Both the position numbers and the translations under genes were made by a program. DNA of 64,000 nucleotides from NCBI RefSeq assembly GCF_014706615.1, contig NZ_CP054877.1, forward strand, positions 124,001 through 188,000, given 5' to 3'. This DNA is from Candidatus Vesicomyosocius sp. SY067_SCS001. Its GTDB lineage: Bacteria > Pseudomonadota > Gammaproteobacteria > PS1 > Pseudothioglobaceae. This document shows, in pieces, positions 1 to 64,000 of this stretch. The stretch's first letter is position 1. Each line of letters starts with the position of its first letter. Below the pieces are notes generated by a model. That model made no database searches and was not told where the DNA came from. It worked only from the letters and a program-made list of their open reading frames with translations.

Positions 1-92
1 TATTTTAATTTTGTCAAGAGACATAGAGGTTAACCAAATATATTAAAGTGGCTAAATTATACGCCTATAAAATATAAAATATAAAAATAAGT

Positions 93-167
93 TGGCTGGG
101 CTGGCAGGATTTGAACCTGCGTATGACGGGATCAAAACCCGTTGCCTTACCGCTTGGCGACAGCCCA
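93..167 (-). tRNA. tRNA-Gln (anticodon TTG)
   Basis: On the minus strand the segment folds as a complete cloverleaf. It has a 7-bp acceptor stem beginning TGGGCTG, a D-arm with AAGCGGTAAGGC, an anticodon loop TTTTGAT that places TTG at positions 34-36, a T-arm with GGTTCAAATCC, and an encoded CCA end. It closely resembles gammaproteobacterial tRNA-Gln. It lies directly downstream of ispE on the same strand and shares 21 bases with the ispE reading frame, so the two are probably on one transcript that must be processed. Confidence 0.95.
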
Positions 168-1004
168 ATTGTAAATAGGAGAATTATTGATTGCACGTGT
201 TACAAAACTCATCCATTTTTTTGGCACTTTTTTAGCCGCTGCCAAGGCATCTTTTTCAGTTAAGAATTCATTAAAAACACAGCTTCCTGTGCCACTCATT
301 CTAGCTTGTCCGATACGATTATAGCAAGTATTTAGGTGTTTTAGTGCAACACTAATTTCTGCTTCTAATGCTATAGCCACCTGTAAACAATCATTATGAG
401 CGTTTACAAGTTCAGAGAAGTTGGCTATTTTCCCTTGAGGTTCGCTTATTGTCAATGCATAATGAGAAAAAATTTCTTTAGTTGAAATGTGTTTGTTAAT
501 AAAAACTATTAGAAAGTAGTGATCTGGTGTCTTAATAGGGCTTAGAATATTTCCTATACCTTCTGCCCAAGCGCTTTGAGCAAAAATGAATACGGGCACA
601 TCAGCACCTAAATTTAAACCTAATTTCATAAGTTGTGCCTGAGTTAATTTTGTATCCCAAAGTTGATTAAGTGCTACTAACGTAGTTGCTGCATCTGAAG
701 AACCACCACCTAAGCCACCACCAATTGGAATATTTTTAACGATTGAAAGATTGGCGCCTAATGTTGTTCCAGTATATTGTTGAAGTGCTTTGGCTGCTTT
801 AATGATTAAATCTTGATCTTGTTTTACAGTTTTATTACCACTAGTACGTTTAATGACACCATTATTAGTTATTGTGCAAGTTAATTTATCACAATAATCC
901 AGTAGTTGAAAGATTGTTTGTAAATTGTGGTAATTATCTTTCCTTCTTTTGTTAATGTGCAAAAATAAGTTAATCTTTGCAGGTGCAAGCCAAGTGCTAG
1001 GCAT
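147..1004 (-). CDS. ispE: 4-diphosphocytidyl-2-C-methyl-D-erythritol kinase
   Basis: A GHMP-family kinase that phosphorylates the 2-hydroxyl of CDP-methylerythritol in the cytoplasmic MEP pathway of isoprenoid synthesis. The 285-aa product has the expected family length. Seen directly are the N-terminal [11 protein letters not shown] motif with the catalytic-region lysine (about residue 10), the ATP-binding glycine-rich loop [14 protein letters not shown] (residues 93-106), and GADVPVF with the catalytic aspartate near residue 135. The gene overlaps the 3' end of upstream orn by 8 bp. Its stop codon falls in the D-loop of tRNA-Gln, so the last seven codons double as tRNA sequence. ispE next to tRNA-Gln is common in gammaproteobacteria, but the overlap is a compaction feature. 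Confidence 0.95.
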
Positions 1005-1542
1005 TAATGAAAACGTTTCGGTAATGTTTTAATTCATCAATTGAATCTTGGATATCAGAAAGAGCCAAGTGTGCTGAGTCTTTTTTAAATACCATTTTTT
1101 CATTAGGTTTCCAGTGCATAATTAATTCTTTAAGAGTAGAAACATCAATATGTCGGTAGTGGAAAAATTGCTCTAGTATTGGCATGTAGTTGTACAAAAA
1201 ACGTCTATCTTGACAAATAGTATTACCACACATAGGCGAGGCGCCTTTATTTACATATTTTTTTAAAAATTTTAAGGTGTGAATTTCTGCTTTTTTGCAA
1301 GATATATTACTTTTTCTAACACGTTTTAGAAGTCCAGAATTAGTATGTTGTTCAGTATTCCATTGGTTCATATTAGTTAAAATTTTATCATTCTGATGAA
1401 TGGCTAGTGAGGGACCTTGTGCAATAATATGAAGCTGTGCATCGGTAACAATGGTAGCAATTTCAATAATAACATTTTTTTCAGGTGTAAGACCTGTCAT
1501 TTCTAAATCAATCCAAATTAGGTTAGTATCTTTATTTATCAT
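997..1542 (-). CDS. orn: Oligoribonuclease
   Basis: A DEDDh-family 3'-5' exoribonuclease that degrades the 2-5 nt end products of mRNA decay and linear dinucleotides. The 181-aa length is standard. The first catalytic motif DLEMTGL supplies Asp12 and Glu14. A central aspartate lies in the [11 protein letters not shown] segment, and the C-terminal H-x4-D pair is in [19 protein letters not shown]. The tail overlaps the ispE start by 8 bp, and trpD ends 13 bp upstream, so orn appears to be read with trpD and ispE. Confidence 0.95.
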
Positions 1543-1554
1543 AAAAATTTATAA

Positions 1555-2574
1555 TTAATAGCCAGTTGATTCATGGACAAAATCATATAATTTTTGATGG
1601 GCTTCCCCATTATTTAAGATTTTTAACGCTTTACTAACACCTTCTTGTAGTGAGTTTGCAAGCTCACACACATAAATAGCTGCACCTGAGTTAAGTGCAA
1701 TAATGTTTTTAGCTACGCTATCTTTGCCATTAAGAGCTTTTTGAATTAGTATTAATGACTCATCAGCATTGTTAGCTTTAATATCATTTAAATTACCTAG
1801 TGGTAAACCAAAGTCGGTAGGACTAATAGTGTAAGTCTTGATTTTACCATTCTTTAATTCAGCTACAAATGTATCATCCGCAATTGAAATCTCATCTAAG
1901 CCATCTTTAGAATGCACAACCATAATGTGTTTAGAACCTAAATTTTTTAAAACATGAGCAATAGGTTCAACTAAAGATTGAGTATAGACCCCAATTATCT
2001 GATTAGGTGTTTTAGCAGGATTAGTTAGTGGCCCTACAATATTAAAAATGGTTCTAATAGCAAGGTCTTTACGTACATCAGTGGTATATTTTATTGCATG
2101 GTTATACAAAGGTGCAAACATAAATCCAATGCCAATTTTTTCAATACATTTACTAATTCTTTCAACATTCATATCAAGATTAACGCCTGCTGCCTTTAAT
2201 ACATCAGCACTGCCAGATTTTGAAGAAACGCTACTATTACCATGTTTGGCAACTAATCCGCCAGCAGCTGCTACAACAAAGGCACATGCGGTTGAAATAT
2301 TGAACAGCCCTAGTCCATCACCACCTGTACCACAAGTATCTACTAGATGTTTGGTATTCTTAATTTTAACACTTTTGGTAAAAGAACGAATAATTTTGGC
2401 AACAGCAGTAATTTCATCAATACTTTCACCTTTTATTGCAAGTCCAACTAAAAAACCACCAGTTTGTGCATTGGTAGTTTTTCCGGTCATGATGTCATTT
2501 ATTACTTTTTGCATCTCATTCTGACTAAGATCTTGTTTTTTAATAATTTGTTTAATAGCTTGTTGTATATTCAT
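1555..2574 (-). CDS. trpD: Anthranilate phosphoribosyltransferase
   Basis: Transfers phosphoribose from PRPP to anthranilate in tryptophan synthesis. The 339-aa product is family length and begins with the helical MNIQQAIKQIIKKQDLS segment. It carries the PRPP-binding loop CGTGGDG (residues 81-87) followed by FNIST, then KHGNSSVSSKSGSADVL, and the RTIFNIVGPLTNPA core. It is a stand-alone TrpD with no TrpG fusion, and no other trp gene is nearby. It sits 4 bp downstream of pepP on the same strand. Confidence 0.96.
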   Translation of the reverse strand: MNIQQAIKQIIKKQDLSQNEMQKVINDIMTGKTTNAQTGGFLVGLAIKGESIDEITAVAKIIRSFTKSVKIKNTKHLVDTCGTGGDGLGLFNISTACAFVVAAAGGLVAKHGNSSVSSKSGSADVLKAAGVNLDMNVERISKCIEKIGIGFMFAPLYNHAIKYTTDVRKDLAIRTIFNIVGPLTNPAKTPNQIIGVYTQSLVEPIAHVLKNLGSKHIMVVHSKDGLDEISIADDTFVAELKNGKIKTYTISPTDFGLPLGNLNDIKANNADESLILIQKALNGKDSVAKNIIALNSGAAIYVCELANSLQEGVSKALKILNNGEAHQKLYDFVHESTGY

Positions 2575-2578
2575 ATCA

Positions 2579-3796
2579 TTATTGACTCATAAGTAATTCA
2601 ATATCGTTGATTTCTTTAGCGAGAGATTTAGTTAGTACTGTATTTCCTGATGTTGTTACTAATATAATGTCTTCAATTCTTACACCAATGTTGTGATAAA
2701 TTGGATTAATTTTATCATTTTTACGTATATAAATACCAGGTTCAATAGTGGTTATCATGCCAGCTACAAATTTTTTGTGATGACCATTTTTTTTGTATTG
2801 ACCCACATCATGTACATCAAGACCAAGCCAGTGTCCTGTACTATGCATATAAAACTGCGATAAGCTGTCACCTATTTGCAATATACCAAGACTAATTAAA
2901 CCTTGTTTGATTGTATCAGTTGCGACTTTATGAGGTTTGTTGATTTTTATACCAGGTTTGATGGTATCAATAGCATCAATTTGAGCATTAAGAACAATTT
3001 GATAAATTTGTTTTTGTGCAGAAGAAAATTGACCATTAACTGGGAAAGTTCGTGTGATATCTGAGGCGTAGCAGTCAACTTCAGCACCAGCGTCAATCAA
3101 AATTAAATCACCTTTATTGAGTTTTTTGTTATTTTCTGTATAGTGTAGTAAACAAGAGTTTACTCCTGCTGCAACAATGGGAGTGTAGGCATGTTGAGCA
3201 TTATTTTTGGTAAAACATCCGTCAAAAATACTTTGTACTTCAAATTCAAACATATCTGGTTTGATAGTTTGCATCGCTAATTGATGTGCTTTGATTGAGA
3301 TATTGGCTGCTTTTTGCATGGTGCTTATTTCAAGTTTGTCCTTAATAAGGCGCATCTCATGTAAAGTTGGGAGAAATGATTTTAGTTTATGGTTTAATAG
3401 AAGGCGCTCAATATCATTATCTATTTGATAATTTGTGGTATCAAAGTAAACTTGATTATTCAATATTAATTGAGGTATTTTTTCTCTTAACAAGTCTATA
3501 GAAAAAGCATTATCTGATTTTAAAAAATTAGATGCATTATCAATTCCTAGACGTTTTTCACCCCAGATTTCACATATTTTGTCTTTAGGGCGTAAAAATA
3601 TTGTGTAGTTATTTCTAGAAAAAATTGCTAGTGCTTTGGGCTCTTGTAATCCAGTTAGATAGTAAAAATCACTATGTACCCGAAATGGGTAATTAACATC
3701 ACCAGAACGATTTTGCTCAGAATTACTACTTATAATAACTATTGCATTGTTATCCAGCTGGTTTAGCAGTGACAGTCTTCTTTTTTGATGTATCAT
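2579..3796 (-). CDS. pepP: Xaa-Pro aminopeptidase (proline aminopeptidase P II)
   Basis: A dinuclear metallopeptidase of the M24B pita-bread family that removes N-terminal residues preceding proline. The 405-aa product is somewhat shorter than the roughly 440 aa of E. coli PepP. It has the N-terminal creatinase-like domain (residues about 1-150) and the C-terminal catalytic domain. The metal ligands are visible in order: two aspartates in LIDAGAEVDCYASDITR, the histidine in HSTGHWLGLDVHDVG, and the glutamates in TIEPGIYI and RIEDIILVT. It is the first gene of a pepP-trpD-orn-ispE minus-strand run. Confidence 0.93.
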   Translation of the reverse strand: MIHQKRRLSLLNQLDNNAIVIISSNSEQNRSGDVNYPFRVHSDFYYLTGLQEPKALAIFSRNNYTIFLRPKDKICEIWGEKRLGIDNASNFLKSDNAFSIDLLREKIPQLILNNQVYFDTTNYQIDNDIERLLLNHKLKSFLPTLHEMRLIKDKLEISTMQKAANISIKAHQLAMQTIKPDMFEFEVQSIFDGCFTKNNAQHAYTPIVAAGVNSCLLHYTENNKKLNKGDLILIDAGAEVDCYASDITRTFPVNGQFSSAQKQIYQIVLNAQIDAIDTIKPGIKINKPHKVATDTIKQGLISLGILQIGDSLSQFYMHSTGHWLGLDVHDVGQYKKNGHHKKFVAGMITTIEPGIYIRKNDKINPIYHNIGVRIEDIILVTTSGNTVLTKSLAKEINDIELLMSQ

Positions 3797-3879
3797 TTTA
3801 TTAAATAAGCTTAATTATTACCCATAATTAATTATATTATAAGAATACCATGAAACATGTATGATTGTAGCAAAATATC

Positions 3880-4214
3880 TCTTTAAAAATTAATAAGAAA
3901 TTGGTACTTGATGAGTATGCATCAAGTCATTTGGCAAAAGTATTGTGATTTTTACAAGGGCAAGAGATTACTTTATTTAATGGTGATAGTAGGAATTATT
4001 TAGAGACGATTGTGCGAGTAAAAAACTATTGTGAGGTTGAAATACATAGATGTACTCACAATAATTCAGAGTTTCAGTTAAATATTACTTTGGTTCAAGG
4101 TATTACCAACAATAAATAGTAAATGTAAATTAACAAGGAGCTCAAAGTTTGTTATTAGGCCAGAGAATATTAATAGCTGAAACCGCTTCGTTAGCAACTA
4201 TTGCTAATATGTAG
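3880..4214 (+). pseudogene. rsmE: rsmE remnant (16S rRNA m3U1498 methyltransferase), internally deleted
   Basis: Intact RsmE is about 240 aa. Plus-strand translation from about 3880 gives KKLVLDEYASSHLAKVL, then an in-frame TGA where the family has Arg, then FLQGQEITLFNGDSRNYLE, and later FQLNITLVQGITNNK and a stop at 4117-4119. These match the N-terminal PUA-like domain and the start of the SPOUT domain. In the same region, 4149-4211 encodes LLLGQRILIAETASLATIAN and a stop, which matches the extreme C-terminus with its LGxRILRxETA motif. The roughly 120 central codons, including the S-adenosylmethionine knot, are gone. Both ends are recognisable but there is no function. Confidence 0.85.
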
Positions 4215-4217
4215 TTA

Positions 4218-4709
4218 TTATGTGGTGGTTAATACATTTAATGCTTTTTGAATAGGTTTTAATACATTTATAAGTTTTTTACGAATAGCAGAACCTGTTA
4301 AATGGTTTGCTGAAATAGTGCTAATGACTAAACGTTCACTTACACCTGCTAATAGCATTCTAGCAAAGAGCTTTTCTCTTTCATCTTTAATATCATAAAC
4401 TACAACATTAGCTTGGTTAGTAATATCTACAATAGATTCTTTGAGAGTTATTGAGGGATGATATAGATATTGTCCGAGTACATCTAGTGTACGATATAAA
4501 ATAGTTTCTTGATTGATTTTTTTTAAAATATTAATTGTTGTTTTTAACAGTAATTGTGTTTGTTTATCTGAAATAATTTGTAAGTCTTTATGTCTGAAGT
4601 TAAATGATATTATGCTAATATCAGTATGAATCTCAAAGTAAATATCTTTGAGATTCATACGTTCAATAAAACCAACTAAAAATGCTGTTTTTTTTGACCT
4701 TGTTTCCAC
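4218..4709 (-). CDS. dsrS: DsrS-like protein, C-terminal fragment after frameshift
   Basis: A 163-aa frame whose natural reading begins at an A8 tract. The residues after the tract, TAFLVGFIERMNLKDIYFE, continue the preceding 199-aa frame if one extra A is supplied. Together the halves give about 360 aa, the size I remember for DsrS, a cytoplasmic accessory protein of the reverse dissimilatory sulfite reductase locus in sulfur oxidisers. The assignment rests on remembered similarity in the N-terminal half. Translation from the internal ATG at 4709 is formally possible but has no clear ribosome site. It may be a recent pseudogene or one rescued by slippage. Confidence 0.55.
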   Translation of the reverse strand: METRSKKTAFLVGFIERMNLKDIYFEIHTDISIISFNFRHKDLQIISDKQTQLLLKTTINILKKINQETILYRTLDVLGQYLYHPSITLKESIVDITNQANVVVYDIKDEREKLFARMLLAGVSERLVISTISANHLTGSAIRKKLINVLKPIQKALNVLTTT

Positions 4710-5275
4710 AATTTAGCTTTTTCTTTTTTGTTGATCAGGTCTTTTTGTAATATCAAATTAGTGGTATCGATTAGTTGTTCTATATTATGTATAAAGGGTA
4801 ATAATTCTAGTAAATATTTGGCGATATTTTTACCAATATAGGTGTTAATAATAAAATCTTTAGTGAGTAACAAACGTCCGATTTCAGCTTGATTAGCAGT
4901 ATTAGTAGCGCACCACCAAGTTAGTTTGAGCAAATTTTTATCAAATTTGATTTCATTTGATACTGCTATAACAGCTTCAACTTCGCCCAGTTTGAGTAGT
5001 AATGAAAGGTTTGATGATGTTACTTGTCCTATTTTTGACCAGTGCTTTAAATATGATAGATATTTTCCATTCATTGTTCCCATAACTTGATTGATAAGAA
5101 GTTTTTTAACTTCTTTGATATATATGTCACTATTACTTGTTTTGCTTAAATCAATAATTTGTTCTCTAAATTGTGTGTTAAGTCCAATAACTAGTAGTTT
5201 ATAAGTATCAATACGAATCGCGATCGAAGTCTTAATAAGAACATTTAGTTTAAGAATGTCTTCAGTGTTTAGCAT
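4676..5275 (-). CDS. dsrS: DsrS-like protein, N-terminal fragment before frameshift
   Basis: A 199-aa frame starting MLNTEDILKLNVLIKTSIAI. It includes a middle section (YLKHWSKIGQV, LLLKLGEVEAVIAV, LTWWCATNTANQAEIGRLL) that resembles DsrS of purple and other sulfur bacteria, where DsrS supports oxidation of stored sulfur. It ends with WKQGQKKQHF and a stop just past the A8 tract at 4688-4695. Adding one A converts the end to QKKTAFLVGFIER and joins the C-terminal fragment. No other dsr gene lies in the window. I am fairly sure the two frames were one gene and less sure of the name. Confidence 0.55.
   Translation of the reverse strand: MLNTEDILKLNVLIKTSIAIRIDTYKLLVIGLNTQFREQIIDLSKTSNSDIYIKEVKKLLINQVMGTMNGKYLSYLKHWSKIGQVTSSNLSLLLKLGEVEAVIAVSNEIKFDKNLLKLTWWCATNTANQAEIGRLLLTKDFIINTYIGKNIAKYLLELLPFIHNIEQLIDTTNLILQKDLINKKEKAKLWKQGQKKQHF
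4688..4695 (-). other. A8 homopolymer at the dsrS-like frameshift
   Basis: Eight consecutive T on the plus strand (A8 in the mRNA) lie exactly where the two halves of the dsrS-like gene change frame. Nine A would make one continuous frame. Such tracts are known sites of both replication slippage and RNA-polymerase slippage in AT-rich endosymbionts. Confidence 0.8.
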
Positions 5276-5585
5276 TTAGAAGTCTATTGTTTTTTTGATA
5301 TAACAGAATTTATTAAAAATAACTAGCTTTTGTTTGTTAATGTTGATTATTATTAAAAATCTAGATTGATATGTATGCGTCTGATGGTAGTTATTTATTA
5401 TTTTAATTATGTTTTTGATATAATTCTATCTTAGAATAGTATTGTTTTTATACCTATTTTTAATAGAATAAGTTTAATATGTAAATTCAATATGTGTCTC
5501 AAAAAGTAATAATTAAATTTAGTAAGTGTAATAGTATTTTTTAATAAAAAAATTGTTTAAGTATTGAAATTTGCTGCTTAATGAC
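5276..5585. other. Spacer without a recognisable gene
   Basis: 310 bp of A/T-rich sequence between the dsrS-like gene and the end of proC. All frames are short and broken, and I see no RNA fold, repeat or remnant that I can name. It should contain the promoter for the minus-strand dsrS-like gene. Confidence 0.6.
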
Positions 5586-6413
5586 TTATTCATAATTGCT
5601 TAATTCTATACCTATCTTATTTGCTCTATCAGAAGCAGCACGTATTGCATGAGTAATAATAACTTCAAAGTTTTGGTTTTGTAAAGACTCAATTGCTGCT
5701 TCAGTTGTTCCATTTTTTGAGGTGACTTTATTGCGAAGTTGTCGTGGTGAATCTTTAGAATGACTTGCCATCATACTTGCACCTAGTGCAGTTTGAATGC
5801 TTAACTTTTGTGCTACTACCTCATCTAGACCTAATGTTATACCGGCTTTAGTCATCGACTCAAGCATTAAGAAAAAATACGCAGGACCGCTACCAGAAAC
5901 TGCCGTGATTGTATTCAATAAATCCTCATCATTTACCCATAAGCATTCACCTACAGAACTTAGTATATTTTCTGCTAGAAATTTTTGTTTGTTTGATACT
6001 TGTTTGTTAGCAAATAAACCTGTTATTCCTTGGTTGATCAATGCAGGTGTATTAGGCATAGTACGTACAATAGCTTGGTTACCGCCTAGCCAGCGTTCAA
6101 TATCATGTGATCTTACTCCAGCAGCAATGGATATAATGAGTGTATTGTTTGTAAGTTTGTTTTTTAAATTTTTACAGACCGAGGATAATACTTGCGGTTT
6201 AACAGCAAAAATAATAGTGCTACATTGATTTGCAAGTTTGGTATTATCCGTGAAAACTTCAATATTAAATTCGGTTTTTCGAATGAGTAGTAATGCTTCG
6301 TTAGTATCACTGATTTTGATTTGGTTATGGTTAATGTTATTGCTAATAAGCCCAGAAATAATAGCATGGGTCATATTACCAGCGCCGATAAAACCGATAA
6401 GTGAATTTTGCAT
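5586..6413 (-). CDS. proC: Pyrroline-5-carboxylate reductase
   Basis: Performs the last step of proline synthesis, the NAD(P)H-dependent reduction of pyrroline-5-carboxylate. The 275-aa length is typical. The Rossmann motif LIGFIGAGNMTHAII is at residues 4-18. The conserved AVKPQV and RTMPNTPA segments follow, and the C-terminal dimerisation domain has AVSGSGPAYFFLMLESM and the SKNGTTEAAI signature. It is unlinked to proA (20681-21940) in this window. The start ATG at 6411-6413 is divergent from gph. Confidence 0.96.
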   Translation of the reverse strand: MQNSLIGFIGAGNMTHAIISGLISNNINHNQIKISDTNEALLLIRKTEFNIEVFTDNTKLANQCSTIIFAVKPQVLSSVCKNLKNKLTNNTLIISIAAGVRSHDIERWLGGNQAIVRTMPNTPALINQGITGLFANKQVSNKQKFLAENILSSVGECLWVNDEDLLNTITAVSGSGPAYFFLMLESMTKAGITLGLDEVVAQKLSIQTALGASMMASHSKDSPRQLRNKVTSKNGTTEAAIESLQNQNFEVIITHAIRAASDRANKIGIELSNYE

Positions 6414-6493
6414 GTTGAATAAGTATTATAAAGTATTAATATACTGTGTATTTTACTAAAATAGTGTTTATTATAGAAAATAAAAGGACCTTG

Positions 6494-7162
6494 ATGAAAA
6501 AATTTAATCCAAAATTAATTATTATTGATATAGATGGGACTTTGGTGGATAGTGTTCCAGATTTAGCCTATTGTATTGATGAATTAATGAAATCAATGAA
6601 TAGGACGCCATGGGGCGAGGTAAAAGTTCGTGACTGGGTCGGTAATGGTGTATTAAAGTTAGTAGAAAGGTCATTGACTGGTAAGCTTGAGGCGAGTGTT
6701 AATAAACAAGATTTTGATAAAGCTTATTCAATTTTTTTGGAGTTGTATAGCATTAATACTTCCGTGCGTTCATGTTTATACGATGGTGTAAAAGAAGGTT
6801 TGGATTACCTAAAACGACAAGGTTATTTGTTAGGATGTGTGACTAATAAAGACGAGCAATTTACCTTGCCAATTCTAAAAGATTTGGATATTTTTAATTA
6901 TTTTGGATTGGTAGTATCTGGTGATACTTTAGTAAAGAAAAAACCAGATCCATTGCCATTATTACACAGCGCTGAATTTTTCAATATCCCTCCACAAAAT
7001 TGCTTAATGCTTGGTGATTCAATTAGTGATGTAATTGCTTCACGTGTTGCTGGTTTTGAGATTATTTGCATGTCGTATGGATATAATCATGGCAAGGATA
7101 TCCAAGATGCTAATCCAGATTTAGTTATTGATTCAATGATTGAACTTAAAGATTATTTATAA
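6494..7162 (+). CDS. gph: Phosphoglycolate phosphatase (HAD family)
   Basis: Dephosphorylates 2-phosphoglycolate, which in an autotroph arises from the RuBisCO oxygenase reaction as well as DNA repair. The ATG at 6494 follows a good ribosome site (AAGGACC) and gives a 222-aa protein starting MKKFNPKLIIIDIDGTLVDS. The HAD nucleophile motif DIDGTLVDS, the motif II threonine in VTNKDEQF, the motif III lysine in KKKPDPLPL, and the GDSISDV acidic motif are all present. The reading frame extends 48 bp further upstream, but that part has no ribosome site. bioA follows after 27 bp, suggesting co-transcription. Confidence 0.88.
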   Translation: MKKFNPKLIIIDIDGTLVDSVPDLAYCIDELMKSMNRTPWGEVKVRDWVGNGVLKLVERSLTGKLEASVNKQDFDKAYSIFLELYSINTSVRSCLYDGVKEGLDYLKRQGYLLGCVTNKDEQFTLPILKDLDIFNYFGLVVSGDTLVKKKPDPLPLLHSAEFFNIPPQNCLMLGDSISDVIASRVAGFEIICMSYGYNHGKDIQDANPDLVIDSMIELKDYL

Positions 7163-7189
7163 TAGCTAGTATCAGTAAAATGTATTCAT

Positions 7190-8428
7190 ATGGATACATT
7201 TGATAATCAACATATTTGGCATCCATATGCCAAAATTCCAAACGAAGTTCCTACTTATTTGGTTAAATCAGCTGAGGGTGTTTATTTAATTCTGGAAGGC
7301 GGTAACCGTGTTATCGATGGTATGAGTTCATGGTGGTCAGCAATTCATGGTTACAATCATCCAGTACTTAATAAAGCAATTGAAACTCAACTAAGGAAAA
7401 TGTCCCATATTATGTTTGGTGGGTTAACACACCAACCTGCAATTGACCTTACTAAAACATTATTGAGCGTTACACCTGATAATTTAACCAAGGTATTTTT
7501 CACTGATTCCGGCTCACTGTCAGTAGAAGTTGCGCTTAAAATGGCCCTACAATATTGGAATAATAAACACCAAGCTAATAAGCAAAAATTTATTACTATC
7601 CGGGGTGGATATCATGGTGATACATTTGGGGCCATGAGCGTGTGTGATCCAGATAATGGCATGCATCATTTATTTTCAGGTGTATTGCCACAACACTTTT
7701 TTGTTAAAAGTCCATCCATTGTGCCTATGAATGAGGCTCTGGAAGATTTAAGAGTGACATTAAAACAAAATTCTAATAAAATTGCCGCTATGATTTTAGA
7801 ACCTGTTATACAAAATGCAGGAGGTATTAGGATATACAATCCTCAATATTTACTTAAAGCTAAAAAGCTTTGCAAACAAAATAATATTTTATTCGTTTTA
7901 GATGAAATTGCAACCGGTTTTGGCCGTACTGGAGAATTATTTGCACTAGAATACGCTAATGTCGAACCTGATATTTTATGTTTAGGTAAAGCATTAACAG
8001 GTGGTTATATAACTTTAGCAGCTACATTAACAACCGATGATGTTTCAAATGTAGTAGGTACACTTATGCATGGCCCTACTTTTATGGCCAATCCATTAGC
8101 TTGCGCTGTCGCCAATGCTAGTGTTGAATTGTTACTTAGTTCTCCTTGGAAAAATAGTATTGCCAATATCGGAAAGATATTGAGTACAGAGTTATTACCT
8201 CTTAAAAATCATGATAAAGTTAAAGATGTACGAATCTTAGGCGCTATTGGTGTAATAGAGGTTATTCATGAAATTGACATACAAATAGTTCAAAAGTATT
8301 TGATTGATTTGGGTGTTTGGCTAAGACCTTATGGAAAATTACTTTACACCATGCCGCCATTTATAATTACTGATGATGAACTTTTAATAATTACTAGTGC
8401 TATTAAAGTTATAGTTAATAGACTGTAA
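7190..8428 (+). CDS. bioA: Adenosylmethionine-8-amino-7-oxononanoate aminotransferase
   Basis: A PLP-dependent class III aminotransferase that makes diaminopelargonic acid in biotin synthesis using S-adenosylmethionine as amino donor. The 412-aa product opens with QHIWHPYAKIP. It has SSWWSAIHGYNHP (substrate side), the PLP-site GYHGDTFGAMSVCD, the LDEIATGFGRTG aspartate motif, and the Schiff-base lysine in CLGKALTGGYITLAAT. Other bio genes are not in the window. A hairpin-forming sequence follows the stop. Confidence 0.94.
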   Translation: MDTFDNQHIWHPYAKIPNEVPTYLVKSAEGVYLILEGGNRVIDGMSSWWSAIHGYNHPVLNKAIETQLRKMSHIMFGGLTHQPAIDLTKTLLSVTPDNLTKVFFTDSGSLSVEVALKMALQYWNNKHQANKQKFITIRGGYHGDTFGAMSVCDPDNGMHHLFSGVLPQHFFVKSPSIVPMNEALEDLRVTLKQNSNKIAAMILEPVIQNAGGIRIYNPQYLLKAKKLCKQNNILFVLDEIATGFGRTGELFALEYANVEPDILCLGKALTGGYITLAATLTTDDVSNVVGTLMHGPTFMANPLACAVANASVELLLSSPWKNSIANIGKILSTELLPLKNHDKVKDVRILGAIGVIEVIHEIDIQIVQKYLIDLGVWLRPYGKLLYTMPPFIITDDELLIITSAIKVIVNRL

Positions 8429-8437
8429 TTTTAATAC

Positions 8438-8475
8438 AATAGACAGTCAGATGGAATAGTCTATTACTGTCTATT
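8438..8475 (+). terminator. Possible terminator hairpin after bioA
   Basis: AATAGACAGT at 8438-8447 pairs perfectly with ACTGTCTATT at 8466-8475 (10 bp, 18-nt loop) ten bases after the bioA stop. The 3' flank is A/T-rich but not a clean T run, so termination is only plausible. Confidence 0.45.
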
Positions 8476-8809
8476 ATATAATTCTAATTTAGAAACAGTT
8501 TTATAAGTGATTCCCAATAAAAAGATCAATTTTATACCTCGATTTACTTAGTAACTTGTAGAAATTATCGAAAAGACGTTTAGGTGTAAGTTTTTTAGAT
8601 TTTGTATAATGTAGTATTTGTATCTTTGTTATACTTTTCAAGTAACGGTAAAGATATGGCGAGTAGTATATAGCTAAGAGTAATAATTTTTACTTACTAG
8701 TTTATCTATTCTGAGTTTTTGTCTTGTATTTTGTAATTTAGTAGATTTACTTTATTATGCATTAATAAATATGCGTATGACATAATTTTTATAGTTTCAT
8801 ATCCTGGCT

Positions 8810-8857
8810 TTTGTTTTCTTTTTTAAATTTTTATTTGTTTTCTTTTTTAAATTTTTA
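8810..8857. repeat. 24-bp tandem duplication
   Basis: The 24-base unit beginning TTTGTTTTCTTTTTTAAATT occurs twice head to tail, at 8810-8833 and 8834-8857, with no mismatch. It lies in the empty bioA-priA spacer. It probably arose by replication slippage. Confidence 0.8.
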
Positions 8858-9307
8858 CATGCTTCTCATTTTTATTTTTAATAAATTCGCTTTTAAATAT
8901 TAAATTATATCAAAGATATACCTGTTTTAGTATATTTAGAAGGCATACTTATCTAATGAATATATAAGGATGATTGTTAGATGCTATGTTGATATATTTA
9001 ATTATTATGATAACATTGATAGAAAATTAAATATCATCTATAAAGTTATACCAATATGATTGGTGTTTCTAACAAACCTGTTAAAGACTAGTATCTATAA
9101 GATTTCCTAATTTGTAGAAAGTTAGATAATAATGTCTAATAAATATTAGATTAGTCTAAAAATCTTTTTTAATTATATTAAATTATGTATAGTAAGAAAT
9201 ATATAGATTGTAACAACTCACTTTTTATTTTACTTAAGAGTTATAAATTTACACAAGTAAAATACTTTTGAAGTTGATAACTTAATGAGTAATAACTTTA
9301 TTTGTTG

Positions 9308-11311
9308 TTATTCAATTGGATCAATATCTAAATACCAACGTACTTTGTTTTTTAGTTTGAGTGTATTGATGTGTTGACTAAAAGTGGATAAGATTTGGTG
9401 GAGTGTTACTCGATTATTAGATTGTAGGTATAGGTTAAAGTAGTAGTAGTCTGATTTTTTTTCAATAGTATTAGCAATTGGTCCCCAAATTTCTACTGAA
9501 TTCATTTGTATGCTTTTTAACAAAATAGCTGCTTCATGTAAGAAATTTTCAGCGTTTTGTTTGTTTTTTGCATTTGCACATAATAATGCTTGGTGTGAAA
9601 AAGGTGGCATCATTGCACTTAAACGCTGTTTTAGAAGTTGACTAGCAAATTGTGTATAGCGAGAAGACAAAACAAAATTAAAAATTGGATGATCGGGATA
9701 GCGAGTTTGTATAACAACTTCACCTCTTTCTTTGTGTCTACCAGCACGACCAGATACTTGAATAAGGAGTTGGGCTAAATATTCAGTTGCTCGAAAATTT
9801 GTTGATAAGAACCCAGTATCAACATCTAGAATACCAACCATTGCAAGGTTGGAAAAATTGTGTCCTTTGGTTAACATTTGTGTACCAATAATAATACAAG
9901 ATTTGCCAGTGTTGATTTGTTCTAAGTGTTTTGCAAAGGATTTCTTGCGTCGTGTGGTGTCACGATCAATGCGGATAATAGGAGTATCTACAAAGTATGA
10001 AGATAGGGTTTCTTCTAATTTTTCTGTGCCATATCCTAATATTTTAAGGCTTTGTTCAGTACAGTTTGGGCAGACATGTTCTGGTATTTTTTCGTCGCCA
10101 CAATGATGACATTTAAGACGATTGATATAGCGATGATAAACCATTGTTAAATCACAATGGTTACATTGTGCTTTCCAGTTACATTGTGTACAGTAATAGA
10201 TAGGTGCATAACCTCGGCGGTTAACAAACAACATAACTTGTTTGTTAATGGATAAATATTGCTTGATTTTTTCAATTAGCATTTTAGACAATACACCGTT
10301 AGTATTACTGCGCATATCAATCAGACTTACCTTGGGTAAAGTTGCACCACCTGCACGTTTAGTTAGTGTGATGCGTGTGATTTTCTTATCCATCGCATTT
10401 TTTAATAATTCTAATGAAGGCGTTGCTGTACCTAAGACCAATGGTATATTAGATTGTTGAGCTCTGATAAAACCTAAATTTCTAGCAGAATATCGAAAAC
10501 TTGACTGCTGCTTAAACGAGTTATCATGTTCCTCATCAATAATAATTAAACCAAAATTTGATATAGGTGTGAAAATAGCACTTCTTGTACCAAGTATCAC
10601 GTTAGCATCACCGTTTTTAGCCATAAGATAAGCGTCTAGTTTTTGAGTCTCATTAAGTTGCGAATGGATTGCTATTACGCGTGTTTTTAGGCGTGTTTTA
10701 AAATGTGTAATCATTTGTGGCGTTAGACCAATTTCCGGAACCAATACCAATACTTGTTTCTTTTGGTTAATCATTGATTGGATAATGTGTAAATATACTT
10801 CAGTTTTACCACTACCAGTCACACCATGGAGTAAAAAAGCGTGATATTGATTGGTTGATTTCAAAATTTGTTCGATAGCAATATTTTGTTCATCTGTTGG
10901 TTGAAAGTCTGGCTGTTGTAGTTTATTTGGTAAATCTATGATTTTTTTAATTTTTGCTTCTTTACCTAAAAGTAATTTCTTAGGTAATGTAGATGAAATA
11001 ACTTTGCTAATTGGATAATGGTAATAATTAGCTGACCATAACAAAAGATCTAAAATTGATTTGTCTAAAATTGGTATTTTATCTAGTACTTCTTCAACAG
11101 ATTTAAGTTTATACCCTAGTGTATCTTCTCTTTTTTTTTGGAAATTTGTTTCGTTATATCTACTTTTATCTTTAATATCTAATACAATGCCAATTACTTT
11201 TTTTCGTGCAAGTGGTACTTTAACACGTACACCAACAGACACCTCGTTATCACATAGATAGTTAAAGGTTTTACTCAATGATAGTATAGCAACTTCAATA
11301 ATTAATGACAA
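9308..11311 (-). CDS. priA: Primosomal replication helicase PriA
   Basis: A superfamily 2 helicase that reloads the replisome at stalled forks. The 667-aa product is slightly shorter than the roughly 730 aa of E. coli PriA. It has the N-terminal DNA-binding domain, the Walker A motif GVTGSGKTEVY (about residues 164-174), the DEEHD box, and TATPSLE. A two-zinc cysteine cluster (CTQCNWKAQCNHC, then CHHCGDE and CPNC) is followed by helicase motifs V and VI (GTQMLTKGHNF, QVSGRAGRHKERGEV). A long A tract in the N-terminal part leaves the frame intact. It is divergent from ybeY. Confidence 0.96.
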   Translation of the reverse strand: MSLIIEVAILSLSKTFNYLCDNEVSVGVRVKVPLARKKVIGIVLDIKDKSRYNETNFQKKREDTLGYKLKSVEEVLDKIPILDKSILDLLLWSANYYHYPISKVISSTLPKKLLLGKEAKIKKIIDLPNKLQQPDFQPTDEQNIAIEQILKSTNQYHAFLLHGVTGSGKTEVYLHIIQSMINQKKQVLVLVPEIGLTPQMITHFKTRLKTRVIAIHSQLNETQKLDAYLMAKNGDANVILGTRSAIFTPISNFGLIIIDEEHDNSFKQQSSFRYSARNLGFIRAQQSNIPLVLGTATPSLELLKNAMDKKITRITLTKRAGGATLPKVSLIDMRSNTNGVLSKMLIEKIKQYLSINKQVMLFVNRRGYAPIYYCTQCNWKAQCNHCDLTMVYHRYINRLKCHHCGDEKIPEHVCPNCTEQSLKILGYGTEKLEETLSSYFVDTPIIRIDRDTTRRKKSFAKHLEQINTGKSCIIIGTQMLTKGHNFSNLAMVGILDVDTGFLSTNFRATEYLAQLLIQVSGRAGRHKERGEVVIQTRYPDHPIFNFVLSSRYTQFASQLLKQRLSAMMPPFSHQALLCANAKNKQNAENFLHEAAILLKSIQMNSVEIWGPIANTIEKKSDYYYFNLYLQSNNRVTLHQILSTFSQHINTLKLKNKVRWYLDIDPIE

Positions 11312-11356
11312 AGTAATAGAGCTTTGATAAAATAATAATTTTATCTAATATTAAGT

Positions 11357-11794
11357 ATGGTGATTATACAAAATAGTATTCACGATTTATCTGTTAATGA
11401 AGATGATTTAAGTTGTATTTTACAAAGAGTGGTTAAAGAATTGGGAAATGGTGAAAGTGAGTTATTAGTTCGATTGGTTGATAAGGCGGAAATTCAAAAT
11501 CTTAATAAGGTTTATCGATACAAGGATAAATCTACTAATGTATTATCATTTCCAAGTGATTTGCCGATTGAAATTGATGAAAATATTTTAGGAGATGTTG
11601 TGATATGTACAGAAGTAGTTTTAAAAGAGTCTATTGAACAGCATAAATCTTTTAATAATCACTTCATGCATATGGCAGTTCATGGTACGTTGCATTTATT
11701 TGGTTATGATCATATTGATACTAAAGATGCACAAAAAATGGCAAACTTAGAAAGAAAAATTCTAGCAAAAATTGGGATTAATAATCCTTACTAA
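11357..11794 (+). CDS. ybeY: Endoribonuclease/rRNA maturation factor YbeY
   Basis: A zinc-dependent ribonuclease needed for 16S rRNA 3'-end maturation and ribosome quality control. The 145-aa product has the family's STNVLSFP segment and the zinc-binding HGTLHLFGYDH motif (three-histidine pattern) near the C-terminus. In many gammaproteobacteria ybeY sits with phoH-like ybeZ and miaB; here it is alone between divergent priA and convergent tilS. Confidence 0.94.
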   Translation: MVIIQNSIHDLSVNEDDLSCILQRVVKELGNGESELLVRLVDKAEIQNLNKVYRYKDKSTNVLSFPSDLPIEIDENILGDVVICTEVVLKESIEQHKSFNNHFMHMAVHGTLHLFGYDHIDTKDAQKMANLERKILAKIGINNPY

Positions 11795-11846
11795 ATTAGT
11801 AAAAATGCTACTATTTATTTAAAACTGGCAATTTTTATTCTTTATA

Positions 11847-13019
11847 TTAAGCGCTATAGGCCTTACCAATACGTTCAATGGCATATAATGTATTACTAAT
11901 GTAATACATTTTTAACTGGTTTCGTTCCCAAGGTGGAATACAAGCTTCTTGTAATACTTTTTTTAATGATTTGGTGTGTTTTTTTCCTAGTAATTTAATA
12001 CGTTGACCTTTTTGTCGATAACGAATTGAAAAATTTGGAAAGTCTTTAAATTCCTCATAAAATGGGCAATACTTGTTCTCCTTTGGCAGGATTTTGTTGA
12101 TGAAATATAATTCATTTTGGTAGCGTCTAACCTCGTACTCATTCCAACTAACCAGTGGATTAGTGCCCTCTTTTGCGTGCAGTAGTTTAATAATTTGGTG
12201 CATTATTTTATGACTTGGCGTTAAAAAATTAAGAAAGTTTAGATGATAGCGGAGAATGTTCTTAATTCTATGAATTCTAAGTTTAATAAGCTGACTTATA
12301 TTGATTCGATTAGTACGATTGATAATGTGATATGTCTTAATATCAATATCGGCCAGTTCGCGTGTAAGTTTTAAGGTTTCTGATTGGTTTTGTGCACTTC
12401 TGGAAAGTGTTTCTGTTAAATTTTTATATACCTCAGATAATTTTGGTAGAATTTCTAAACGTAAGAAATTACGTCTAAAATAAGTATTTTTATTGCTGTC
12501 ATCTTCTATCCAGTTTAATTTATGATTATTAGCATAATCACTAATTTGAGATTTATTAATTGTTAAAAAAGGGCGATAGTGAATACCTTTTCCTAGAGGC
12601 TTCTCTTTAGGCATAGCAGCTAATCCAGCACTACCACTACCACGGAATAGTTGTAGAAGTAATGTTTCTGCTTGGTCGTTTTTATGATGTGCCGTACAGA
12701 GTACTTCATTTTCTTTTAATAAGTTAGATAATGAACGATAACGTTTCTTACGTGCATGTTCTTCGATGTTAGATGTATTATCAAAAGATAAATTAATGCT
12801 TAAGTATACAACATTAAGATTTAAACATGTTGTTTTGCAAAATTTATCCCATTTATTACAAAATTGAGATAAATGATGATTACAGTGAATAACTCTTATT
12901 TTATTGGGATAGTATGTGTTTAAATAATGCAAAAGTACGATAGAATCAATGCCACCACTGAGACCAAGGACAATGTTCTTACCTTCAAGAAATAAATCTT
13001 TAGTCTTTAAATTTTCCAA
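11847..13019 (-). CDS. tilS: tRNA(Ile)-lysidine synthase
   Basis: Modifies C34 of the CAU-anticodon tRNA-Ile to lysidine so that it decodes AUA, which is essential in an AT-rich genome. The 390-aa product has the PP-loop ATPase motif [14 protein letters not shown] (residues 18-31), [19 protein letters not shown] with the catalytic-site residues, and the C-terminal TilS domain. It is slightly shorter than E. coli TilS (432 aa). The start overlaps the end of accA by 20 bp, consistent with translational coupling. accA-tilS adjacency is conserved in gammaproteobacteria. Confidence 0.94.
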
Positions 13020-13968
13020 AACCTAAGAGTTTTTTTTGTCTATTTTGTAACAATTGTTCTATTGATAGTTGTTTAATTTTGTTGAGTTGTCGTGTTAATA
13101 CTTCTTTTAAAAGTGCTTTTGTTTGTGAAGGATTACGGTGGATGCCGCCTAATGGTTCTTTAATAATTACATCAATTAACCTGTCTTTTTTAAGATGGGT
13201 TGAGGTTAATTTTAAAGATTCTGCTGCAATGTTTGCTTTAGTTACGTCTTTGTATAAAATAGAGGCACAACCTTCTGGAGAAATTACAGAATAAATACTG
13301 TATTCAAACATCATAATTGTGTCTGCTACACCAATAGCTAGTGCTCCGCCAGAGCCACCTTCGCCAATAACTATTGAAATAATAGGTGTTGCAAGGGTTG
13401 ACATTTCAAATAGATTTTTGGCAATTGCTTCGCTTTGTCCACGTTCTTCAGCACCAATACCAGGATAAGCACCAGGTGTGTCAATAAAAGTAACAATAGG
13501 CATTGAAAATTTTTCAGCAAGTTTCATTAAGCGTAAGGCTTTTCGGTAACCTTCAGGTCTAGGCATGCCAAAATTGTATTTGATTTTTTCTTGGGTAGTT
13601 CGTCCTTTTTGTTGACCAATAAACATCACTGGTTGGTTATCTAATGTAGCAATACCACCAATAATAGCATGGTCATCACCATAAGTACGATCACCATGCA
13701 ACTCTGTGAATTCATCAAATACATCAGAAATATAATCAAGTGTATAAAGGCGTTTTGGGTGTCGTGCTAGTTGAGATATTTGCCAATCGCTTAAAGATGA
13801 GAATATTTTTTTGGTTAAAGCATTACTCTTGGATTTAAGTGCCTTTATCTCATTAATAATATCTACTTTATCTTTAATATTTGCTTTGCCTTTAATATTA
13901 TCAAGTGTTTGTATTTTTTCTTCTAGTTCTGCAATAGGTTGTTCAAAATCAAGATAATCTAAGTTCAT
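13000..13968 (-). CDS. accA: Acetyl-CoA carboxylase carboxyltransferase subunit alpha
   Basis: Pairs with AccD to transfer the carboxyl group from biotin to acetyl-CoA, the committed step of fatty-acid synthesis. The 322-aa product (E. coli 319) starts [20 protein letters not shown]. It contains [44 protein letters not shown] and [15 protein letters not shown], the classic carboxyltransferase motifs. It overlaps the downstream tilS by 20 bp. Confidence 0.97.
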
Positions 13969-14220
13969 ACTCTAGTTTAAAATTTATTCATATACAATGT
14001 TTAAAATTATAGCAGAAATACTAGCATTTCTAGCTTTTGCTACTTTTATATTAAGTTAGTTATATAAATAAATTTAAATAGGTATTTTTTTTAATTTAAA
14101 CGAGTAAGATTTGATGTACTATTATTAATAATGAGTGTAATTGATGCATTAATTCTTATCAGTAGATTAAAAAATGAAAGGCAATTAATTTTGTTTTTTT
14201 GATAAAAATAAGGAAGAAAC

Positions 14221-14361
14221 ATGGATGTAATTTATTGGCTTGTACCAAGTATGATTTTTGTTGGTTTTGTTCTTGTTATTATTTTAATAATAGGGGTTAA
14301 GAACGGTCAGTTTGATGATTTAGAAGGGGAAGGACAACGTATTTTATATGACGAAGAATAG
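14221..14361 (+). CDS. ccoS: Cytochrome oxidase maturation protein CcoS, cbb3-type
   Basis: A 46-aa single-span membrane protein starting MDVIYWLVPSMIFVGFVLVI and ending in an acidic tail with GQFDDLEGEGQRILYDEE. The short N-terminal transmembrane helix followed by the G(Q/R)FDDLEG-x4-ILYD(E/D) tail is the CcoS family signature. CcoS helps insert copper and heme cofactors into cbb3 oxidase, the high-affinity terminal oxidase. The ATG is preceded by AAGGAAG at 6-nt spacing. Here it stands apart from ccoNOPQ and ccoGHI and just upstream of the DUF47-pit cluster. Confidence 0.88.
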   Translation: MDVIYWLVPSMIFVGFVLVIILIIGVKNGQFDDLEGEGQRILYDEE

Positions 14362-14454
14362 ATAAATTTAGCACCTATAAAAATATTAAAAATAAGGTTG
14401 ACAATTCGTCTTTTTAATAGAAAATTCGCATCTAAAGATGCTAGAAAAAACAAA

Positions 14455-15132
14455 ATGGCTCAAAATATAATAGATGGTCTATTTGGTAAATCACCCATTA
14501 GATCATTACAGAAACATATGATACAAGTGCATTCTTGCATTTCAGAACTTAATGGTTTTATGATTGCCATTCATACACAAAATTGGGTAAAAGCTAAAAC
14601 AATTAAAAGTTATATAGATATTAAAGAAGGCAAAGCAGATATTCTTAAAAAGAATCTACGTTTAAGTTTGTCTTCAATGTTTATGATGCCTTTTTCACGT
14701 AGAGATTTACTTGATTTATTACTTATTCAAGATTCTATTGCCAATATCACTAAAGATGTTTCGGGTTTGATGATTAACCGCAAGATGATTTTACCAGATA
14801 ATATCTTTGGTGATGTTATAGAATTAACTAAGGTTTGTATCAAAACATCAGCTAAGGCACTTAAAGCCGTTAATGAATTAGATGAATTATTAGAAACTGC
14901 ATTTGGCAGTCGTGAGCGTAAGATTATTAGTTCTATTATTGAAGATGTTAATGAACTTGAAAGTAAATCTGATAAAATTCAGCACGTAATTCGTGCTGAA
15001 TTATTTCCGCTAGAATCTAGCTTGCCACCTGTTGATGTTATGTTTTATTATCGTACTGTGGAATGGTTGGGTGAGCTTGCAGATGCGGCTCAAAAAGTTG
15101 GCTCAAGGCTAGAAGTGCTGTTAGCAAGATAA
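14455..15132 (+). CDS. DUF47/PhoU-like Pit accessory protein (TIGR00153 family)
   Basis: An all-helical cytoplasmic protein of the DUF47 family, which is typically encoded next to Pit phosphate permeases and thought to modulate them. From the ATG at 14455 it is 225 aa, beginning MAQNIIDGLFGKSPIRSLQKHM. That start and length match the E. coli YkaA pattern. The frame is open back to a TTG at 14398 that abuts AAGG, giving 244 aa, so the longer form is the alternative. It ends 12 bp before pit, consistent with one operon. Confidence 0.85.
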   Translation: MAQNIIDGLFGKSPIRSLQKHMIQVHSCISELNGFMIAIHTQNWVKAKTIKSYIDIKEGKADILKKNLRLSLSSMFMMPFSRRDLLDLLLIQDSIANITKDVSGLMINRKMILPDNIFGDVIELTKVCIKTSAKALKAVNELDELLETAFGSRERKIISSIIEDVNELESKSDKIQHVIRAELFPLESSLPPVDVMFYYRTVEWLGELADAAQKVGSRLEVLLAR

Positions 15133-15144
15133 GGGAGTCTATAT

Positions 15145-16425
15145 ATGGATATAATTGCAAATTATGCTGATATTTTTATTATGCTGTCAATTGGGTTTGG
15201 TTTATTTATGGCTTGGGGTATTGGTGCTAATGATGTTTCTAATGCCATGGGTACTTCGGTTGGTTCTGCTGCTATTACCTTTAAACAAGCAGTTGTTATT
15301 GCGGTTATTTTTGAGTTTTCTGGTGCAATTCTTGCAGGAGGAGAAGTAACTGATACTGTTCGTAAAGGTATTTTAGATGCAGTATTATTTACTAATAATC
15401 CACACTTATTAGTGTATGGTATGCTTGCTTCGCTCTTGGCAGCAGGTGCGTGGTTATTGATTGCCTCATCTTTAGGATGGCCAGTTTCTACGACGCATTC
15501 AATTGTTGGTGCTATTGTTGGTTTTGGTGCAGTAGGTGTTGGTATTGATGCAGTTGCTTGGGATAAAGTAATTAAAATTGTGATGAGTTGGGTAGTATCT
15601 CCAGTACTTGCTGGCACACTTGCTGTTTTTATCTTTAAAAGTCTACAATTCTTAGTGATTGATACTAAAGATCCGTTGATGAATGCCAAGAGATATTTGC
15701 CATTTTATGTATTTTTTGTTGGTTTTATTATTGCGTTGGTTACGCAATTTAAAGGCCTTAAACATATTGACTCTTTAGAATATATCTCTAAAGATGTTTC
15801 TTTAAGTTTGATAATTGCAATTATAGTTGGTATTTTGGCAGCTGTTATCGCTGCTTTTATTATGAGAAATATTAAGATAAATCCAAAGGATGATAAAGAT
15901 TTTCATTATGCTAATATGGAAAAGCTTTTTGCTGTGCTTATGGTGATTACCGCATCTGCTATGGCATTTGCACATGGTTCTAATGATGTTGCTAATGCCA
16001 TTGGTCCACTAGCTGCGGTTTATAGTATTGTAGAAGCTGGTGGTGATATTACCTCAAGGAGCGCTATACCTTCATGGGTTTTGCTGGTTGGCGGCGGCGG
16101 TATTATATTTGGTTTTGTGACTTATGGATTTAAAGTTATGAAAACTATTGGCAAAGGAATTACAGAACTCACTCCTTCTCGTGGTTTTGCTGCTGAATTA
16201 GCCGCTGCAACAACGGTAGTTTTAGCCTCATCAACAGGTATTCCTGTATCAACTACACAGGTCTTAGTAGGGGCGGTGTTGGGTGTTGGTATTGCTAGAG
16301 GTGTGGTTGCACTTAATATGCGAGTTATAAATACAATTTTTTTATCTTGGTTAATTACCTTGCCAGCAGGTGCAGTCATGTCTATTCTATTTTTCTTTGT
16401 ACTTAAGGGAGTATTTGGAGCATAA
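15145..16425 (+). CDS. pit: Inorganic phosphate transporter, Pit family
   Basis: A polytopic membrane permease, most likely a cation-coupled low-affinity phosphate transporter. Sulfate use cannot be excluded from sequence alone. The 426-aa protein has the internal duplication typical of PiT proteins, GANDVSNAMGTSVGS near residue 28 and AHGSNDVANAIGP near residue 280, plus GWPVSTTHS and GIPVSTTQ. About ten hydrophobic segments can be counted. A good ribosome site (AAGGGAG) precedes the ATG. It sits between the DUF47 gene and a bolA-family gene. Confidence 0.92.
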   Translation: MDIIANYADIFIMLSIGFGLFMAWGIGANDVSNAMGTSVGSAAITFKQAVVIAVIFEFSGAILAGGEVTDTVRKGILDAVLFTNNPHLLVYGMLASLLAAGAWLLIASSLGWPVSTTHSIVGAIVGFGAVGVGIDAVAWDKVIKIVMSWVVSPVLAGTLAVFIFKSLQFLVIDTKDPLMNAKRYLPFYVFFVGFIIALVTQFKGLKHIDSLEYISKDVSLSLIIAIIVGILAAVIAAFIMRNIKINPKDDKDFHYANMEKLFAVLMVITASAMAFAHGSNDVANAIGPLAAVYSIVEAGGDITSRSAIPSWVLLVGGGGIIFGFVTYGFKVMKTIGKGITELTPSRGFAAELAAATTVVLASSTGIPVSTTQVLVGAVLGVGIARGVVALNMRVINTIFLSWLITLPAGAVMSILFFFVLKGVFGA

Positions 16426-16428
16426 GTT

Positions 16429-16659
16429 ATGACATTAGAAGAAATTAAGGAAAAAATTGAATCAGGTATAGAAAATTCAACAGTTATTATGGAAGGTGAT
16501 GGTTGTAGTTGTTCAACAAAGGTCGTTTCGCCAATTTTTGAAGGTATGTCGCTGTTAGCTAGGCAAAAAATGGTACTTGCTATTATGAATAAAGAAATTG
16601 TAAATGGTACGCTTCATGCACTTAGTATTAAAACATGTACACCAAAAGAAGACATCTAA
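16429..16659 (+). CDS. BolA/IbaG family protein
   Basis: A 76-aa BolA-fold protein beginning 3 bp after pit. BolA proteins partner monothiol glutaredoxins and take part in iron-sulfur cluster handling. The family features MEGDGCSC, IFEGMSLLARQKMV and the invariant histidine in LHALSIKTCTP are visible. In the loop after GDG, where E. coli IbaG has Ser-His, this protein has Cys-Ser-Cys. That resembles the cysteine loop of BolA2/BolA3-type proteins and could supply a cluster ligand. In many gammaproteobacteria ibaG lies beside murA and mla genes; here it follows a phosphate permease. Confidence 0.85.
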   Translation: MTLEEIKEKIESGIENSTVIMEGDGCSCSTKVVSPIFEGMSLLARQKMVLAIMNKEIVNGTLHALSIKTCTPKEDI

Positions 16660-16887
16660 AGTGTATCTATTTTCATATACAATTTGTTCAATACTATTGT
16701 TATTGGTATTTATTAAAATTGTGGTTGGTTTTTTATATTTTTATGTGAATAATTAATTTAGTGCACAATTTTATTGTTGTATCGATATGAAATAGTCTAG
16801 ATTAATTTTTAATAGTTTGATATTTATTCATATATCTAGCATAGCATGCTCATGTAAAATTTCTATCTTTGGATATAAAATATTTTT

Positions 16888-18132
16888 ATGAGTTTTTCTA
16901 AATTAGGTTTATCTGATTCAATTCTTAAAGCTATTGAGCAGAAAGGGTATAGTAAGCCATCATCAATACAGAGTCAATCAATACCTGCTATTTTAAATGG
17001 TAAGGATGTCATGGCAGCTGCCCAAACTGGAACTGGAAAAACAGCATGTTTTGCCTTACCTATTCTTGAAATATTGTCTAAAAAAAAACCTACAAAATCC
17101 AATCGGGTTCGTACATTGATTCTAACGCCCACACGTGAATTAGCTACACAGGTTAATGATAGTGTAATTACTTATGGTAAGTATTTACCTCTTAAATCAA
17201 GTGTAGTGTTTGGTGGTGTGAAGATTAATCCACAAATGAAAAAATTGTGTTCAGGTGTTGATATTTTAGTCGCTACACCAGGTAGGTTATTAGATTTGTA
17301 TTCTCAAAACTCTGTAAAATTTGACATGCTAGAAATAGTTGTATTTGATGAGGCGGATAGAATGCTAGATATGGGTTTTATTAACGATATTAAGAGAATT
17401 TTAAAGCTTTTACCGTCAAAAAAGCAAACACTTATGTTTTCAGCTACTTTTTCTAATAAGATTCTAACATTAGCAAAAAGTTTGGTTAACAATCCTGTAG
17501 AAATATCAACTACTCCGAGAAATTCTACTGTTAAAGCAATAAAGCAATGGATTCATCCTGTTGATAAATCCAAAAAACATGCATTATTAACTTATCTTAT
17601 TCAAGAACATAATTGGCGTCAGGTTCTAGTATTTAGTCGCACTAAGTATGGTGCAAATCGCATTGTCAATAAATTAGAAAAGAAAAAGATTAGAGCAACT
17701 GCGATTCATAGCAATAAAAGTCAGGGTGCACGTACAAGAGCTTTGTTGGGATTTAAAAATCACGAAGTGAACGTATTAGTGGCAACCGATATTGCTGCAA
17801 GAGGTATTGAAATTTATCAATTACCCCATGTTATTAATTTTGATTTACCATATGTACCAGAAGATTATGTACATCGTATTGGTCGTACAGGTCGCGCTGG
17901 CTCAAAAGGTGAGGCAATTTCATTAGTTAGTGCTGATGAAGCTAAGCAATTATTTGATGTTGAACGCTTAATTCAAAATAAATTAGATCGTATAATGGTA
18001 GCAGGTTTTATTCCAGATCATAATTTGCCAGAGTCAGGTAAAAAATTATTGCCACCAAAAAATAGAAATTCCAATAATTCCAAAAGTCGCAATCAACTTA
18101 GATATGGCAAAATGCTAGGTTTAAGAAAATAA
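16888..18132 (+). CDS. rhlE: DEAD-box ATP-dependent RNA helicase RhlE
   Basis: A cold-shock and ribosome-assembly RNA helicase. The 414-aa product starts MSFSKLGLSDSILKAIEQKG with the Q motif. It has AAQTGTGKTACF (Walker A), PTRELATQ, ATPGRLLDLY, VVFDEADRMLDMGF (DEAD box), MFSATFS, and in domain 2 TDIAARGIEIYQLPHVINFD and HRIGRTGRAGSKGEA. It ends in a short basic, Asn-rich tail. The order of motifs and MLDMGF after DEAD indicate RhlE rather than CsdA or RhlB. The 228-bp region before it has no gene. Confidence 0.92.
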   Translation: MSFSKLGLSDSILKAIEQKGYSKPSSIQSQSIPAILNGKDVMAAAQTGTGKTACFALPILEILSKKKPTKSNRVRTLILTPTRELATQVNDSVITYGKYLPLKSSVVFGGVKINPQMKKLCSGVDILVATPGRLLDLYSQNSVKFDMLEIVVFDEADRMLDMGFINDIKRILKLLPSKKQTLMFSATFSNKILTLAKSLVNNPVEISTTPRNSTVKAIKQWIHPVDKSKKHALLTYLIQEHNWRQVLVFSRTKYGANRIVNKLEKKKIRATAIHSNKSQGARTRALLGFKNHEVNVLVATDIAARGIEIYQLPHVINFDLPYVPEDYVHRIGRTGRAGSKGEAISLVSADEAKQLFDVERLIQNKLDRIMVAGFIPDHNLPESGKKLLPPKNRNSNNSKSRNQLRYGKMLGLRK

Positions 18133-18165
18133 ACTTAACAATGAAAAATTCATAAGGAAAGTAAC

Positions 18166-18411
18166 ATTAAAATTAAATTAATCACGTTTATCATTGTGCT
18201 ACTTTTAACCCCGGTTCATGCTGGATTGTGGGAGAAAATAACTACAATAGGCGCTAAAATAGTCACACCAACCTCAGAATACTTAATTGAAACGTCAGGC
18301 TGGAATATTCGAATATATGAATGGATTCCTGATGATAACCCTAATATACGTTGTTTATTTGCAGCTGGTTCACAAAAAGGTGGAGTGGCTTGTTACTCAA
18401 TTAACGATTGA
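18166..18411 (+). CDS. Small putative secreted protein, apparent ATT start
   Basis: Not recognised. From ATT at 18166, preceded by the strong ribosome site AAGGAAAG at 18154-18161, the frame encodes 81 aa. It begins with a classic signal peptide, KIKLITFIIVLLLTPVHA, probably cleaved before GLWEK. The mature part of about 62 aa contains TSEYLIETSGWNIRIYEWIP and two cysteines (RCLF and ACYS) that could form a disulfide. The only standard start in frame is GTG at 18196, which would cut the signal peptide and has no ribosome site. Either ATT is used, as in infC, or the ATG has mutated. Confidence 0.5.
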   Translation: MKIKLITFIIVLLLTPVHAGLWEKITTIGAKIVTPTSEYLIETSGWNIRIYEWIPDDNPNIRCLFAAGSQKGGVACYSIND

Positions 18412-18435
18412 TAAATAATCAATTTATTTATCAAT
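18407..18435 (+). terminator. Hairpin overlapping the stop of the small secreted gene
   Basis: ATTGATAAATA at 18407-18417 pairs perfectly with TATTTATCAAT at 18425-18435 around a 7-nt loop, and the TGA stop lies inside the 5' arm. No T run follows, so it may be a weak terminator or an mRNA 3'-end stabiliser. Confidence 0.4.
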
Positions 18436-19121
18436 AAGCTAATTTATTGTAGATGATTAGAACTGGATTTTATCTTTAATTTTTTATAAATATATTTACT
18501 TTATATTTAAGTCATAGTATATTTATTTGTAAAATCCGTTTTTAAAATTAGCTGTCTTTTCGTACTTATTGACATAATTTATAATATCCTTTTTATATTA
18601 AATTTATCTTTTTTGGATAATTTGTGATTGAGTGCATAATCTATACACCTAATTATATTATTCCTATATATACTGAAATCTTTTAATAAATATATCAATG
18701 ATTCTTGATATATTATTGTAATTATATTTTGATTATGAGTATATGGTGATAAGTGCTTTTTATTTAGTTTTACTTATAAGTTCAGATCGATATAAATATA
18801 TTTTATATTAGTGATATTAGATTTTATTTTTTGTTGTTTATGGTGTGTATTAGTATTAATTCCTTTAATTAAGTAATTTTTTAGTCTTTGTTTGTTTTAG
18901 AATAAATAAGATGGGTCAATGATCTTATTGTATCAGTGTTTTCTTGACCATTAAATTCTTTTATTTAATTCGTTTCCATCTCGCTTAGATGGCATTATTT
19001 TTCTTGGATTTGGCGTATGTTTTTACATTGTGAGTAACAATAATTTGTAATTTATTTAAAATTCTATCCATTTCTGTATAAGAATTTACAAAAAATAGTG
19101 TTAATAACTAATAAATATAAG
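18412..19121. other. 710-bp spacer upstream of the tmRNA 3' end
   Basis: No gene recognised on either strand and all frames are interrupted. A small hairpin, CCATCT-CGCTT-AGATGG at 18976-18992 followed by a T-rich stretch, resembles a plus-strand terminator with no obvious gene to serve. The tmRNA transcript on the minus strand would terminate into this region. Confidence 0.55.
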
Positions 19122-19469
19122 TGGTGGAGATGGCGGGAATTGAACCCGCGTCCGAAAACTTTCAAACAAGAAGTCTACATGCTTAGCTTGATCTATTTTT
19201 GTTAACTACTTACCACCCGATCATCAGGGATGTAAGTAGCGATTTTCAACAAGTTTTAACCGAATTATGTGAAAAAAATAATCCTAGCGAGTCTGTGAGC
19301 GACCGTCATTCTAAAAATACAGACAACTCTTAGGTGACGGCTAGCTATGCAGCTAGAGCGTAGTTGTTTTCGTTTTCAACTATGTTTTATAAGTATATTT
19401 TAACGAGTTGTCTTAATCCTCGGCATGCATTCTTGAGATCTAACCCCTCGTCGAAGCCATGTCATCCCC
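19122..19469 (-). ncRNA. ssrA: Transfer-messenger RNA
   Basis: On the minus strand it starts GGGGATGACATGGCTTCGAC and ends TTCAATTCCCGCCATCTCCA plus CCA-type end, the conserved halves of the tRNA-like domain, giving 348 nt. The tag frame is GAA AAC GAA AAC AAC TAC GCT CTA GCT GCA TAG, encoding ENENNYALAA. This ends in the YALAA degron recognised by ClpXP and FtsH and aligns with E. coli ANDENYALAA. The resume codon is GAA, preceded by UAGUU. tmRNA rescues stalled ribosomes with SmpB, which is not in this window. Confidence 0.97.
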
Positions 19470-19491
19470 AAAACTGTATTATAACACTTTT

Positions 19492-20676
19492 TTATTGAAT
19501 TGTCACTCTTGCGAATTTTCGTTTTCCTACTTGATAAACGCTTGTGCTAGTTGCTGGTTCAAAATTTTTATTTGTGATTTTAATGTTATTAATTTTAACA
19601 CCACCTTGTTCAATCATTTGGTATGCGTTTGATGTGCTAAAGCAAAGCCCAGTATCTTTGAGTAAATTAGCAATTTTTATGCCAGCTTTAAAGCTAAATT
19701 CATTCATTTTATTAGGGATCTGATTTTTACTAAAACGATTAATAAAATTTTGTTGTGCTTGTTTAGCTATATTGATATTATAGAAGCGAGTAACAATCTC
19801 ATTAGCTAGGACAAATTTAATATTTCTTGGATTTTTACCCTGTACTATTGTTTGTTTTAAATCAGTAATCTCTTCTAAACTTTGAAAACTTAATAATTCA
19901 AAATAACGCCACATTAAATCATCAGAAATTGACATAATTTTGCCAAACATTTCATCAGGTAAAGCATTAATACCAATGTAGTTATCTAATGATTTTGACA
20001 TTTTTTGTACGCCGTCTAGTCCTTCTAAAATTGGCATGGTAAGTATGACCTGTTGTTCTTGCCCTGCTTGTTTTTGTAGTTCTCTACCTACTAATAAATT
20101 AAATTTTTGGTCAGTACCGCCTATTTCTATATCGCTTTGTAATTCAACAGAATCATTACCTTGAATTAAAGGATATAAAAATTCGTGGATAGAGATGGAT
20201 TGTCCTGATTTGTAACGTTTGGAAAAGTCATCACGTTCTAATATTCTGGCAATTGTTTGTTTACTTGCGAGTTGGATAAACTCTAGCGGTTTCATTTTAT
20301 CCATCCACTGAAAGTTAAATACAATCTTAGTTTTATTTTTATCCAAAATTTTAAATATTTGTTTGGTGTAACTTTTGGAGTTCTCTTGAACCTGTTTTTT
20401 TGAGAGTGGTGGGCGAGTCTTACTTTTACCTGTCGGATCGCCAATCATGGCAGTGAAATCACCAATTAAAAATAATATTTCATGACCTAAATTTTGTAAT
20501 TGTTTTAGTTTGTTGATTATAACTGTATGTCCTAGATGTAAGTCAGGTGTGGTGGGGTCAAAACCTGCTTTGATACGCAGTGGTTTGTCTTTTTTGAGCT
20601 TTTCCTTGAGCTCGTGAAATGGTAATATCTCATCAGTGCCACGTGTAAAAATGGCTAGTTTTTGTTCTATGTTCAA
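19492..20676 (-). CDS. tyrS: Tyrosyl-tRNA synthetase
   Basis: Charges tRNA-Tyr. A class I synthetase of 394 aa. The HIGH-type motif appears as LHLGHTV, followed by [16 protein letters not shown], the tyrosine-site [19 protein letters not shown], and the KMSKS loop as [13 protein letters not shown]-terminal S4 RNA-binding domain ([15 protein letters not shown]) completes it. The arrangement is of the TyrZ-like clade common in gammaproteobacteria. It lies 4 bp after proA on the same strand, and the stop is 22 bp from the 5' end of tmRNA. Confidence 0.96.
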
Positions 20677-20680
20677 ACTT

Positions 20681-21940
20681 TTATTGTCTGATATGCCCGT
20701 TACCTAGGACGATAAACTTTTGTGAAGTTAATCCTTCTAATCCAACAGGACCGCGTACATGGAGTTTATCAGTACTAATACCGATTTCTCCACCTAAGCC
20801 ATACTCAAAACCATCAGCAAAGCTAGTGGAGGCGTTAATCATGACCGATGAGGAATTTACTTCTGTAATAAAACGGCGTGAACGAGTATAGTTTTCACTT
20901 ATAATTGATTCAGTGTGGTTTGAGCTATATTTATCAATATGATTAATGGCCTCACTCATCGAGTTAACAATGCGAATAGATAAAATTGCATCTAAATATT
21001 CTGTCTTCCAATCTTCTGCAGTGGCTGAAATGATTGTATTTGATAGTTTTATAGTTTCTGAACAGCCTCGTAATTCCACCCCTTTTGCTAAGTATTGTGC
21101 AATTAGTTCTGGCAATATTTTATCTACTACTGAGCTGTGTACCAATAATGTCTCAGTAGCATTACATACACCATAACGTCTAGTCTTGGCATTAAAGGCA
21201 ATGCTAATAGCTTTTTGTGTATCAGCATCTTTATCAATATAGGTATGACAAATACCGTCTAAATGTTTGATAATAGGTACCTTGGCGCTGTTACTAATGG
21301 CCTTAAGTAGGCCTTTACCACCTCTAGGGATAATAGCATCAACATAATTATTTGCTTTAACTAGCTCAATAACAGCTTTACGATCTTGAGTATTAATAAG
21401 TTGAGCACAATTTTCATTAAGCCCTGCTTGTGTTATACTTTGTTTGACACAGGTATACAGAGCATGATTAGAATTAACAGTCTCTGATCCACCACGTAGT
21501 ATAATGCTATTTCCTGATTTTAAACAAAGTGCTACTGCATCAATTGTAACATTAGGCCTAGATTCATAAATAACACCTATTACACCAAGTGATACGCGCA
21601 TTTTACCCACTTGGATGCCACTTGCTTGGTATTTTAAATCTGTAATTTCACCAATAGGATCTGGTAGATTGGCAATTTGGTTTAAGCTTTTAATAATGTT
21701 GTTAAGACGTATATTATCAAGCATCAGTCTATCAAGTAGTGCTATGTTTAGTCCATTATCCTTACTAATAGTAAGGTCTTTTTCATTGGCTTTAAGAATA
21801 CTTGTTCTATTTTGGTCAATTTGATTGGCGATATTGATTATTGCATTGTTCTTAGCTATTGTTGTAGCACCACGCAATGTTTTTGCAGCGTTTTTTGCAT
21901 TTTCACCTAATAGAGTAATTAGATTTTTTATTGAGTCCAT
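20681..21940 (-). CDS. proA: Glutamate-5-semialdehyde dehydrogenase (gamma-glutamyl phosphate reductase)
   Basis: The second step of proline synthesis, NADPH-dependent reduction of glutamyl-5-phosphate. The 419-aa product has the aldehyde-dehydrogenase-fold motifs [31 protein letters not shown], and the catalytic cysteine region [15 protein letters not shown]. The C-terminal ending contains [17 protein letters not shown] and [11 protein letters not shown]-like [15 protein letters not shown]. It overlaps the upstream holA by 13 bp. proB is not in the window. Confidence 0.96.
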
Positions 21941-22947
21941 TGTATTTCTCCAGCTAAACTTAATAATAATGTATGTAGTTCGTCAATTACATTAAGATTA
22001 TCCATGTTTTTGATTGAACGGTCAATACATCCTAGTGATAATAATATTTTTTGAAAGTGCTGATAAGAATGTTGGTTTAATGCATTGGTAATAATAGGTT
22101 TTCTTGTGTTCCAAACTTGATGTTTTTGCAAAACTATATTAGTGTCCTTAACTTGTCTAAGTTCAATTGACATTTTAGTTATTGATTTAATTTCTAGATA
22201 TAAAGCATGGCTTAGTTGAATTGGCATGATTGTGTTAGAGATTAAAGTTTGATAAATTTTATTAACTTGATTACTATTACCAAATAAAGCTGCATCAATT
22301 AAATCATAAACGGTGTATTTAGATTGTTGATTAGTTTGTTTAAGATATTCTTGAGTATTAATTTTACCATTTGGGTAAGCTATTTTTAGTTTTTGAATTT
22401 CTTGCATAGAGGCAGTTAAATTACCTTCTGTACAAAAAGCGATATTCTGTGCAATTTCTATATTATCCTTAAGCCCTAATTCTGCCATTTGTTGTGTAAT
22501 CCAACCAATTAAATGATTATTTTTTACTTCAAAATGCTGGATAAGACTACCACTTTGTTCTAGTGTTTTGAACCATTTGCTTTTTTGTTGTGCTATGTCT
22601 AATTTTTCAGTAGATATAATTAATAAAATATCATTGGGTAAAGTGTTGACAATTTCAATTAGGTTATTAGCACCTTTAACACCAATTTTACCTGTTTTTA
22701 ATCGGCATTCAATAATACGTTTTGGTGAAAAAAGTGAGGTAGTTGAGACTTCTTTAAAAATCTGATTCCAATCAAAGTTATTGTCAATTTCAAAACTTAC
22801 TTTTTCATTAAATTTTTTTTGTTGTGCTGCTTTTTTTATTTGTGCTAAGCTTTGTTCAATGAGCAATATTTCAGCACCAAAAACAAAATAAATGGCATCA
22901 AGTTTATTAGCTAGTTGAGTATTAAGTTGTTGAGGTCTAATTTTCAT
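21928..22947 (-). CDS. holA: DNA polymerase III subunit delta
   Basis: The clamp-loader subunit that opens the beta clamp. The 339-aa product starts [20 protein letters not shown] and continues with [15 protein letters not shown], the HolA N-terminal signature. It has the degenerate AAA+ domain followed by the helical collar domain. Sequence conservation in this family is low, so the gene order lptE-holA, conserved in gammaproteobacteria, strengthens the call. It overlaps lptE by 11 bp at its start and proA by 13 bp at its end. Confidence 0.9.
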
Positions 22948-23389
22948 TAAGATTGTATAATCTTCTTAATAGTTGTTTAATAATCAAACGACGTAATTGT
23001 TGGTAACCTTCTTCAATTTGAAGTCTATTTGCTTGGTATGCATCTATTTTACTTAAGTACGTGTTAGCACTGAAAGTTTTAGATAATAATAGTTTTTTGT
23101 TATGGTTAAAGACTTTAATAGGTATGCTTAGTTTTAATGTATAGCTGCTAGCTTCATTACTTGAAGTATATGAAACAGTTCGTTGATTTTGATTTTCAGC
23201 ACCCACTTGAATAACTAAAATTTTATGCATGTTTTGATTAAAATGTTTTTGTAATTCATTAGCAAAAATATTATTACGGTTACTAATAATAGAGGCATTT
23301 ATTGTTAAATTTGTATATGGTGTATGAAATCCACAAGAACTAAGGATAGTGACCATAACAATAGTAGCTAATAAGTTGATTTTTAACAT
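22937..23389 (-). CDS. lptE: LPS-assembly lipoprotein LptE
   Basis: The outer-membrane lipoprotein that plugs LptD and delivers lipopolysaccharide to the cell surface. The 150-aa product begins MLKINLLATIVMVTILSSCG, a signal peptide with a lipobox (LSSC, Cys about residue 19), followed by GFHTPY, which matches the CGFxLR/CGFHxxG start of mature LptE. The C-terminal half ends with YQQLRRLIIKQLLRRL. Position immediately upstream of holA, overlapping by 11 bp, is the conserved gammaproteobacterial arrangement. Confidence 0.88.
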   Translation of the reverse strand: MLKINLLATIVMVTILSSCGFHTPYTNLTINASIISNRNNIFANELQKHFNQNMHKILVIQVGAENQNQRTVSYTSSNEASSYTLKLSIPIKVFNHNKKLLLSKTFSANTYLSKIDAYQANRLQIEEGYQQLRRLIIKQLLRRLYNLNEN

Positions 23390-23457
23390 GATTTAAAAAT
23401 ATTTATTTAATGTAAGTTAAGAATTATGGCAGAATTTTAATTTATTTGTAGATAAAC

Positions 23458-23487
23458 CTTGAAAAAACGTCATTGGACCCATATACT
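23458..23487 (+). promoter_or_regulatory. Overlapping sigma32-like and sigma70-like promoter of ftsH
   Basis: CTTGAAA at 23458-23464 and ACCCATATA at 23477-23485 are separated by the spacing seen in the E. coli groE heat-shock promoter (CTTGAA, 13 nt, CCCCAT). The same region reads as a sigma70 promoter, TTGAAA (23459-23464), 17 nt, TATACT (23482-23487). It lies about 57 bp upstream of the ftsH ATG, and E. coli ftsH is a sigma32 target. No transcript data back this. Confidence 0.6.
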
Positions 23488-23543
23488 AGTCATTGCAATA
23501 GAGTATAGTTATTCTCTTATTTTTTATTATATTTTATAACATT

Positions 23544-25466
23544 ATGTTTAAGAATTTATTACTTTGGTTGATTTTGGGTGGTGTCCTTACTTCGATTTTT
23601 AGTCAATCCCAGATGGGTGATCAGAAAAATGACATTACTTATTCCCAATTTATTCAAAATGTTAAGCAAGGTGCTGTATCTCAAGTAACTATTGCTGGTA
23701 GCAATATTACTGGGGTGGGGACTAGTGGTGAACAATTTGCAACATATAGCCCAGGTGATTTAGGTTTGATGGGTGATTTATTGAATAACGGCGTTAACGT
23801 AGTTGCTAAATCACCTGAAAAAGAAGGATTTTTCAAACAATTAATTATCTCTTTAGCCCCTATTTTATTATTAATTGGGGTGGTTCTTTATACTATGAAA
23901 GGTGCTGGTGGTGCGATGGGGGGAAAAAATCCAATGAGTTTTGGTAAATCTAAAGCACGTCTTATTACTAAGGATGAGTCTAACATTACTTTTGATGATG
24001 TAGCAGGTGTTGATGAGGCTAAGGATGACGTAAGTGAACTTGTAGATTTTTTATCAGATCCTGGTAAGTTCACTAAAGTAGGTGGAAAAATTCCTAAAGG
24101 GGTCCTTTTAGTAGGTCCTCCAGGGACAGGAAAAACACTATTAGCCAAAGCGATTGCAGGTGAAGCTGATGTACCATTTTTCTTTATTTCAGGTTCTGAT
24201 TTTGTAGAAATGTTTGTAGGTGTTGGCGCATCACGTGTTCGTGATATGTTCGAACAAGCAAAGAAAAATGCACCTTGTATCATTTTTATTGATGAAATTG
24301 ACGCTGTAGGACGTCAACGTGGTGCCGGTATGGGAGGTGGTCATGATGAACGTGAGCAAACACTCAATCAAATGTTGGTTGAAATGGATGGTTTTGAGGG
24401 TTCTGAAGGTGTTATTGTTATTGCAGCCACTAATAGACCAGATGTTTTAGACCCTGCTTTATTAAGACCAGGCCGTTTTGATCGTCAAGTTATCGTTGGT
24501 TTACCTGATATTAATGGCCGTAATGCGATTTTAAAAATACACATGCGTAAATTACCTATTGCAAAAAATGTTAAATCAATTAATATTGCTAAAGGAACAC
24601 CAGGGTTTTCTGGTGCAGACTTGGCTAATTTGACTAATGAATCTGCGTTAATTGCAGCAAGAAAAGATAAAAAATTAGTTGGTATGCAAGAGTTTGAAAA
24701 AGCCAAAGATAAAATTATGATGGGTTCTGAACGAAAATCTATGGCAATGGATGAATCTGAAAAAGAAATGACAGCTTATCATGAAGCAGGACATGCTATT
24801 GTAGGTAGATTGGTACCTGAACACGATCCTGTTTATAAAGTAAGCATTATTCCAAGAGGAAGAGCATTAGGCGTGACTATGTTCTTACCAGAAAAAGATA
24901 GCTATAGTATTTCCAAGCGTAAATTAAATTCTCAAGTAGCATCACTTTTTGGTGGACGTATTGCAGAAGAATTAATCTATGGTGTAGATAGAGTAACAAC
25001 TGGTGCAAGTAATGATATTGAGCGAGCAACAGAAATTGCACATAAAATGGTAAAACAATGGGGTATGTCTGAAGTGTTAGGACCTTTATCGTATGGTGAA
25101 GATGAAGGTGAAGTATTTTTAGGTCGACAAGTCACCAAACACAAGCATATTTCAGAGGATACATTTAGAACTATTGATAGTGAAATTCGTAAGATTATTG
25201 ATAGTAATTACCAAATAGCTTTAAAAATTTTAAAAGGTAATAAAGATATCTTACTTGAAATGACTAGGGCTCTCATGGAATTTGAAACTATTGATAAAGA
25301 ACAGATTGATGATTTAATGAACAGAAAACCAATACGTGAATCGGCTGTTGTTATTGATTCTAATGTCGTTTCTACTGAATTAGGATCAGGAGCTACGCTT
25401 GATGGTAGTAACCAGAATTCTGATAAAAAACCATTAAATAAGGGTTCTACTGAACAGGTTGCTTAA
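23544..25466 (+). CDS. ftsH: ATP-dependent zinc metalloprotease FtsH
   Basis: A membrane-anchored AAA+ protease that degrades misfolded membrane proteins and regulators such as LpxC and sigma32. The 640-aa product has an N-terminal transmembrane helix (residues about 4-21) and a second near 100-115. The ATPase domain carries [29 protein letters not shown] and the second region of homology [20 protein letters not shown]. The zinc site is HEAGH, with the third ligand Asp further on. The substrate-accessible C-terminal tail is Asn/Ser-rich. ftsH-folP-glmM order matches E. coli. Confidence 0.97.
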
Positions 25467-25482
25467 TTTTTTGTTTTTGAAT

Positions 25483-25500
25483 ATTATCTAATTAGATAAT
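25483..25500. repeat. 18-bp perfect palindrome between ftsH and folP
   Basis: ATTATCTAATTAGATAAT is perfectly self-complementary and ends one base before the GTG start of folP. It could fold as a short stem in the intercistronic mRNA or mark an operator. No family of sites is recognised. Confidence 0.5.
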
Positions 25501-25501
25501 A

Positions 25502-26305
25502 GTGAATTCATCTAATGTAATGATTATGGGAGTTCTTAATATAACACCGGATTCATTTTCAGATGGTAATCAATATTTTGCTATTGATCGTGCTATTAAT
25601 TACGCTAAATTGATGATTGAGCAAGGTGCTGATATAATTGATATTGGTGGTGAATCAACCAGACCAAATGCACTACAAGTATCAATTGATGATGAAATTA
25701 GTCGCGTTATTCCTGTTATTAAAGTATTATCTAAGTTAAGTAGTGTATCAATTTCTATTGATACTTCACAAGCAAAAATTATGCAGCTTGCTATTGAAGC
25801 AGGAGCAAGTATGATTAATGATGTACGTGCTTTACAAGCTAAATCTTCCCTTGAAGTAGTAGCATCAAGTGATAAGGATGTGTGTCTTATGCATATGAAA
25901 GGTAGCCCTAAAACCATGCAAAATAATCCTATTTATACTGATGTTATTGATGAGATAAAATATTTTTTTGATCAAAGAATTGAAGATTGTATTGGTGCTG
26001 GTATTGACCAAAACAAGATTATTCTAGATCCAGGTTTTGGCTTTGGTAAAACACTTAATCATAATTTTGAAATTTTACGTCGTCTTAACGAGTTTAAAAG
26101 TTTTGGCTTGAGAATTTTAGTAGGTATGTCACGTAAATCAATGATTGGTAATATTCTTAATAATAGAAATATAGATGGAAGAATGGTTGGTAGTGTAACT
26201 ACTGCTATAATAGCATTTCAAAATGGTGCAAATATTGTTCGTGTACATGATGTTTTAGATACTAAAGATGCATTTAAGATTTTACAAAGTGTAGTAGGAG
26301 ATTAA
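25502..26305 (+). CDS. folP: Dihydropteroate synthase
   Basis: Condenses p-aminobenzoate with hydroxymethyl-dihydropterin diphosphate in folate synthesis. The 267-aa product has the two signatures of the family, [14 protein letters not shown] near the N-terminus and [12 protein letters not shown]. It also has [21 protein letters not shown] and [15 protein letters not shown] for pterin binding. The chosen start is GTG at 25502, since stops lie in frame just upstream. ATG at 25520 would leave only two residues before the first signature. glmM begins one base after the stop. Confidence 0.94.
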
Positions 26306-26306
26306 G

Positions 26307-27632
26307 TTGTATAATTATTTTGGTACTGATGGTATACGTGGCAAGGTAGGTATAGAGCCAATTACCGCTGATTTTTTTTTAAAATTAGGTTGGTCAGTCG
26401 GATCAGTATTAGCCAAACAAGGCAAAGCTAGTGTTATTATTGGTAAGGACACCCGTATATCTGGCTATTTATTTGAATCTGCACTTGAGGCAGGATTTTT
26501 ATCTGCTGGTGTTGATGTAGGTTTGTTAGGGCCTATGCCAACGCCAGCAGTTGCATATTTAACACAAACTTATAATGCTAGCGCTGGAGTAGTAATTAGC
26601 GCTTCACATAACCATTTTCAAGATAATGGTGTAAAGTTCTTTTCTGCTAAAGGTCTAAAATTTAGTAATCAAGACCAAAGTGCAATTGAAAATAAATTAA
26701 CTAAACCTATGATTAATGTAAGTGCTGATAAAATTGGTAAGGCTTATAGACATGAACAACCACTTGGGCGTTATATTGAATTTTGTAAATCAACTTTTGA
26801 TCGAACACAAAGCCTTTTAGGACTTAATATCATTATTGATTGTGCAAATGGCGCAACTTATCACATCGCTAGAAGCGTATTTTCAGAACTGGGTGCAAAT
26901 ATTCATATCATTAATAATACACCAGACGGGTTTAATATTAATGAGCATTGTGGTGCAACTAATACTAAGCATTTACAACAAGTTGTATTAGAATTAAAAG
27001 CAGATTTAGGGATAGCTTTTGATGGAGATGGGGACCGATTAATAATGGTAGATGAAAATGGAGAATTAGTTGACGGAGATGAACTAATATTTATTATCGC
27101 TAAAGCTTGGCAATCTCAAGGTAGGTTGGTTAATAATACAGTTGTCGGAACAAAAATGAGTAATCTAGGTATGCGATATGCCCTAAGAGATTTAAATATT
27201 CAATTTATTGAGGTTAATGTAGGAGATCGTTTTGTTATGGAACAAATGCAAAAAAGTGGCTCCATATTAGGAGGCGAAGGTTCAGGACATATTATATGCT
27301 TAAATAAGACCACTTCTGGCGACGGTATGATTTCTGCCTTACAGGTTTTGGAAGTACTAGTTAAAAGCCAATCTAGTCTTGCTCAGTTAAAACAGTCAAT
27401 GAATAAATACACACAAATTTTAATAAATATCAAAATTCAGACACAAATTAATTTAGAGGATCACATTAAATTACAACAAGTCCAACTTGAAGTTGAAAAG
27501 ATGCTTGGTAGTGAAGGAAGGGTAGTGATTCGTGCTTCAGGTACAGAGTCATTAATTAGAATAATGGTTGAAGCTAAAAATAAGATTTTTGCTAAAAAAG
27601 GCGCTAAAAAATTATCAAATGTTTTTAAATAA
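26307..27632 (+). CDS. glmM: Phosphoglucosamine mutase
   Basis: Interconverts glucosamine-6-phosphate and glucosamine-1-phosphate on the way to UDP-GlcNAc for peptidoglycan and LPS. The 441-aa product starts at TTG 26307, supported by AGGAG at 26296-26300 and by the conserved N-terminus [13 protein letters not shown]. The phosphoserine loop is [12 protein letters not shown], the metal-binding loop is [12 protein letters not shown], and GGEGSGHI and RASGTES follow near the C-terminus. A T9 run near the start leaves the frame intact. secG, which often follows, is absent. Confidence 0.96.
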
Positions 27633-28684
27633 AGTATAAAATAAAAGAAATAATTAAGTATAGATGTACTTTGTAAGTGACCTATTTTAAATAATTGTTT
27701 TTACTCTTAATTTAACAAGTAGTTTTTAACTGATTATCCATTGCAATTATCAATCAGTTCTTTATTATTACTAATAATACAATAGCAAGAAAATATAATA
27801 ATATTATATTACACTGTAAATTATTTCTTTAATGGTCAATAGGTTTTGCTAATTATAGTAATACCATATGGTATTTTTATTATCGTAAGCTAAATATCTT
27901 TTAGAACATTTAATAATCAATGGAGATTAAATCTTTATAAGATAATTATTAAGTTATATATCTATAGAATTTTAATGAATTAAATTTGGTAAACTATAGG
28001 ATGATAAACCATATATCCAAGAATAAATAGTATTCCAAATTTGTTTGATTACTTTATGAAATTACTGATTAGTTTCTAAGTTAGATTTCTCTTTTATTTG
28101 TTAGAGAACAATTATTAGCAGAGATAAGTATCTAAGCGAATATAGATATTTTAGTTTGTGTAATTATAGTATTTAATAAAGAGAATATACTCGATATATT
28201 TCATTCTGACAGACTGACAGAATAATAATTCTATTGTACCATTCATCAGATTATCTAGTAGATTTAATAATTATAGTTTTTCTCTGATTTATCACTTATT
28301 TATAAAGGTATATATATTGTTAAACTTTAGCGAAAATTATACTATATAAAATATAGTTATATTCTTGTCATTTTTTTATTCTAATATTTTTTATATAATT
28401 ATAAGATATTGAAGTCAAAAAAATTAATTACATAATTTAATCATATTAATGAGATTATAATAAGTGAGTGTTTTACGTTCAGTACATGTAAGAGATAATA
28501 CTATTAATAAATTATGTTTGTAAAATGTAAATTACGTATTGTAATTAGGTTAAGCGATTTATTAAGTTTTCAAAAATGAAAGATAAATAGTAACTATTTG
28601 AAAGTTGTTAGGGTTTTTAATGGATTTATTAACTAAAGTAAAACATAGTAGCAAGTACTCAAAAATCAGGTGTTAAATTTGAAT

Positions 28685-28710
28685 ACTATCTAAAATCAAT
28701 TTTAGATAGT
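28685..28710. repeat. Perfect 26-bp inverted repeat
   Basis: ACTATCTAAAAT at 28685-28696 and ATTTTAGATAGT at 28699-28710 are exact reverse complements separated by two bases. It would form a long hairpin in RNA or a dyad binding site. It lies about 290 bp upstream of the TSUP gene in an otherwise eroded region. No T run follows. Confidence 0.75.
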
Positions 28711-28795
28711 AGGAAGTAAGAAAATAGATGTTTATGGCGATATATTCAAAAGAATTTGTCTACAATACCTTCCTTAGTTAGCACTCTAATAAATA

Positions 28796-28825
28796 CCACT
28801 ATTAACTAGTTGCAGTTAATAGTGG
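28796..28825. repeat. Perfect 12-bp stem inverted repeat with 6-nt loop
   Basis: CCACTATTAACT at 28796-28807 is exactly complementary to AGTTAATAGTGG at 28814-28825, with loop AGTTGC. It is the most GC-containing hairpin in this spacer and could be a bidirectional terminator or the core of a small RNA. It lies about 165 bp before the TSUP start. Confidence 0.7.
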
Positions 28826-28998
28826 CGTTAAAAATACTAGCATATATGTTTAGATATTTGGTTGCCACGTATTTATTATAAATTAGCATAGATATTTTTA
28901 TCACTGGGTGGGGTATTGCTAATGATATAACAATATACAATAGTAGTTTACTCTAGTTAAGAAATGGTAGTCTTTATTACTGGTAAATAGTGAGGGGT

Positions 28999-29733
28999 AT
29001 GTATTTTTCTAATACGGAATTATTTTTAATTAGTTTGATTTTCTTATGGGTAGGATTTGTACGTACCGGGTTCGGATTTGGGGGTGTATCGCTTGGTTTA
29101 CCACTAATGTTATTGATAGGTTCATCACCTGTTTATTGGCTGCCTATAATTGGAATTCATTTATTATTTTTTTCATCATTGACTTTATTTAAGTCTATTA
29201 ATGAGGTTGATTGGTGTTATCTGAGATACTCACTTTTATGGATTATTCCACCAACTCTGTTTGGGTTATTCTGGATGTTGTCACTATCTGATAAGGCGAT
29301 GATTGTGGTTGTGTATTCAATTACGATTTTTTATTCAATTATTTGGGTTTTTAACCAAAAACTTACTTTGTATCGGGCGTGGGTAGATAAATTATTATTA
29401 ATGCTAGGTGGTTATGTGACAGGTACTTCGATGATTGGTGCGCCTTTGATTGTAGCTGTATATATTCGTTATGTAGCAAAGAAATATTTGCGTAATACTT
29501 TGTTTGTATTGTGGTTTATTTTAGTAAGTATGAAAATGAGTGTTTTTATAGCGTTTGGAATAAAGATTGACTGGCAATTATCTTTGAGTTTAATTCCTAT
29601 TACGGCGCTTGGACATGTTGTTGGATTAAAATTACATCAAAGAATTATAGAAAATGACGATTTATTTAGGCGCTGGGTGGGCGGTATATTATTACTGATT
29701 AGCTTAATTGGTATTTTACAGGTTGTTATGTAG
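28999..29733 (+). CDS. TSUP family membrane transporter (TauE/SafE-like, putative sulfite exporter)
   Basis: A polytopic inner-membrane protein of about 244 aa with seven to eight hydrophobic segments. The N-terminal motif WVGFVRTGFGFGGVSLGLPLM corresponds to the first TSUP repeat and GGYVTGTSMIGAPLIVAVY to the second. Members export sulfite, sulfoacetate or related anions, or import sulfur compounds. In a sulfur oxidiser a role with sulfite or thiosulfate is plausible but not shown. ATG 28999 gives MYFSNTELFLIS, and an in-frame GTG at 28990 adds three residues. It stands 288 bp upstream of rnfA. Confidence 0.82.
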   Translation: MYFSNTELFLISLIFLWVGFVRTGFGFGGVSLGLPLMLLIGSSPVYWLPIIGIHLLFFSSLTLFKSINEVDWCYLRYSLLWIIPPTLFGLFWMLSLSDKAMIVVVYSITIFYSIIWVFNQKLTLYRAWVDKLLLMLGGYVTGTSMIGAPLIVAVYIRYVAKKYLRNTLFVLWFILVSMKMSVFIAFGIKIDWQLSLSLIPITALGHVVGLKLHQRIIENDDLFRRWVGGILLLISLIGILQVVM

Positions 29734-30021
29734 AATAACCATACTTAAGTATTAATTATGATTTGAATTTTACTATTTTTATTGATTGTGTTCTTCTTTA
29801 AGAAGAAATATAGATTGGATAAAATCTAGTTATGTATGTATAGTTAAACAGATCTATTATGTTATGGATAAGCGGTTTTTTAGATAAATAAGCCTGTATT
29901 AATGATGAAATAAATGGAAGGTAGGTAGATTCAATTTAAATTTTAGTATAAAAACTATCGGAATTAATGTAGGATAATGTGTGCGTTAAAGGTTAATTAA
30001 AATTAGGTTAAAATATTCGTT

Positions 30022-30597
30022 ATGAATGAATATGTTTTAATATTAGTGAGTACAATTTTAGTTAATAACTTTGTACTAGTTAAGTTTTTAGGATTATGTC
30101 CGTTTATGGGAGCGTCAAGAAAAATTGATACCGCAATTGGTATGGGGTTTGCTACGACTTTTGTATTGACTTTAGCAAGTATTTCTAGCTATTTAATTAA
30201 TACATATATTTTAGTTCCATTTGAGATGGAATATTTAAGAACTATTGCTTTTATTGTAACTATTGCAGGTGTAGTTGGGTTTACTGAATTAGTAGTTAAC
30301 AAAACTTCACCTATTTTATATCAGTCTTTAGGTGTATTTTTACCACTGATTACGACTAATTGTGCTGTATTGGGTGTAGCATTATTAAATGTTAATCAAG
30401 ATAATGGGTTTTTAGCATCAGGTGTTTATGGTTTTGGTGTTGCTATTGGGTTTTCATTTGTATTGGTATTATTCTCAACTATCCGTGAGCGAATTGATGT
30501 AGCGGATGTGCCATTGACTTTTAAAGGTGTGCCTATTGCATTAATTACTGCTGGGCTGATGTCAATGGCATTTATGGGTTTTATTGGACTTGTTTGA
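30022..30597 (+). CDS. rnfA: Electron transport complex subunit RnfA
   Basis: A six-helix membrane subunit of the Rnf complex, which couples electron flow between ferredoxin and NADH to ion translocation. The 191-aa product begins [30 protein letters not shown] and contains the conserved [11 protein letters not shown] with the cysteine that helps hold the membrane-embedded 2Fe-2S cluster. The ending AFMGFIGLV is typical. It is the first gene of rnfABCDG, and the upstream 288 bp contain no gene and presumably the promoter. Confidence 0.96.
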
Positions 30598-30609
30598 GTT
30601 TATTGGACT

Positions 30610-31143
30610 TTGTTTGATTCAGTCTTAATTTTCTCTGTTTTTACGTTAATATTAGGTTTAGTTCTTGGGTATGCCGGAGTTAAATTTAAACTAAAAGATA
30701 ACCCTTTGGTTAATCAAATAGATACGATTTTGCCACAAATTCAATGTGGTCAATGTGATTATCCTGGATGTCGTCCTTATGCGTGTGCAATTGCTAGTGG
30801 TGAAGCTAAAATTAATCAATGCCCACCTGGTGGGCAAGAAGTAGCTGATGCTCTAGCAGAACTTTTAGGGGTTGAAACTTTAGAACTTAATTCTGAGCAT
30901 GGTGAAACTAAGCCTAGTCACGTGGTATTTGTTGATGAGCAAGCTTGTATTGGTTGTACTTTGTGTATTCAGGCTTGCCCTGTGGATGCGTTTGTGGGTG
31001 CTTCTAAGATGATGACTCAAGTAATTATTAATGAATGTACAGGATGTGATTTGTGTATTCCTGTTTGTCCTGTTGATTGTATTTATGTGAAAGAAATTAC
31101 TCCAAAATTAATTAGGTTTGTGTCAAATATTAGACATGGGTAA
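30610..31143 (+). CDS. rnfB: Electron transport complex subunit RnfB
   Basis: The ferredoxin-like iron-sulfur subunit. The 177-aa product has an N-terminal membrane helix, a 4Fe-4S domain ([16 protein letters not shown] with the later cysteine in NQCPPGG), and two ferredoxin motifs, [16 protein letters not shown] and [16 protein letters not shown]. The start is TTG at 30610, giving [11 protein letters not shown], because no ATG lies in the hydrophobic leader. The start sits in an imperfect 19-bp duplication of the rnfA 3' end. Its last bases overlap rnfC. Confidence 0.93.
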
Positions 31144-32626
31144 TTACTCATTTAATGGCGGGATTGTGATTAAAAATTCTTATTTAGTGGATAAGGTTGA
31201 GATTGTTCAGGCTTCACTACCAAAAAAGATAACTCTGCCTTTGCAGAAGTTTGATGGGAAGGCAGAACCTTGTGTAAGTGTTGGTGATTATGTACTTGTT
31301 GGGCAAATTGTTGCTAGTATTGAGAATGGTTTCGATGTATCAAGTCATTCTTCAATTTCTGGTGTAGTTTTGAGTATTAATACACAAGATATAGCACATA
31401 AGTCAGGATTTAAATTTCAGTGTATTACTATTAAATCTGATGGTGAAGATAAGTGGATAGATAATAAAGCTGGTAATGTTGATTTTTTGCATTACTCAAA
31501 GGAAACTTTAGTTGGCATTGTTCAAAAATCAGGCATTGTAGGAATGGGTGGTGCTGGGTTTCCAACCCATATTAAGATAAGTAATGTTCTTAATTGTCAT
31601 ACTTTAATTATCAATGGTACTGAATGTGAACCAGGTGTAATGTGTGATGATGCTTTGATGCAATTTTATCCAGAAGAAATCATTCTAGGAATAGAAATTT
31701 TACTATATATTTGTGGTGCAGATCGTGCTATTATTGCTATTGAGGATGATAAACAAGCAGCTTATCAAGCGTTATTAACTGTTAACCGTAATGATAAGAT
31801 TAATATTAATCAAATTCCAACTAAATATACCTCTGGTGCTGAAAAGTTACTAATTAAGGCACTACTTGATATTGAAATTCTATCAGGGGGTTTTGCTATT
31901 AATGAAGGCATTATTTGCCAAAATATATCCACCATTAAAGCAGTATTTGATGCAGTTATTAATCATAAACCATTAGTATCACGTATTGTTACGGTGACGG
32001 GAAATAGTGTTTATCCAAATAATTTTGAAGTTCGTTTAGGCACATCATTTGAGCATCTTATTTCAATGGCTAGTCCTAATACAAAAGAACATAAGTATCG
32101 TACTGGTGGTATGATGATGGGTATTGATATTGTTGATATTAATATGCCTATTGGCAAAACTACCAGTGCTATTTTTGTTAATAATAAAGTACCTGAACCT
32201 ATTGTTCAGGAATGTATTCGTTGTGGTCAATGTTCAGAAGTTTGTCCTATTGGACTACTTCCACAACAACTTTATTGGTATGTTAAAAGTAAGAATTTTG
32301 AAAAAGCTTTGAATTATCATTTACCTGATTGTATTGAATGCGCTTGTTGTGATTATGTCTGTCCAAGCCATATACCATTAGTGAGTTATTTTTCTTTTGC
32401 TAAGATGTTTAGTAAGCAACAAACTATAGAACATGATAAAGTTAATACTGCTAGAGAAAGATTTAAATATAGAGAACACCGTCTTGAACGTAACAAGCTT
32501 GAACGTGCACAGGTAATGCTGGATAAGAAAAAAGTTTTAAAAGAAAAAATGGTAAAAGAGCAGTTCCAAAAACAAAAAATCACTGAGGCAATGCAGCGAG
32601 TAAAACAAGAAAAGGATAAAATTTGA
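31136..32626 (+). CDS. rnfC: Electron transport complex subunit RnfC
   Basis: A peripheral subunit that carries FMN and NADH-binding regions and two 4Fe-4S clusters. From ATG 31136, overlapping the rnfB end by 8 bp, it is 496 aa, starting [14 protein letters not shown]. The N-terminal barrel-sandwich ([15 protein letters not shown]) is followed by the [12 protein letters not shown] nucleotide motif, [13 protein letters not shown], and the cluster motifs [17 protein letters not shown] and [16 protein letters not shown]. The C-terminal tail is highly charged and probably coiled-coil, without the long Ala/Lys repeats of enteric RsxC. TTG 31118 is an alternative start. Confidence 0.94.
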
Positions 32627-33567
32627 CATTAATATTAAGTTCAACATCATGGATGATGCGTCAAGTGATTTATGCATTATCGTTAGGTATAGTTGTATCT
32701 TATTATTTCTTCGGTTGGGGTATTGTATTACAAATAATGCTAGGGGTGATAACAGCTGTTGCAGTTGAATCAGCATTTTTAGCACTTAGAGGACGTGATA
32801 TTATTAGCTCAATTAGTGATGGTTCGATAATACTCACAGCAATCTTATTAGCTATCTCTATTCCTAGTATTGCACCATGGTGGGTGATAATAGTAGGAGT
32901 AAGTTTTGCGATTATTTTTGGCAAGCAATTATACGGTGGTTTGGGTAATAATCTATTTAATCCAGCCATGTTAGGGTATGTATTTTTGCTGATTTCTTAT
33001 CCATTACAAATGAGCACTTGGCCAATTAATTTTTTAAGTTTTAATCAAGCCCTAGAGGTAGTGTTTAATTTAAGTAATATTGATGCAATTAGTGGTGCAA
33101 CTAAACTAGATGAAATAAAGAATAGTTTATCATTATCAAGCTCAATTCAACAATTAGAAATACATTTCCCTTCACAGGCATGGATTAATGTAGGGTTCTT
33201 TTTTGGAGGACTGTATTTATTATTTAGAAAGATTATTTCTTGGCATATTCCTGTTTCGTTTTTAGTAGGTATTGTGATAACTTCAGTGTTGTTGTGGATA
33301 AGTAATGTAGATTTATATATACCTATGCAAAATCATATTATATTAGGTGGTACAATGTTGGGTGCATTTTTTATTGCAACCGATCCAGTTTCAGCTAGTA
33401 CAACGTTAAAGGGTAGAATAATTTATGGCTTTCTAATTGGAGTACTCATCGTTATTATCCGTACTTTTGGTGGTTATCCTGATGGGATTGCTTTTGCTGT
33501 ACTGTTAATGAATATGACTGTACCATTGATTGATGTTTATACACAACCTAAGGTATTTGGGCAATAA
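32623..33567 (+). CDS. rnfD: Electron transport complex subunit RnfD
   Basis: An integral membrane subunit with covalently bound FMN. The 314-aa product has about eight hydrophobic segments, GNNLFNPAMLGYVFLLISYP, and the flavinylation motif in DAISGATKL, where the threonine carries FMN through a phosphoester bond. FIATDPVSASTTLKG and RTFGGYPDGIAFAVLLMN are also typical. The start is TTG at 32623, overlapping the rnfC stop by 4 bp. rnfG begins at the last base of its stop codon. Confidence 0.94.
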   Translation: MTLILSSTSWMMRQVIYALSLGIVVSYYFFGWGIVLQIMLGVITAVAVESAFLALRGRDIISSISDGSIILTAILLAISIPSIAPWWVIIVGVSFAIIFGKQLYGGLGNNLFNPAMLGYVFLLISYPLQMSTWPINFLSFNQALEVVFNLSNIDAISGATKLDEIKNSLSLSSSIQQLEIHFPSQAWINVGFFFGGLYLLFRKIISWHIPVSFLVGIVITSVLLWISNVDLYIPMQNHIILGGTMLGAFFIATDPVSASTTLKGRIIYGFLIGVLIVIIRTFGGYPDGIAFAVLLMNMTVPLIDVYTQPKVFGQ

Positions 33568-34175
33568 TGTTTCGTGCTATTTTAAAGTCAGGATCTCTAT
33601 TATTTGTATTCACAGTAGTGAGTATATTTTTTGTTTCGCTTACAGAAATCAAGACTAAGGATATTATTATTTATAATGAAAAGCAATTACTAATCCAACG
33701 TTTAGGTGAATTGGTTAGTGGTTATAGTAATGATATACTAGCAGATAAATATTCTAAAACACTTAAATTACATGGTGTAGTACAAAAAATTAATATTTAT
33801 CCAGTAAAAAAGAACCATAAGATATTTTCCTATTTGATTGAACACACTTATCCTAATGGTTATAATGGGGATATTCGTTTATTAACAGGTGTTGGTATTG
33901 ACAAAAAGCTCCTGGGTGTCCGTGTTATAATGCATAAAGAAACCCCAGGTTTAGGTGATAAAATAGAGCTGAAGAAATCAAATTGGATTGAACAATTTTT
34001 TGGTCTTTCCCTTTTAAATCCAGTTAAGAAAAATTGGAAAGTAAAACGAGATGGTGGTATATTTGACACCTTTACTGGTGCAACTATCACCCCACGTGCC
34101 ATTGTTACTGCAACTTATCAAGTCTTAGAATTACTAAATGAACCTTGTGTACTTAGCAAAAAATCATGCAATTAA
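33567..34175 (+). CDS. rnfG: Electron transport complex subunit RnfG
   Basis: A membrane-anchored periplasmic flavoprotein. The 202-aa product has a single N-terminal helix (residues about 8-25), the periplasmic FMN-binding domain with HKETPGLGDKIEL, and the flavinylation motif DTFTGATITPRAIV with the acceptor threonine. The ATG overlaps the rnfD stop, and the 3' end overlaps the queA start by 10 bp. rnfE, normally next, does not follow. Confidence 0.93.
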   Translation: MFRAILKSGSLLFVFTVVSIFFVSLTEIKTKDIIIYNEKQLLIQRLGELVSGYSNDILADKYSKTLKLHGVVQKINIYPVKKNHKIFSYLIEHTYPNGYNGDIRLLTGVGIDKKLLGVRVIMHKETPGLGDKIELKKSNWIEQFFGLSLLNPVKKNWKVKRDGGIFDTFTGATITPRAIVTATYQVLELLNEPCVLSKKSCN

Positions 34176-35188
34176 AAGATTTTGATTTTGATTTACCAGC
34201 TTCTCTTATTGCTCAGTATCCACCTAAAAACAGAACAGATTCACGACTTTTGATCAAAAGATCAAGCATTATAGATGTACAATTTACCCAAATTGGTGAT
34301 TTTTTTCAATCAGGTGACTTATTGATAATGAATAATACAAAAGTTATTCCTGCACGCTTATTTGGAACAAAAGAAACGGGTGGTAAAGTTGAAATTATGA
34401 TTGAACGTATCTTGGATGAAAACCGAGTACTTGCAATGATTAAAGCTAGTAGAGCACCTAAGATTGGTAATTGTATTTTCTTAGAAAACGATGTTAATAT
34501 AATAGTATCTCAAAAAGATAATGGTTTTTATATACTGACATTTGAAACCGACTCCTTGTTTGATGTGCTTAATAATATCGGCCATATTCCACTACCTCAT
34601 TATATTAAAAGAACAGATAATATACAAGATTTAAGTCGTTATCAAACTGTTTATGCACAAAAAGACGGTGCAGTGGCAGCTCCAACAGCAGGTCTACATT
34701 TTGATGATAGTTTATTAGCACAATTAAAAATACAAGGCATAGATCATTTATTTGTTACATTACATATTGGTTCAGGTACATTTACTCCTATTAGAACTGA
34801 TAATATTAAAAACCATATAATGCATAGTGAAATGTTTGAAATTAGCCAAGTAACTGTTGATAGAATTAATCTAACTAAAGCAAATGGTGGACGTATTATT
34901 GCAGTTGGAACAACTACTGTAAGGGTTTTAGAGTCTAGTATGAAAAATGGTAAACTTATTGCCCAGAGTGGTGAGACTGATATTTTTATCTACCCCAGTT
35001 ATCAGTTTAGAATTGTGGATAGTTTGATTACTAATTTTCATTTACCAAAATCTTCATTATTAATGTTAGTAAGTGCTTTTATCGGACGTGATAAAATGCT
35101 TGATCTTTATCAACATGCTATTGAGCAAAAATATAAATTTCTCTCTTATGGCGATGCCATGCTTTTGGAAAAAAATAATGATTTATGA
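34166..35188 (+). CDS. queA: S-adenosylmethionine:tRNA ribosyltransferase-isomerase
   Basis: Makes epoxyqueuosine at position 34 of GUN-anticodon tRNAs by transferring and isomerising ribose from S-adenosylmethionine. The 340-aa product begins MQLKDFDFDLPASLIAQYPP and contains RTDSRLL, NNTKVIPARLFG, GAVAAPTAGLHFD, HIGSGTFTPIRTDN and GGRIIAVGTTTVRVLES, all diagnostic of QueA. It overlaps rnfG by 10 bp and so rides at the end of the rnf transcript. tgt, often adjacent, is not here. Confidence 0.96.
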   Translation: MQLKDFDFDLPASLIAQYPPKNRTDSRLLIKRSSIIDVQFTQIGDFFQSGDLLIMNNTKVIPARLFGTKETGGKVEIMIERILDENRVLAMIKASRAPKIGNCIFLENDVNIIVSQKDNGFYILTFETDSLFDVLNNIGHIPLPHYIKRTDNIQDLSRYQTVYAQKDGAVAAPTAGLHFDDSLLAQLKIQGIDHLFVTLHIGSGTFTPIRTDNIKNHIMHSEMFEISQVTVDRINLTKANGGRIIAVGTTTVRVLESSMKNGKLIAQSGETDIFIYPSYQFRIVDSLITNFHLPKSSLLMLVSAFIGRDKMLDLYQHAIEQKYKFLSYGDAMLLEKNNDL

Positions 35189-35657
35189 AAATATATGAAT
35201 TACTCTAGGAATTTAATTTAGTGAAACCTATTAGGTTAAGGTATATACTAAATAATTTAGTGAATGAAAAAGCTGATGTGTTTTAGAATTGTTGATATTC
35301 TTAAGAAGTTAATATTAAGTTATTTTCATGTTGATAGAATTATCATTATCTATTTTAGTAATGTATTGATACTAGTTTAATAGTATATTTTTAAAAAATA
35401 GTTATTTAATTTAGTTAGAAAAGCCCTATAATTAATATTTAAAGACTAAATATCATTAGATATTTTATAGTTTGAAAATTATAGTTTGAAAAATAAGTAA
35501 TATTAATCTAGATTTTGAGCTTTTTATAAAAAATTTATGCATAATATTTTGTAGTTTAGGTATTTTTATAGGTAAAAAATTTATTGAAGAAGTCTAAGAA
35601 GTTTTAGTTTGCTAGTTTTAGAGAAAAATATTGCGTAAGTCTTTATCAAATAGATGA
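35189..35657. other. 469-bp spacer between convergent queA and the PanE-like gene
   Basis: No gene recognised. The only repeat I see is a short 14-bp direct repeat (ATAGTTTGAAAATT-like) near 35468-35495. I looked here for the missing rnfE and found no similar frame on either strand. Confidence 0.55.
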
Positions 35658-36428
35658 TTAAACGTATTTATTTGCAATCTTTTTTAAAGTTGGTACAGAT
35701 AAGTTAAATTCTTTTGCTAATTCAAGTGTGCGTTTTAGTCTTGTAAGTGCAGATCTTCCCATGCATCTATGTTCTAAGTCACTTTCAAATATCTTTACCA
35801 TACCTTGGTCTAATTTTTTTTCATCAAAGGTTTGTCCAGTAAGTTTGGTTTGTAGGGCTATGATATCATTTGATACATTGCTCATTAAGTTTGAGTGTTT
35901 ATTACGTAAATCGTTAATATTGGCATTTGAGTTAATGACTAAACCTACAATATTAGTGGTTAAGATATAAAGATTTTTTAATACCAACTCAAATAATAAT
36001 TCTTCTTTGGAATTAAGAATATGAGAAGGGATGTTAATCAAAGCCAAAGAATCAACTAGAATTTTTGCTTTTTTACCATAGGATGGAGATGAAATTAATA
36101 TTTTAGGATCTGTTCCTTTTTTTTTTTCAAACCAGACTGAAATTACAGTAGGGTCTATAAAGTTGTGAGTTTTCCAATCACGAGGTAAGAGTTCGTTTTG
36201 TATCATGGTAATTCTATCTTTCCATTTATTAGGAGTGGAAAGTAGTGCATTTTGTAAATCAACTTCTGCTGTGCAGATTAAGACAAGTTCTGGATTGATG
36301 GTATTGGCTAATTCGTCAATATTTGTTTGTCTGGTGATAGGATAAACAGGATAATTATTCTTTAAAAAAGCACGAGAGAAAATACTTCCCAATTCTCCAA
36401 TTCCTAGTACAATAATTGGCTTTTTCAT
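35658..36428 (-). CDS. PanE/ApbA-like Rossmann-fold reductase, function unknown
   Basis: A 256-aa protein with an N-terminal dinucleotide-binding motif [15 protein letters not shown] (residues 6-20) and a helical C-terminal domain. Its [17 protein letters not shown] segment resembles the Lys/Asn active-site helix of ketopantoate reductases. Overall similarity is weak, so the substrate is unknown and another short-chain 2-hydroxyacid reductase is possible. It overlaps sucD by 4 bp at its ATG, so it is probably translated from the sucCD transcript. The coding frame contains an A11 tract (plus-strand T run 36117-36127) encoding EKKKG, still in frame. Confidence 0.6.
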
Positions 36429-37294
36429 GCTAATATTTCAAGTAATGTTTTACCAATACTTGTGGGTGTTGGCGCAATTGCTACACCGACTTTTCTTAAG
36501 GCTTTGATTTTATCGATCGCCTTGCCAGTGCCAGCACTAATAACTGCACCAGAATGTCCCATACGTTTGCCTTGTGGTACATTTAAACCTGCAATATAAG
36601 AAACCACAGGTTTAGAGACGTTAGATTGAATATATTCTGCTGCCTCCTCTTCAGCTGATCCACCAATTTCACCTACCATAACTATAGATTTGGTTTGTGA
36701 GTCTGCTTCAAATAGAGCTAGACAGTCAATAAAATCCATCCCTTGGATGGGATCACCACCAATTCCAATACAGGTGCTTTGCCCTAATCCTGCTAATGTA
36801 GTTTGATGTACGGCTTCATAGGTTAATGTACCTGAGCGTGATATCACTCCAACATTGCCAGCTTGATGAATATTACCGGGCATAATCCCTAATTTGCATT
36901 CATCAGGTGTAATAACACCTGGACAATTAGGACCAATCAGAATTGAATCTGATTTTTTTAAAATAGCTTTAATTTTAAGCATATCCTGTACGGGAATACC
37001 TTCTGTGATACAAACAATCACAGGAATATTAGTCTCAATGGCTTCAAGTATTGAGGCATAAGCAAAGCGTGGCGGTACATAAATTATGCTAGCATTAGCT
37101 CGTGTTTCATTTATGGCCTCTTTAGTTGTGTTAAAAACAGGTAAGTTCAAATGTCTTTGTCCGCCTTTGTTTGGCGTTACTCCACCAACAATTTGTGTGC
37201 CATAAATAATGGATTGTTTAGAGTGAAATGTTCCTTGTTTTCCTGTAAATCCTTGTGTAATAACACGTGTATTTTTATCAATTAGAATACTCAC
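36425..37294 (-). CDS. sucD: Succinyl-CoA synthetase subunit alpha
   Basis: Binds CoA and carries the phosphohistidine of succinyl-CoA synthetase. The 289-aa product begins [20 protein letters not shown] with the CoA-binding [10 protein letters not shown]. It has [30 protein letters not shown] and the active-site histidine in GHSGAVI. It overlaps sucC by 4 bp (ATGA type) and the downstream reductase gene by 4 bp, indicating a tightly coupled three-gene operon. Confidence 0.97.
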
Positions 37295-38454
37295 TTTGCT
37301 AGTTTTACAATTTTTATAGTAGCTTTGTTTAAATCAGATTCAGTATGAATATTTACCATATTTGCTTTATCTAGTAATTTAAGTCCATTAGTGGCATTAG
37401 TGCCTTCTAGGCGTACCACAATTGGAAAGTTCAATCTTACTTTTTCAATTGCTTGTAATATGCCTTGTGCAATTAAATCACAATGCACAATGCCCCCAAA
37501 AATATTCACTAATATACCTTTAATATTTTCCTCTGTTTGAATGAGTTCAAAGGCTTTAGCAACCCTGTCAGCAGTTGTGTCTCCTCCTACATCTAAAAAA
37601 TTAGCAGGCGATCCACCAAAATGCTCAATTAAATCCATCGTAGCCATTGCTAGTCCTGCTCCATTCACCATGCAACCAATTGTTCCATTAAGTGAAATAT
37701 AATTAAGCTGGTGTGTATTAGCAAACCTTTCCTTTTCATTTTCTTGAGAGATATCACGTAACTCAATAATATCTTTATGTCGATAAAGCGCATTATCATC
37801 AAAATCAATCTTTCCATCAAGTGCTAGTAGTTTGTTTTCTTTAGTAATAACAAGCGGATTAATTTCAATCAAATTGACATCTTTTTGAGTAAATATTTCA
37901 TATAAACCTAAAAGAATATTGTTAAACTGCTTAGTAATTTTAAAGTGAAGGTCTAGTTTTTTAGCTATAAAAGTACAATCTTGTATAGATAAATGCCCCA
38001 GTGGGTTAATGCCAAATTTAATAATTTTGTTAGGAGTTTTTCTGGCAACTTTTTCAATATCTATACCACCCTTAGTAGAGGCTAAAACAGTGATTTTTTT
38101 CGTTTGTCTATCTATCAACAAACCAAGATATAATTCATGTCTAATATTCTCCCATATTTCAATTAATAACTGACTAACTGGCAATCCTTTAGTATCTGTT
38201 TGTGGAGTGATAAGTTGTGAGTTTAATAATTGACTACATGCATTCTTAACCTCTTCAATGCTACGACATAAAATAACACCACCACCCTTACTACGCCCTC
38301 CTGCATGAATTTGAGCTTTAACAATCCAAATACTACCCCCTAAAGTTTTGCAAGCATTACTAGCTTGGGTAACACTATAAATAAGAACACTTTTAGGGGT
38401 TTGAATGTGTTTGTGGTTAAATAATGTTTTAGCTTGGTATTCGTGTATATGCAT
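37291..38454 (-). CDS. sucC: Succinyl-CoA synthetase subunit beta
   Basis: The ATP-grasp subunit, which with SucD interconverts succinyl-CoA and succinate. The start ATG at 38452-38454 gives [12 protein letters not shown], which matches the conserved SucC N-terminus and follows GAGAGA. A frame start 15 bp upstream is possible. The 387-aa product has [24 protein letters not shown], and [17 protein letters not shown] with NFLDVGG and [12 protein letters not shown]. sucAB (2-oxoglutarate dehydrogenase) is not adjacent, unlike in E. coli. Confidence 0.95.
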
Positions 38455-39105
38455 AAGTTTATCTCTCATTATACATTTTCTAAAAAAAATATTCTTGGTC
38501 TCTTTTCTTTTAAAGTTTTAATAATTTTAAAAACAAACAATCTCTATCATTTTTTTGTTAAGGATTTGTCTATATATTGTAATAGAAAGTTACTAACAAG
38601 CAGAATTAGTAAATTAATTTTTAATAACATTAAGACCTATTTTTATAATTGGTTTTCTGCATTGTAAATACAATCATATTTATCCATTTTAACAACTAAA
38701 ATATTCCTTGTAGCTAAATACAATGTAATTAAGTATTCTTTTTAGCTTATAAAGCTTAATTAAGATTTAACGCTTTGTTTAAATTCTAGAATAAAAATTC
38801 TATATATCTGCAATAATTTGGCGTGTTCTATATATTTTATGATTAGTAAGTTATTAATGTTTATGTTTAAAAAAATATTACTTAAATTTAGTAAAAATGG
38901 TTTTGATTATGGTTTCAATATTGATATGATAATTTTAAATTCTGTTGTTTAACAAAATGGCTAATAAATTTATTTTTAATAGATTTCTGTTACTTTTTTT
39001 GAGTAGTTTATTTTTAGGTTATTATTTATATAATTGTTATACAGAGGCTATTTTACAAATAAAATTTGCGTAAAATAAATTGTTTTATTTCTTAAATTTT
39101 TAAAA
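38455..39105. other. Spacer between divergent sucC and efp
   Basis: About 650 bp. One plus-strand frame at 38957-39073 would encode a 38-aa hydrophobic peptide (MANKFIFNRFLLLFLSSLFL then GYYLYNC). It has no ribosome site, and I regard it as unproven. The rest is short, stop-rich A/T sequence that must hold the promoters of sucCD and efp. Confidence 0.5.
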
Positions 39106-39669
39106 ATGGATAAGTATTCTATTAACCAATTCAAAAACGGCTTAAAACTCATGTTAGATAGTAATCCTTGTTCGATTCTTAATAATGAAATTGTTAAGCC
39201 TGGTAAGGGACAGGTATTTAACCGAGTTAAGTTCAAAGATTTAATTACTGGGAAAACACTCATTAAAACCTTTAAGTCTGGTGAGTTTTTAGAAGGTGCT
39301 GATGTGATGGAATTGGATTTACAATATCTTTATAATGATGGTAATACATGGAATTTTATGGATTTACATTCATTTGAACAATATAGTATTGATGGTGCTA
39401 TTGTGAGTGGTGTTAAGGGTTATTTGGTTGAGCAGGATATATGTATAGTTACGCTTTGGAATAATAATCCTATTTCAATCACACCACCTAATCATGTTAT
39501 ACTTGAAGTGTTTGATACTGATCCAGGCTTAAAAGGCGATACTGTAGGTACAAGTGGTAAACCGGCTACAATGAACACAGGAGTCGTGTTACAAGTACCT
39601 CTTTTTGTTAGTATTGGTGATAAAGTAAAAGTAGATACACGTATTAATGAATATGTAGGGCGTGCATAA
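39106..39669 (+). CDS. efp: Elongation factor P
   Basis: Binds between ribosomal P and E sites and relieves stalling at polyproline. The 187-aa product has the N-terminal KOW-like domain, with the modified lysine in VKPGKGQVF (about residue 35, E. coli Lys34), followed by two OB-fold domains and the C-terminal signature region [16 protein letters not shown]. The lysine and flanking residues fit the beta-lysylated type, consistent with the epmA gene 56 bp downstream. Confidence 0.96.
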
Positions 39670-39725
39670 TATTATCTTGCACCACCTAAAAATTTTTGGA
39701 ATGAGTTAGGTTCGTTTCTTTATTC

Positions 39726-40616
39726 ATGATTCGAAATATTCTTTTTAAGAAACAGATAATTATTCAAAAAATTAGACAGTTCTTTAGGGAACAAGAAGTT
39801 TTGGAAGTTCAAACACCTATACTACAGAACACATCAACTAGTGATGTTTATATTGATAGTATTTCACTTACTATTAATGCTGATATTGGCATACAAAGTA
39901 CCCAGTATTTACATACTTCCCCAGAGTTAGAAATGAAAAAACTTTTAGCCCAAGGTAGTGGTGATATTTATCAAATTTGCCAAGTATTTCGTAATAATGA
40001 ATATGGTGAACAAAATTTTAATGAATTTACTCTGCTTGAATACTATCGTTTGGGTTTTGATATTCATCAGTTGATGGCTGATATGGTTAATTTATTGAGA
40101 ATGTTAGGCATTCAAGATAAAGTGTATCAATTATCTTATGCTCAAGTTTTTAGTCAATATGCTAATATTGATATTTTAAATACTGATATTGTTTCACTTA
40201 AAATAATCGCCTCAAAATTAGGGTTAAGTACTGATTTTATTTGGATTGAAGATTTACAAATGTTATTATTTGTTCATTTAGTTGAACCAAAATTAAAAAA
40301 CTTGCCATTATGTTTTATTTATGATTATCCTAAGTCACAATCTACACTCGCTAAAGTTAGAAATAAAGTAGCTAAACGTTTTGAGTTATATTTGAATGGC
40401 GTTGAAGTAGCAAATGGCTATGATGAATTACAAACTAAGGATGAGTATCAACAGGTTTTTATATGTGAAAATAACAAGCGTAAACAATTTAGTAAGCTTA
40501 TATCTCAAATTGATGTGTCATTTCTGTCTAAGCTTAGTAAACCTTTGCCTCAATGTACTGGAGTAGCGATAGGTATTAATAGATTATTAACACAAATTAA
40601 TGAAATTAAGATTTAA
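39726..40616 (+). CDS. epmA: Elongation factor P-(R)-beta-lysine ligase
   Basis: A class II lysyl-tRNA-synthetase paralogue that lacks the anticodon domain and attaches beta-lysine to EF-P. At 296 aa it has motif 1 (FFREQEVLEVQTPIL), motif 2 (FRNNEYGEQNFNEFTLLEYYR) and motif 3 (GVAIGINRLL), plus LHTSPELEMKKLL and LNGVEVANGYDEL. It sits directly after its substrate gene efp. The partner aminomutase gene epmB, which makes (R)-beta-lysine, is not in this window. Confidence 0.94.
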   Translation: MIRNILFKKQIIIQKIRQFFREQEVLEVQTPILQNTSTSDVYIDSISLTINADIGIQSTQYLHTSPELEMKKLLAQGSGDIYQICQVFRNNEYGEQNFNEFTLLEYYRLGFDIHQLMADMVNLLRMLGIQDKVYQLSYAQVFSQYANIDILNTDIVSLKIIASKLGLSTDFIWIEDLQMLLFVHLVEPKLKNLPLCFIYDYPKSQSTLAKVRNKVAKRFELYLNGVEVANGYDELQTKDEYQQVFICENNKRKQFSKLISQIDVSFLSKLSKPLPQCTGVAIGINRLLTQINEIKI

Positions 40617-40643
40617 TCATAATTTTAATTAGTTAAAAAAATT

Positions 40644-42014
40644 ATGATTAAATTTATCTATCTTATTCTTTTATTTTCTTTACCAATACAAGCATTACAA
40701 ATTCTACAATCCATTAACGATAATCAAGTTATTCATCAACTAGATGTACCTCAGTTAGATACGTTATTGTCTGCTGAACAATTATTACCTAAATTAAAAA
40801 AATTAGCTAAGCGTGGTGATGCTAGGTCGCAATTTAGTTTAGCTAAAATGTATTATAATGGTATTAATGTAACAAAAGATAACAAACTTGCTTTTTATTG
40901 GTACTTGCAAGTAGCTGAAAAGGGCTATGCAAGTGCGCAATTTAATGTAGCTAATAGTTATTTTTATGGCTTAGGGATTGGTAAAGACTTGGAGCAAGCA
41001 TTTAATTGGTATAAAAAAGCAGTAAAGAATGGTCATCTACAAGCGCAATATAACTTAGCAACCTTATACTTGAATGGTGATGGTGTTGAAAAAAATAACA
41101 AACAAGCTGTTTATTGGTATCAAAAATCAGCTGAACAAGGTTATTTAGAGGCGTACTATCATTTGGCATTATTGCAATTGATAGGTAACGGTATTGATAA
41201 AGATATTAAAAAGGCTTTAGCTATTTTACTTGATTTGTCGTCTAAAGGCCATCAATTGTCTCAGTATCAATTGTATTTGATTTACAATAAAGGTGAGATT
41301 GTTGTTAAGAATGATGTATTAGCCAAAACTTATTTACTTAAAGCTGTAAAAGGGGGATATGCTAAAGCTCAATATCAATTAGGAAAAAGCTTTCTTGATC
41401 AAGACATGGATAAAGAGATGGCTGTTCATTATTTAGAATTAGCGGCTAATCAAAAAAATGTGTTAGCGTTTAATTTGTTAGAAACATTACAATCTAAATT
41501 ACAGAAAGAGGTACAAAATAGACAGAAAAAAGATACAATACATTTTGCTACAAATACCGAGAAATCAATAGCGGCTTTTGCATCACCTACGGTAGGGGTT
41601 CCTAAACAGGATATTTTGCCTGTTAGATTTAACAGTGTTGCAGCTAATCTTATCCCTAATCAAAGTGAGATTGCTAGTTCACTTAGTTATAATATTAAAT
41701 CACATGTTAATTTAGAAGGGTTATTTCTCAATGCTAAGCAAAGTAATCCTATCGCTCAATATAATTTAAATATGCTCTATCAGAAGAGTATGGGCTGGGG
41801 CGTACGCAAGGAAAATAGAGTAGCATTTATATTAATACATAAAGCTGCTAATCAAGGTGATACTCAGTCTCAAAATATCCTAGCTAAAATGTATATAAAT
41901 GGTGTGGGTATTCATGTAGATTATAACAAGGCGTATTATTGGGCGAGCGTAACAACTAGTAAAGGTAGTAAAGAAGGTAAGCGTATTTTATTGTATCTAA
42001 TCGCTAATTTATAA
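40644..42014 (+). CDS. Secreted Sel1-repeat (TPR-like) protein
   Basis: A 456-aa protein with an N-terminal signal peptide (MIKFIYLILLFSLPIQA, cleavage near residue 17). It has at least six Sel1-like repeats between about residues 50 and 260 and two near the C-terminus, each with the A-x2-QF/Y-x-LA-x-x-Y-x-G-x-G pattern (for example SAQFNVANSYFYGLGIGKD and QAQYNLATLYLNGDGVEKN). Such helical solenoids scaffold protein interactions, often in the periplasm. A 120-aa non-repetitive linker separates the two repeat blocks. No specific function can be read, and an exported role at the host interface is speculation. Confidence 0.8.
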   Translation: MIKFIYLILLFSLPIQALQILQSINDNQVIHQLDVPQLDTLLSAEQLLPKLKKLAKRGDARSQFSLAKMYYNGINVTKDNKLAFYWYLQVAEKGYASAQFNVANSYFYGLGIGKDLEQAFNWYKKAVKNGHLQAQYNLATLYLNGDGVEKNNKQAVYWYQKSAEQGYLEAYYHLALLQLIGNGIDKDIKKALAILLDLSSKGHQLSQYQLYLIYNKGEIVVKNDVLAKTYLLKAVKGGYAKAQYQLGKSFLDQDMDKEMAVHYLELAANQKNVLAFNLLETLQSKLQKEVQNRQKKDTIHFATNTEKSIAAFASPTVGVPKQDILPVRFNSVAANLIPNQSEIASSLSYNIKSHVNLEGLFLNAKQSNPIAQYNLNMLYQKSMGWGVRKENRVAFILIHKAANQGDTQSQNILAKMYINGVGIHVDYNKAYYWASVTTSKGSKEGKRILLYLIANL

Positions 42015-42803
42015 TTTTTGGGAAGATATAGTGTTAAAAGATATAACAGACATGTATGCAGTGGGAGTTTTTATGCGATAATTACTGGTATTGTTATTTG
42101 TATAAACTTGAGATCGAAGATATGGGTAATATTTTAAAATAGTTCGTCATTATATATATGAATAAAGTTTACAATACTTATATTATGAAATGTTCCAACA
42201 GCTGGCGCTAGATTGTTTCATTATTGACTTGAATTAGGGCGATAAATTTAATTAGTTACAGGGTCATATTTTGTTCGACTTTTGTATGAGGAAAAGATAT
42301 TATTTAATTAGTGATGTAGAAACTATGTATTTATCAGATATTTTTATAAGTAAATACATTCATTAAGGTAATGAAGTAAATAAAAACTAGGTTGATTTAT
42401 ATATCGAATTAACTGTTTTTAGTTTATGTATAAATACCACTTATTACCACTAGGATTTTTGGTTAATGTTTGTTTTTATATATTATTAATAGCTATTTTG
42501 CTGAATTGGTTAAGGATGGAATGTCATTAGAAGTAGACTCTAAAGGTTAATAATTTTTTAGGAAAAATTACTACTTGATAGTATCTGTAATTTCATAGGT
42601 GAAAGGTTATGCTTTATTGAATTTATAAGGATAAAGCTTAAATTGGTTTAAAATATTGGCGTGGTCGGTACAAATATTTGGTACATATGGACAGGAGAGT
42701 GGAAAGTTGAAGTATTAAACTAACAAGATTAAATTTTATTAACCAAAATATTCATTTATAAAAAGAAAGATGGGTTAAAGTTGTATTTGCCTTAAAAGAA
42801 AAA
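42015..42803. other. 789-bp spacer upstream of argG
   Basis: No intact gene. Scattered plus-strand frames of 20-35 codons occur (for example around 42280-42365 and 42655-42718), and none was recognised. The pattern of short open pieces separated by stops is what an old pseudogene looks like, but I cannot name it. The argG ATG has only a weak purine-rich ribosome site (AAAAGAAAAA). Confidence 0.5.
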
Positions 42804-44015
42804 ATGGACAAAACAAGTATAAATAAAGTGGTATTAGCCTACTCAGGTGGATTAGATACAAGTATTATTGTTAAATGGCTACAAGATACTTATCAGTGTG
42901 AAGTAGTTACTTTCACGGCTGATATTGGTCAAGGTGAAGAGGTAGAGCCTGCACGTGTCAAGGCAGAAGCTGCTGGTGTCAAAGAAATTTATATTGAAGA
43001 TTTACGTGAAGAATTTGCACGTAATTTTGTATTTCCTATGTTTCGTGCTAATGCTATTTATGAAGGTGAGTATTTATTAGGAACTTCTATTGCTCGTCCT
43101 CTTATTTCCAAACGCTTAGTAGAGATTGCTCAACAAGTGGGTGCAGATGCAATTAGTCACGGTGCAACAGGAAAAGGTAACGACCAAGTTCGCTTTGAGT
43201 TGAATGCTTATGCGTTAAATGCAGATATTCAAGTGATAGCACCATGGCGTGAGTGGGATTTGTCTTCACGTGAAAGTTTAATGGATTATGCACAAAAACA
43301 TGGCATTGAAATTGATTACAAAAAACAATCTAAAAAATCTCCTTATTCAATGGATGCAAATTTATTACATATTTCTTATGAAGGTAATATTTTAGAAGAC
43401 CCTTGGACAGAACCTGAAGAGGATATGTGGCGTTGGACACTTTCGCCTGAAAATGCACCCGATAAGGTAGAATATGTAGAAATGACTTTTAAAAAAGGAG
43501 ATATAATAGCTATTAATGGTAAAGTAATGAGCCCTGCATCTGTGATGGAAGATTTAAATAAACGTGCAGGTGCGCATGGTATTGGTCGTGATGATATTGT
43601 GGAAAATCGTTTTGTTGGTATGAAATCTAGGGGTTGCTATGAAACACCTTCAGGTACTGTTATGCTAAAGGCGCGTCGTGCCATGGAATCACTCACGCTT
43701 GATCGTGCAGCTGCTCACCTAAAAGATGAGCTTATGCCTAAATATGCTGAAATGGTTTATAATGGTTTCTGGTTCGCGCCTGAGCGCGAAATGTTACAAG
43801 CTGCTATTGATAAAACCCAAGAAACTGTTAGTGGTGTTGTTCGTCTTAAGTTTTATAAAGGAAACGTTACTGTCGTAGGTCGTCAATCTAAGAATAGTTT
43901 GTTTAGTGAAAAAATTGTTACCTTTGAGAATGATGATGGTATATATAATCAAAAAGATGCTGCTGGATTTATTAAACTTAATGCGCTGCGTTTGTGTCTT
44001 AATACAATAAAATAA
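42804..44015 (+). CDS. argG: Argininosuccinate synthase
   Basis: Ligates citrulline and aspartate with ATP in arginine synthesis. The 403-aa product has the N-type ATP pyrophosphatase motif [17 protein letters not shown] (residues 10-26), [34 protein letters not shown] and the [16 protein letters not shown] signature. The length and motifs are those of the common bacterial short type. It stands alone, with argH not adjacent. Confidence 0.97.
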
Positions 44016-44072
44016 CTCATTTTTTTAAATATTTAAATTATAGTAAAGAGTATAGGCTGGCAGTTTTTTTGG

Positions 44073-44146
44073 TGGAGGCTGGGACCGGAGTCGAACCGGT
44101 CTATAAGGCTTTGCAGGCCTCTGCATAACCGCTTTGCTACCCAGCC
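44073..44146 (-). tRNA. tRNA-Cys (anticodon GCA)
   Basis: A complete minus-strand cloverleaf. The acceptor stem is GGCTGGG/CCCAGCC with T discriminator, the anticodon loop CTGCAAA gives GCA, and the T-arm has GGTTCGACTCC. CCA is encoded and the length is 74 nt. It lies in a small tRNA-rich strip with tRNA-Gly, pgsA and tRNA-Arg, all on the minus strand. Confidence 0.95.
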
Positions 44147-44225
44147 ACATTAAAAAATCTGTCAAGCGGATAAATAATAAAGACCTGTGTTATTCCTTTT
44201 TTGGGAGAATATAGTCTTTTTAACT

Positions 44226-44301
44226 TGGAGCGGGAAACGAGATTCGAACTCGCGACATTCACGTTGGCAACGTGATGCTCTACCAACTGAGCTATTCCCG
44301 C
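44226..44301 (-). tRNA. tRNA-Gly (anticodon GCC)
   Basis: A complete minus-strand cloverleaf. The acceptor stem is GCGGGAA/TTCCCGC, the D-arm is AGCTCAGTTGGTAGAGC, the anticodon loop TTGCCAA gives GCC, and the T-arm has GAGTTCGAATCTC. CCA is encoded and the length is 76 nt. It lies 79 bp upstream (minus-strand sense) of tRNA-Cys. pgsA-tRNA-Gly-tRNA-Cys is a conserved gammaproteobacterial order. Confidence 0.95.
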
Positions 44302-44361
44302 AATAGGTGATGAATTATAGTGTTTTTTAAATAATAGTCAAGTTAGATATGGCATTAATTA

Positions 44362-44940
44362 TTAAAAGTTTTGCGCTCCTTTTTTTAGATAAATAAATCC
44401 AGACCATAAAGTTAAAAAAGTTGCTATTAACAATAAAGTAACACCGATTTTAAAACTTGGTAACCCAAAAAAAGACTGTTGATACAATAAAAACAAAATA
44501 GCAAATATTTGCATAAAAGTTTTTATTTTACCTATCCAAGAAACATTAATATTCGATCTTTGGCCAATAGTTCCCATCCATTCTCTAAGTGCTGAGATTA
44601 AAATTTCACGTGAAATAATAATAAGTGCACAAACACTAATATACCAATGTGTATCAGTTGGGTAGAAATCTACTAGTAGAATTAGTGCAGTGGAGACCAT
44701 AAGTTTATCTGCAACCGGGTCTAAAAAAGCACCAAGTTGTGAGGTCATATCTAACTTTCTTGCTAAGTATCCATCAAAATAATCCGTTGCACTAATGAGT
44801 GCATAAGTACTTGTAAGTAAGAAATTAATCCAAGTAAAAACAGGTGTTATGGAGTAGGTAGGCTGAAAATAATATAAACTTACAAACACTGGAATTAGAA
44901 AAATTCTTGACAGAGTTAGAATGTTTGGAATTGTGACCAT
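44362..44940 (-). CDS. pgsA: CDP-diacylglycerol-glycerol-3-phosphate 3-phosphatidyltransferase
   Basis: Makes phosphatidylglycerophosphate, the precursor of phosphatidylglycerol and cardiolipin, in the inner membrane. The 192-aa product has several hydrophobic helices and the CDP-alcohol phosphotransferase motif D-x2-DG-x2-AR-x8-G-x3-D-x3-D, read as DYFDGYLARKLD followed by LGAFLDPVADK. It is followed by tRNA-Gly and tRNA-Cys on the same strand, as in E. coli. uvrC, which often precedes pgsA, is absent and tRNA-Arg is there instead. Confidence 0.96.
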   Translation of the reverse strand: MVTIPNILTLSRIFLIPVFVSLYYFQPTYSITPVFTWINFLLTSTYALISATDYFDGYLARKLDMTSQLGAFLDPVADKLMVSTALILLVDFYPTDTHWYISVCALIIISREILISALREWMGTIGQRSNINVSWIGKIKTFMQIFAILFLLYQQSFFGLPSFKIGVTLLLIATFLTLWSGFIYLKKGAQNF

Positions 44941-44975
44941 GGGTTGATTGTTATGATAAGTATCGGAAAAAGATA

Positions 44976-45052
44976 TGGCGCGCTCGGCAGGAGTCGAACC
45001 TGCAACCGATCGGTTCGTAGCCGATTACTCTATCCAGTTGAGCTACGAGCGC
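44976..45052 (-). tRNA. tRNA-Arg (anticodon ACG)
   Basis: A complete minus-strand cloverleaf. The acceptor stem is GCGCTCG/CGAGCGC, the anticodon loop CTACGAA gives ACG (A34 is presumably edited to inosine by TadA to read CGN), and the T-arm has AGGTTCGACTCCT. CCA is encoded and the length is 77 nt. It lies between murF and pgsA. Confidence 0.95.
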
Positions 45053-45089
45053 ATCAAGGGCGTCATTATCTCTATATTTGAATTAAAGG

Positions 45090-46385
45090 TCAAGGTGAAT
45101 TAAACTTATTTTTTAGTAAGTCAACTAACTTATTTAGTTTTGCTATTCTAGAACCTTTTATTAATATAGTAGCGTTAGTATGGTTATTTAGTAGATGGTT
45201 AGCTAATTGTTGTTTTTTTTTGAAGTGGATACTACAGTAGTTTAACGCTATTTTTCCATAGCTATAAAAATTATTGGCAGATTTTTTTGCTAATTGTCCA
45301 ATTTTAAAATGGAATATTTCTGAATCATCGCCTAATTCTTCCATAGCACCGAGTACAATAATTTTTTCTCCAGAAAAATTCTGTAAGGTTTTAAGAGCGA
45401 CAGTAGTCGAGTATGGATTAGCATTGTAAGTATCGTTAATAATTCTAAATTGTTTAGTATGGATAATTTCTAACCTACCAGGTTCTGCTTTTGTTGCTTC
45501 TAAACCTTGTTTGATTAGGTTTATATCAATTCCTAATGCATATACACAGGCACTAGCTGCTAGGGCATTATCAATATTGTGCGTACCAATCAAGTTAAGT
45601 GTGATTGCTATTTTTTGCTGATGAATGTTTAAATCAAACTTATTATTAATAATATTACTAGCAAAAATATCACCATTATTACCACTTACTTTAGTATTCT
45701 CTTGAGGGGTAAAACTAACATCACCTGTAAAAATGCTTTGAGTATTAACAATATTTTTAGAGTCGTTTGAATAAATTTCACCCTTGGCTTTGACTAAATT
45801 ATCAAATCCACCGAATGTACCAATGTGTGCATCAAATGTATTAGTCACAATAGCAATATCAGGATTAACTATTTTACGAAGATGTGAAATTTCACCTAAA
45901 TGGTTAGCTCCCATTTCGATCACTGCATATTGGTGTTGTTCTTCTAATTTCAATAAAGTCATTGGAACACCTAAGTGGTTATTTAGATTGCCTTGAGTTT
46001 TTAATGTTGGTGCTTGTAAACTTAGAATATTAGCTAGCATATTTTTGGTAGTAGTTTTACCATTACTACCTGTAATAGCAATAACAATAGGTTTGATATT
46101 TTGGAGGTGCCAACTAGCAATTGTACTAAGTGCAGTTTGTGTATCATTCACAACTAATATTGGTAACTGACTATCTACAGATTTATTAGCAATGATTGCT
46201 ACTGCACCCATTTGTTGTGCTTGATAGATATAGTCATGTGCATCAAAGTTGTCGCCAACCAAAGCTATAAATAATGCGCCATCCATGCGTTTTCGAGTAT
46301 CAGTATAAATGCCTTTAAATTTAACATTGACAGAGTAGTCTATTTTTAATACTTTAGCAATAGTACTTGTAGTAGTTTGTAGCAT
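45090..46385 (-). CDS. murF: UDP-N-acetylmuramoyl-tripeptide-D-alanyl-D-alanine ligase
   Basis: Adds D-Ala-D-Ala to the UDP-MurNAc tripeptide, the last cytoplasmic peptide step of peptidoglycan precursor synthesis. The 431-aa product has the Mur-ligase ATP motif VIAITGSNGKTTTKNML, the NNHLGVPMTLL and AVIEMGANHLGEI segments typical of MurF, and NDTYNANPYST in the C-terminal part. murE lies 391 bp upstream on the same strand. The rest of the dcw cluster (mraY, murD, ftsW, murG) is not nearby. Confidence 0.95.
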   Translation of the reverse strand: MLQTTTSTIAKVLKIDYSVNVKFKGIYTDTRKRMDGALFIALVGDNFDAHDYIYQAQQMGAVAIIANKSVDSQLPILVVNDTQTALSTIASWHLQNIKPIVIAITGSNGKTTTKNMLANILSLQAPTLKTQGNLNNHLGVPMTLLKLEEQHQYAVIEMGANHLGEISHLRKIVNPDIAIVTNTFDAHIGTFGGFDNLVKAKGEIYSNDSKNIVNTQSIFTGDVSFTPQENTKVSGNNGDIFASNIINNKFDLNIHQQKIAITLNLIGTHNIDNALAASACVYALGIDINLIKQGLEATKAEPGRLEIIHTKQFRIINDTYNANPYSTTVALKTLQNFSGEKIIVLGAMEELGDDSEIFHFKIGQLAKKSANNFYSYGKIALNYCSIHFKKKQQLANHLLNNHTNATILIKGSRIAKLNKLVDLLKNKFNSP

Positions 46386-46776
46386 AAGGTTTATGATTAG
46401 TTCTTCCTATTATAAAATATCTTAAAAGAAACAACTAACATCTATTTGAAAATTTTTATCGATTTTTACCAATACATTCAATATTCTACGACAATTTTAG
46501 ACATAGAGATGATTTTGATAGAATTTATCTTCCATTCTTAGTGTTCATGTTAATTATGACATGTTTTTTTGTATTTAATATTGAATTAGCATTTTTTAAA
46601 TGGTTAAATATTTCTTGTTAAGATTTTCATTCAATAAAGAACCTTTATAGTAAATAGTACTCAAGTAGTTTGTATAATTTACAATAACTATGGTGTTTAT
46701 GTAAATACATATAATAGGTTGTTAATATAAAAATATTTTTATCTAGAAATTTTATTTGTTGATTTTTAACTAAAAA
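46386..46776. other. 391-bp spacer between murE and murF
   Basis: A/T-rich with stops in all frames. No remnant or RNA recognised. murE and murF are usually fused or overlapping in the dcw cluster, so a spacer of this size is unusual. murF probably needs its own promoter here. Confidence 0.55.
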
Positions 46777-48171
46777 TTAAATATCTTTAATGCTGTTTTG
46801 TGCAATTTGAAAATCATTCAGATAGATTATTTTATCAAATAATTGTTGTGTTGTTTCATGCCCTTTACCAGTAATTAGTAAACATTCATTTTTTTTAAGA
46901 GTTGTCATTGTAGTCTCAATAGCAAGTTGTCTATCTTTAATGATATCCAATTTGAAACTATCGTCAATACCACTTAATATGTCATTAATAATGGTTTGTG
47001 GATTCTCAGATCTTGGATTGTCATTGGTTAAGATAATACTATCTGCTAATTTTGAAGCAATTCTACCCATTTTTGAACGTTTGTTTCTATCCCTATTACC
47101 ACCGCAACCAAAGACAATACGAATTTTAAAGTTTGGATAGTGTTTTTGTAAAGTTATGATGACGTTCTCAATAGCATTAGGTGTATGAGCATAATCTATC
47201 CAAGCATGATAGTGGTCAATTTTTTGCATTCTGCCAGGTGGTGTTGATAGTTGATAAAGTAATGGTATTATATTATTGCGTTTAAATCCAAGTGCTTCAA
47301 CACTATTTAATGTTGCTAGAATGTTTAGTAAATTAAACTCACCTAAAAATGGAATTTCAAAAACATAATGATCTAATTGTACTAAGAAGCCTTGTTGAAT
47401 GATTTTAATTGAATTAAAATCACTTAGAGAATAGCTAGTTTGCTTTTTCCCTTTACTAACTTTTAGGAAGTGTTTATAATGATGATCATCTCGATTAAGA
47501 ATGACAGATTTGACACAACTAAGAGTGAATAATCTTTGCTTAGTTGCTTGATACTCATCAAGTGTGTGATGATAATCAAGATGATCCTGAGTAAGATTAG
47601 TAAATACTGCTTGTTTAATATTAAGTCCAGCAATTCTATTTTGAGCAAGCGCATGTGAAGATATTTCAATTACAGCATAGTGAATGTTTTGTTGATAGTA
47701 ATGATGTAATACTCGGTATAGTGTTAAAATATCTGGAGTTGTATTAAAGTGAATTTGCTCATTATGAGTAATCCCTAAAGTGCCAATTAAACCATTTTTG
47801 ATCCCTAGTTTCTCCAAAAGCTGTGAAACAAGGTAAGTAACAGAAGTTTTACCATTTGTGCCTGTAACCCCAATCACATTAATTTTTGTAGCGTTATTAT
47901 AAAAAGTGTTTGCCAGTATTTGTAAATATTTATGTAAGTTATTAATACGAATAGATGGAATAGCACATTCTATCTCTTTTGAGTCAACTAATATAGCAAC
48001 ACAGCCTTTATCAATTGCTTGTTTTATATAATCGGTACCGTTTGTTGACTTTCCTTGAAGAGCGATAAATAAGTCTCCGGGTTGTGCGCTTTGAGTGTTA
48101 AGACATAGACCTTTTATTTCTATATCTATTTTAGTTTGTATAATGTTGATCAAAAGTTGAGAAATATTCAT
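46777..48171 (-). CDS. murE: UDP-N-acetylmuramoyl-L-alanyl-D-glutamate-2,6-diaminopimelate ligase
   Basis: Adds meso-diaminopimelate to the peptidoglycan precursor. The 464-aa product has VIGVTGTNGKTSVTYLVSQL for ATP, TTPDILTLYRVL, the VIEISSHALAQNRI block with the carbamylated-lysine region, and the DAP-specificity motif DNPRSENP, so the wall is of the meso-DAP type. The C-terminal GKGHETTQ is typical. It is divergent from soxB across 129 bp. Confidence 0.96.
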   Translation of the reverse strand: MNISQLLINIIQTKIDIEIKGLCLNTQSAQPGDLFIALQGKSTNGTDYIKQAIDKGCVAILVDSKEIECAIPSIRINNLHKYLQILANTFYNNATKINVIGVTGTNGKTSVTYLVSQLLEKLGIKNGLIGTLGITHNEQIHFNTTPDILTLYRVLHHYYQQNIHYAVIEISSHALAQNRIAGLNIKQAVFTNLTQDHLDYHHTLDEYQATKQRLFTLSCVKSVILNRDDHHYKHFLKVSKGKKQTSYSLSDFNSIKIIQQGFLVQLDHYVFEIPFLGEFNLLNILATLNSVEALGFKRNNIIPLLYQLSTPPGRMQKIDHYHAWIDYAHTPNAIENVIITLQKHYPNFKIRIVFGCGGNRDRNKRSKMGRIASKLADSIILTNDNPRSENPQTIINDILSGIDDSFKLDIIKDRQLAIETTMTTLKKNECLLITGKGHETTQQLFDKIIYLNDFQIAQNSIKDI

Positions 48172-48300
48172 ATTTTAGTATTATAAGATTTTTTTCTGAT
48201 TTTTTAATAATAATGTTATTATTTAGTGTATCTTTATGGGTTAATAAATCTGTTAAAATTTTAATTATCTTATCTAATAAATAGTTTTTTTGGGGAGAGT

Positions 48301-50196
48301 ATGGCATTAACACGTAGAGATTTTATTAAGGTATTAGGTGCTGGTTCGGCGGTAGGATTGATTAGTGGTTGTGGTAATGGTACAGATAAAGAGAAGTTAT
48401 CTTCTCAAGATAATCGATACGAGGTAGCAAAAACAGGTAATGCCCGTATTTTGCATATTACTGATACTCATGGTAATTTGCTTCCTAATTATTTTCGTGA
48501 GCCTAATGTTAATCTAGGTTTTGGCCCTACTTTTGGGAAATTACCACATGTGGTAGGTAATAATCTACTTAAGCAGATTGGTGTTAAAGCAGGTTCAGCT
48601 AATGCTTATGCTTTTACTTATAATAATTTTGAAGATTTAGCAGCAAAATACGGTAAAACCGGTGGTTTTGCTCAAATTAAAACTGTATTAGATTCATTAC
48701 GAGAAAGTGCAGGTGGTGTACAAAATACACTGACTTTAGATGGCGGTGATACTTGGCAAGGTTCAGGTACGTCACTTTGGACGCGTGGTGCTGATATGGT
48801 TGAAGCTTGTAATATTTTAGGAGTAGATGTCATGGTTGGTCATTGGGAATTTACTTATAAAGAAGAAGAAACATTAAAGAATATTAACTTTTTTAAAGGT
48901 AACTTTTTAGGTCAAAATGTTCGTATTGTAGAGGATGCATTAATGGGAGATAGTTATGTCACTATGACTGAACGATATGATGGAAATGGTTTATTTAATG
49001 AAGAGGATGCTTTGCCATTTAGATCTTATGTGGTTAAAAATGTAGGTGGTAATCGTATTGCTGTGATTGGTCAAGCCTTTCCAAGGACTTCAAATGCTAA
49101 TCCGAAAAAATATTTCTTTCCAGATTGGTCTTTTGGTTTGCGTGAAGATGAGATGAGTGAGTTAGTTACTGATATTCGTAAAAATGAAAAACCAGATGCT
49201 ATTATTGTGATTTCTCATAATGGCATGGATGTTGATATTAAAATGGCATCACGTATTAGCGGCATTGATGCAATTTTTGGTGGTCATACGCATGATGGTA
49301 TACCCAAGCCAATTGAAGTAAATAACGCAGGTGGTGTTACTGTTGTAACTAATGCTGGTTGTTCAGGTAAATATGTTGGGGTAATGGATTTAAATATTAA
49401 AGATCATAAAGTTATGGGTTATGAATATAAAATGCTACCTATTTTGACTAACCTTATTAAGCCTGATATTAATATGATGTCGTTTATTAATCAAATGCGT
49501 ACTACTAAATATGATAAGAACGTAGTTGAAGCTCGTAGTGATAAAATGTCAAACAACCCTGATCGTATCGGTAAGACTTACGATGCAATTTTGACAGAAA
49601 AATTATGTACTACTGAGCAAACACTTTATCGTCGTGGTAATTTTATGGGAACTTGGGATCAAGTTCTAGTTAATTCGCTACGTGAAGAATATAATGCAGA
49701 TTTTTCAATGTCAGCAGGTGTGCGTTGGGGTACAAGTGTTCCAGCAGGGCATGATGTGACTATGGAAGATTTGATGACTAACACCTCAATGACTTATGGT
49801 GAGACTTATGTGAATGAGATGAAAGGCTCTCAACTGAAAGAAATTTTGGAAGGTATTGCAGAGAATTTATTTGTACAAGACCCATATTTACAGTCAGGTG
49901 GTGATATGGTGCGTATGGGGGGTATGGATTATACAATTGATCCAGTAGCAAGTCTTGGTAAGCGTATTAGTAATATGAAAGATAATGAAGGAACAGCTAT
50001 TGATCAAAATAAATCTTATAGAGTGTCAGGATGGGCGCAGGTTGATAGTGTTGGTAATGGTCGTTTAATGTGGGATGTAGCAGCAGATTATTTACGCAAA
50101 CATAAGCATCTTAATTTGACTAAAATAAATCATCCAATTATTAAGGGTGTGAATAATAATCCAGGTATTGAAAACTATGGCGGTAAACTAATTTAA
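48301..50196 (+). CDS. soxB: Thiosulfohydrolase SoxB
   Basis: The periplasmic di-manganese enzyme that hydrolyses the sulfone of thiosulfate bound to SoxYZ and releases sulfate. The 631-aa product starts with a Tat-type signal, TRRDFIKVLGAGSAVGLISG, with a cysteine after it. The metallophosphatase-fold ligands are visible in LHITDTHGNLLP, TLDGGDTWQGSGTS, GHWEFTYKEEET, ISHNGMDVD and FGGHTHDG, and the 5'-nucleotidase C-terminal domain follows. A strong purine-rich ribosome site (GGGGAGAG) abuts the ATG. No soxAXYZ lies in this window, so the Sox genes are dispersed, as is usual for this lineage. Confidence 0.96.
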   Translation: MALTRRDFIKVLGAGSAVGLISGCGNGTDKEKLSSQDNRYEVAKTGNARILHITDTHGNLLPNYFREPNVNLGFGPTFGKLPHVVGNNLLKQIGVKAGSANAYAFTYNNFEDLAAKYGKTGGFAQIKTVLDSLRESAGGVQNTLTLDGGDTWQGSGTSLWTRGADMVEACNILGVDVMVGHWEFTYKEEETLKNINFFKGNFLGQNVRIVEDALMGDSYVTMTERYDGNGLFNEEDALPFRSYVVKNVGGNRIAVIGQAFPRTSNANPKKYFFPDWSFGLREDEMSELVTDIRKNEKPDAIIVISHNGMDVDIKMASRISGIDAIFGGHTHDGIPKPIEVNNAGGVTVVTNAGCSGKYVGVMDLNIKDHKVMGYEYKMLPILTNLIKPDINMMSFINQMRTTKYDKNVVEARSDKMSNNPDRIGKTYDAILTEKLCTTEQTLYRRGNFMGTWDQVLVNSLREEYNADFSMSAGVRWGTSVPAGHDVTMEDLMTNTSMTYGETYVNEMKGSQLKEILEGIAENLFVQDPYLQSGGDMVRMGGMDYTIDPVASLGKRISNMKDNEGTAIDQNKSYRVSGWAQVDSVGNGRLMWDVAADYLRKHKHLNLTKINHPIIKGVNNNPGIENYGGKLI

Positions 50197-50227
50197 ATTT
50201 TTTAATAAAAATTATTTTGATTGTAAC

Positions 50228-50944
50228 GTGTTAGATAATCTAAAAGATACTATTAAAAATCTTTGGTTTCGAAATCTAGGAGAAGAGGTTATATACATTA
50301 ATAATAATGTTGTTCGTGTTCGTGCTGGTATTTTACTTATTATTCCAATTTATATGATTTTCACCTTAATTGAAGTAGTGTATGGTTCAACGTGGAGTGT
50401 AGTACTTAATACTACCTCAGTGGATACTTTTGAGACTGATTGGAATGATCATATTATTTATCAAGTAGAGGCAATAAAAAAAGTGTTTGAATATTCTTTT
50501 CAAACAAAATTATTAGTTTATATTCTGTTTGAAATGTTACTAGGAATGTCAATTATTGGTGCACGATTTTCTCCTACAATTTTATTATCAAGTTTTTTAG
50601 TTTTAGGTAGGAAGCCTGAATGGAATCCTATTGGTCCAAAACGTTGTGCTTGGATATTGGGAGCGACCTTTATCTCTGTATGTATTGTCTTTTTTAATCC
50701 AGATATAGTCGCATTTTGGATTAATGGCTTATTAGGCACTAGTATTCCTATTGATAAAAATTATGTACCTTCTTGGTTGGCATTGAATTTGGTGTGGATA
50801 TGTTTGTTATTTATGTGGCTAGAATCAATTTTAGGTTTTTGCGTAGGATGTAAAATATATATATTTTTGGTAAAACTAGGCATTGTTAATCGCTATTGTG
50901 AAGTTTGTGAAAACATTGATATGGGTGAAAATTTTAAGAAATAA
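50228..50944 (+). CDS. DUF4395-like membrane protein downstream of soxB
   Basis: A 238-aa inner-membrane protein starting at GTG 50228, 31 bp after soxB. Four to five hydrophobic segments are visible, with VVRVRAGILLIIPIYMIFT near the N-terminus. The motif GRKPEWNPIGPKRCAWILG and a C-terminal LGFCVGCKIYIFL match the DUF4395 pattern, in which a GxCxGC-type cysteine pair lies at the membrane. A second cysteine pair is in CEVCEN. Linkage to soxB suggests a redox or sulfur-carrier role, which is inference. The family assignment is from memory of the motif. Confidence 0.65.
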   Translation: MLDNLKDTIKNLWFRNLGEEVIYINNNVVRVRAGILLIIPIYMIFTLIEVVYGSTWSVVLNTTSVDTFETDWNDHIIYQVEAIKKVFEYSFQTKLLVYILFEMLLGMSIIGARFSPTILLSSFLVLGRKPEWNPIGPKRCAWILGATFISVCIVFFNPDIVAFWINGLLGTSIPIDKNYVPSWLALNLVWICLLFMWLESILGFCVGCKIYIFLVKLGIVNRYCEVCENIDMGENFKK

Positions 50945-51500
50945 TAGTTCGTTTATATAAGAAAAATAAATGCTATATTTTATGTTAGAGGTAGTTAAGC
51001 CTTTTTATAGAAAAATCAATTTATTCTAATAAAAATTAAAAGTTATAATTGATTCAATTTTTTAATCTTGATTAATGTTCAGCATAATATAATACATTTA
51101 TATTTGTAGGGGTAACTAAGCTGATTTTTTAAGTTATATTCTATTGATTTTTAATGGAATATTAACATTTAAAATCTATTTAAGGAAAAATTAATATAGC
51201 GTGCTATAAGATAGTTCTATTAACTTATTCAATTAAGTTTAGTAAATGATTAAAAATCCTTATATTGGTAATATAATAGTGCATTATGTTGAACTTATAA
51301 CTTGATAAATAAAAAATATTGTGCCATTAGATTAGGATCATATTTTATTTATTAGCGTTACTTAGTTAACATAAATTATGTAGTGTTAACTTTACTTTTT
51401 ATAAAATCATTAAATATGGATTATAAAAAATAGTCATTATTTTAATTTTAATACTCATTTCTTTCATTGAAGTTTGGTGGGGTATAGAGTGATTCACGGG
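50945..51500. other. 556-bp spacer between the DUF4395-like gene and kdsD
   Basis: No gene, RNA or convincing terminator recognised. The region lies between two convergent genes, so it needs no promoter. Its length suggests gene loss. Confidence 0.55.
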
Positions 51501-52466
51501 TTAAATAATTTTTGCTTGCATTAGAGTGTGGGTATTAATAGCGCCAAGGATTTGGTTATTATCATCAACTACTGGTAATGAGTTTATATTAAACTTATCC
51601 ATCATTTGTACTGCTACTATGGCTGGTTTATTTGCTGAAATTGATCGGCAATTATGTGTCATAACTTCACCAACGGTTAAGTTTTGAATATTGGGATGTG
51701 TTTTAAGAACTCGCCTTAAATCGCCATCCGTAAAAATACCTTTTAGTGTGTTATTGTCGGTAATTAATACCATACCTAAGGTTTTTTGACTCATTACCAA
51801 TAAAGCATTTAGTAATTTAATATCAGCACTAACTATAGGTATATCATTACCTGTTTTCATAATGGTACTAACAAAAGTTAACAGGCGACGACCTAGCGCA
51901 CCTGATGGATGTGATCGGGCAAAATCATCCACACTAAAACCTTTATTAGTTAACAAACTAATTGCTAATGCATCTCCCATTACTAATGCTACTGTAGTTG
52001 AAGAGGTTGGGGCTAGGTTATGTGGGCAAGCTTCTTTTTCAACATTTACATCAAGATGTACGTCGCTAATTTTACTAATTGAGGAGTTTACATTTCCTGT
52101 CATGCCGATGATAAATACACCAAGGTGCTTAATAATGGGTATTAAGGTCATAATTTCGTTAGATTCACCAGAATAAGAAATGGTAATTACAATATCTTCT
52201 TGTGTAATCATTCCTAAATCTCCATGTCCTGCTTCACCAGGATGAACAGCAAAAGCTGGCGTGCCTGTGGAGGCAAGTGTTGCTGCAATTTTTCTTGCAA
52301 TGTGTCCAGATTTACCCATGCCTATTAATACTACTTTTCCAATACAATTTTGGATTAATTGGCAAGCATCAATAAAGTTTTGATCAAGACTATCAGCTAA
52401 CATTGTTACGGCTTTGGCTTCAGCTAGAATTATATTTTTTGCAGATTGTAATAATGAGTTAGACAT
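51501..52466 (-). CDS. kdsD: Arabinose-5-phosphate isomerase
   Basis: Converts ribulose-5-phosphate to arabinose-5-phosphate for Kdo synthesis in the LPS core. From the ATG at 52464-52466 it is 321 aa. A frame start 15 bp upstream is the alternative, and neither has a clear ribosome site. The N-terminal SIS sugar-isomerase domain has VLIGMGKSGHIARKIAATLA, HPGEAGHGDLG and SYSGESNEI. Two C-terminal CBS domains follow (FTDGDLRRVL and INTHTLMQA). lptC/kdsC, often adjacent, are not present. Confidence 0.93.
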   Translation of the reverse strand: MSNSLLQSAKNIILAEAKAVTMLADSLDQNFIDACQLIQNCIGKVVLIGMGKSGHIARKIAATLASTGTPAFAVHPGEAGHGDLGMITQEDIVITISYSGESNEIMTLIPIIKHLGVFIIGMTGNVNSSISKISDVHLDVNVEKEACPHNLAPTSSTTVALVMGDALAISLLTNKGFSVDDFARSHPSGALGRRLLTFVSTIMKTGNDIPIVSADIKLLNALLVMSQKTLGMVLITDNNTLKGIFTDGDLRRVLKTHPNIQNLTVGEVMTHNCRSISANKPAIVAVQMMDKFNINSLPVVDDNNQILGAINTHTLMQAKII

Positions 52467-52481
52467 GATTAATGAATACAT

Positions 52482-52799
52482 TTGATATAATATATCAATG
52501 ATTTTATCAATACATATGACTTGTTAGTAAAGAGAAAATAAATTTTATTTGTTGGTATAATATTTTTAGCTTGCTAATGTAAGTCCTTTTAGGTTATAAG
52601 TGCAGAAATTCTATGTTAGATGTTTGTTTGAAGTGGATTTTTTTGATATTTATTCTTATTATAATTAGTGAACAACAGATTTTCTCAAAATTAGTCGTTG
52701 AAAAATATCATGTTAATTAATCTACTCAACGAGTGGAATAAGTATATGATTAGTGGTTTTTTATTAAAAAAGCTTGTTACATATTCTCTGTAAATCTTG
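52482..52799. other. Spacer upstream of the str operon promoter
   Basis: No supported gene. A plus-strand frame at 52613-52717 would give a 34-aa peptide with one hydrophobic stretch (CLKWIFLIFILIIIS), but it has no ribosome site and I do not call it. A near-palindrome, TTGATATAATATATCAA, lies at 52483-52499 just upstream of kdsD. Confidence 0.5.
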
Positions 52800-52829
52800 T
52801 TGACATAGTTACTTCTAACAAAGTATAAT
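52800..52829 (+). promoter_or_regulatory. Sigma70 promoter of the str-S10-spc block
   Basis: TTGACA at 52800-52805 and TATAAT at 52824-52829 are perfect consensus hexamers separated by 18 bp. Transcription would start near 52836, leaving a leader of about 86 nt before rpsL. This is the strongest promoter match seen in the window and fits the most highly expressed operon. Confidence 0.85.
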
Positions 52830-52921
52830 GCCTGGCTTTGTTGTCTTTAAGAAAAATCATAAAGACGATCAATAGCTTAAATATAATTATAAACTTTAGA
52901 GAAATTTGGAGGAATCGCAAC

Positions 52922-53299
52922 ATGTCAACAATTAACCAATTGGTACGTAACCCACGTAAAAAGAAAGTTATTAAAAGTGGCGTTCCGGCATTAGATAGTT
53001 GTCCTCAAAAACGCGGGGTCTGTACTCGTGTATATACGACGACTCCTAAAAAGCCTAATTCAGCACTTAGGAAAGTCGCTCGTGTTAGATTAACCAACGC
53101 TAATGAGGTAACGACTTATATTGGCGGTGAGGGTCATAATTTACAAGAACATTCGGTGATTCTTATTCGTGGTGGACGTGTGAAAGATTTACCTGGTGTT
53201 CGTTATCACACAGTTCGTGGCGCATTAGATACAACAGGTGTTGATAGCAGAATGCAAGGTCGCTCTAAATACGGTACTAAAAAGCCAAAAAATAAGTAA
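52922..53299 (+). CDS. rpsL: 30S ribosomal protein S12
   Basis: A decoding-centre protein. The ATG at 52922 is set by GGAGGA eight bases upstream and the universal N-terminus [14 protein letters not shown]. The frame is open further upstream but that part is not S12. The 125-aa product has [19 protein letters not shown], with the lysine whose mutation gives streptomycin resistance, and [13 protein letters not shown]. The wild-type lysines imply a streptomycin-sensitive form. It is the first gene of the block. Confidence 0.98.
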
Positions 53300-53312
53300 T
53301 TACAATAATTAA

Positions 53313-53795
<483 letters not shown>

Positions 53796-53819
53796 TAATA
53801 TACATAGGATACAATAAGA

Positions 53820-55922
53820 ATGGCAAGAATAACCCCACTTGATCGTTATCGTAATGTTGGCATTATGGCTCATATTGATGCTGGTAAGACAACCACTACA
53901 GAACGCATCTTATTGTATACTGGCCGTACTCATAGAATTGGTGAAGTGCATGATGGTAGTGCAACTATGGATTGGATGGAGCAAGAGCAAGAGCGTGGTA
54001 TTACTATTACTTCTGCGGCAACTACTTGTTTTTGGAAAGGTATGGATGGTCAATTTGAGGATCATCGTGTGAATATTATTGATACTCCAGGCCACGTTGA
54101 TTTTACTATTGAGGTTGAGCGTTCATTGAAAGTGTTAGATAGTGCTTGTGCTGTATTTTGTGCAGTTGGTGGTGTAGAACCTCAGTCAGAAACAGTTTGG
54201 CGTCAAGCCAATAAATATAATGTACCAAGAATTGGTTTTGTTAATAAAATGGATCGTTCTGGTGCGGATTTTTTACGTGTTTGTGAACAAATTAAAACAC
54301 GTTTAGGCGGTAATCCAGTGCCAATGCAAATTGCAATTGGCGCAGAAGAAAGTTTTGAAGGTGTGATAGATTTAATCAGTATGAAAGCTATTTTTTGGAA
54401 TGAAGTTGACCAAGGTGCAACTTATGAAACAAGAGATATTCCTATAGAACTACAAGATTTAGCAAAAGAACAATATGAATTTATGGTTGAATCTGCTGCT
54501 GAGGCTAATGATGAGTTAATGGAAAAATATCTTGAAGATAGTAAGCTTAGTAACCATGATATTAAAAAAGGTATTCGTTTACGAGCTATTAAAAGTGAAA
54601 TTATTCCAATGTTTTGTGGTTCTGCTTTTAAGAATAAAGGCGTACAAGCTGTGTTAGATGCTATGATTATGTATATGCCATCACCATTAGATGTGGATGC
54701 TATAACAGGTATATCAGATGACAAAGATGAGACAGTCGTTCCCAGAAAAGCCGATGATAATGAACCTTTTGCTGCATTAGCATTTAAGATTGCTACTGAT
54801 CCATTTGTGGGTAACTTAACTTTTTTTCGCGTATATTCAGGTGTATTAGAAGCAGGTGATTTTGTATACAACTCATCTAAAGGAAAAAAAGAACGTATTG
54901 GTCGTATGGTACAAATGCATTCCAATGAGCGTGATGAAATTAAAGAGGTTCGTGCAGGCGATATTGCAGCAGCAATTGGTCTTAAAGATGTAACGACAGG
55001 CGATACCTTGTGTGATATGAAAGAAAAAATCATTCTTGAAAGAATGGAATTTCCTGAGCCGGTTATTGCATTAGCAGTAGAGCCTAAAACTAAAGCAGAT
55101 CAAGAAAAAATGGGCATTGCTCTTGGTAAATTGGCTGCTGAAGATCCTTCTTTTCGTGTGTCAACTGATGAAGAATCAGGCCAAACTATTATTGCAGGTA
55201 TGGGTGAGCTTCATTTAGATATTATTGTTGATCGTATGGTTCGTGAATTTGATGTTGAATGTAATGTGGGTGCACCACAAGTTTCTTATCGTGAAGCTAT
55301 TACAACTATGGTTGAGCATCAACATAAATTCGTCAAACAATCTGGTGGTCGTGGTCAATATGGTCATGTGTATTTGCGGATTGAACCGCAAGAACCAGGC
55401 ACTGGTTATGAATTTGTGGATGAAATTAAAGGTGGTGTTATTCCTAAAGAGTATATGCCTGCAGTAAATAAAGGTGTTCAAGAACAAATGGAAAATGGCG
55501 TATTGGCCGGTTTTCCTTTAGTTGATATTAAAGTAACCGTTTATGATGGTTCTTATCATGATGTTGATTCAAATGAAATTGCATTTAAAATTGCAGCTAG
55601 TAAGTGTTTAAGTGAAGGTGTTAAGATGGCCAATCCACAATTACTTGAGCCTATGATGGCAGTAGAGGTTTTAACACCTGAAGACTATATGGGTGATGTA
55701 ATGGGAGATATTAATAGACGTCGTGGTATTGTTAGTGCGATGGAAGATATGCCTGCAGGTAAGCAAGTCAAGGCAGAAGTTCCACTAGCGGAAATGTTTG
55801 GCTATTCTAATGATTTGCGCTCAATTACGCAAGGTCGAGCAAATTATTCTATGGAATTTGCAAAATATACAGCAGCACCAAAAAATGTAGCTGATGAAAT
55901 AATTGAGAAATTAATTAAGTAA
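53820..55922 (+). CDS. fusA: Elongation factor G
   Basis: The GTPase that drives translocation on the ribosome. The 700-aa product has G1 [15 protein letters not shown], the effector-region [10 protein letters not shown]3 DTPGHVDF and G4 [10 protein letters not shown], followed by domains II-V. The C-terminal domain ends [17 protein letters not shown]. It is the single elongation factor G gene in the window and lies between rpsG and tuf as in other gammaproteobacteria. Confidence 0.98.
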
Positions 55923-55932
55923 GGAACATACA

Positions 55933-57123
55933 ATGTCAAAAGAAAAATTTGAACGAACCAAGCCACACGTTAATGTTGGCACGATTGGTCATGTTGATCA
56001 TGGTAAAACTACACTTACTTCTGCCATAACTAAAGTAATGGCAGAAGTTCGTGGTGGAGAATTCAAAGATTATACAGATATTGATAATGCTCCTGAAGAA
56101 AGAGAACGCGGTATTACCATTTCAACAGCTCATGTAGAGTATGAAAGTGAGATGCGTCACTACGCACATGTTGACTGTCCAGGACATGCTGATTACATTA
56201 AAAACATGATTACAGGCGCTGCCCAAATGGATGGAGCTATTATTGTAATTGCTGCTACAGATGGTCCAATGGCTCAAACCCGTGAGCATATTTTGTTATC
56301 TAAACAAGTAGGTGTGCCTTATATAGTTGTTTATATGAATAAAGCTGATATGGTTGACGATGAGGAGTTGGTTGAATTAGTTGAAATGGAAATTCGTGAG
56401 CTATTAGATGAATATGATTTTCCAGGTGATGATACGCCAGTTATTTTTGGCTCAGCACTTAAAGCCTTAGAAGGTGATACTTCCGACATTGGTGTTCCTT
56501 CTATCTTAAAGCTAGTTGACGCATTAGACTCTTATATCCCAACTCCTAAGCGTGATACGGATAAATCCTTCATTATGCCAATTGAGGATGTATTTTCAAT
56601 TTCAGGTCGTGGTACTGTGGTAACAGGTCGTATTGAGGCAGGTGTTGTTAATATTGGCGATGAGCTAGAAATTGTTGGTATTAAAGATACTAAAACCACT
56701 ACTTGTACTGGTGTTGAAATGTTTAGAAAATTACTTGCTTCAGGTGAGGCTGGTGATAACGTTGGTGTCTTGCTTCGTGGTACAAAACGTGAAGAAGTTG
56801 AACGTGGTCAAGTATTATCTAAGCCAGGGTCAATCAAACCACATTCAAAGTTTGAAGCAGAAATTTATATTTTAAGCAAAGATGAAGGTGGTCGTCATAC
56901 ACCATTTTTTAACAATTATCGTCCACAGTTCTATTTTAGAACTACAGATGTTACAGGTGCTTGTCAGTTGCCTGATGGTATAGAGATGGTTATGCCAGGT
57001 GATAATGTGAAAATGAAAGTAGAGTTATTATCACTAATAGCCATGGAAGATGGTTTAAGATTTGCTATTAGAGAAGGTGGTCGTACAGTAGGCGCTGGTA
57101 TAGTTTCTAAAGTGATGGATTAA
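55933..57123 (+). CDS. tuf: Elongation factor Tu
   Basis: Delivers aminoacyl-tRNA to the ribosome. The 396-aa product has [14 protein letters not shown] (G1), [18 protein letters not shown] (G3), [11 protein letters not shown] (G4) and GSALKALEG (G5), then the two beta-barrel domains. The ribosome site AAGGAA precedes the ATG, 10 bp after fusA. Whether a second tuf copy exists elsewhere cannot be seen. Confidence 0.98.
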
Positions 57124-57175
57124 GTTAATTAAAGCGGTAAGATTTATTGTATAATTTTACGTTTTTTATTTGATA

Positions 57176-57192
57176 AATTTGCAACGCAAATT
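57176..57192 (+). promoter_or_regulatory. Short hairpin in the tuf-rpsJ leader
   Basis: AATTTGC (57176-57182) and GCAAATT (57186-57192) form a 7-bp stem with a 3-nt loop, ending four bases before the AGGAT ribosome site of rpsJ. A TATAAT lies upstream at 57150-57155 without a good -35 box. The hairpin may replace the long S10 leader through which L4 represses the operon in E. coli, but that is speculative. Confidence 0.4.
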
Positions 57193-57211
57193 AGACAGGA
57201 TATAAAGATAC

Positions 57212-57523
57212 ATGAGTAATCAAAATATTAGAATTAAATTAAAAGCATTTGATCATCGTTTAATCGATAAATCAGCGGTTGAAATTGTAGAAACAGCTAA
57301 GCGTACAGGGGCTAGTGTTAGAGGTCCAATTCCTTTACCAACTAAGAAGGAACGTTTCACTGTCTTGACTTCTCCTCATGTTAATAAGAAAGCAAGAGAT
57401 CAATACGAATTAAGAACCTACGTTAGATTAATGGATGTTATTAGCCCAACAGACAAGACAGTAGATGCGTTAATGAAGTTAGATTTAGCAGCAGGTGTTG
57501 ATGTTGCGATTAAGCTTAATTAA
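57212..57523 (+). CDS. rpsJ: 30S ribosomal protein S10
   Basis: A 30S head protein that also serves as NusE in antitermination. The 103-aa product starts [19 protein letters not shown] and has [18 protein letters not shown] and the loop residues of the family. It opens the S10 gene order, 88 bp after tuf, with the ribosome site AGGAT. Confidence 0.98.
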
Positions 57524-57560
57524 GCAACAAAGCAAGTACTACATAATTTAGGAAAAAATC

Positions 57561-58286
57561 ATGGCAATCGATTTAGTAGGACAAAAAATAGGAATGACAC
57601 GCTTGATAAGCGATGATGGTTCTATCATGCCAGTAAGTGTGATTAAAATTGAACCTAATCGTATCGTTCAAACAAGAACGATTGATATAGATGGTTATAG
57701 GGCTATTCAAGTAACAACAGGAAAGAAAGTAAATAAAAAAGGCGAAGCTAAAGTGCGTCGTGTTTCTGCTGCGATTAAAGGTCATTACGCTAAAGCTTCT
57801 CAAGAAATTGGTTTAGGGCTTTGGGAGTTTAAACTGGAAGGTAATGAAACAACTAATGAAACAAGTATTGATATTTCGTTATTTGGCGCTGGTCATTATG
57901 TTGATGTTATAGGTAAATCTAAAGGTAAAGGGTTCCAAGGTGGTGTAAAGCTCCATAATTTCCAAATGCAAGATGCTACTCATGGTAATTCAGTTTCTCA
58001 CCGCGCTATTGGTTCTACAGGACAATGTCAGGATCCAGGTCGTGTATTTAAAGGTAAGAAAATGGCTGCTCATATGGGTAATGAGCAAGTAACACAAGAA
58101 TGTCTTAAGGTTGTCAAAGTAGATAGTGAGAAAAGGGTTATTCTTGTTAAAGGCTCAATTCCTGGAGCGATTAAGGGTTTTGTTAAGGTTTCATTGTCAC
58201 CTAAGAAAGATAAGATTAATAAAGAAGTTAGCAAAAATATTCAAAATCAAGTAACTAATGAAGTTGACCAGACTAGGCAAATGTAA
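57561..58286 (+). CDS. rplC: 50S ribosomal protein L3 with extended C-terminus
   Basis: A primary 23S rRNA binder near the peptidyl-transferase centre. The 241-aa product has GQKIGMTRLISDDG, KGKGFQGGVKLHNF, and the GNSVSHRAIGSTGQCQDPGRV loop with the methylatable-glutamine region. E. coli L3 is 209 aa. Part of the excess is a polar tail after PGAIKGFVKVSLSPKK with many Lys, Asn and Gln, probably disordered. Confidence 0.97.
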   Translation: MAIDLVGQKIGMTRLISDDGSIMPVSVIKIEPNRIVQTRTIDIDGYRAIQVTTGKKVNKKGEAKVRRVSAAIKGHYAKASQEIGLGLWEFKLEGNETTNETSIDISLFGAGHYVDVIGKSKGKGFQGGVKLHNFQMQDATHGNSVSHRAIGSTGQCQDPGRVFKGKKMAAHMGNEQVTQECLKVVKVDSEKRVILVKGSIPGAIKGFVKVSLSPKKDKINKEVSKNIQNQVTNEVDQTRQM

Positions 58287-58299
58287 GTAAGGGTTTAAG

Positions 58300-58914
58300 A
58301 TGGAATTAAAAGTATTAAATATAAGTTTAAATAGTTTAGATACCATTGAGGTGGATGCTACTATTTTTGCAAGAGATTTTAATCAAGCATTGGTCCATCA
58401 AGTGACTACAGCTTATATGTCTAGATCTCGTCAAGGTTCTAAGGCACAAAAAAATCGTTCTGCTGTTAGTGGCGGTGGTAAGAGGCCTTGGGCGCAAAAA
58501 GGTACGGGTCGTGCCCGTGCTGGTACTACTCGTGGTCCTATTTGGCGTTCAGGTGGTGTTACGTTTGCTACACAACCAAGAAATTATGCACAAAAAGTGA
58601 ATAAGAAAATGTACAAGGGTGCAATTAGTATTATTTTTTCTGAACTAGTTCGTTCTGAACGTTTAAAAGTAGTGAAAGAATTTGATATTAAAAAAGCTAA
58701 AACTAAAAATATTATCGCATTACTTAAAGTGCTTAACGTTAAAGATGCTTTACTGATAACAGATGAGTTAGATGAGAATCTCTATTTATCTTCTCGTAAT
58801 TTATACCATGTTGGTGTTTGTGATACACAAAGTATTGATCCAGTTAGTTTGATTGGTTATGACAATGTTGTGGTAACTGAGCAGGCATTGAAAAAAATTG
58901 AGGTAATGCTATGA
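58300..58914 (+). CDS. rplD: 50S ribosomal protein L4
   Basis: Lines the exit tunnel, and in E. coli it is the S10-operon autorepressor. The 204-aa product contains the tunnel loop [20 protein letters not shown] and [16 protein letters not shown], followed by [11 protein letters not shown]. Ribosome site AAGGG. The stop overlaps the rplW start (ATGA). Confidence 0.97.
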
Positions 58915-59201
58915 ATCAAGAAAAGCTATTAAAAACCTTATTAATGCCTATCGTTTCTGAGAAAATAACCACGTTATCAGCGCATAATCAATATGCATTT
59001 AAGGTTCGTATGGATAGCTCTAAAAGAGAAATTAAAGCTGCAGTTGAAATATTGTTGGGTGTTAATGTTGAAAATGTAACAACTTTAATTGTTAAAGGTA
59101 AGAAAAAAATATTTAAGGGCAGGATTGGGTCGCGTCCAAATTGGAAAAAGGCAATGGTAAAAGTGTCTGCAGGCCAAATAATTGATGTTAGCAGTACTTA
59201 A
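58911..59201 (+). CDS. rplW: 50S ribosomal protein L23
   Basis: Located at the tunnel exit, where it docks trigger factor and SRP. The 96-aa product has [34 protein letters not shown] and the [16 protein letters not shown] end. It overlaps rplD by 4 bp, so it is translationally coupled. Confidence 0.97.
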
Positions 59202-59211
59202 AGAGATTATT

Positions 59212-60042
59212 ATGGCACAAGTAATTAAAAGAAAACCAACCTCACCAGGTAGAAGATTTGTTGTTAACATTGTAGATAAAGAGTTATATAAAGGTAAATC
59301 TTATGCACCGTTAACGCAGAATAAAAATAGAATTAACGGTCGTAATAACGCAGGTCGTATTACTATGCGACATAAAGGTGGGGGGCATAAGCGTCGTTAT
59401 CGTGTTATTGATTTTAAGCGTAATAAAGATGATATTACTGCACGTGTTGAACGTTTAGAGTATGACCCAAATCGTAGTGCTAATATTGCCTTGGTTCTAT
59501 ATGCTGATGGCAAACGCCATTACATTATAGCACCTCGTGGTTTAAGTGTTGGTGATATGATTGTGTCAGGTAATTCTGTTGCCATTCAAGTAGGTAATGT
59601 TATGCCATTAAGTAATATACCATTAGGCAGTGTAGTTCATTGTATTGAATTAAGACCTATGAAAGGTGCACAAATTGCTCGTAGTGCCGGTACTTCTGCA
59701 CAGTTAATTTCTAAAAGAGGTAATTATGTTACTTTAAGACTTCGTTCTGGTGAGGTGCGTAAGGTTTTGACAGATTGTCGTGCAACTATTGGTGAGGTTT
59801 CTAGGTCTGAACACAGTTTAAGAAAATTAGGTAAAGCGGGCGCTACTCGTTGGCATGGTATTCGTCCAACTGTTCGTGGCGTTGTTATGAATTCAGTTGA
59901 TCATCCGCATGGTGGTGGTGAAGGTAAAACCAGTGGTGGTAGGCATCCAGTCTCTCCTTGGGGTACCCCCACTAAGGGTTATAAAACACGTAGTAATAAA
60001 CGTACAGATAAGTTTATCTTGCGTCATAGAAATAAGGATTAA
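59212..60042 (+). CDS. rplB: 50S ribosomal protein L2
   Basis: Required for subunit joining and peptidyl transfer. The start ATG at 59212 gives [17 protein letters not shown]. An in-frame upstream ATG at 59182 lies inside rplW and is not family-like. The 276-aa product has [20 protein letters not shown], the conserved histidine region [20 protein letters not shown], and the [18 protein letters not shown] end. Confidence 0.97.
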
Positions 60043-60046
60043 TTAT

Positions 60047-60316
60047 ATGGCTAGATCATTAAGAAAAGGACCATTTGTAGATGAGCACTTAATTAAAAAG
60101 GTGTTAGCGGCTCAAGATAATAATGACAGAAAACCAATCAAAACATGGTCCCGTCGTAGTGTTGTTGTGCCTGAAATGATTGGACTTACTATTGCAGTTC
60201 ATAATGGTAGAGTGCATGTTCCTGTGTCTATCAATGAAAATATGGTTGGTCATAAGTTAGGCGAATTTGCTATTACTAGAACTTTCAAAGGTCACTTTGG
60301 TGATCGCAAGGCTTAA
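60047..60316 (+). CDS. rpsS: 30S ribosomal protein S19
   Basis: A 30S head protein that contacts S13. The ATG at 60047 after AAGGAT gives [19 protein letters not shown] and an 89-aa product with [20 protein letters not shown] and the [16 protein letters not shown] signature. The frame is open far upstream inside rplB, which is a shadow. Confidence 0.97.
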
Positions 60317-60344
60317 ATAAAGGCTTAAATATAGGTAGGTAATG

Positions 60345-60677
60345 ATGAAAGAAGTTAAAGCAGTACATAAATATGCAAAGACATCCGCTTTTAAGGCAAG
60401 ATTAGTGGCAGATCAAATTCGTCTTAAATCGGTAGAAGAAGCATTAAATATTTTATCATTTAGCAATAAAAAAGCAGCAGTCTTAGTTAAAAAAGTACTG
60501 AATTCAGTTATTTCTAATGCCGAGCATAATGATGGATTAGACATTGATGAATTATTTGTTACTAGTATTTATATTGATGAAGGTTCAACCATGAAGAGAA
60601 TTCGCCCAAGAGCAAAAGGAAGAGCAAATAGGATTTTAAAAAGAACAAGCCACATTACAGTTGGCATAGGCAAGTAG
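60345..60677 (+). CDS. rplV: 50S ribosomal protein L22
   Basis: Extends through the 50S subunit and narrows the exit tunnel. The ATG at 60345, five bases after GGTAGG, gives 110 aa, beginning [20 protein letters not shown]. An ATG codon directly before it (60342) is equivalent. The [17 protein letters not shown] region and the C-terminal [19 protein letters not shown] loop are diagnostic. Confidence 0.96.
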
Positions 60678-60684
60678 GTTTAGT

Positions 60685-61377
60685 ATGGGTCAAAAAGTAA
60701 ATCCAAAAGGTATTAGATTAGGTATTGTTAAGGATTGGGATTCTAAATGGTACGCTAGTTCTAAAGATTATTCTAAGTACTTATTATCTGATATTAAAGT
60801 TAGAAACTATCTATTTAAGAAATTAATAAACGCTTCTGTTAGCCGTGTCCAGATTGGGCGTTTGGTAAATAATGCTAAAGTTACTATTTATACTGCACGC
60901 CCAGGTATTGTTATTGGCAAGAAAGGTGCTGATATTGAGCAGTTAAAGTTAATTATTTCAAAAATGATGGGTATTCCTGTTCATATTAATATTGAAGAAA
61001 TTAAAAAACCCGAGCTTGACGCACGTTTGGTGGCTGAGAATATTGCCCAACAGTTAGAAAAACGTGTGATGTATCGTCGTGCTGTTAAACGTGTGCTGGG
61101 TAATGCAATTCGTTTAGGTGCTCAAGGTATTAAGGTCATGGTTAGTGGTCGTTTAAATGGTGCAGAAATTGCACGTTCTGAGTGGTATCGTGAAGGTCGA
61201 GTGCCATTACATACTTTTAGAGCTGATGTTGATTATGCTTCTTATGGTGCAAAAACACAGTATGGTGTTATTGGTATTAAGGTTTGGATTTTCAAGGGTG
61301 AAATTTTAGATCATAAAAAAGGCACACTAGATGAGGTTGCTCATCGTGGTGCAATAAATCAAATCGCTAAAAAATAA
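60685..61377 (+). CDS. rpsC: 30S ribosomal protein S3
   Basis: Lines the mRNA entry tunnel. The 230-aa product starts [20 protein letters not shown]. It has the KH domain with the GxxG loop [32 protein letters not shown], and the [15 protein letters not shown] segment. Standard length and order. Confidence 0.97.
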
Positions 61378-61393
61378 AGTGAAGGATTAATAA

Positions 61394-61804
61394 ATGTTAC
61401 AACCTAAGAGAACAAAATTTAGAAAAATGATGAAAGGCCGTAATCGGGGTCTTGCAACGGGCCATAAGGTTAGTTTTGGTGAAATTGGACTCCAAGCTAT
61501 GGGTAGATGTCGTATGTCTGCTAGACAGATTGAATCTGCACGTCGTGCAATGACACGTCATGTTAAACGTCAAGGAAAAATTTGGATTCGTGTTTTTCCA
61601 GACAAGCCTGTTACTAAGAAACCATTAGAGGTTAGGATGGGAAAAGGTAAGGGTAGTGTTGAATATTGGGTTGCAAAGATTAAGCCTGGCCAAATGTTAT
61701 TTGAAATGCAAGGCGTTGAAGAAACAGTTGCTATAGAGGCATTTGCATTAGCATCAGGGAAATTGCCAGTTAAAACAACAATCATTAAAAGGACGATAAT
61801 GTAA
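61394..61804 (+). CDS. rplP: 50S ribosomal protein L16
   Basis: Contacts the A-site tRNA elbow region. The 136-aa product has [58 protein letters not shown] and [12 protein letters not shown]. The stop TAA overlaps the rpmC ATG by one base. Confidence 0.97.
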
Positions 61805-61992
61805 TGGATGTTAAAGAATTAAGAAATCAATCAGTTTCAGCGCTTAATGAAACGCTTATTAAACTTCTAAAAGAACATTTTGAGTTTCGTATGCAACATA
61901 AAAGTTCACAATTAGATAATTTTTCGAAGTTGGGAAGAACAAAGAAATCAATTGCACAAATTAAAACTATTATTAGGCAAAAACAAGAATGA
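61804..61992 (+). CDS. rpmC: 50S ribosomal protein L29
   Basis: A small helical protein near the tunnel exit. The 62-aa product has [20 protein letters not shown] and the R-x-Q ([12 protein letters not shown]) segment of the family. It overlaps rplP by one base and rpsQ by four. Confidence 0.96.
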
Positions 61993-62255
61993 GTGACAAA
62001 AAAGTAGAATGCGTATTAACAGGAACTGTTGTGAGTAGCAGTCGTGACAAAACTATTACTGTTTTAATTGAACGTAAAGTAAGACATCCTATTTACAAAA
62101 AATATATCAAACGTAGCACTAAAGTGCATGTACATGATGATAATAATGAATGTATATGTGGTGATTTGGTTCGAGTAGTTGAAGCAAAACCATTTTCAAA
62201 AACTAAGCATTGGGCATTATTGGAAGTGGTTGAGAGATTAGTTTCTGTTGATTAA
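61989..62255 (+). CDS. rpsQ: 30S ribosomal protein S17
   Basis: A primary assembly protein with an OB fold. The 88-aa product contains [39 protein letters not shown] and [22 protein letters not shown] overlap with rpmC. Confidence 0.97.
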
Positions 62256-62283
62256 TGTTAAATTTATTTAAAGAGAGTAAGTC

Positions 62284-62652
62284 ATGATTCAAGTGCAAAC
62301 AAGACTTAAGGTCGCAGATAATAGTGGCGGCATTAAAGCAATGTGTATTAAGGTAATAGGCGGCTCTAAGCGTCGTTATGCTAATATTGGTGATGTCATT
62401 AAAGTTAGTATTAAAGAGGTTGTACCGCGTGGTAAAGTTAAAAAAGGTGACGTGTATGATGCGGTTGTTGTGCGTACCGCTCATGGTGTTCGCCGTAGTG
62501 ATGGGTCTCGTATTCGTTTTGATAACAATGCGATTGTACTTTTAAATACGAAACTTGAACCAATTGGTACTCGTATTTTTGGCCCAGTGACCCGTGAATT
62601 GCGTAGTGCACAATTTATGAAAATTGTTTCACTTGCACCAGAGGTTTTATAA
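62284..62652 (+). CDS. rplN: 50S ribosomal protein L14
   Basis: Located at the subunit interface, where the silencing factor RsfS binds. The 122-aa product has [51 protein letters not shown] and [10 protein letters not shown]. It opens the spc gene order in direct continuation of S10. The stop overlaps the rplX ATG by one base. Confidence 0.97.
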
Positions 62653-62963
62653 TGCAAAAAATTAAATTAAATGATGAAATTATTATTATTGCTGGCAAGG
62701 ATAAAGGTTCTATAGGTATAGTTACTAAGATGGTAGATTCTAAGGTTCTAGTTGAAGGGTTAAATCTTGCTAAGAAACATGTGAAGCCTAATCCAAATAA
62801 GGGTGTTACAGGTGGCATCACAGAGATAGAAATGCCTTTGTCGATTTCTAATGTTGCTGTTTATAATCCAACAACTAAGAAAGCTGATAGAGTTGGAATT
62901 CGTACTAGTAAAAAAGGCATTAAAGAAAGATTTTTTAAATCAAATGATAAGTCAATAGCTTGA
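62652..62963 (+). CDS. rplX: 50S ribosomal protein L24
   Basis: Starts 50S assembly and has a KOW motif. The 103-aa product has IKLNDEIIIIAGKDKGSIGI, LVEGLNLAKKHVKPNP and GITEIEMPLSISNVAVYNP. It starts on the last base of the rplN stop codon. Confidence 0.97.
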   Translation: MQKIKLNDEIIIIAGKDKGSIGIVTKMVDSKVLVEGLNLAKKHVKPNPNKGVTGGITEIEMPLSISNVAVYNPTTKKADRVGIRTSKKGIKERFFKSNDKSIA

Positions 62964-62985
62964 TAAGGTATAAGGAAATATAAAT

Positions 62986-63525
62986 ATGTCTAGATTACAA
63001 GAGCAATACAAGAATAAAATCTCACTAATTTTACAAAAAAAATTAGGTATGTCTAATCCTATGCAAACACCTAAGATTGAAAAAATTACGATTAATATGG
63101 GACTAGGTAATGCGTTAGGTGATAAAAAAATATTGCAAAATGGTTTAGAAGAAATGAGTCTTATTTCTGGTCAGAAACCATTAATTTGTAATGCACGTAA
63201 ATCGGTAGCAAGTTTTAAATTAAGAGAGGGAAATCCAATTGGTTGTAAAGTTACTTTACGTAAGAAAAAGATGTATGAATTTCTTGATCGTTTAGTTAAT
63301 ATTACCATTCCTCGTATTCGAGATTTTCGTGGTTTAAAAACTACTGCATTTGATGGTCGTGGTAATTACAATATGGGTATTACTGAACAAATTACGTTTC
63401 CTGAAATTGATTTTGAAAAAGTAACAAAAATACGTGGGATGGATATTGCTATTACCACCACTGCAAAAAGTGATGAAGATGCTAAAAAACTATTAGCAAT
63501 GTTTAAATTTCCATTTAAAGGGTAA
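62986..63525 (+). CDS. rplE: 50S ribosomal protein L5
   Basis: A 5S rRNA binding protein in the central protuberance. The 179-aa product has [49 protein letters not shown] and [19 protein letters not shown]. The ribosome site AAGGAAA precedes the ATG. Confidence 0.97.
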
Positions 63526-63529
63526 GAAA

Positions 63530-63835
63530 ATGGCTAAAAAGTCTATGATGAATAGAGATATTAAGCGCACAAAGATAGTTAGAAAATATAAAGCAAAACG
63601 TCTTGAGCTTAAGAAAATTATTAAGAGTATTAACGTATCTGATGAAGAGCGTTTCCAAGCAACTATTAAGTTGCAAGCTCTTCCACGTAATGCTTCGCCC
63701 ACACGCCAACGTAGTCGTTGTAGTTTGACTGGTCGTCCGCATGGTTTTTATCGTAAGTTTGGTCTTGCTAGAAATAAACTTAGAGAATGCACTATGAATG
63801 GTGAAGTTCCAGGTTTATCTAAAGCGAGCTGGTAA
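63530..63835 (+). CDS. rpsN: 30S ribosomal protein S14
   Basis: A 30S head protein. The 101-aa product is the long zinc-independent (C-minus) type. It starts [20 protein letters not shown] and has [20 protein letters not shown] and [12 protein letters not shown], with no CxxC pairs. It begins four bases after rplE. Confidence 0.97.
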
Positions 63836-63846
63836 GGAGAAATTAT

Positions 63847-64000
63847 ATGAGTATGTCTGATCCTATTGCTGACATGTTAACACGTATTCGCAACGCACAA
63901 TTAGTTAAGAAAAAAGAAGTTAATGTTCCAGCATCGAATTTAAAATCTGCTATTGCAGGCGTGATGAAACAAGAGGGCTATATTGAATCTTTTAGTGTTA
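63847..64000 (+). CDS. rpsH: 30S ribosomal protein S8, 5' part (cut by window end)
   Basis: The ATG at 63847 follows AAGGAGA. The visible 51 codons read [20 protein letters not shown], then [20 protein letters not shown] and KQEGYIESF, the S8 N-terminal domain. In E. coli S8 represses the spc operon. The gene continues beyond the window. Confidence 0.96.

Follow-up and report, generated by a model that had tools for sequence, protein, structure and literature searches.

The window analysed here is a stretch of 64,000 bases (124001-188000) of the genome of Candidatus Vesicomyosocius sp. SY067_SCS001 (G000), which consists of one contig of 1,032,764 bp. On the minus strand of the window, two reading frames of 199 and 163 aa overlap at a run of eight A's of the coding strand (A8, 4688-4695), just as an earlier note on this DNA had claimed. 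Specifically, the 199-aa frame (4676-5275) matches the N-terminal part of the intact DsrS homologue found in a related symbiont (G001) and ends at a TAG located four codons past the A8 tract. The 163-aa frame (4218-4709), which lies in the -1 frame and has a GTG start within the overlap, matches the C-terminal part of the intact protein.

At the position of the tract, G001 carries AAAAGAAAA, Candidatus Vesicomyosocius sp. Agig_15_S12 (G008) carries A9, and the more distant intact relatives show an interrupted run. Among the tract lengths compared, nine (or six) A's gave a single open frame, whereas 5, 7, 8, 10 and 11 A's did not. The joining of the two frames by a ninth A, proposed in the same note, is therefore borne out; the length of the joined product is 352 aa, and not about 360 aa. 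Since the homologue of G001 is likewise one open frame of 352 aa and G008 has A9, the observation of a split gene goes beyond chance. One base is missing at this homopolymer with respect to the open relatives, so that translation would end after 199 of the 352 residues. In the window's genome the full-length frame of DsrS (about 350-390 aa) is thus broken at A8, and this single indel in an A run is its only lesion, the rest of the frame being open. Judged from its sequence, the locus is a dsrS pseudogene and not a gene for a working DsrS.

Two further features lie in or next to the gene. A perfect 15-bp inverted repeat with a 7-nt loop (4624-4660, minus strand; fold z-score -5.1) starts 27 nt past the A8 tract. 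It sits in an insertion in dsrS (15 nt in the alignment), specific to the subclade formed by the window's genome, G001 and G008, and is imperfect in the sisters. A spacing of 27 nt between tract and hairpin is too far for a typical frameshift stimulator, and we discarded such a role for the repeat on account of this spacing and of the imperfect sister copies. In addition, the plus strand carries a remnant of rsmE (16S rRNA methyltransferase; 3783-4232, borders approximate), which overlaps the 3' end of dsrS, has lost 334 nt to a deletion and contains several stops. G001 has an intact homologue, which matches Pfam PF04452. This immediate neighbour of dsrS is likewise dead, and we counted it in favour of the pseudogene reading.

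Identity of the split gene and its genomic partners

Searches with the two halves and with the joined protein found no Pfam or NCBIfam family, weak matches to DUF6589 and DUF1940 being under cut-off and rejected, and phage records gave no match. By means of a profile of the intact relatives, homologues were detected in 79 out of 274 Gammaproteobacteria. A strong dsrA match was present in 75 of these 79 genomes, as against 19 of the 195 genomes without the homologue, the other 176 of the 195 being without both. In two genomes (G051 and G124, loci L150 and L157) the homologue lies directly after dsrA, B, E, F, H, C, M, K, L, J, O, P, N and R and thus occupies the S position, from which DsrS takes its name. 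This placement in complete dsr operons, together with the co-occurrence with dsrA, leads to the identification as DsrS. Taken together, synteny, profile homology and dsrA co-occurrence give good grounds for assigning the joined, predicted protein to DsrS, and bear out the resemblance suggested in the earlier note.

The homologues behave as in the reverse-Dsr sulfur oxidisers, including Allochromatium vinosum, in that they occupy the S position of dsrABEFHCMKLJOPNRS and track dsrA. Unlike in these organisms, the symbiont dsrS is frameshifted and remote from the dsr operon. The operon itself, from dsrA through dsrR, has all its frames open (823187-835669 of the contig) and lies ~0.7 Mb from dsrS along the contig, or 0.33 Mb in the opposite direction if the contig is circular. 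The structure of DsrS was modelled (L025, 8001-9038; pLDDT 87) and consists, as predicted, of a short N-terminal strand region and, after it, a helical repeat; its comparison with the PDB returned no match with E < 0.001, and the armadillo-like matches, weak and non-significant, gave no function. The A. vinosum genome paper calls the function of DsrS unresolved (PMC3368242).

In many Gammaproteobacteria, DsrS adjoins a MoxR-type AAA ATPase (Pfam AAA_5, MoxR-like) and a DUF2201/VWA protein (Pfam DUF2201, VWA-like, with a putative metallopeptidase domain). The ATPase was found in 80 of the 274 genomes, and 76 of these also have DsrS, so that it is present in 76 of the 79 DsrS genomes (odds ratio about 1200, shared ancestry ignored); it lies within 5 kb of DsrS in 36 out of 73 cases. 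When the genomes were divided according to dsrA, again with shared ancestry ignored, MoxR was present in 72 of 75 with both dsrA and DsrS, in 2 of 19 with dsrA and without DsrS, and in all 4 with DsrS and without dsrA. MoxR thus follows DsrS and not dsrA, a distribution which may hold a clue to what DsrS does. Pairs of a MoxR ATPase and a VWA protein exist, such as the CbbQ/CbbO rubisco activase. The present pair is similar in combining a MoxR-like AAA ATPase with a VWA-like protein, and differs in that the DUF2201 type is not that of CbbO and in that it is tied to DsrS through co-occurrence and synteny only.

Both partners are damaged in the window's genome. The MoxR gene (522,686-523,725 of the contig) is interrupted by an in-frame TGA as well as by a frameshift, and the DUF2201 gene (521,486-522,605) by two frameshifts. 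None of these lesions lies in a long A/T run, and both genes are intact in G001.

State of the three genes in relatives and selection on dsrS

As far as dsrS is concerned, the gene is intact in G001 (1,022,154 bp; 94% identity), which carries CAAAAGAAAAC at the tract, as well as in G004, G006, G007, G009, G010 and G011, where the run is interrupted by a G. In G008 the A9 tract is followed by a nonsense codon at residue 288 of dsrS, and in G005 (Pext_18_S21), G002 and G003 (1,160,782 bp) the gene contains many frameshifts. The single lesion of the window's genome recurs as such in no sister. A8 is likewise seen in G005, where a C next to it is lost and dsrS is damaged at many further points; the two genomes may have the one-base loss in common. 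Relatedness within the genus is poorly resolved. It has already been published that V. okutanii encodes dsrJNRS and that R. magnifica does not (PMC2642828). Candidatus Ruthia magnifica is a related clam symbiont that has lost the same gene, the window's genome differing in its single lesion and its earlier stage; the passages of that paper used here make no mention of a dsrS remnant or of the MoxR and DUF2201 partners.

Considering the three genes together, dsrS, MoxR and DUF2201 are all intact in six of the 12 genomes of the genus (G001, G004, G006, G007, G009 and G011) and all broken or missing in four (the window's genome, G002, G003 and G005). Of the remaining two, G008 is without a working dsrS or MoxR, the latter with a stop at codon 12, and G010 keeps dsrS, although its MoxR is lost to a stop at codon 41 and its DUF2201 is split. 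Over these 12 genomes, and with the tree ignored, loss of dsrS and loss of MoxR are associated (p 0.015).

Selection was assessed from the changes private to each of the window's genome, G001 and G008, with 124 intact genes (first 160 kb of G008) as reference. On the branch of the window's genome, dsrS has accumulated 14 synonymous and 23 nonsynonymous changes, with a nonsynonymous/synonymous ratio of 0.45. The ratio of dsrS amounts to 0.45, 0.39 and 0.31 in the window's genome, G001 and G008, respectively, compared to 0.157, 0.137 and 0.142 for the pooled 124 genes, and this excess is supported in each case (Fisher p 0.002, 0.009 and 0.03). Only one of the 113 testable genes on the window's own branch exceeds dsrS (0.46). 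Constraint on dsrS is therefore 2-3 times weaker than on its 124 intact neighbours, G001 with its open frame included. The raised ratio in G001 indicates that constraint had weakened before the frameshift.

When the two halves were considered separately on the same branch, the ratio was 0.28 for the 3' half (9 synonymous and 9 nonsynonymous changes) and 0.76 for the 5' half, on few changes. The ratio of the 3' half, together with the fact that both halves are otherwise open, suggests that the death of dsrS is recent or that some function is left. Among the changes is H324N, at a residue that is invariant in 25 relatives and that, among the three sisters, has been lost in the window's genome only; K37R and V318I are milder changes. 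A further point against the pseudogene reading is that, on the same branch, the ratios of MoxR (0.28) and DUF2201 (0.17) are not significantly raised.

Pseudogene, slippage rescue or artefact

All together, these data make it very probable that dsrS was recently inactivated and is now a pseudogene in this symbiont of a deep-sea vesicomyid clam, the genome of which is reduced in size. Parallel loss in relatives by varied lesions, relaxed constraint and loss of the functional partners are all found, and the plain pseudogene, mentioned in the earlier note as the alternative, proves to be the best reading. In particular, the damage to MoxR and DUF2201 is of a kind that slippage would not repair, which argues for an ordinary and fairly recent death of dsrS.

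The comparison of 876 ORFs of G001 of at least 100 aa with the window's genome showed just two, dsrS and one 135-aa ORF, that differ internally by one base, once, at an A/T run of at least 8, dsrS being the only sizeable gene split in this way. When genes split at A/T runs of at least 7 were looked for directly, dsrS was the only one returned; other candidates for a homopolymer split in this genome were rejected, as they corresponded to adjacent separate genes or to the end of a single gene. Conversely, the frame is kept at 202 internal A/T runs of at least 8, 35 of them of at least 9, in 747 clean genes. These in-frame runs, together with the lack of any other split gene, make it unlikely that homopolymer errors are widespread in the assembly, or that this genome tolerates slippage in the manner of Blochmannia.

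The main idea of the earlier note was that polymerase slippage might keep dsrS alive. In the form weighed here, the addition of an A by transcriptional slippage at A8, or alternatively -1 ribosomal frameshifting at A_AAA_AAA, would provide enough full-length DsrS for function. The sole lesion of an otherwise open gene falling exactly within A8, as well as the strong hairpin downstream, speak for it, and Blochmannia and Buchnera are reported or proposed cases of rescue by slippage (PMC3017870), where the situation is similar in that one A-tract indel interrupts an otherwise open frame of an AT-rich obligate symbiont. However, Blochmannia carries such frameshifts in 4-8 genes per genome, essential ones included, and the tracts counted were of 9 or more (PMC3017870), whereas here a tract of 8 affects one accessory gene, under relaxed constraint and with broken partners, and is not conserved among relatives. 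Moreover, the insertion rate grows exponentially as runs get longer, and not one restored frame came to light when the whole Buchnera transcriptome was surveyed (PMC5574713). The hairpin, as described above, lies 27 nt away and is imperfect in the sisters. Purifying selection over the whole gene at the level of intact genes would be expected of a rescued dsrS, and the observed ratio departs from it (0.45 versus 0.157, p 0.002), constraint being relaxed in the open-frame relative as well. For these reasons, and given partner lesions that slippage does not reach, the idea is not supported, and we see only a slim chance that slippage or frameshifting sustains DsrS function. Low-level transcriptional slippage could yield a trickle of full-length DsrS, and nothing here requires it.

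A slimmer chance still is left to an assembly or sequencing error, in which case the true genome would have A9 and an intact dsrS. Homopolymers are the classic site of such errors and the sister G008 does have A9; nevertheless, the frame is preserved at the 202 runs mentioned above, and just dsrS and the 135-aa ORF differ by a single internal base at such runs. In addition, dsrS is decaying in the sisters, and its partners in the same genome are broken by other kinds of lesion. As to gene fission, with the halves made as two polypeptides that assemble, the overlap of the GTG at 4709 with the end of the first frame would allow it, but a split that is conserved in no relative, a break that falls inside the predicted helical region and the relaxed constraint on dsrS leave it practically no credence.

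Decay of a proposed sulfur-oxidation module

Returning to dsrS as a recent pseudogene, selection on the gene was already relaxed in the subclade, replication slippage presumably removed one base from an A9 tract, and the A8 frameshift is the first visible lesion in the gene of the window's genome. Reductive evolution offers the simplest account. DsrS, MoxR and DUF2201 might act together in the reverse-Dsr pathway as a device with an accessory or maturation role, which an obligate symbiont could spare without giving up the other steps, and whose genes would decay separately, in an order that differs among host lineages. We lean towards the view that the DsrS protein, the MoxR-type AAA ATPase and the DUF2201/VWA protein constitute one reverse-Dsr module, perhaps dedicated to the ATP-driven maturation or reactivation of a Dsr protein, and that this module is being dismantled repeatedly in clam symbionts with the rest of the pathway kept, the A8 frameshift being one step.

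Other losses were noted as well. None of the Tol-Pal genes (TolQ, TolR, TolA-like, TolB, OmpA-type Pal and a TPR protein) has survived in this genome other than as a pseudogene or remnant (about 496457-497782 and 706175-708110 of the contig), and all are intact in G001 (492147-494674 and 702288-704264), so that another whole module has been lost together in the window's genome. The gene hda, a regulator of DnaA (256064-256756 of the contig), contains stops and a frameshift and is intact in G001.

In conclusion, the dsrS frameshift would be nothing unusual in the course of genome reduction and calls for caution before every A-tract frameshift of a symbiont is considered rescued. At the same time, the parallel decay of dsrS in sister symbionts picks out the MoxR ATPase and the DUF2201 protein as likely partners of DsrS.
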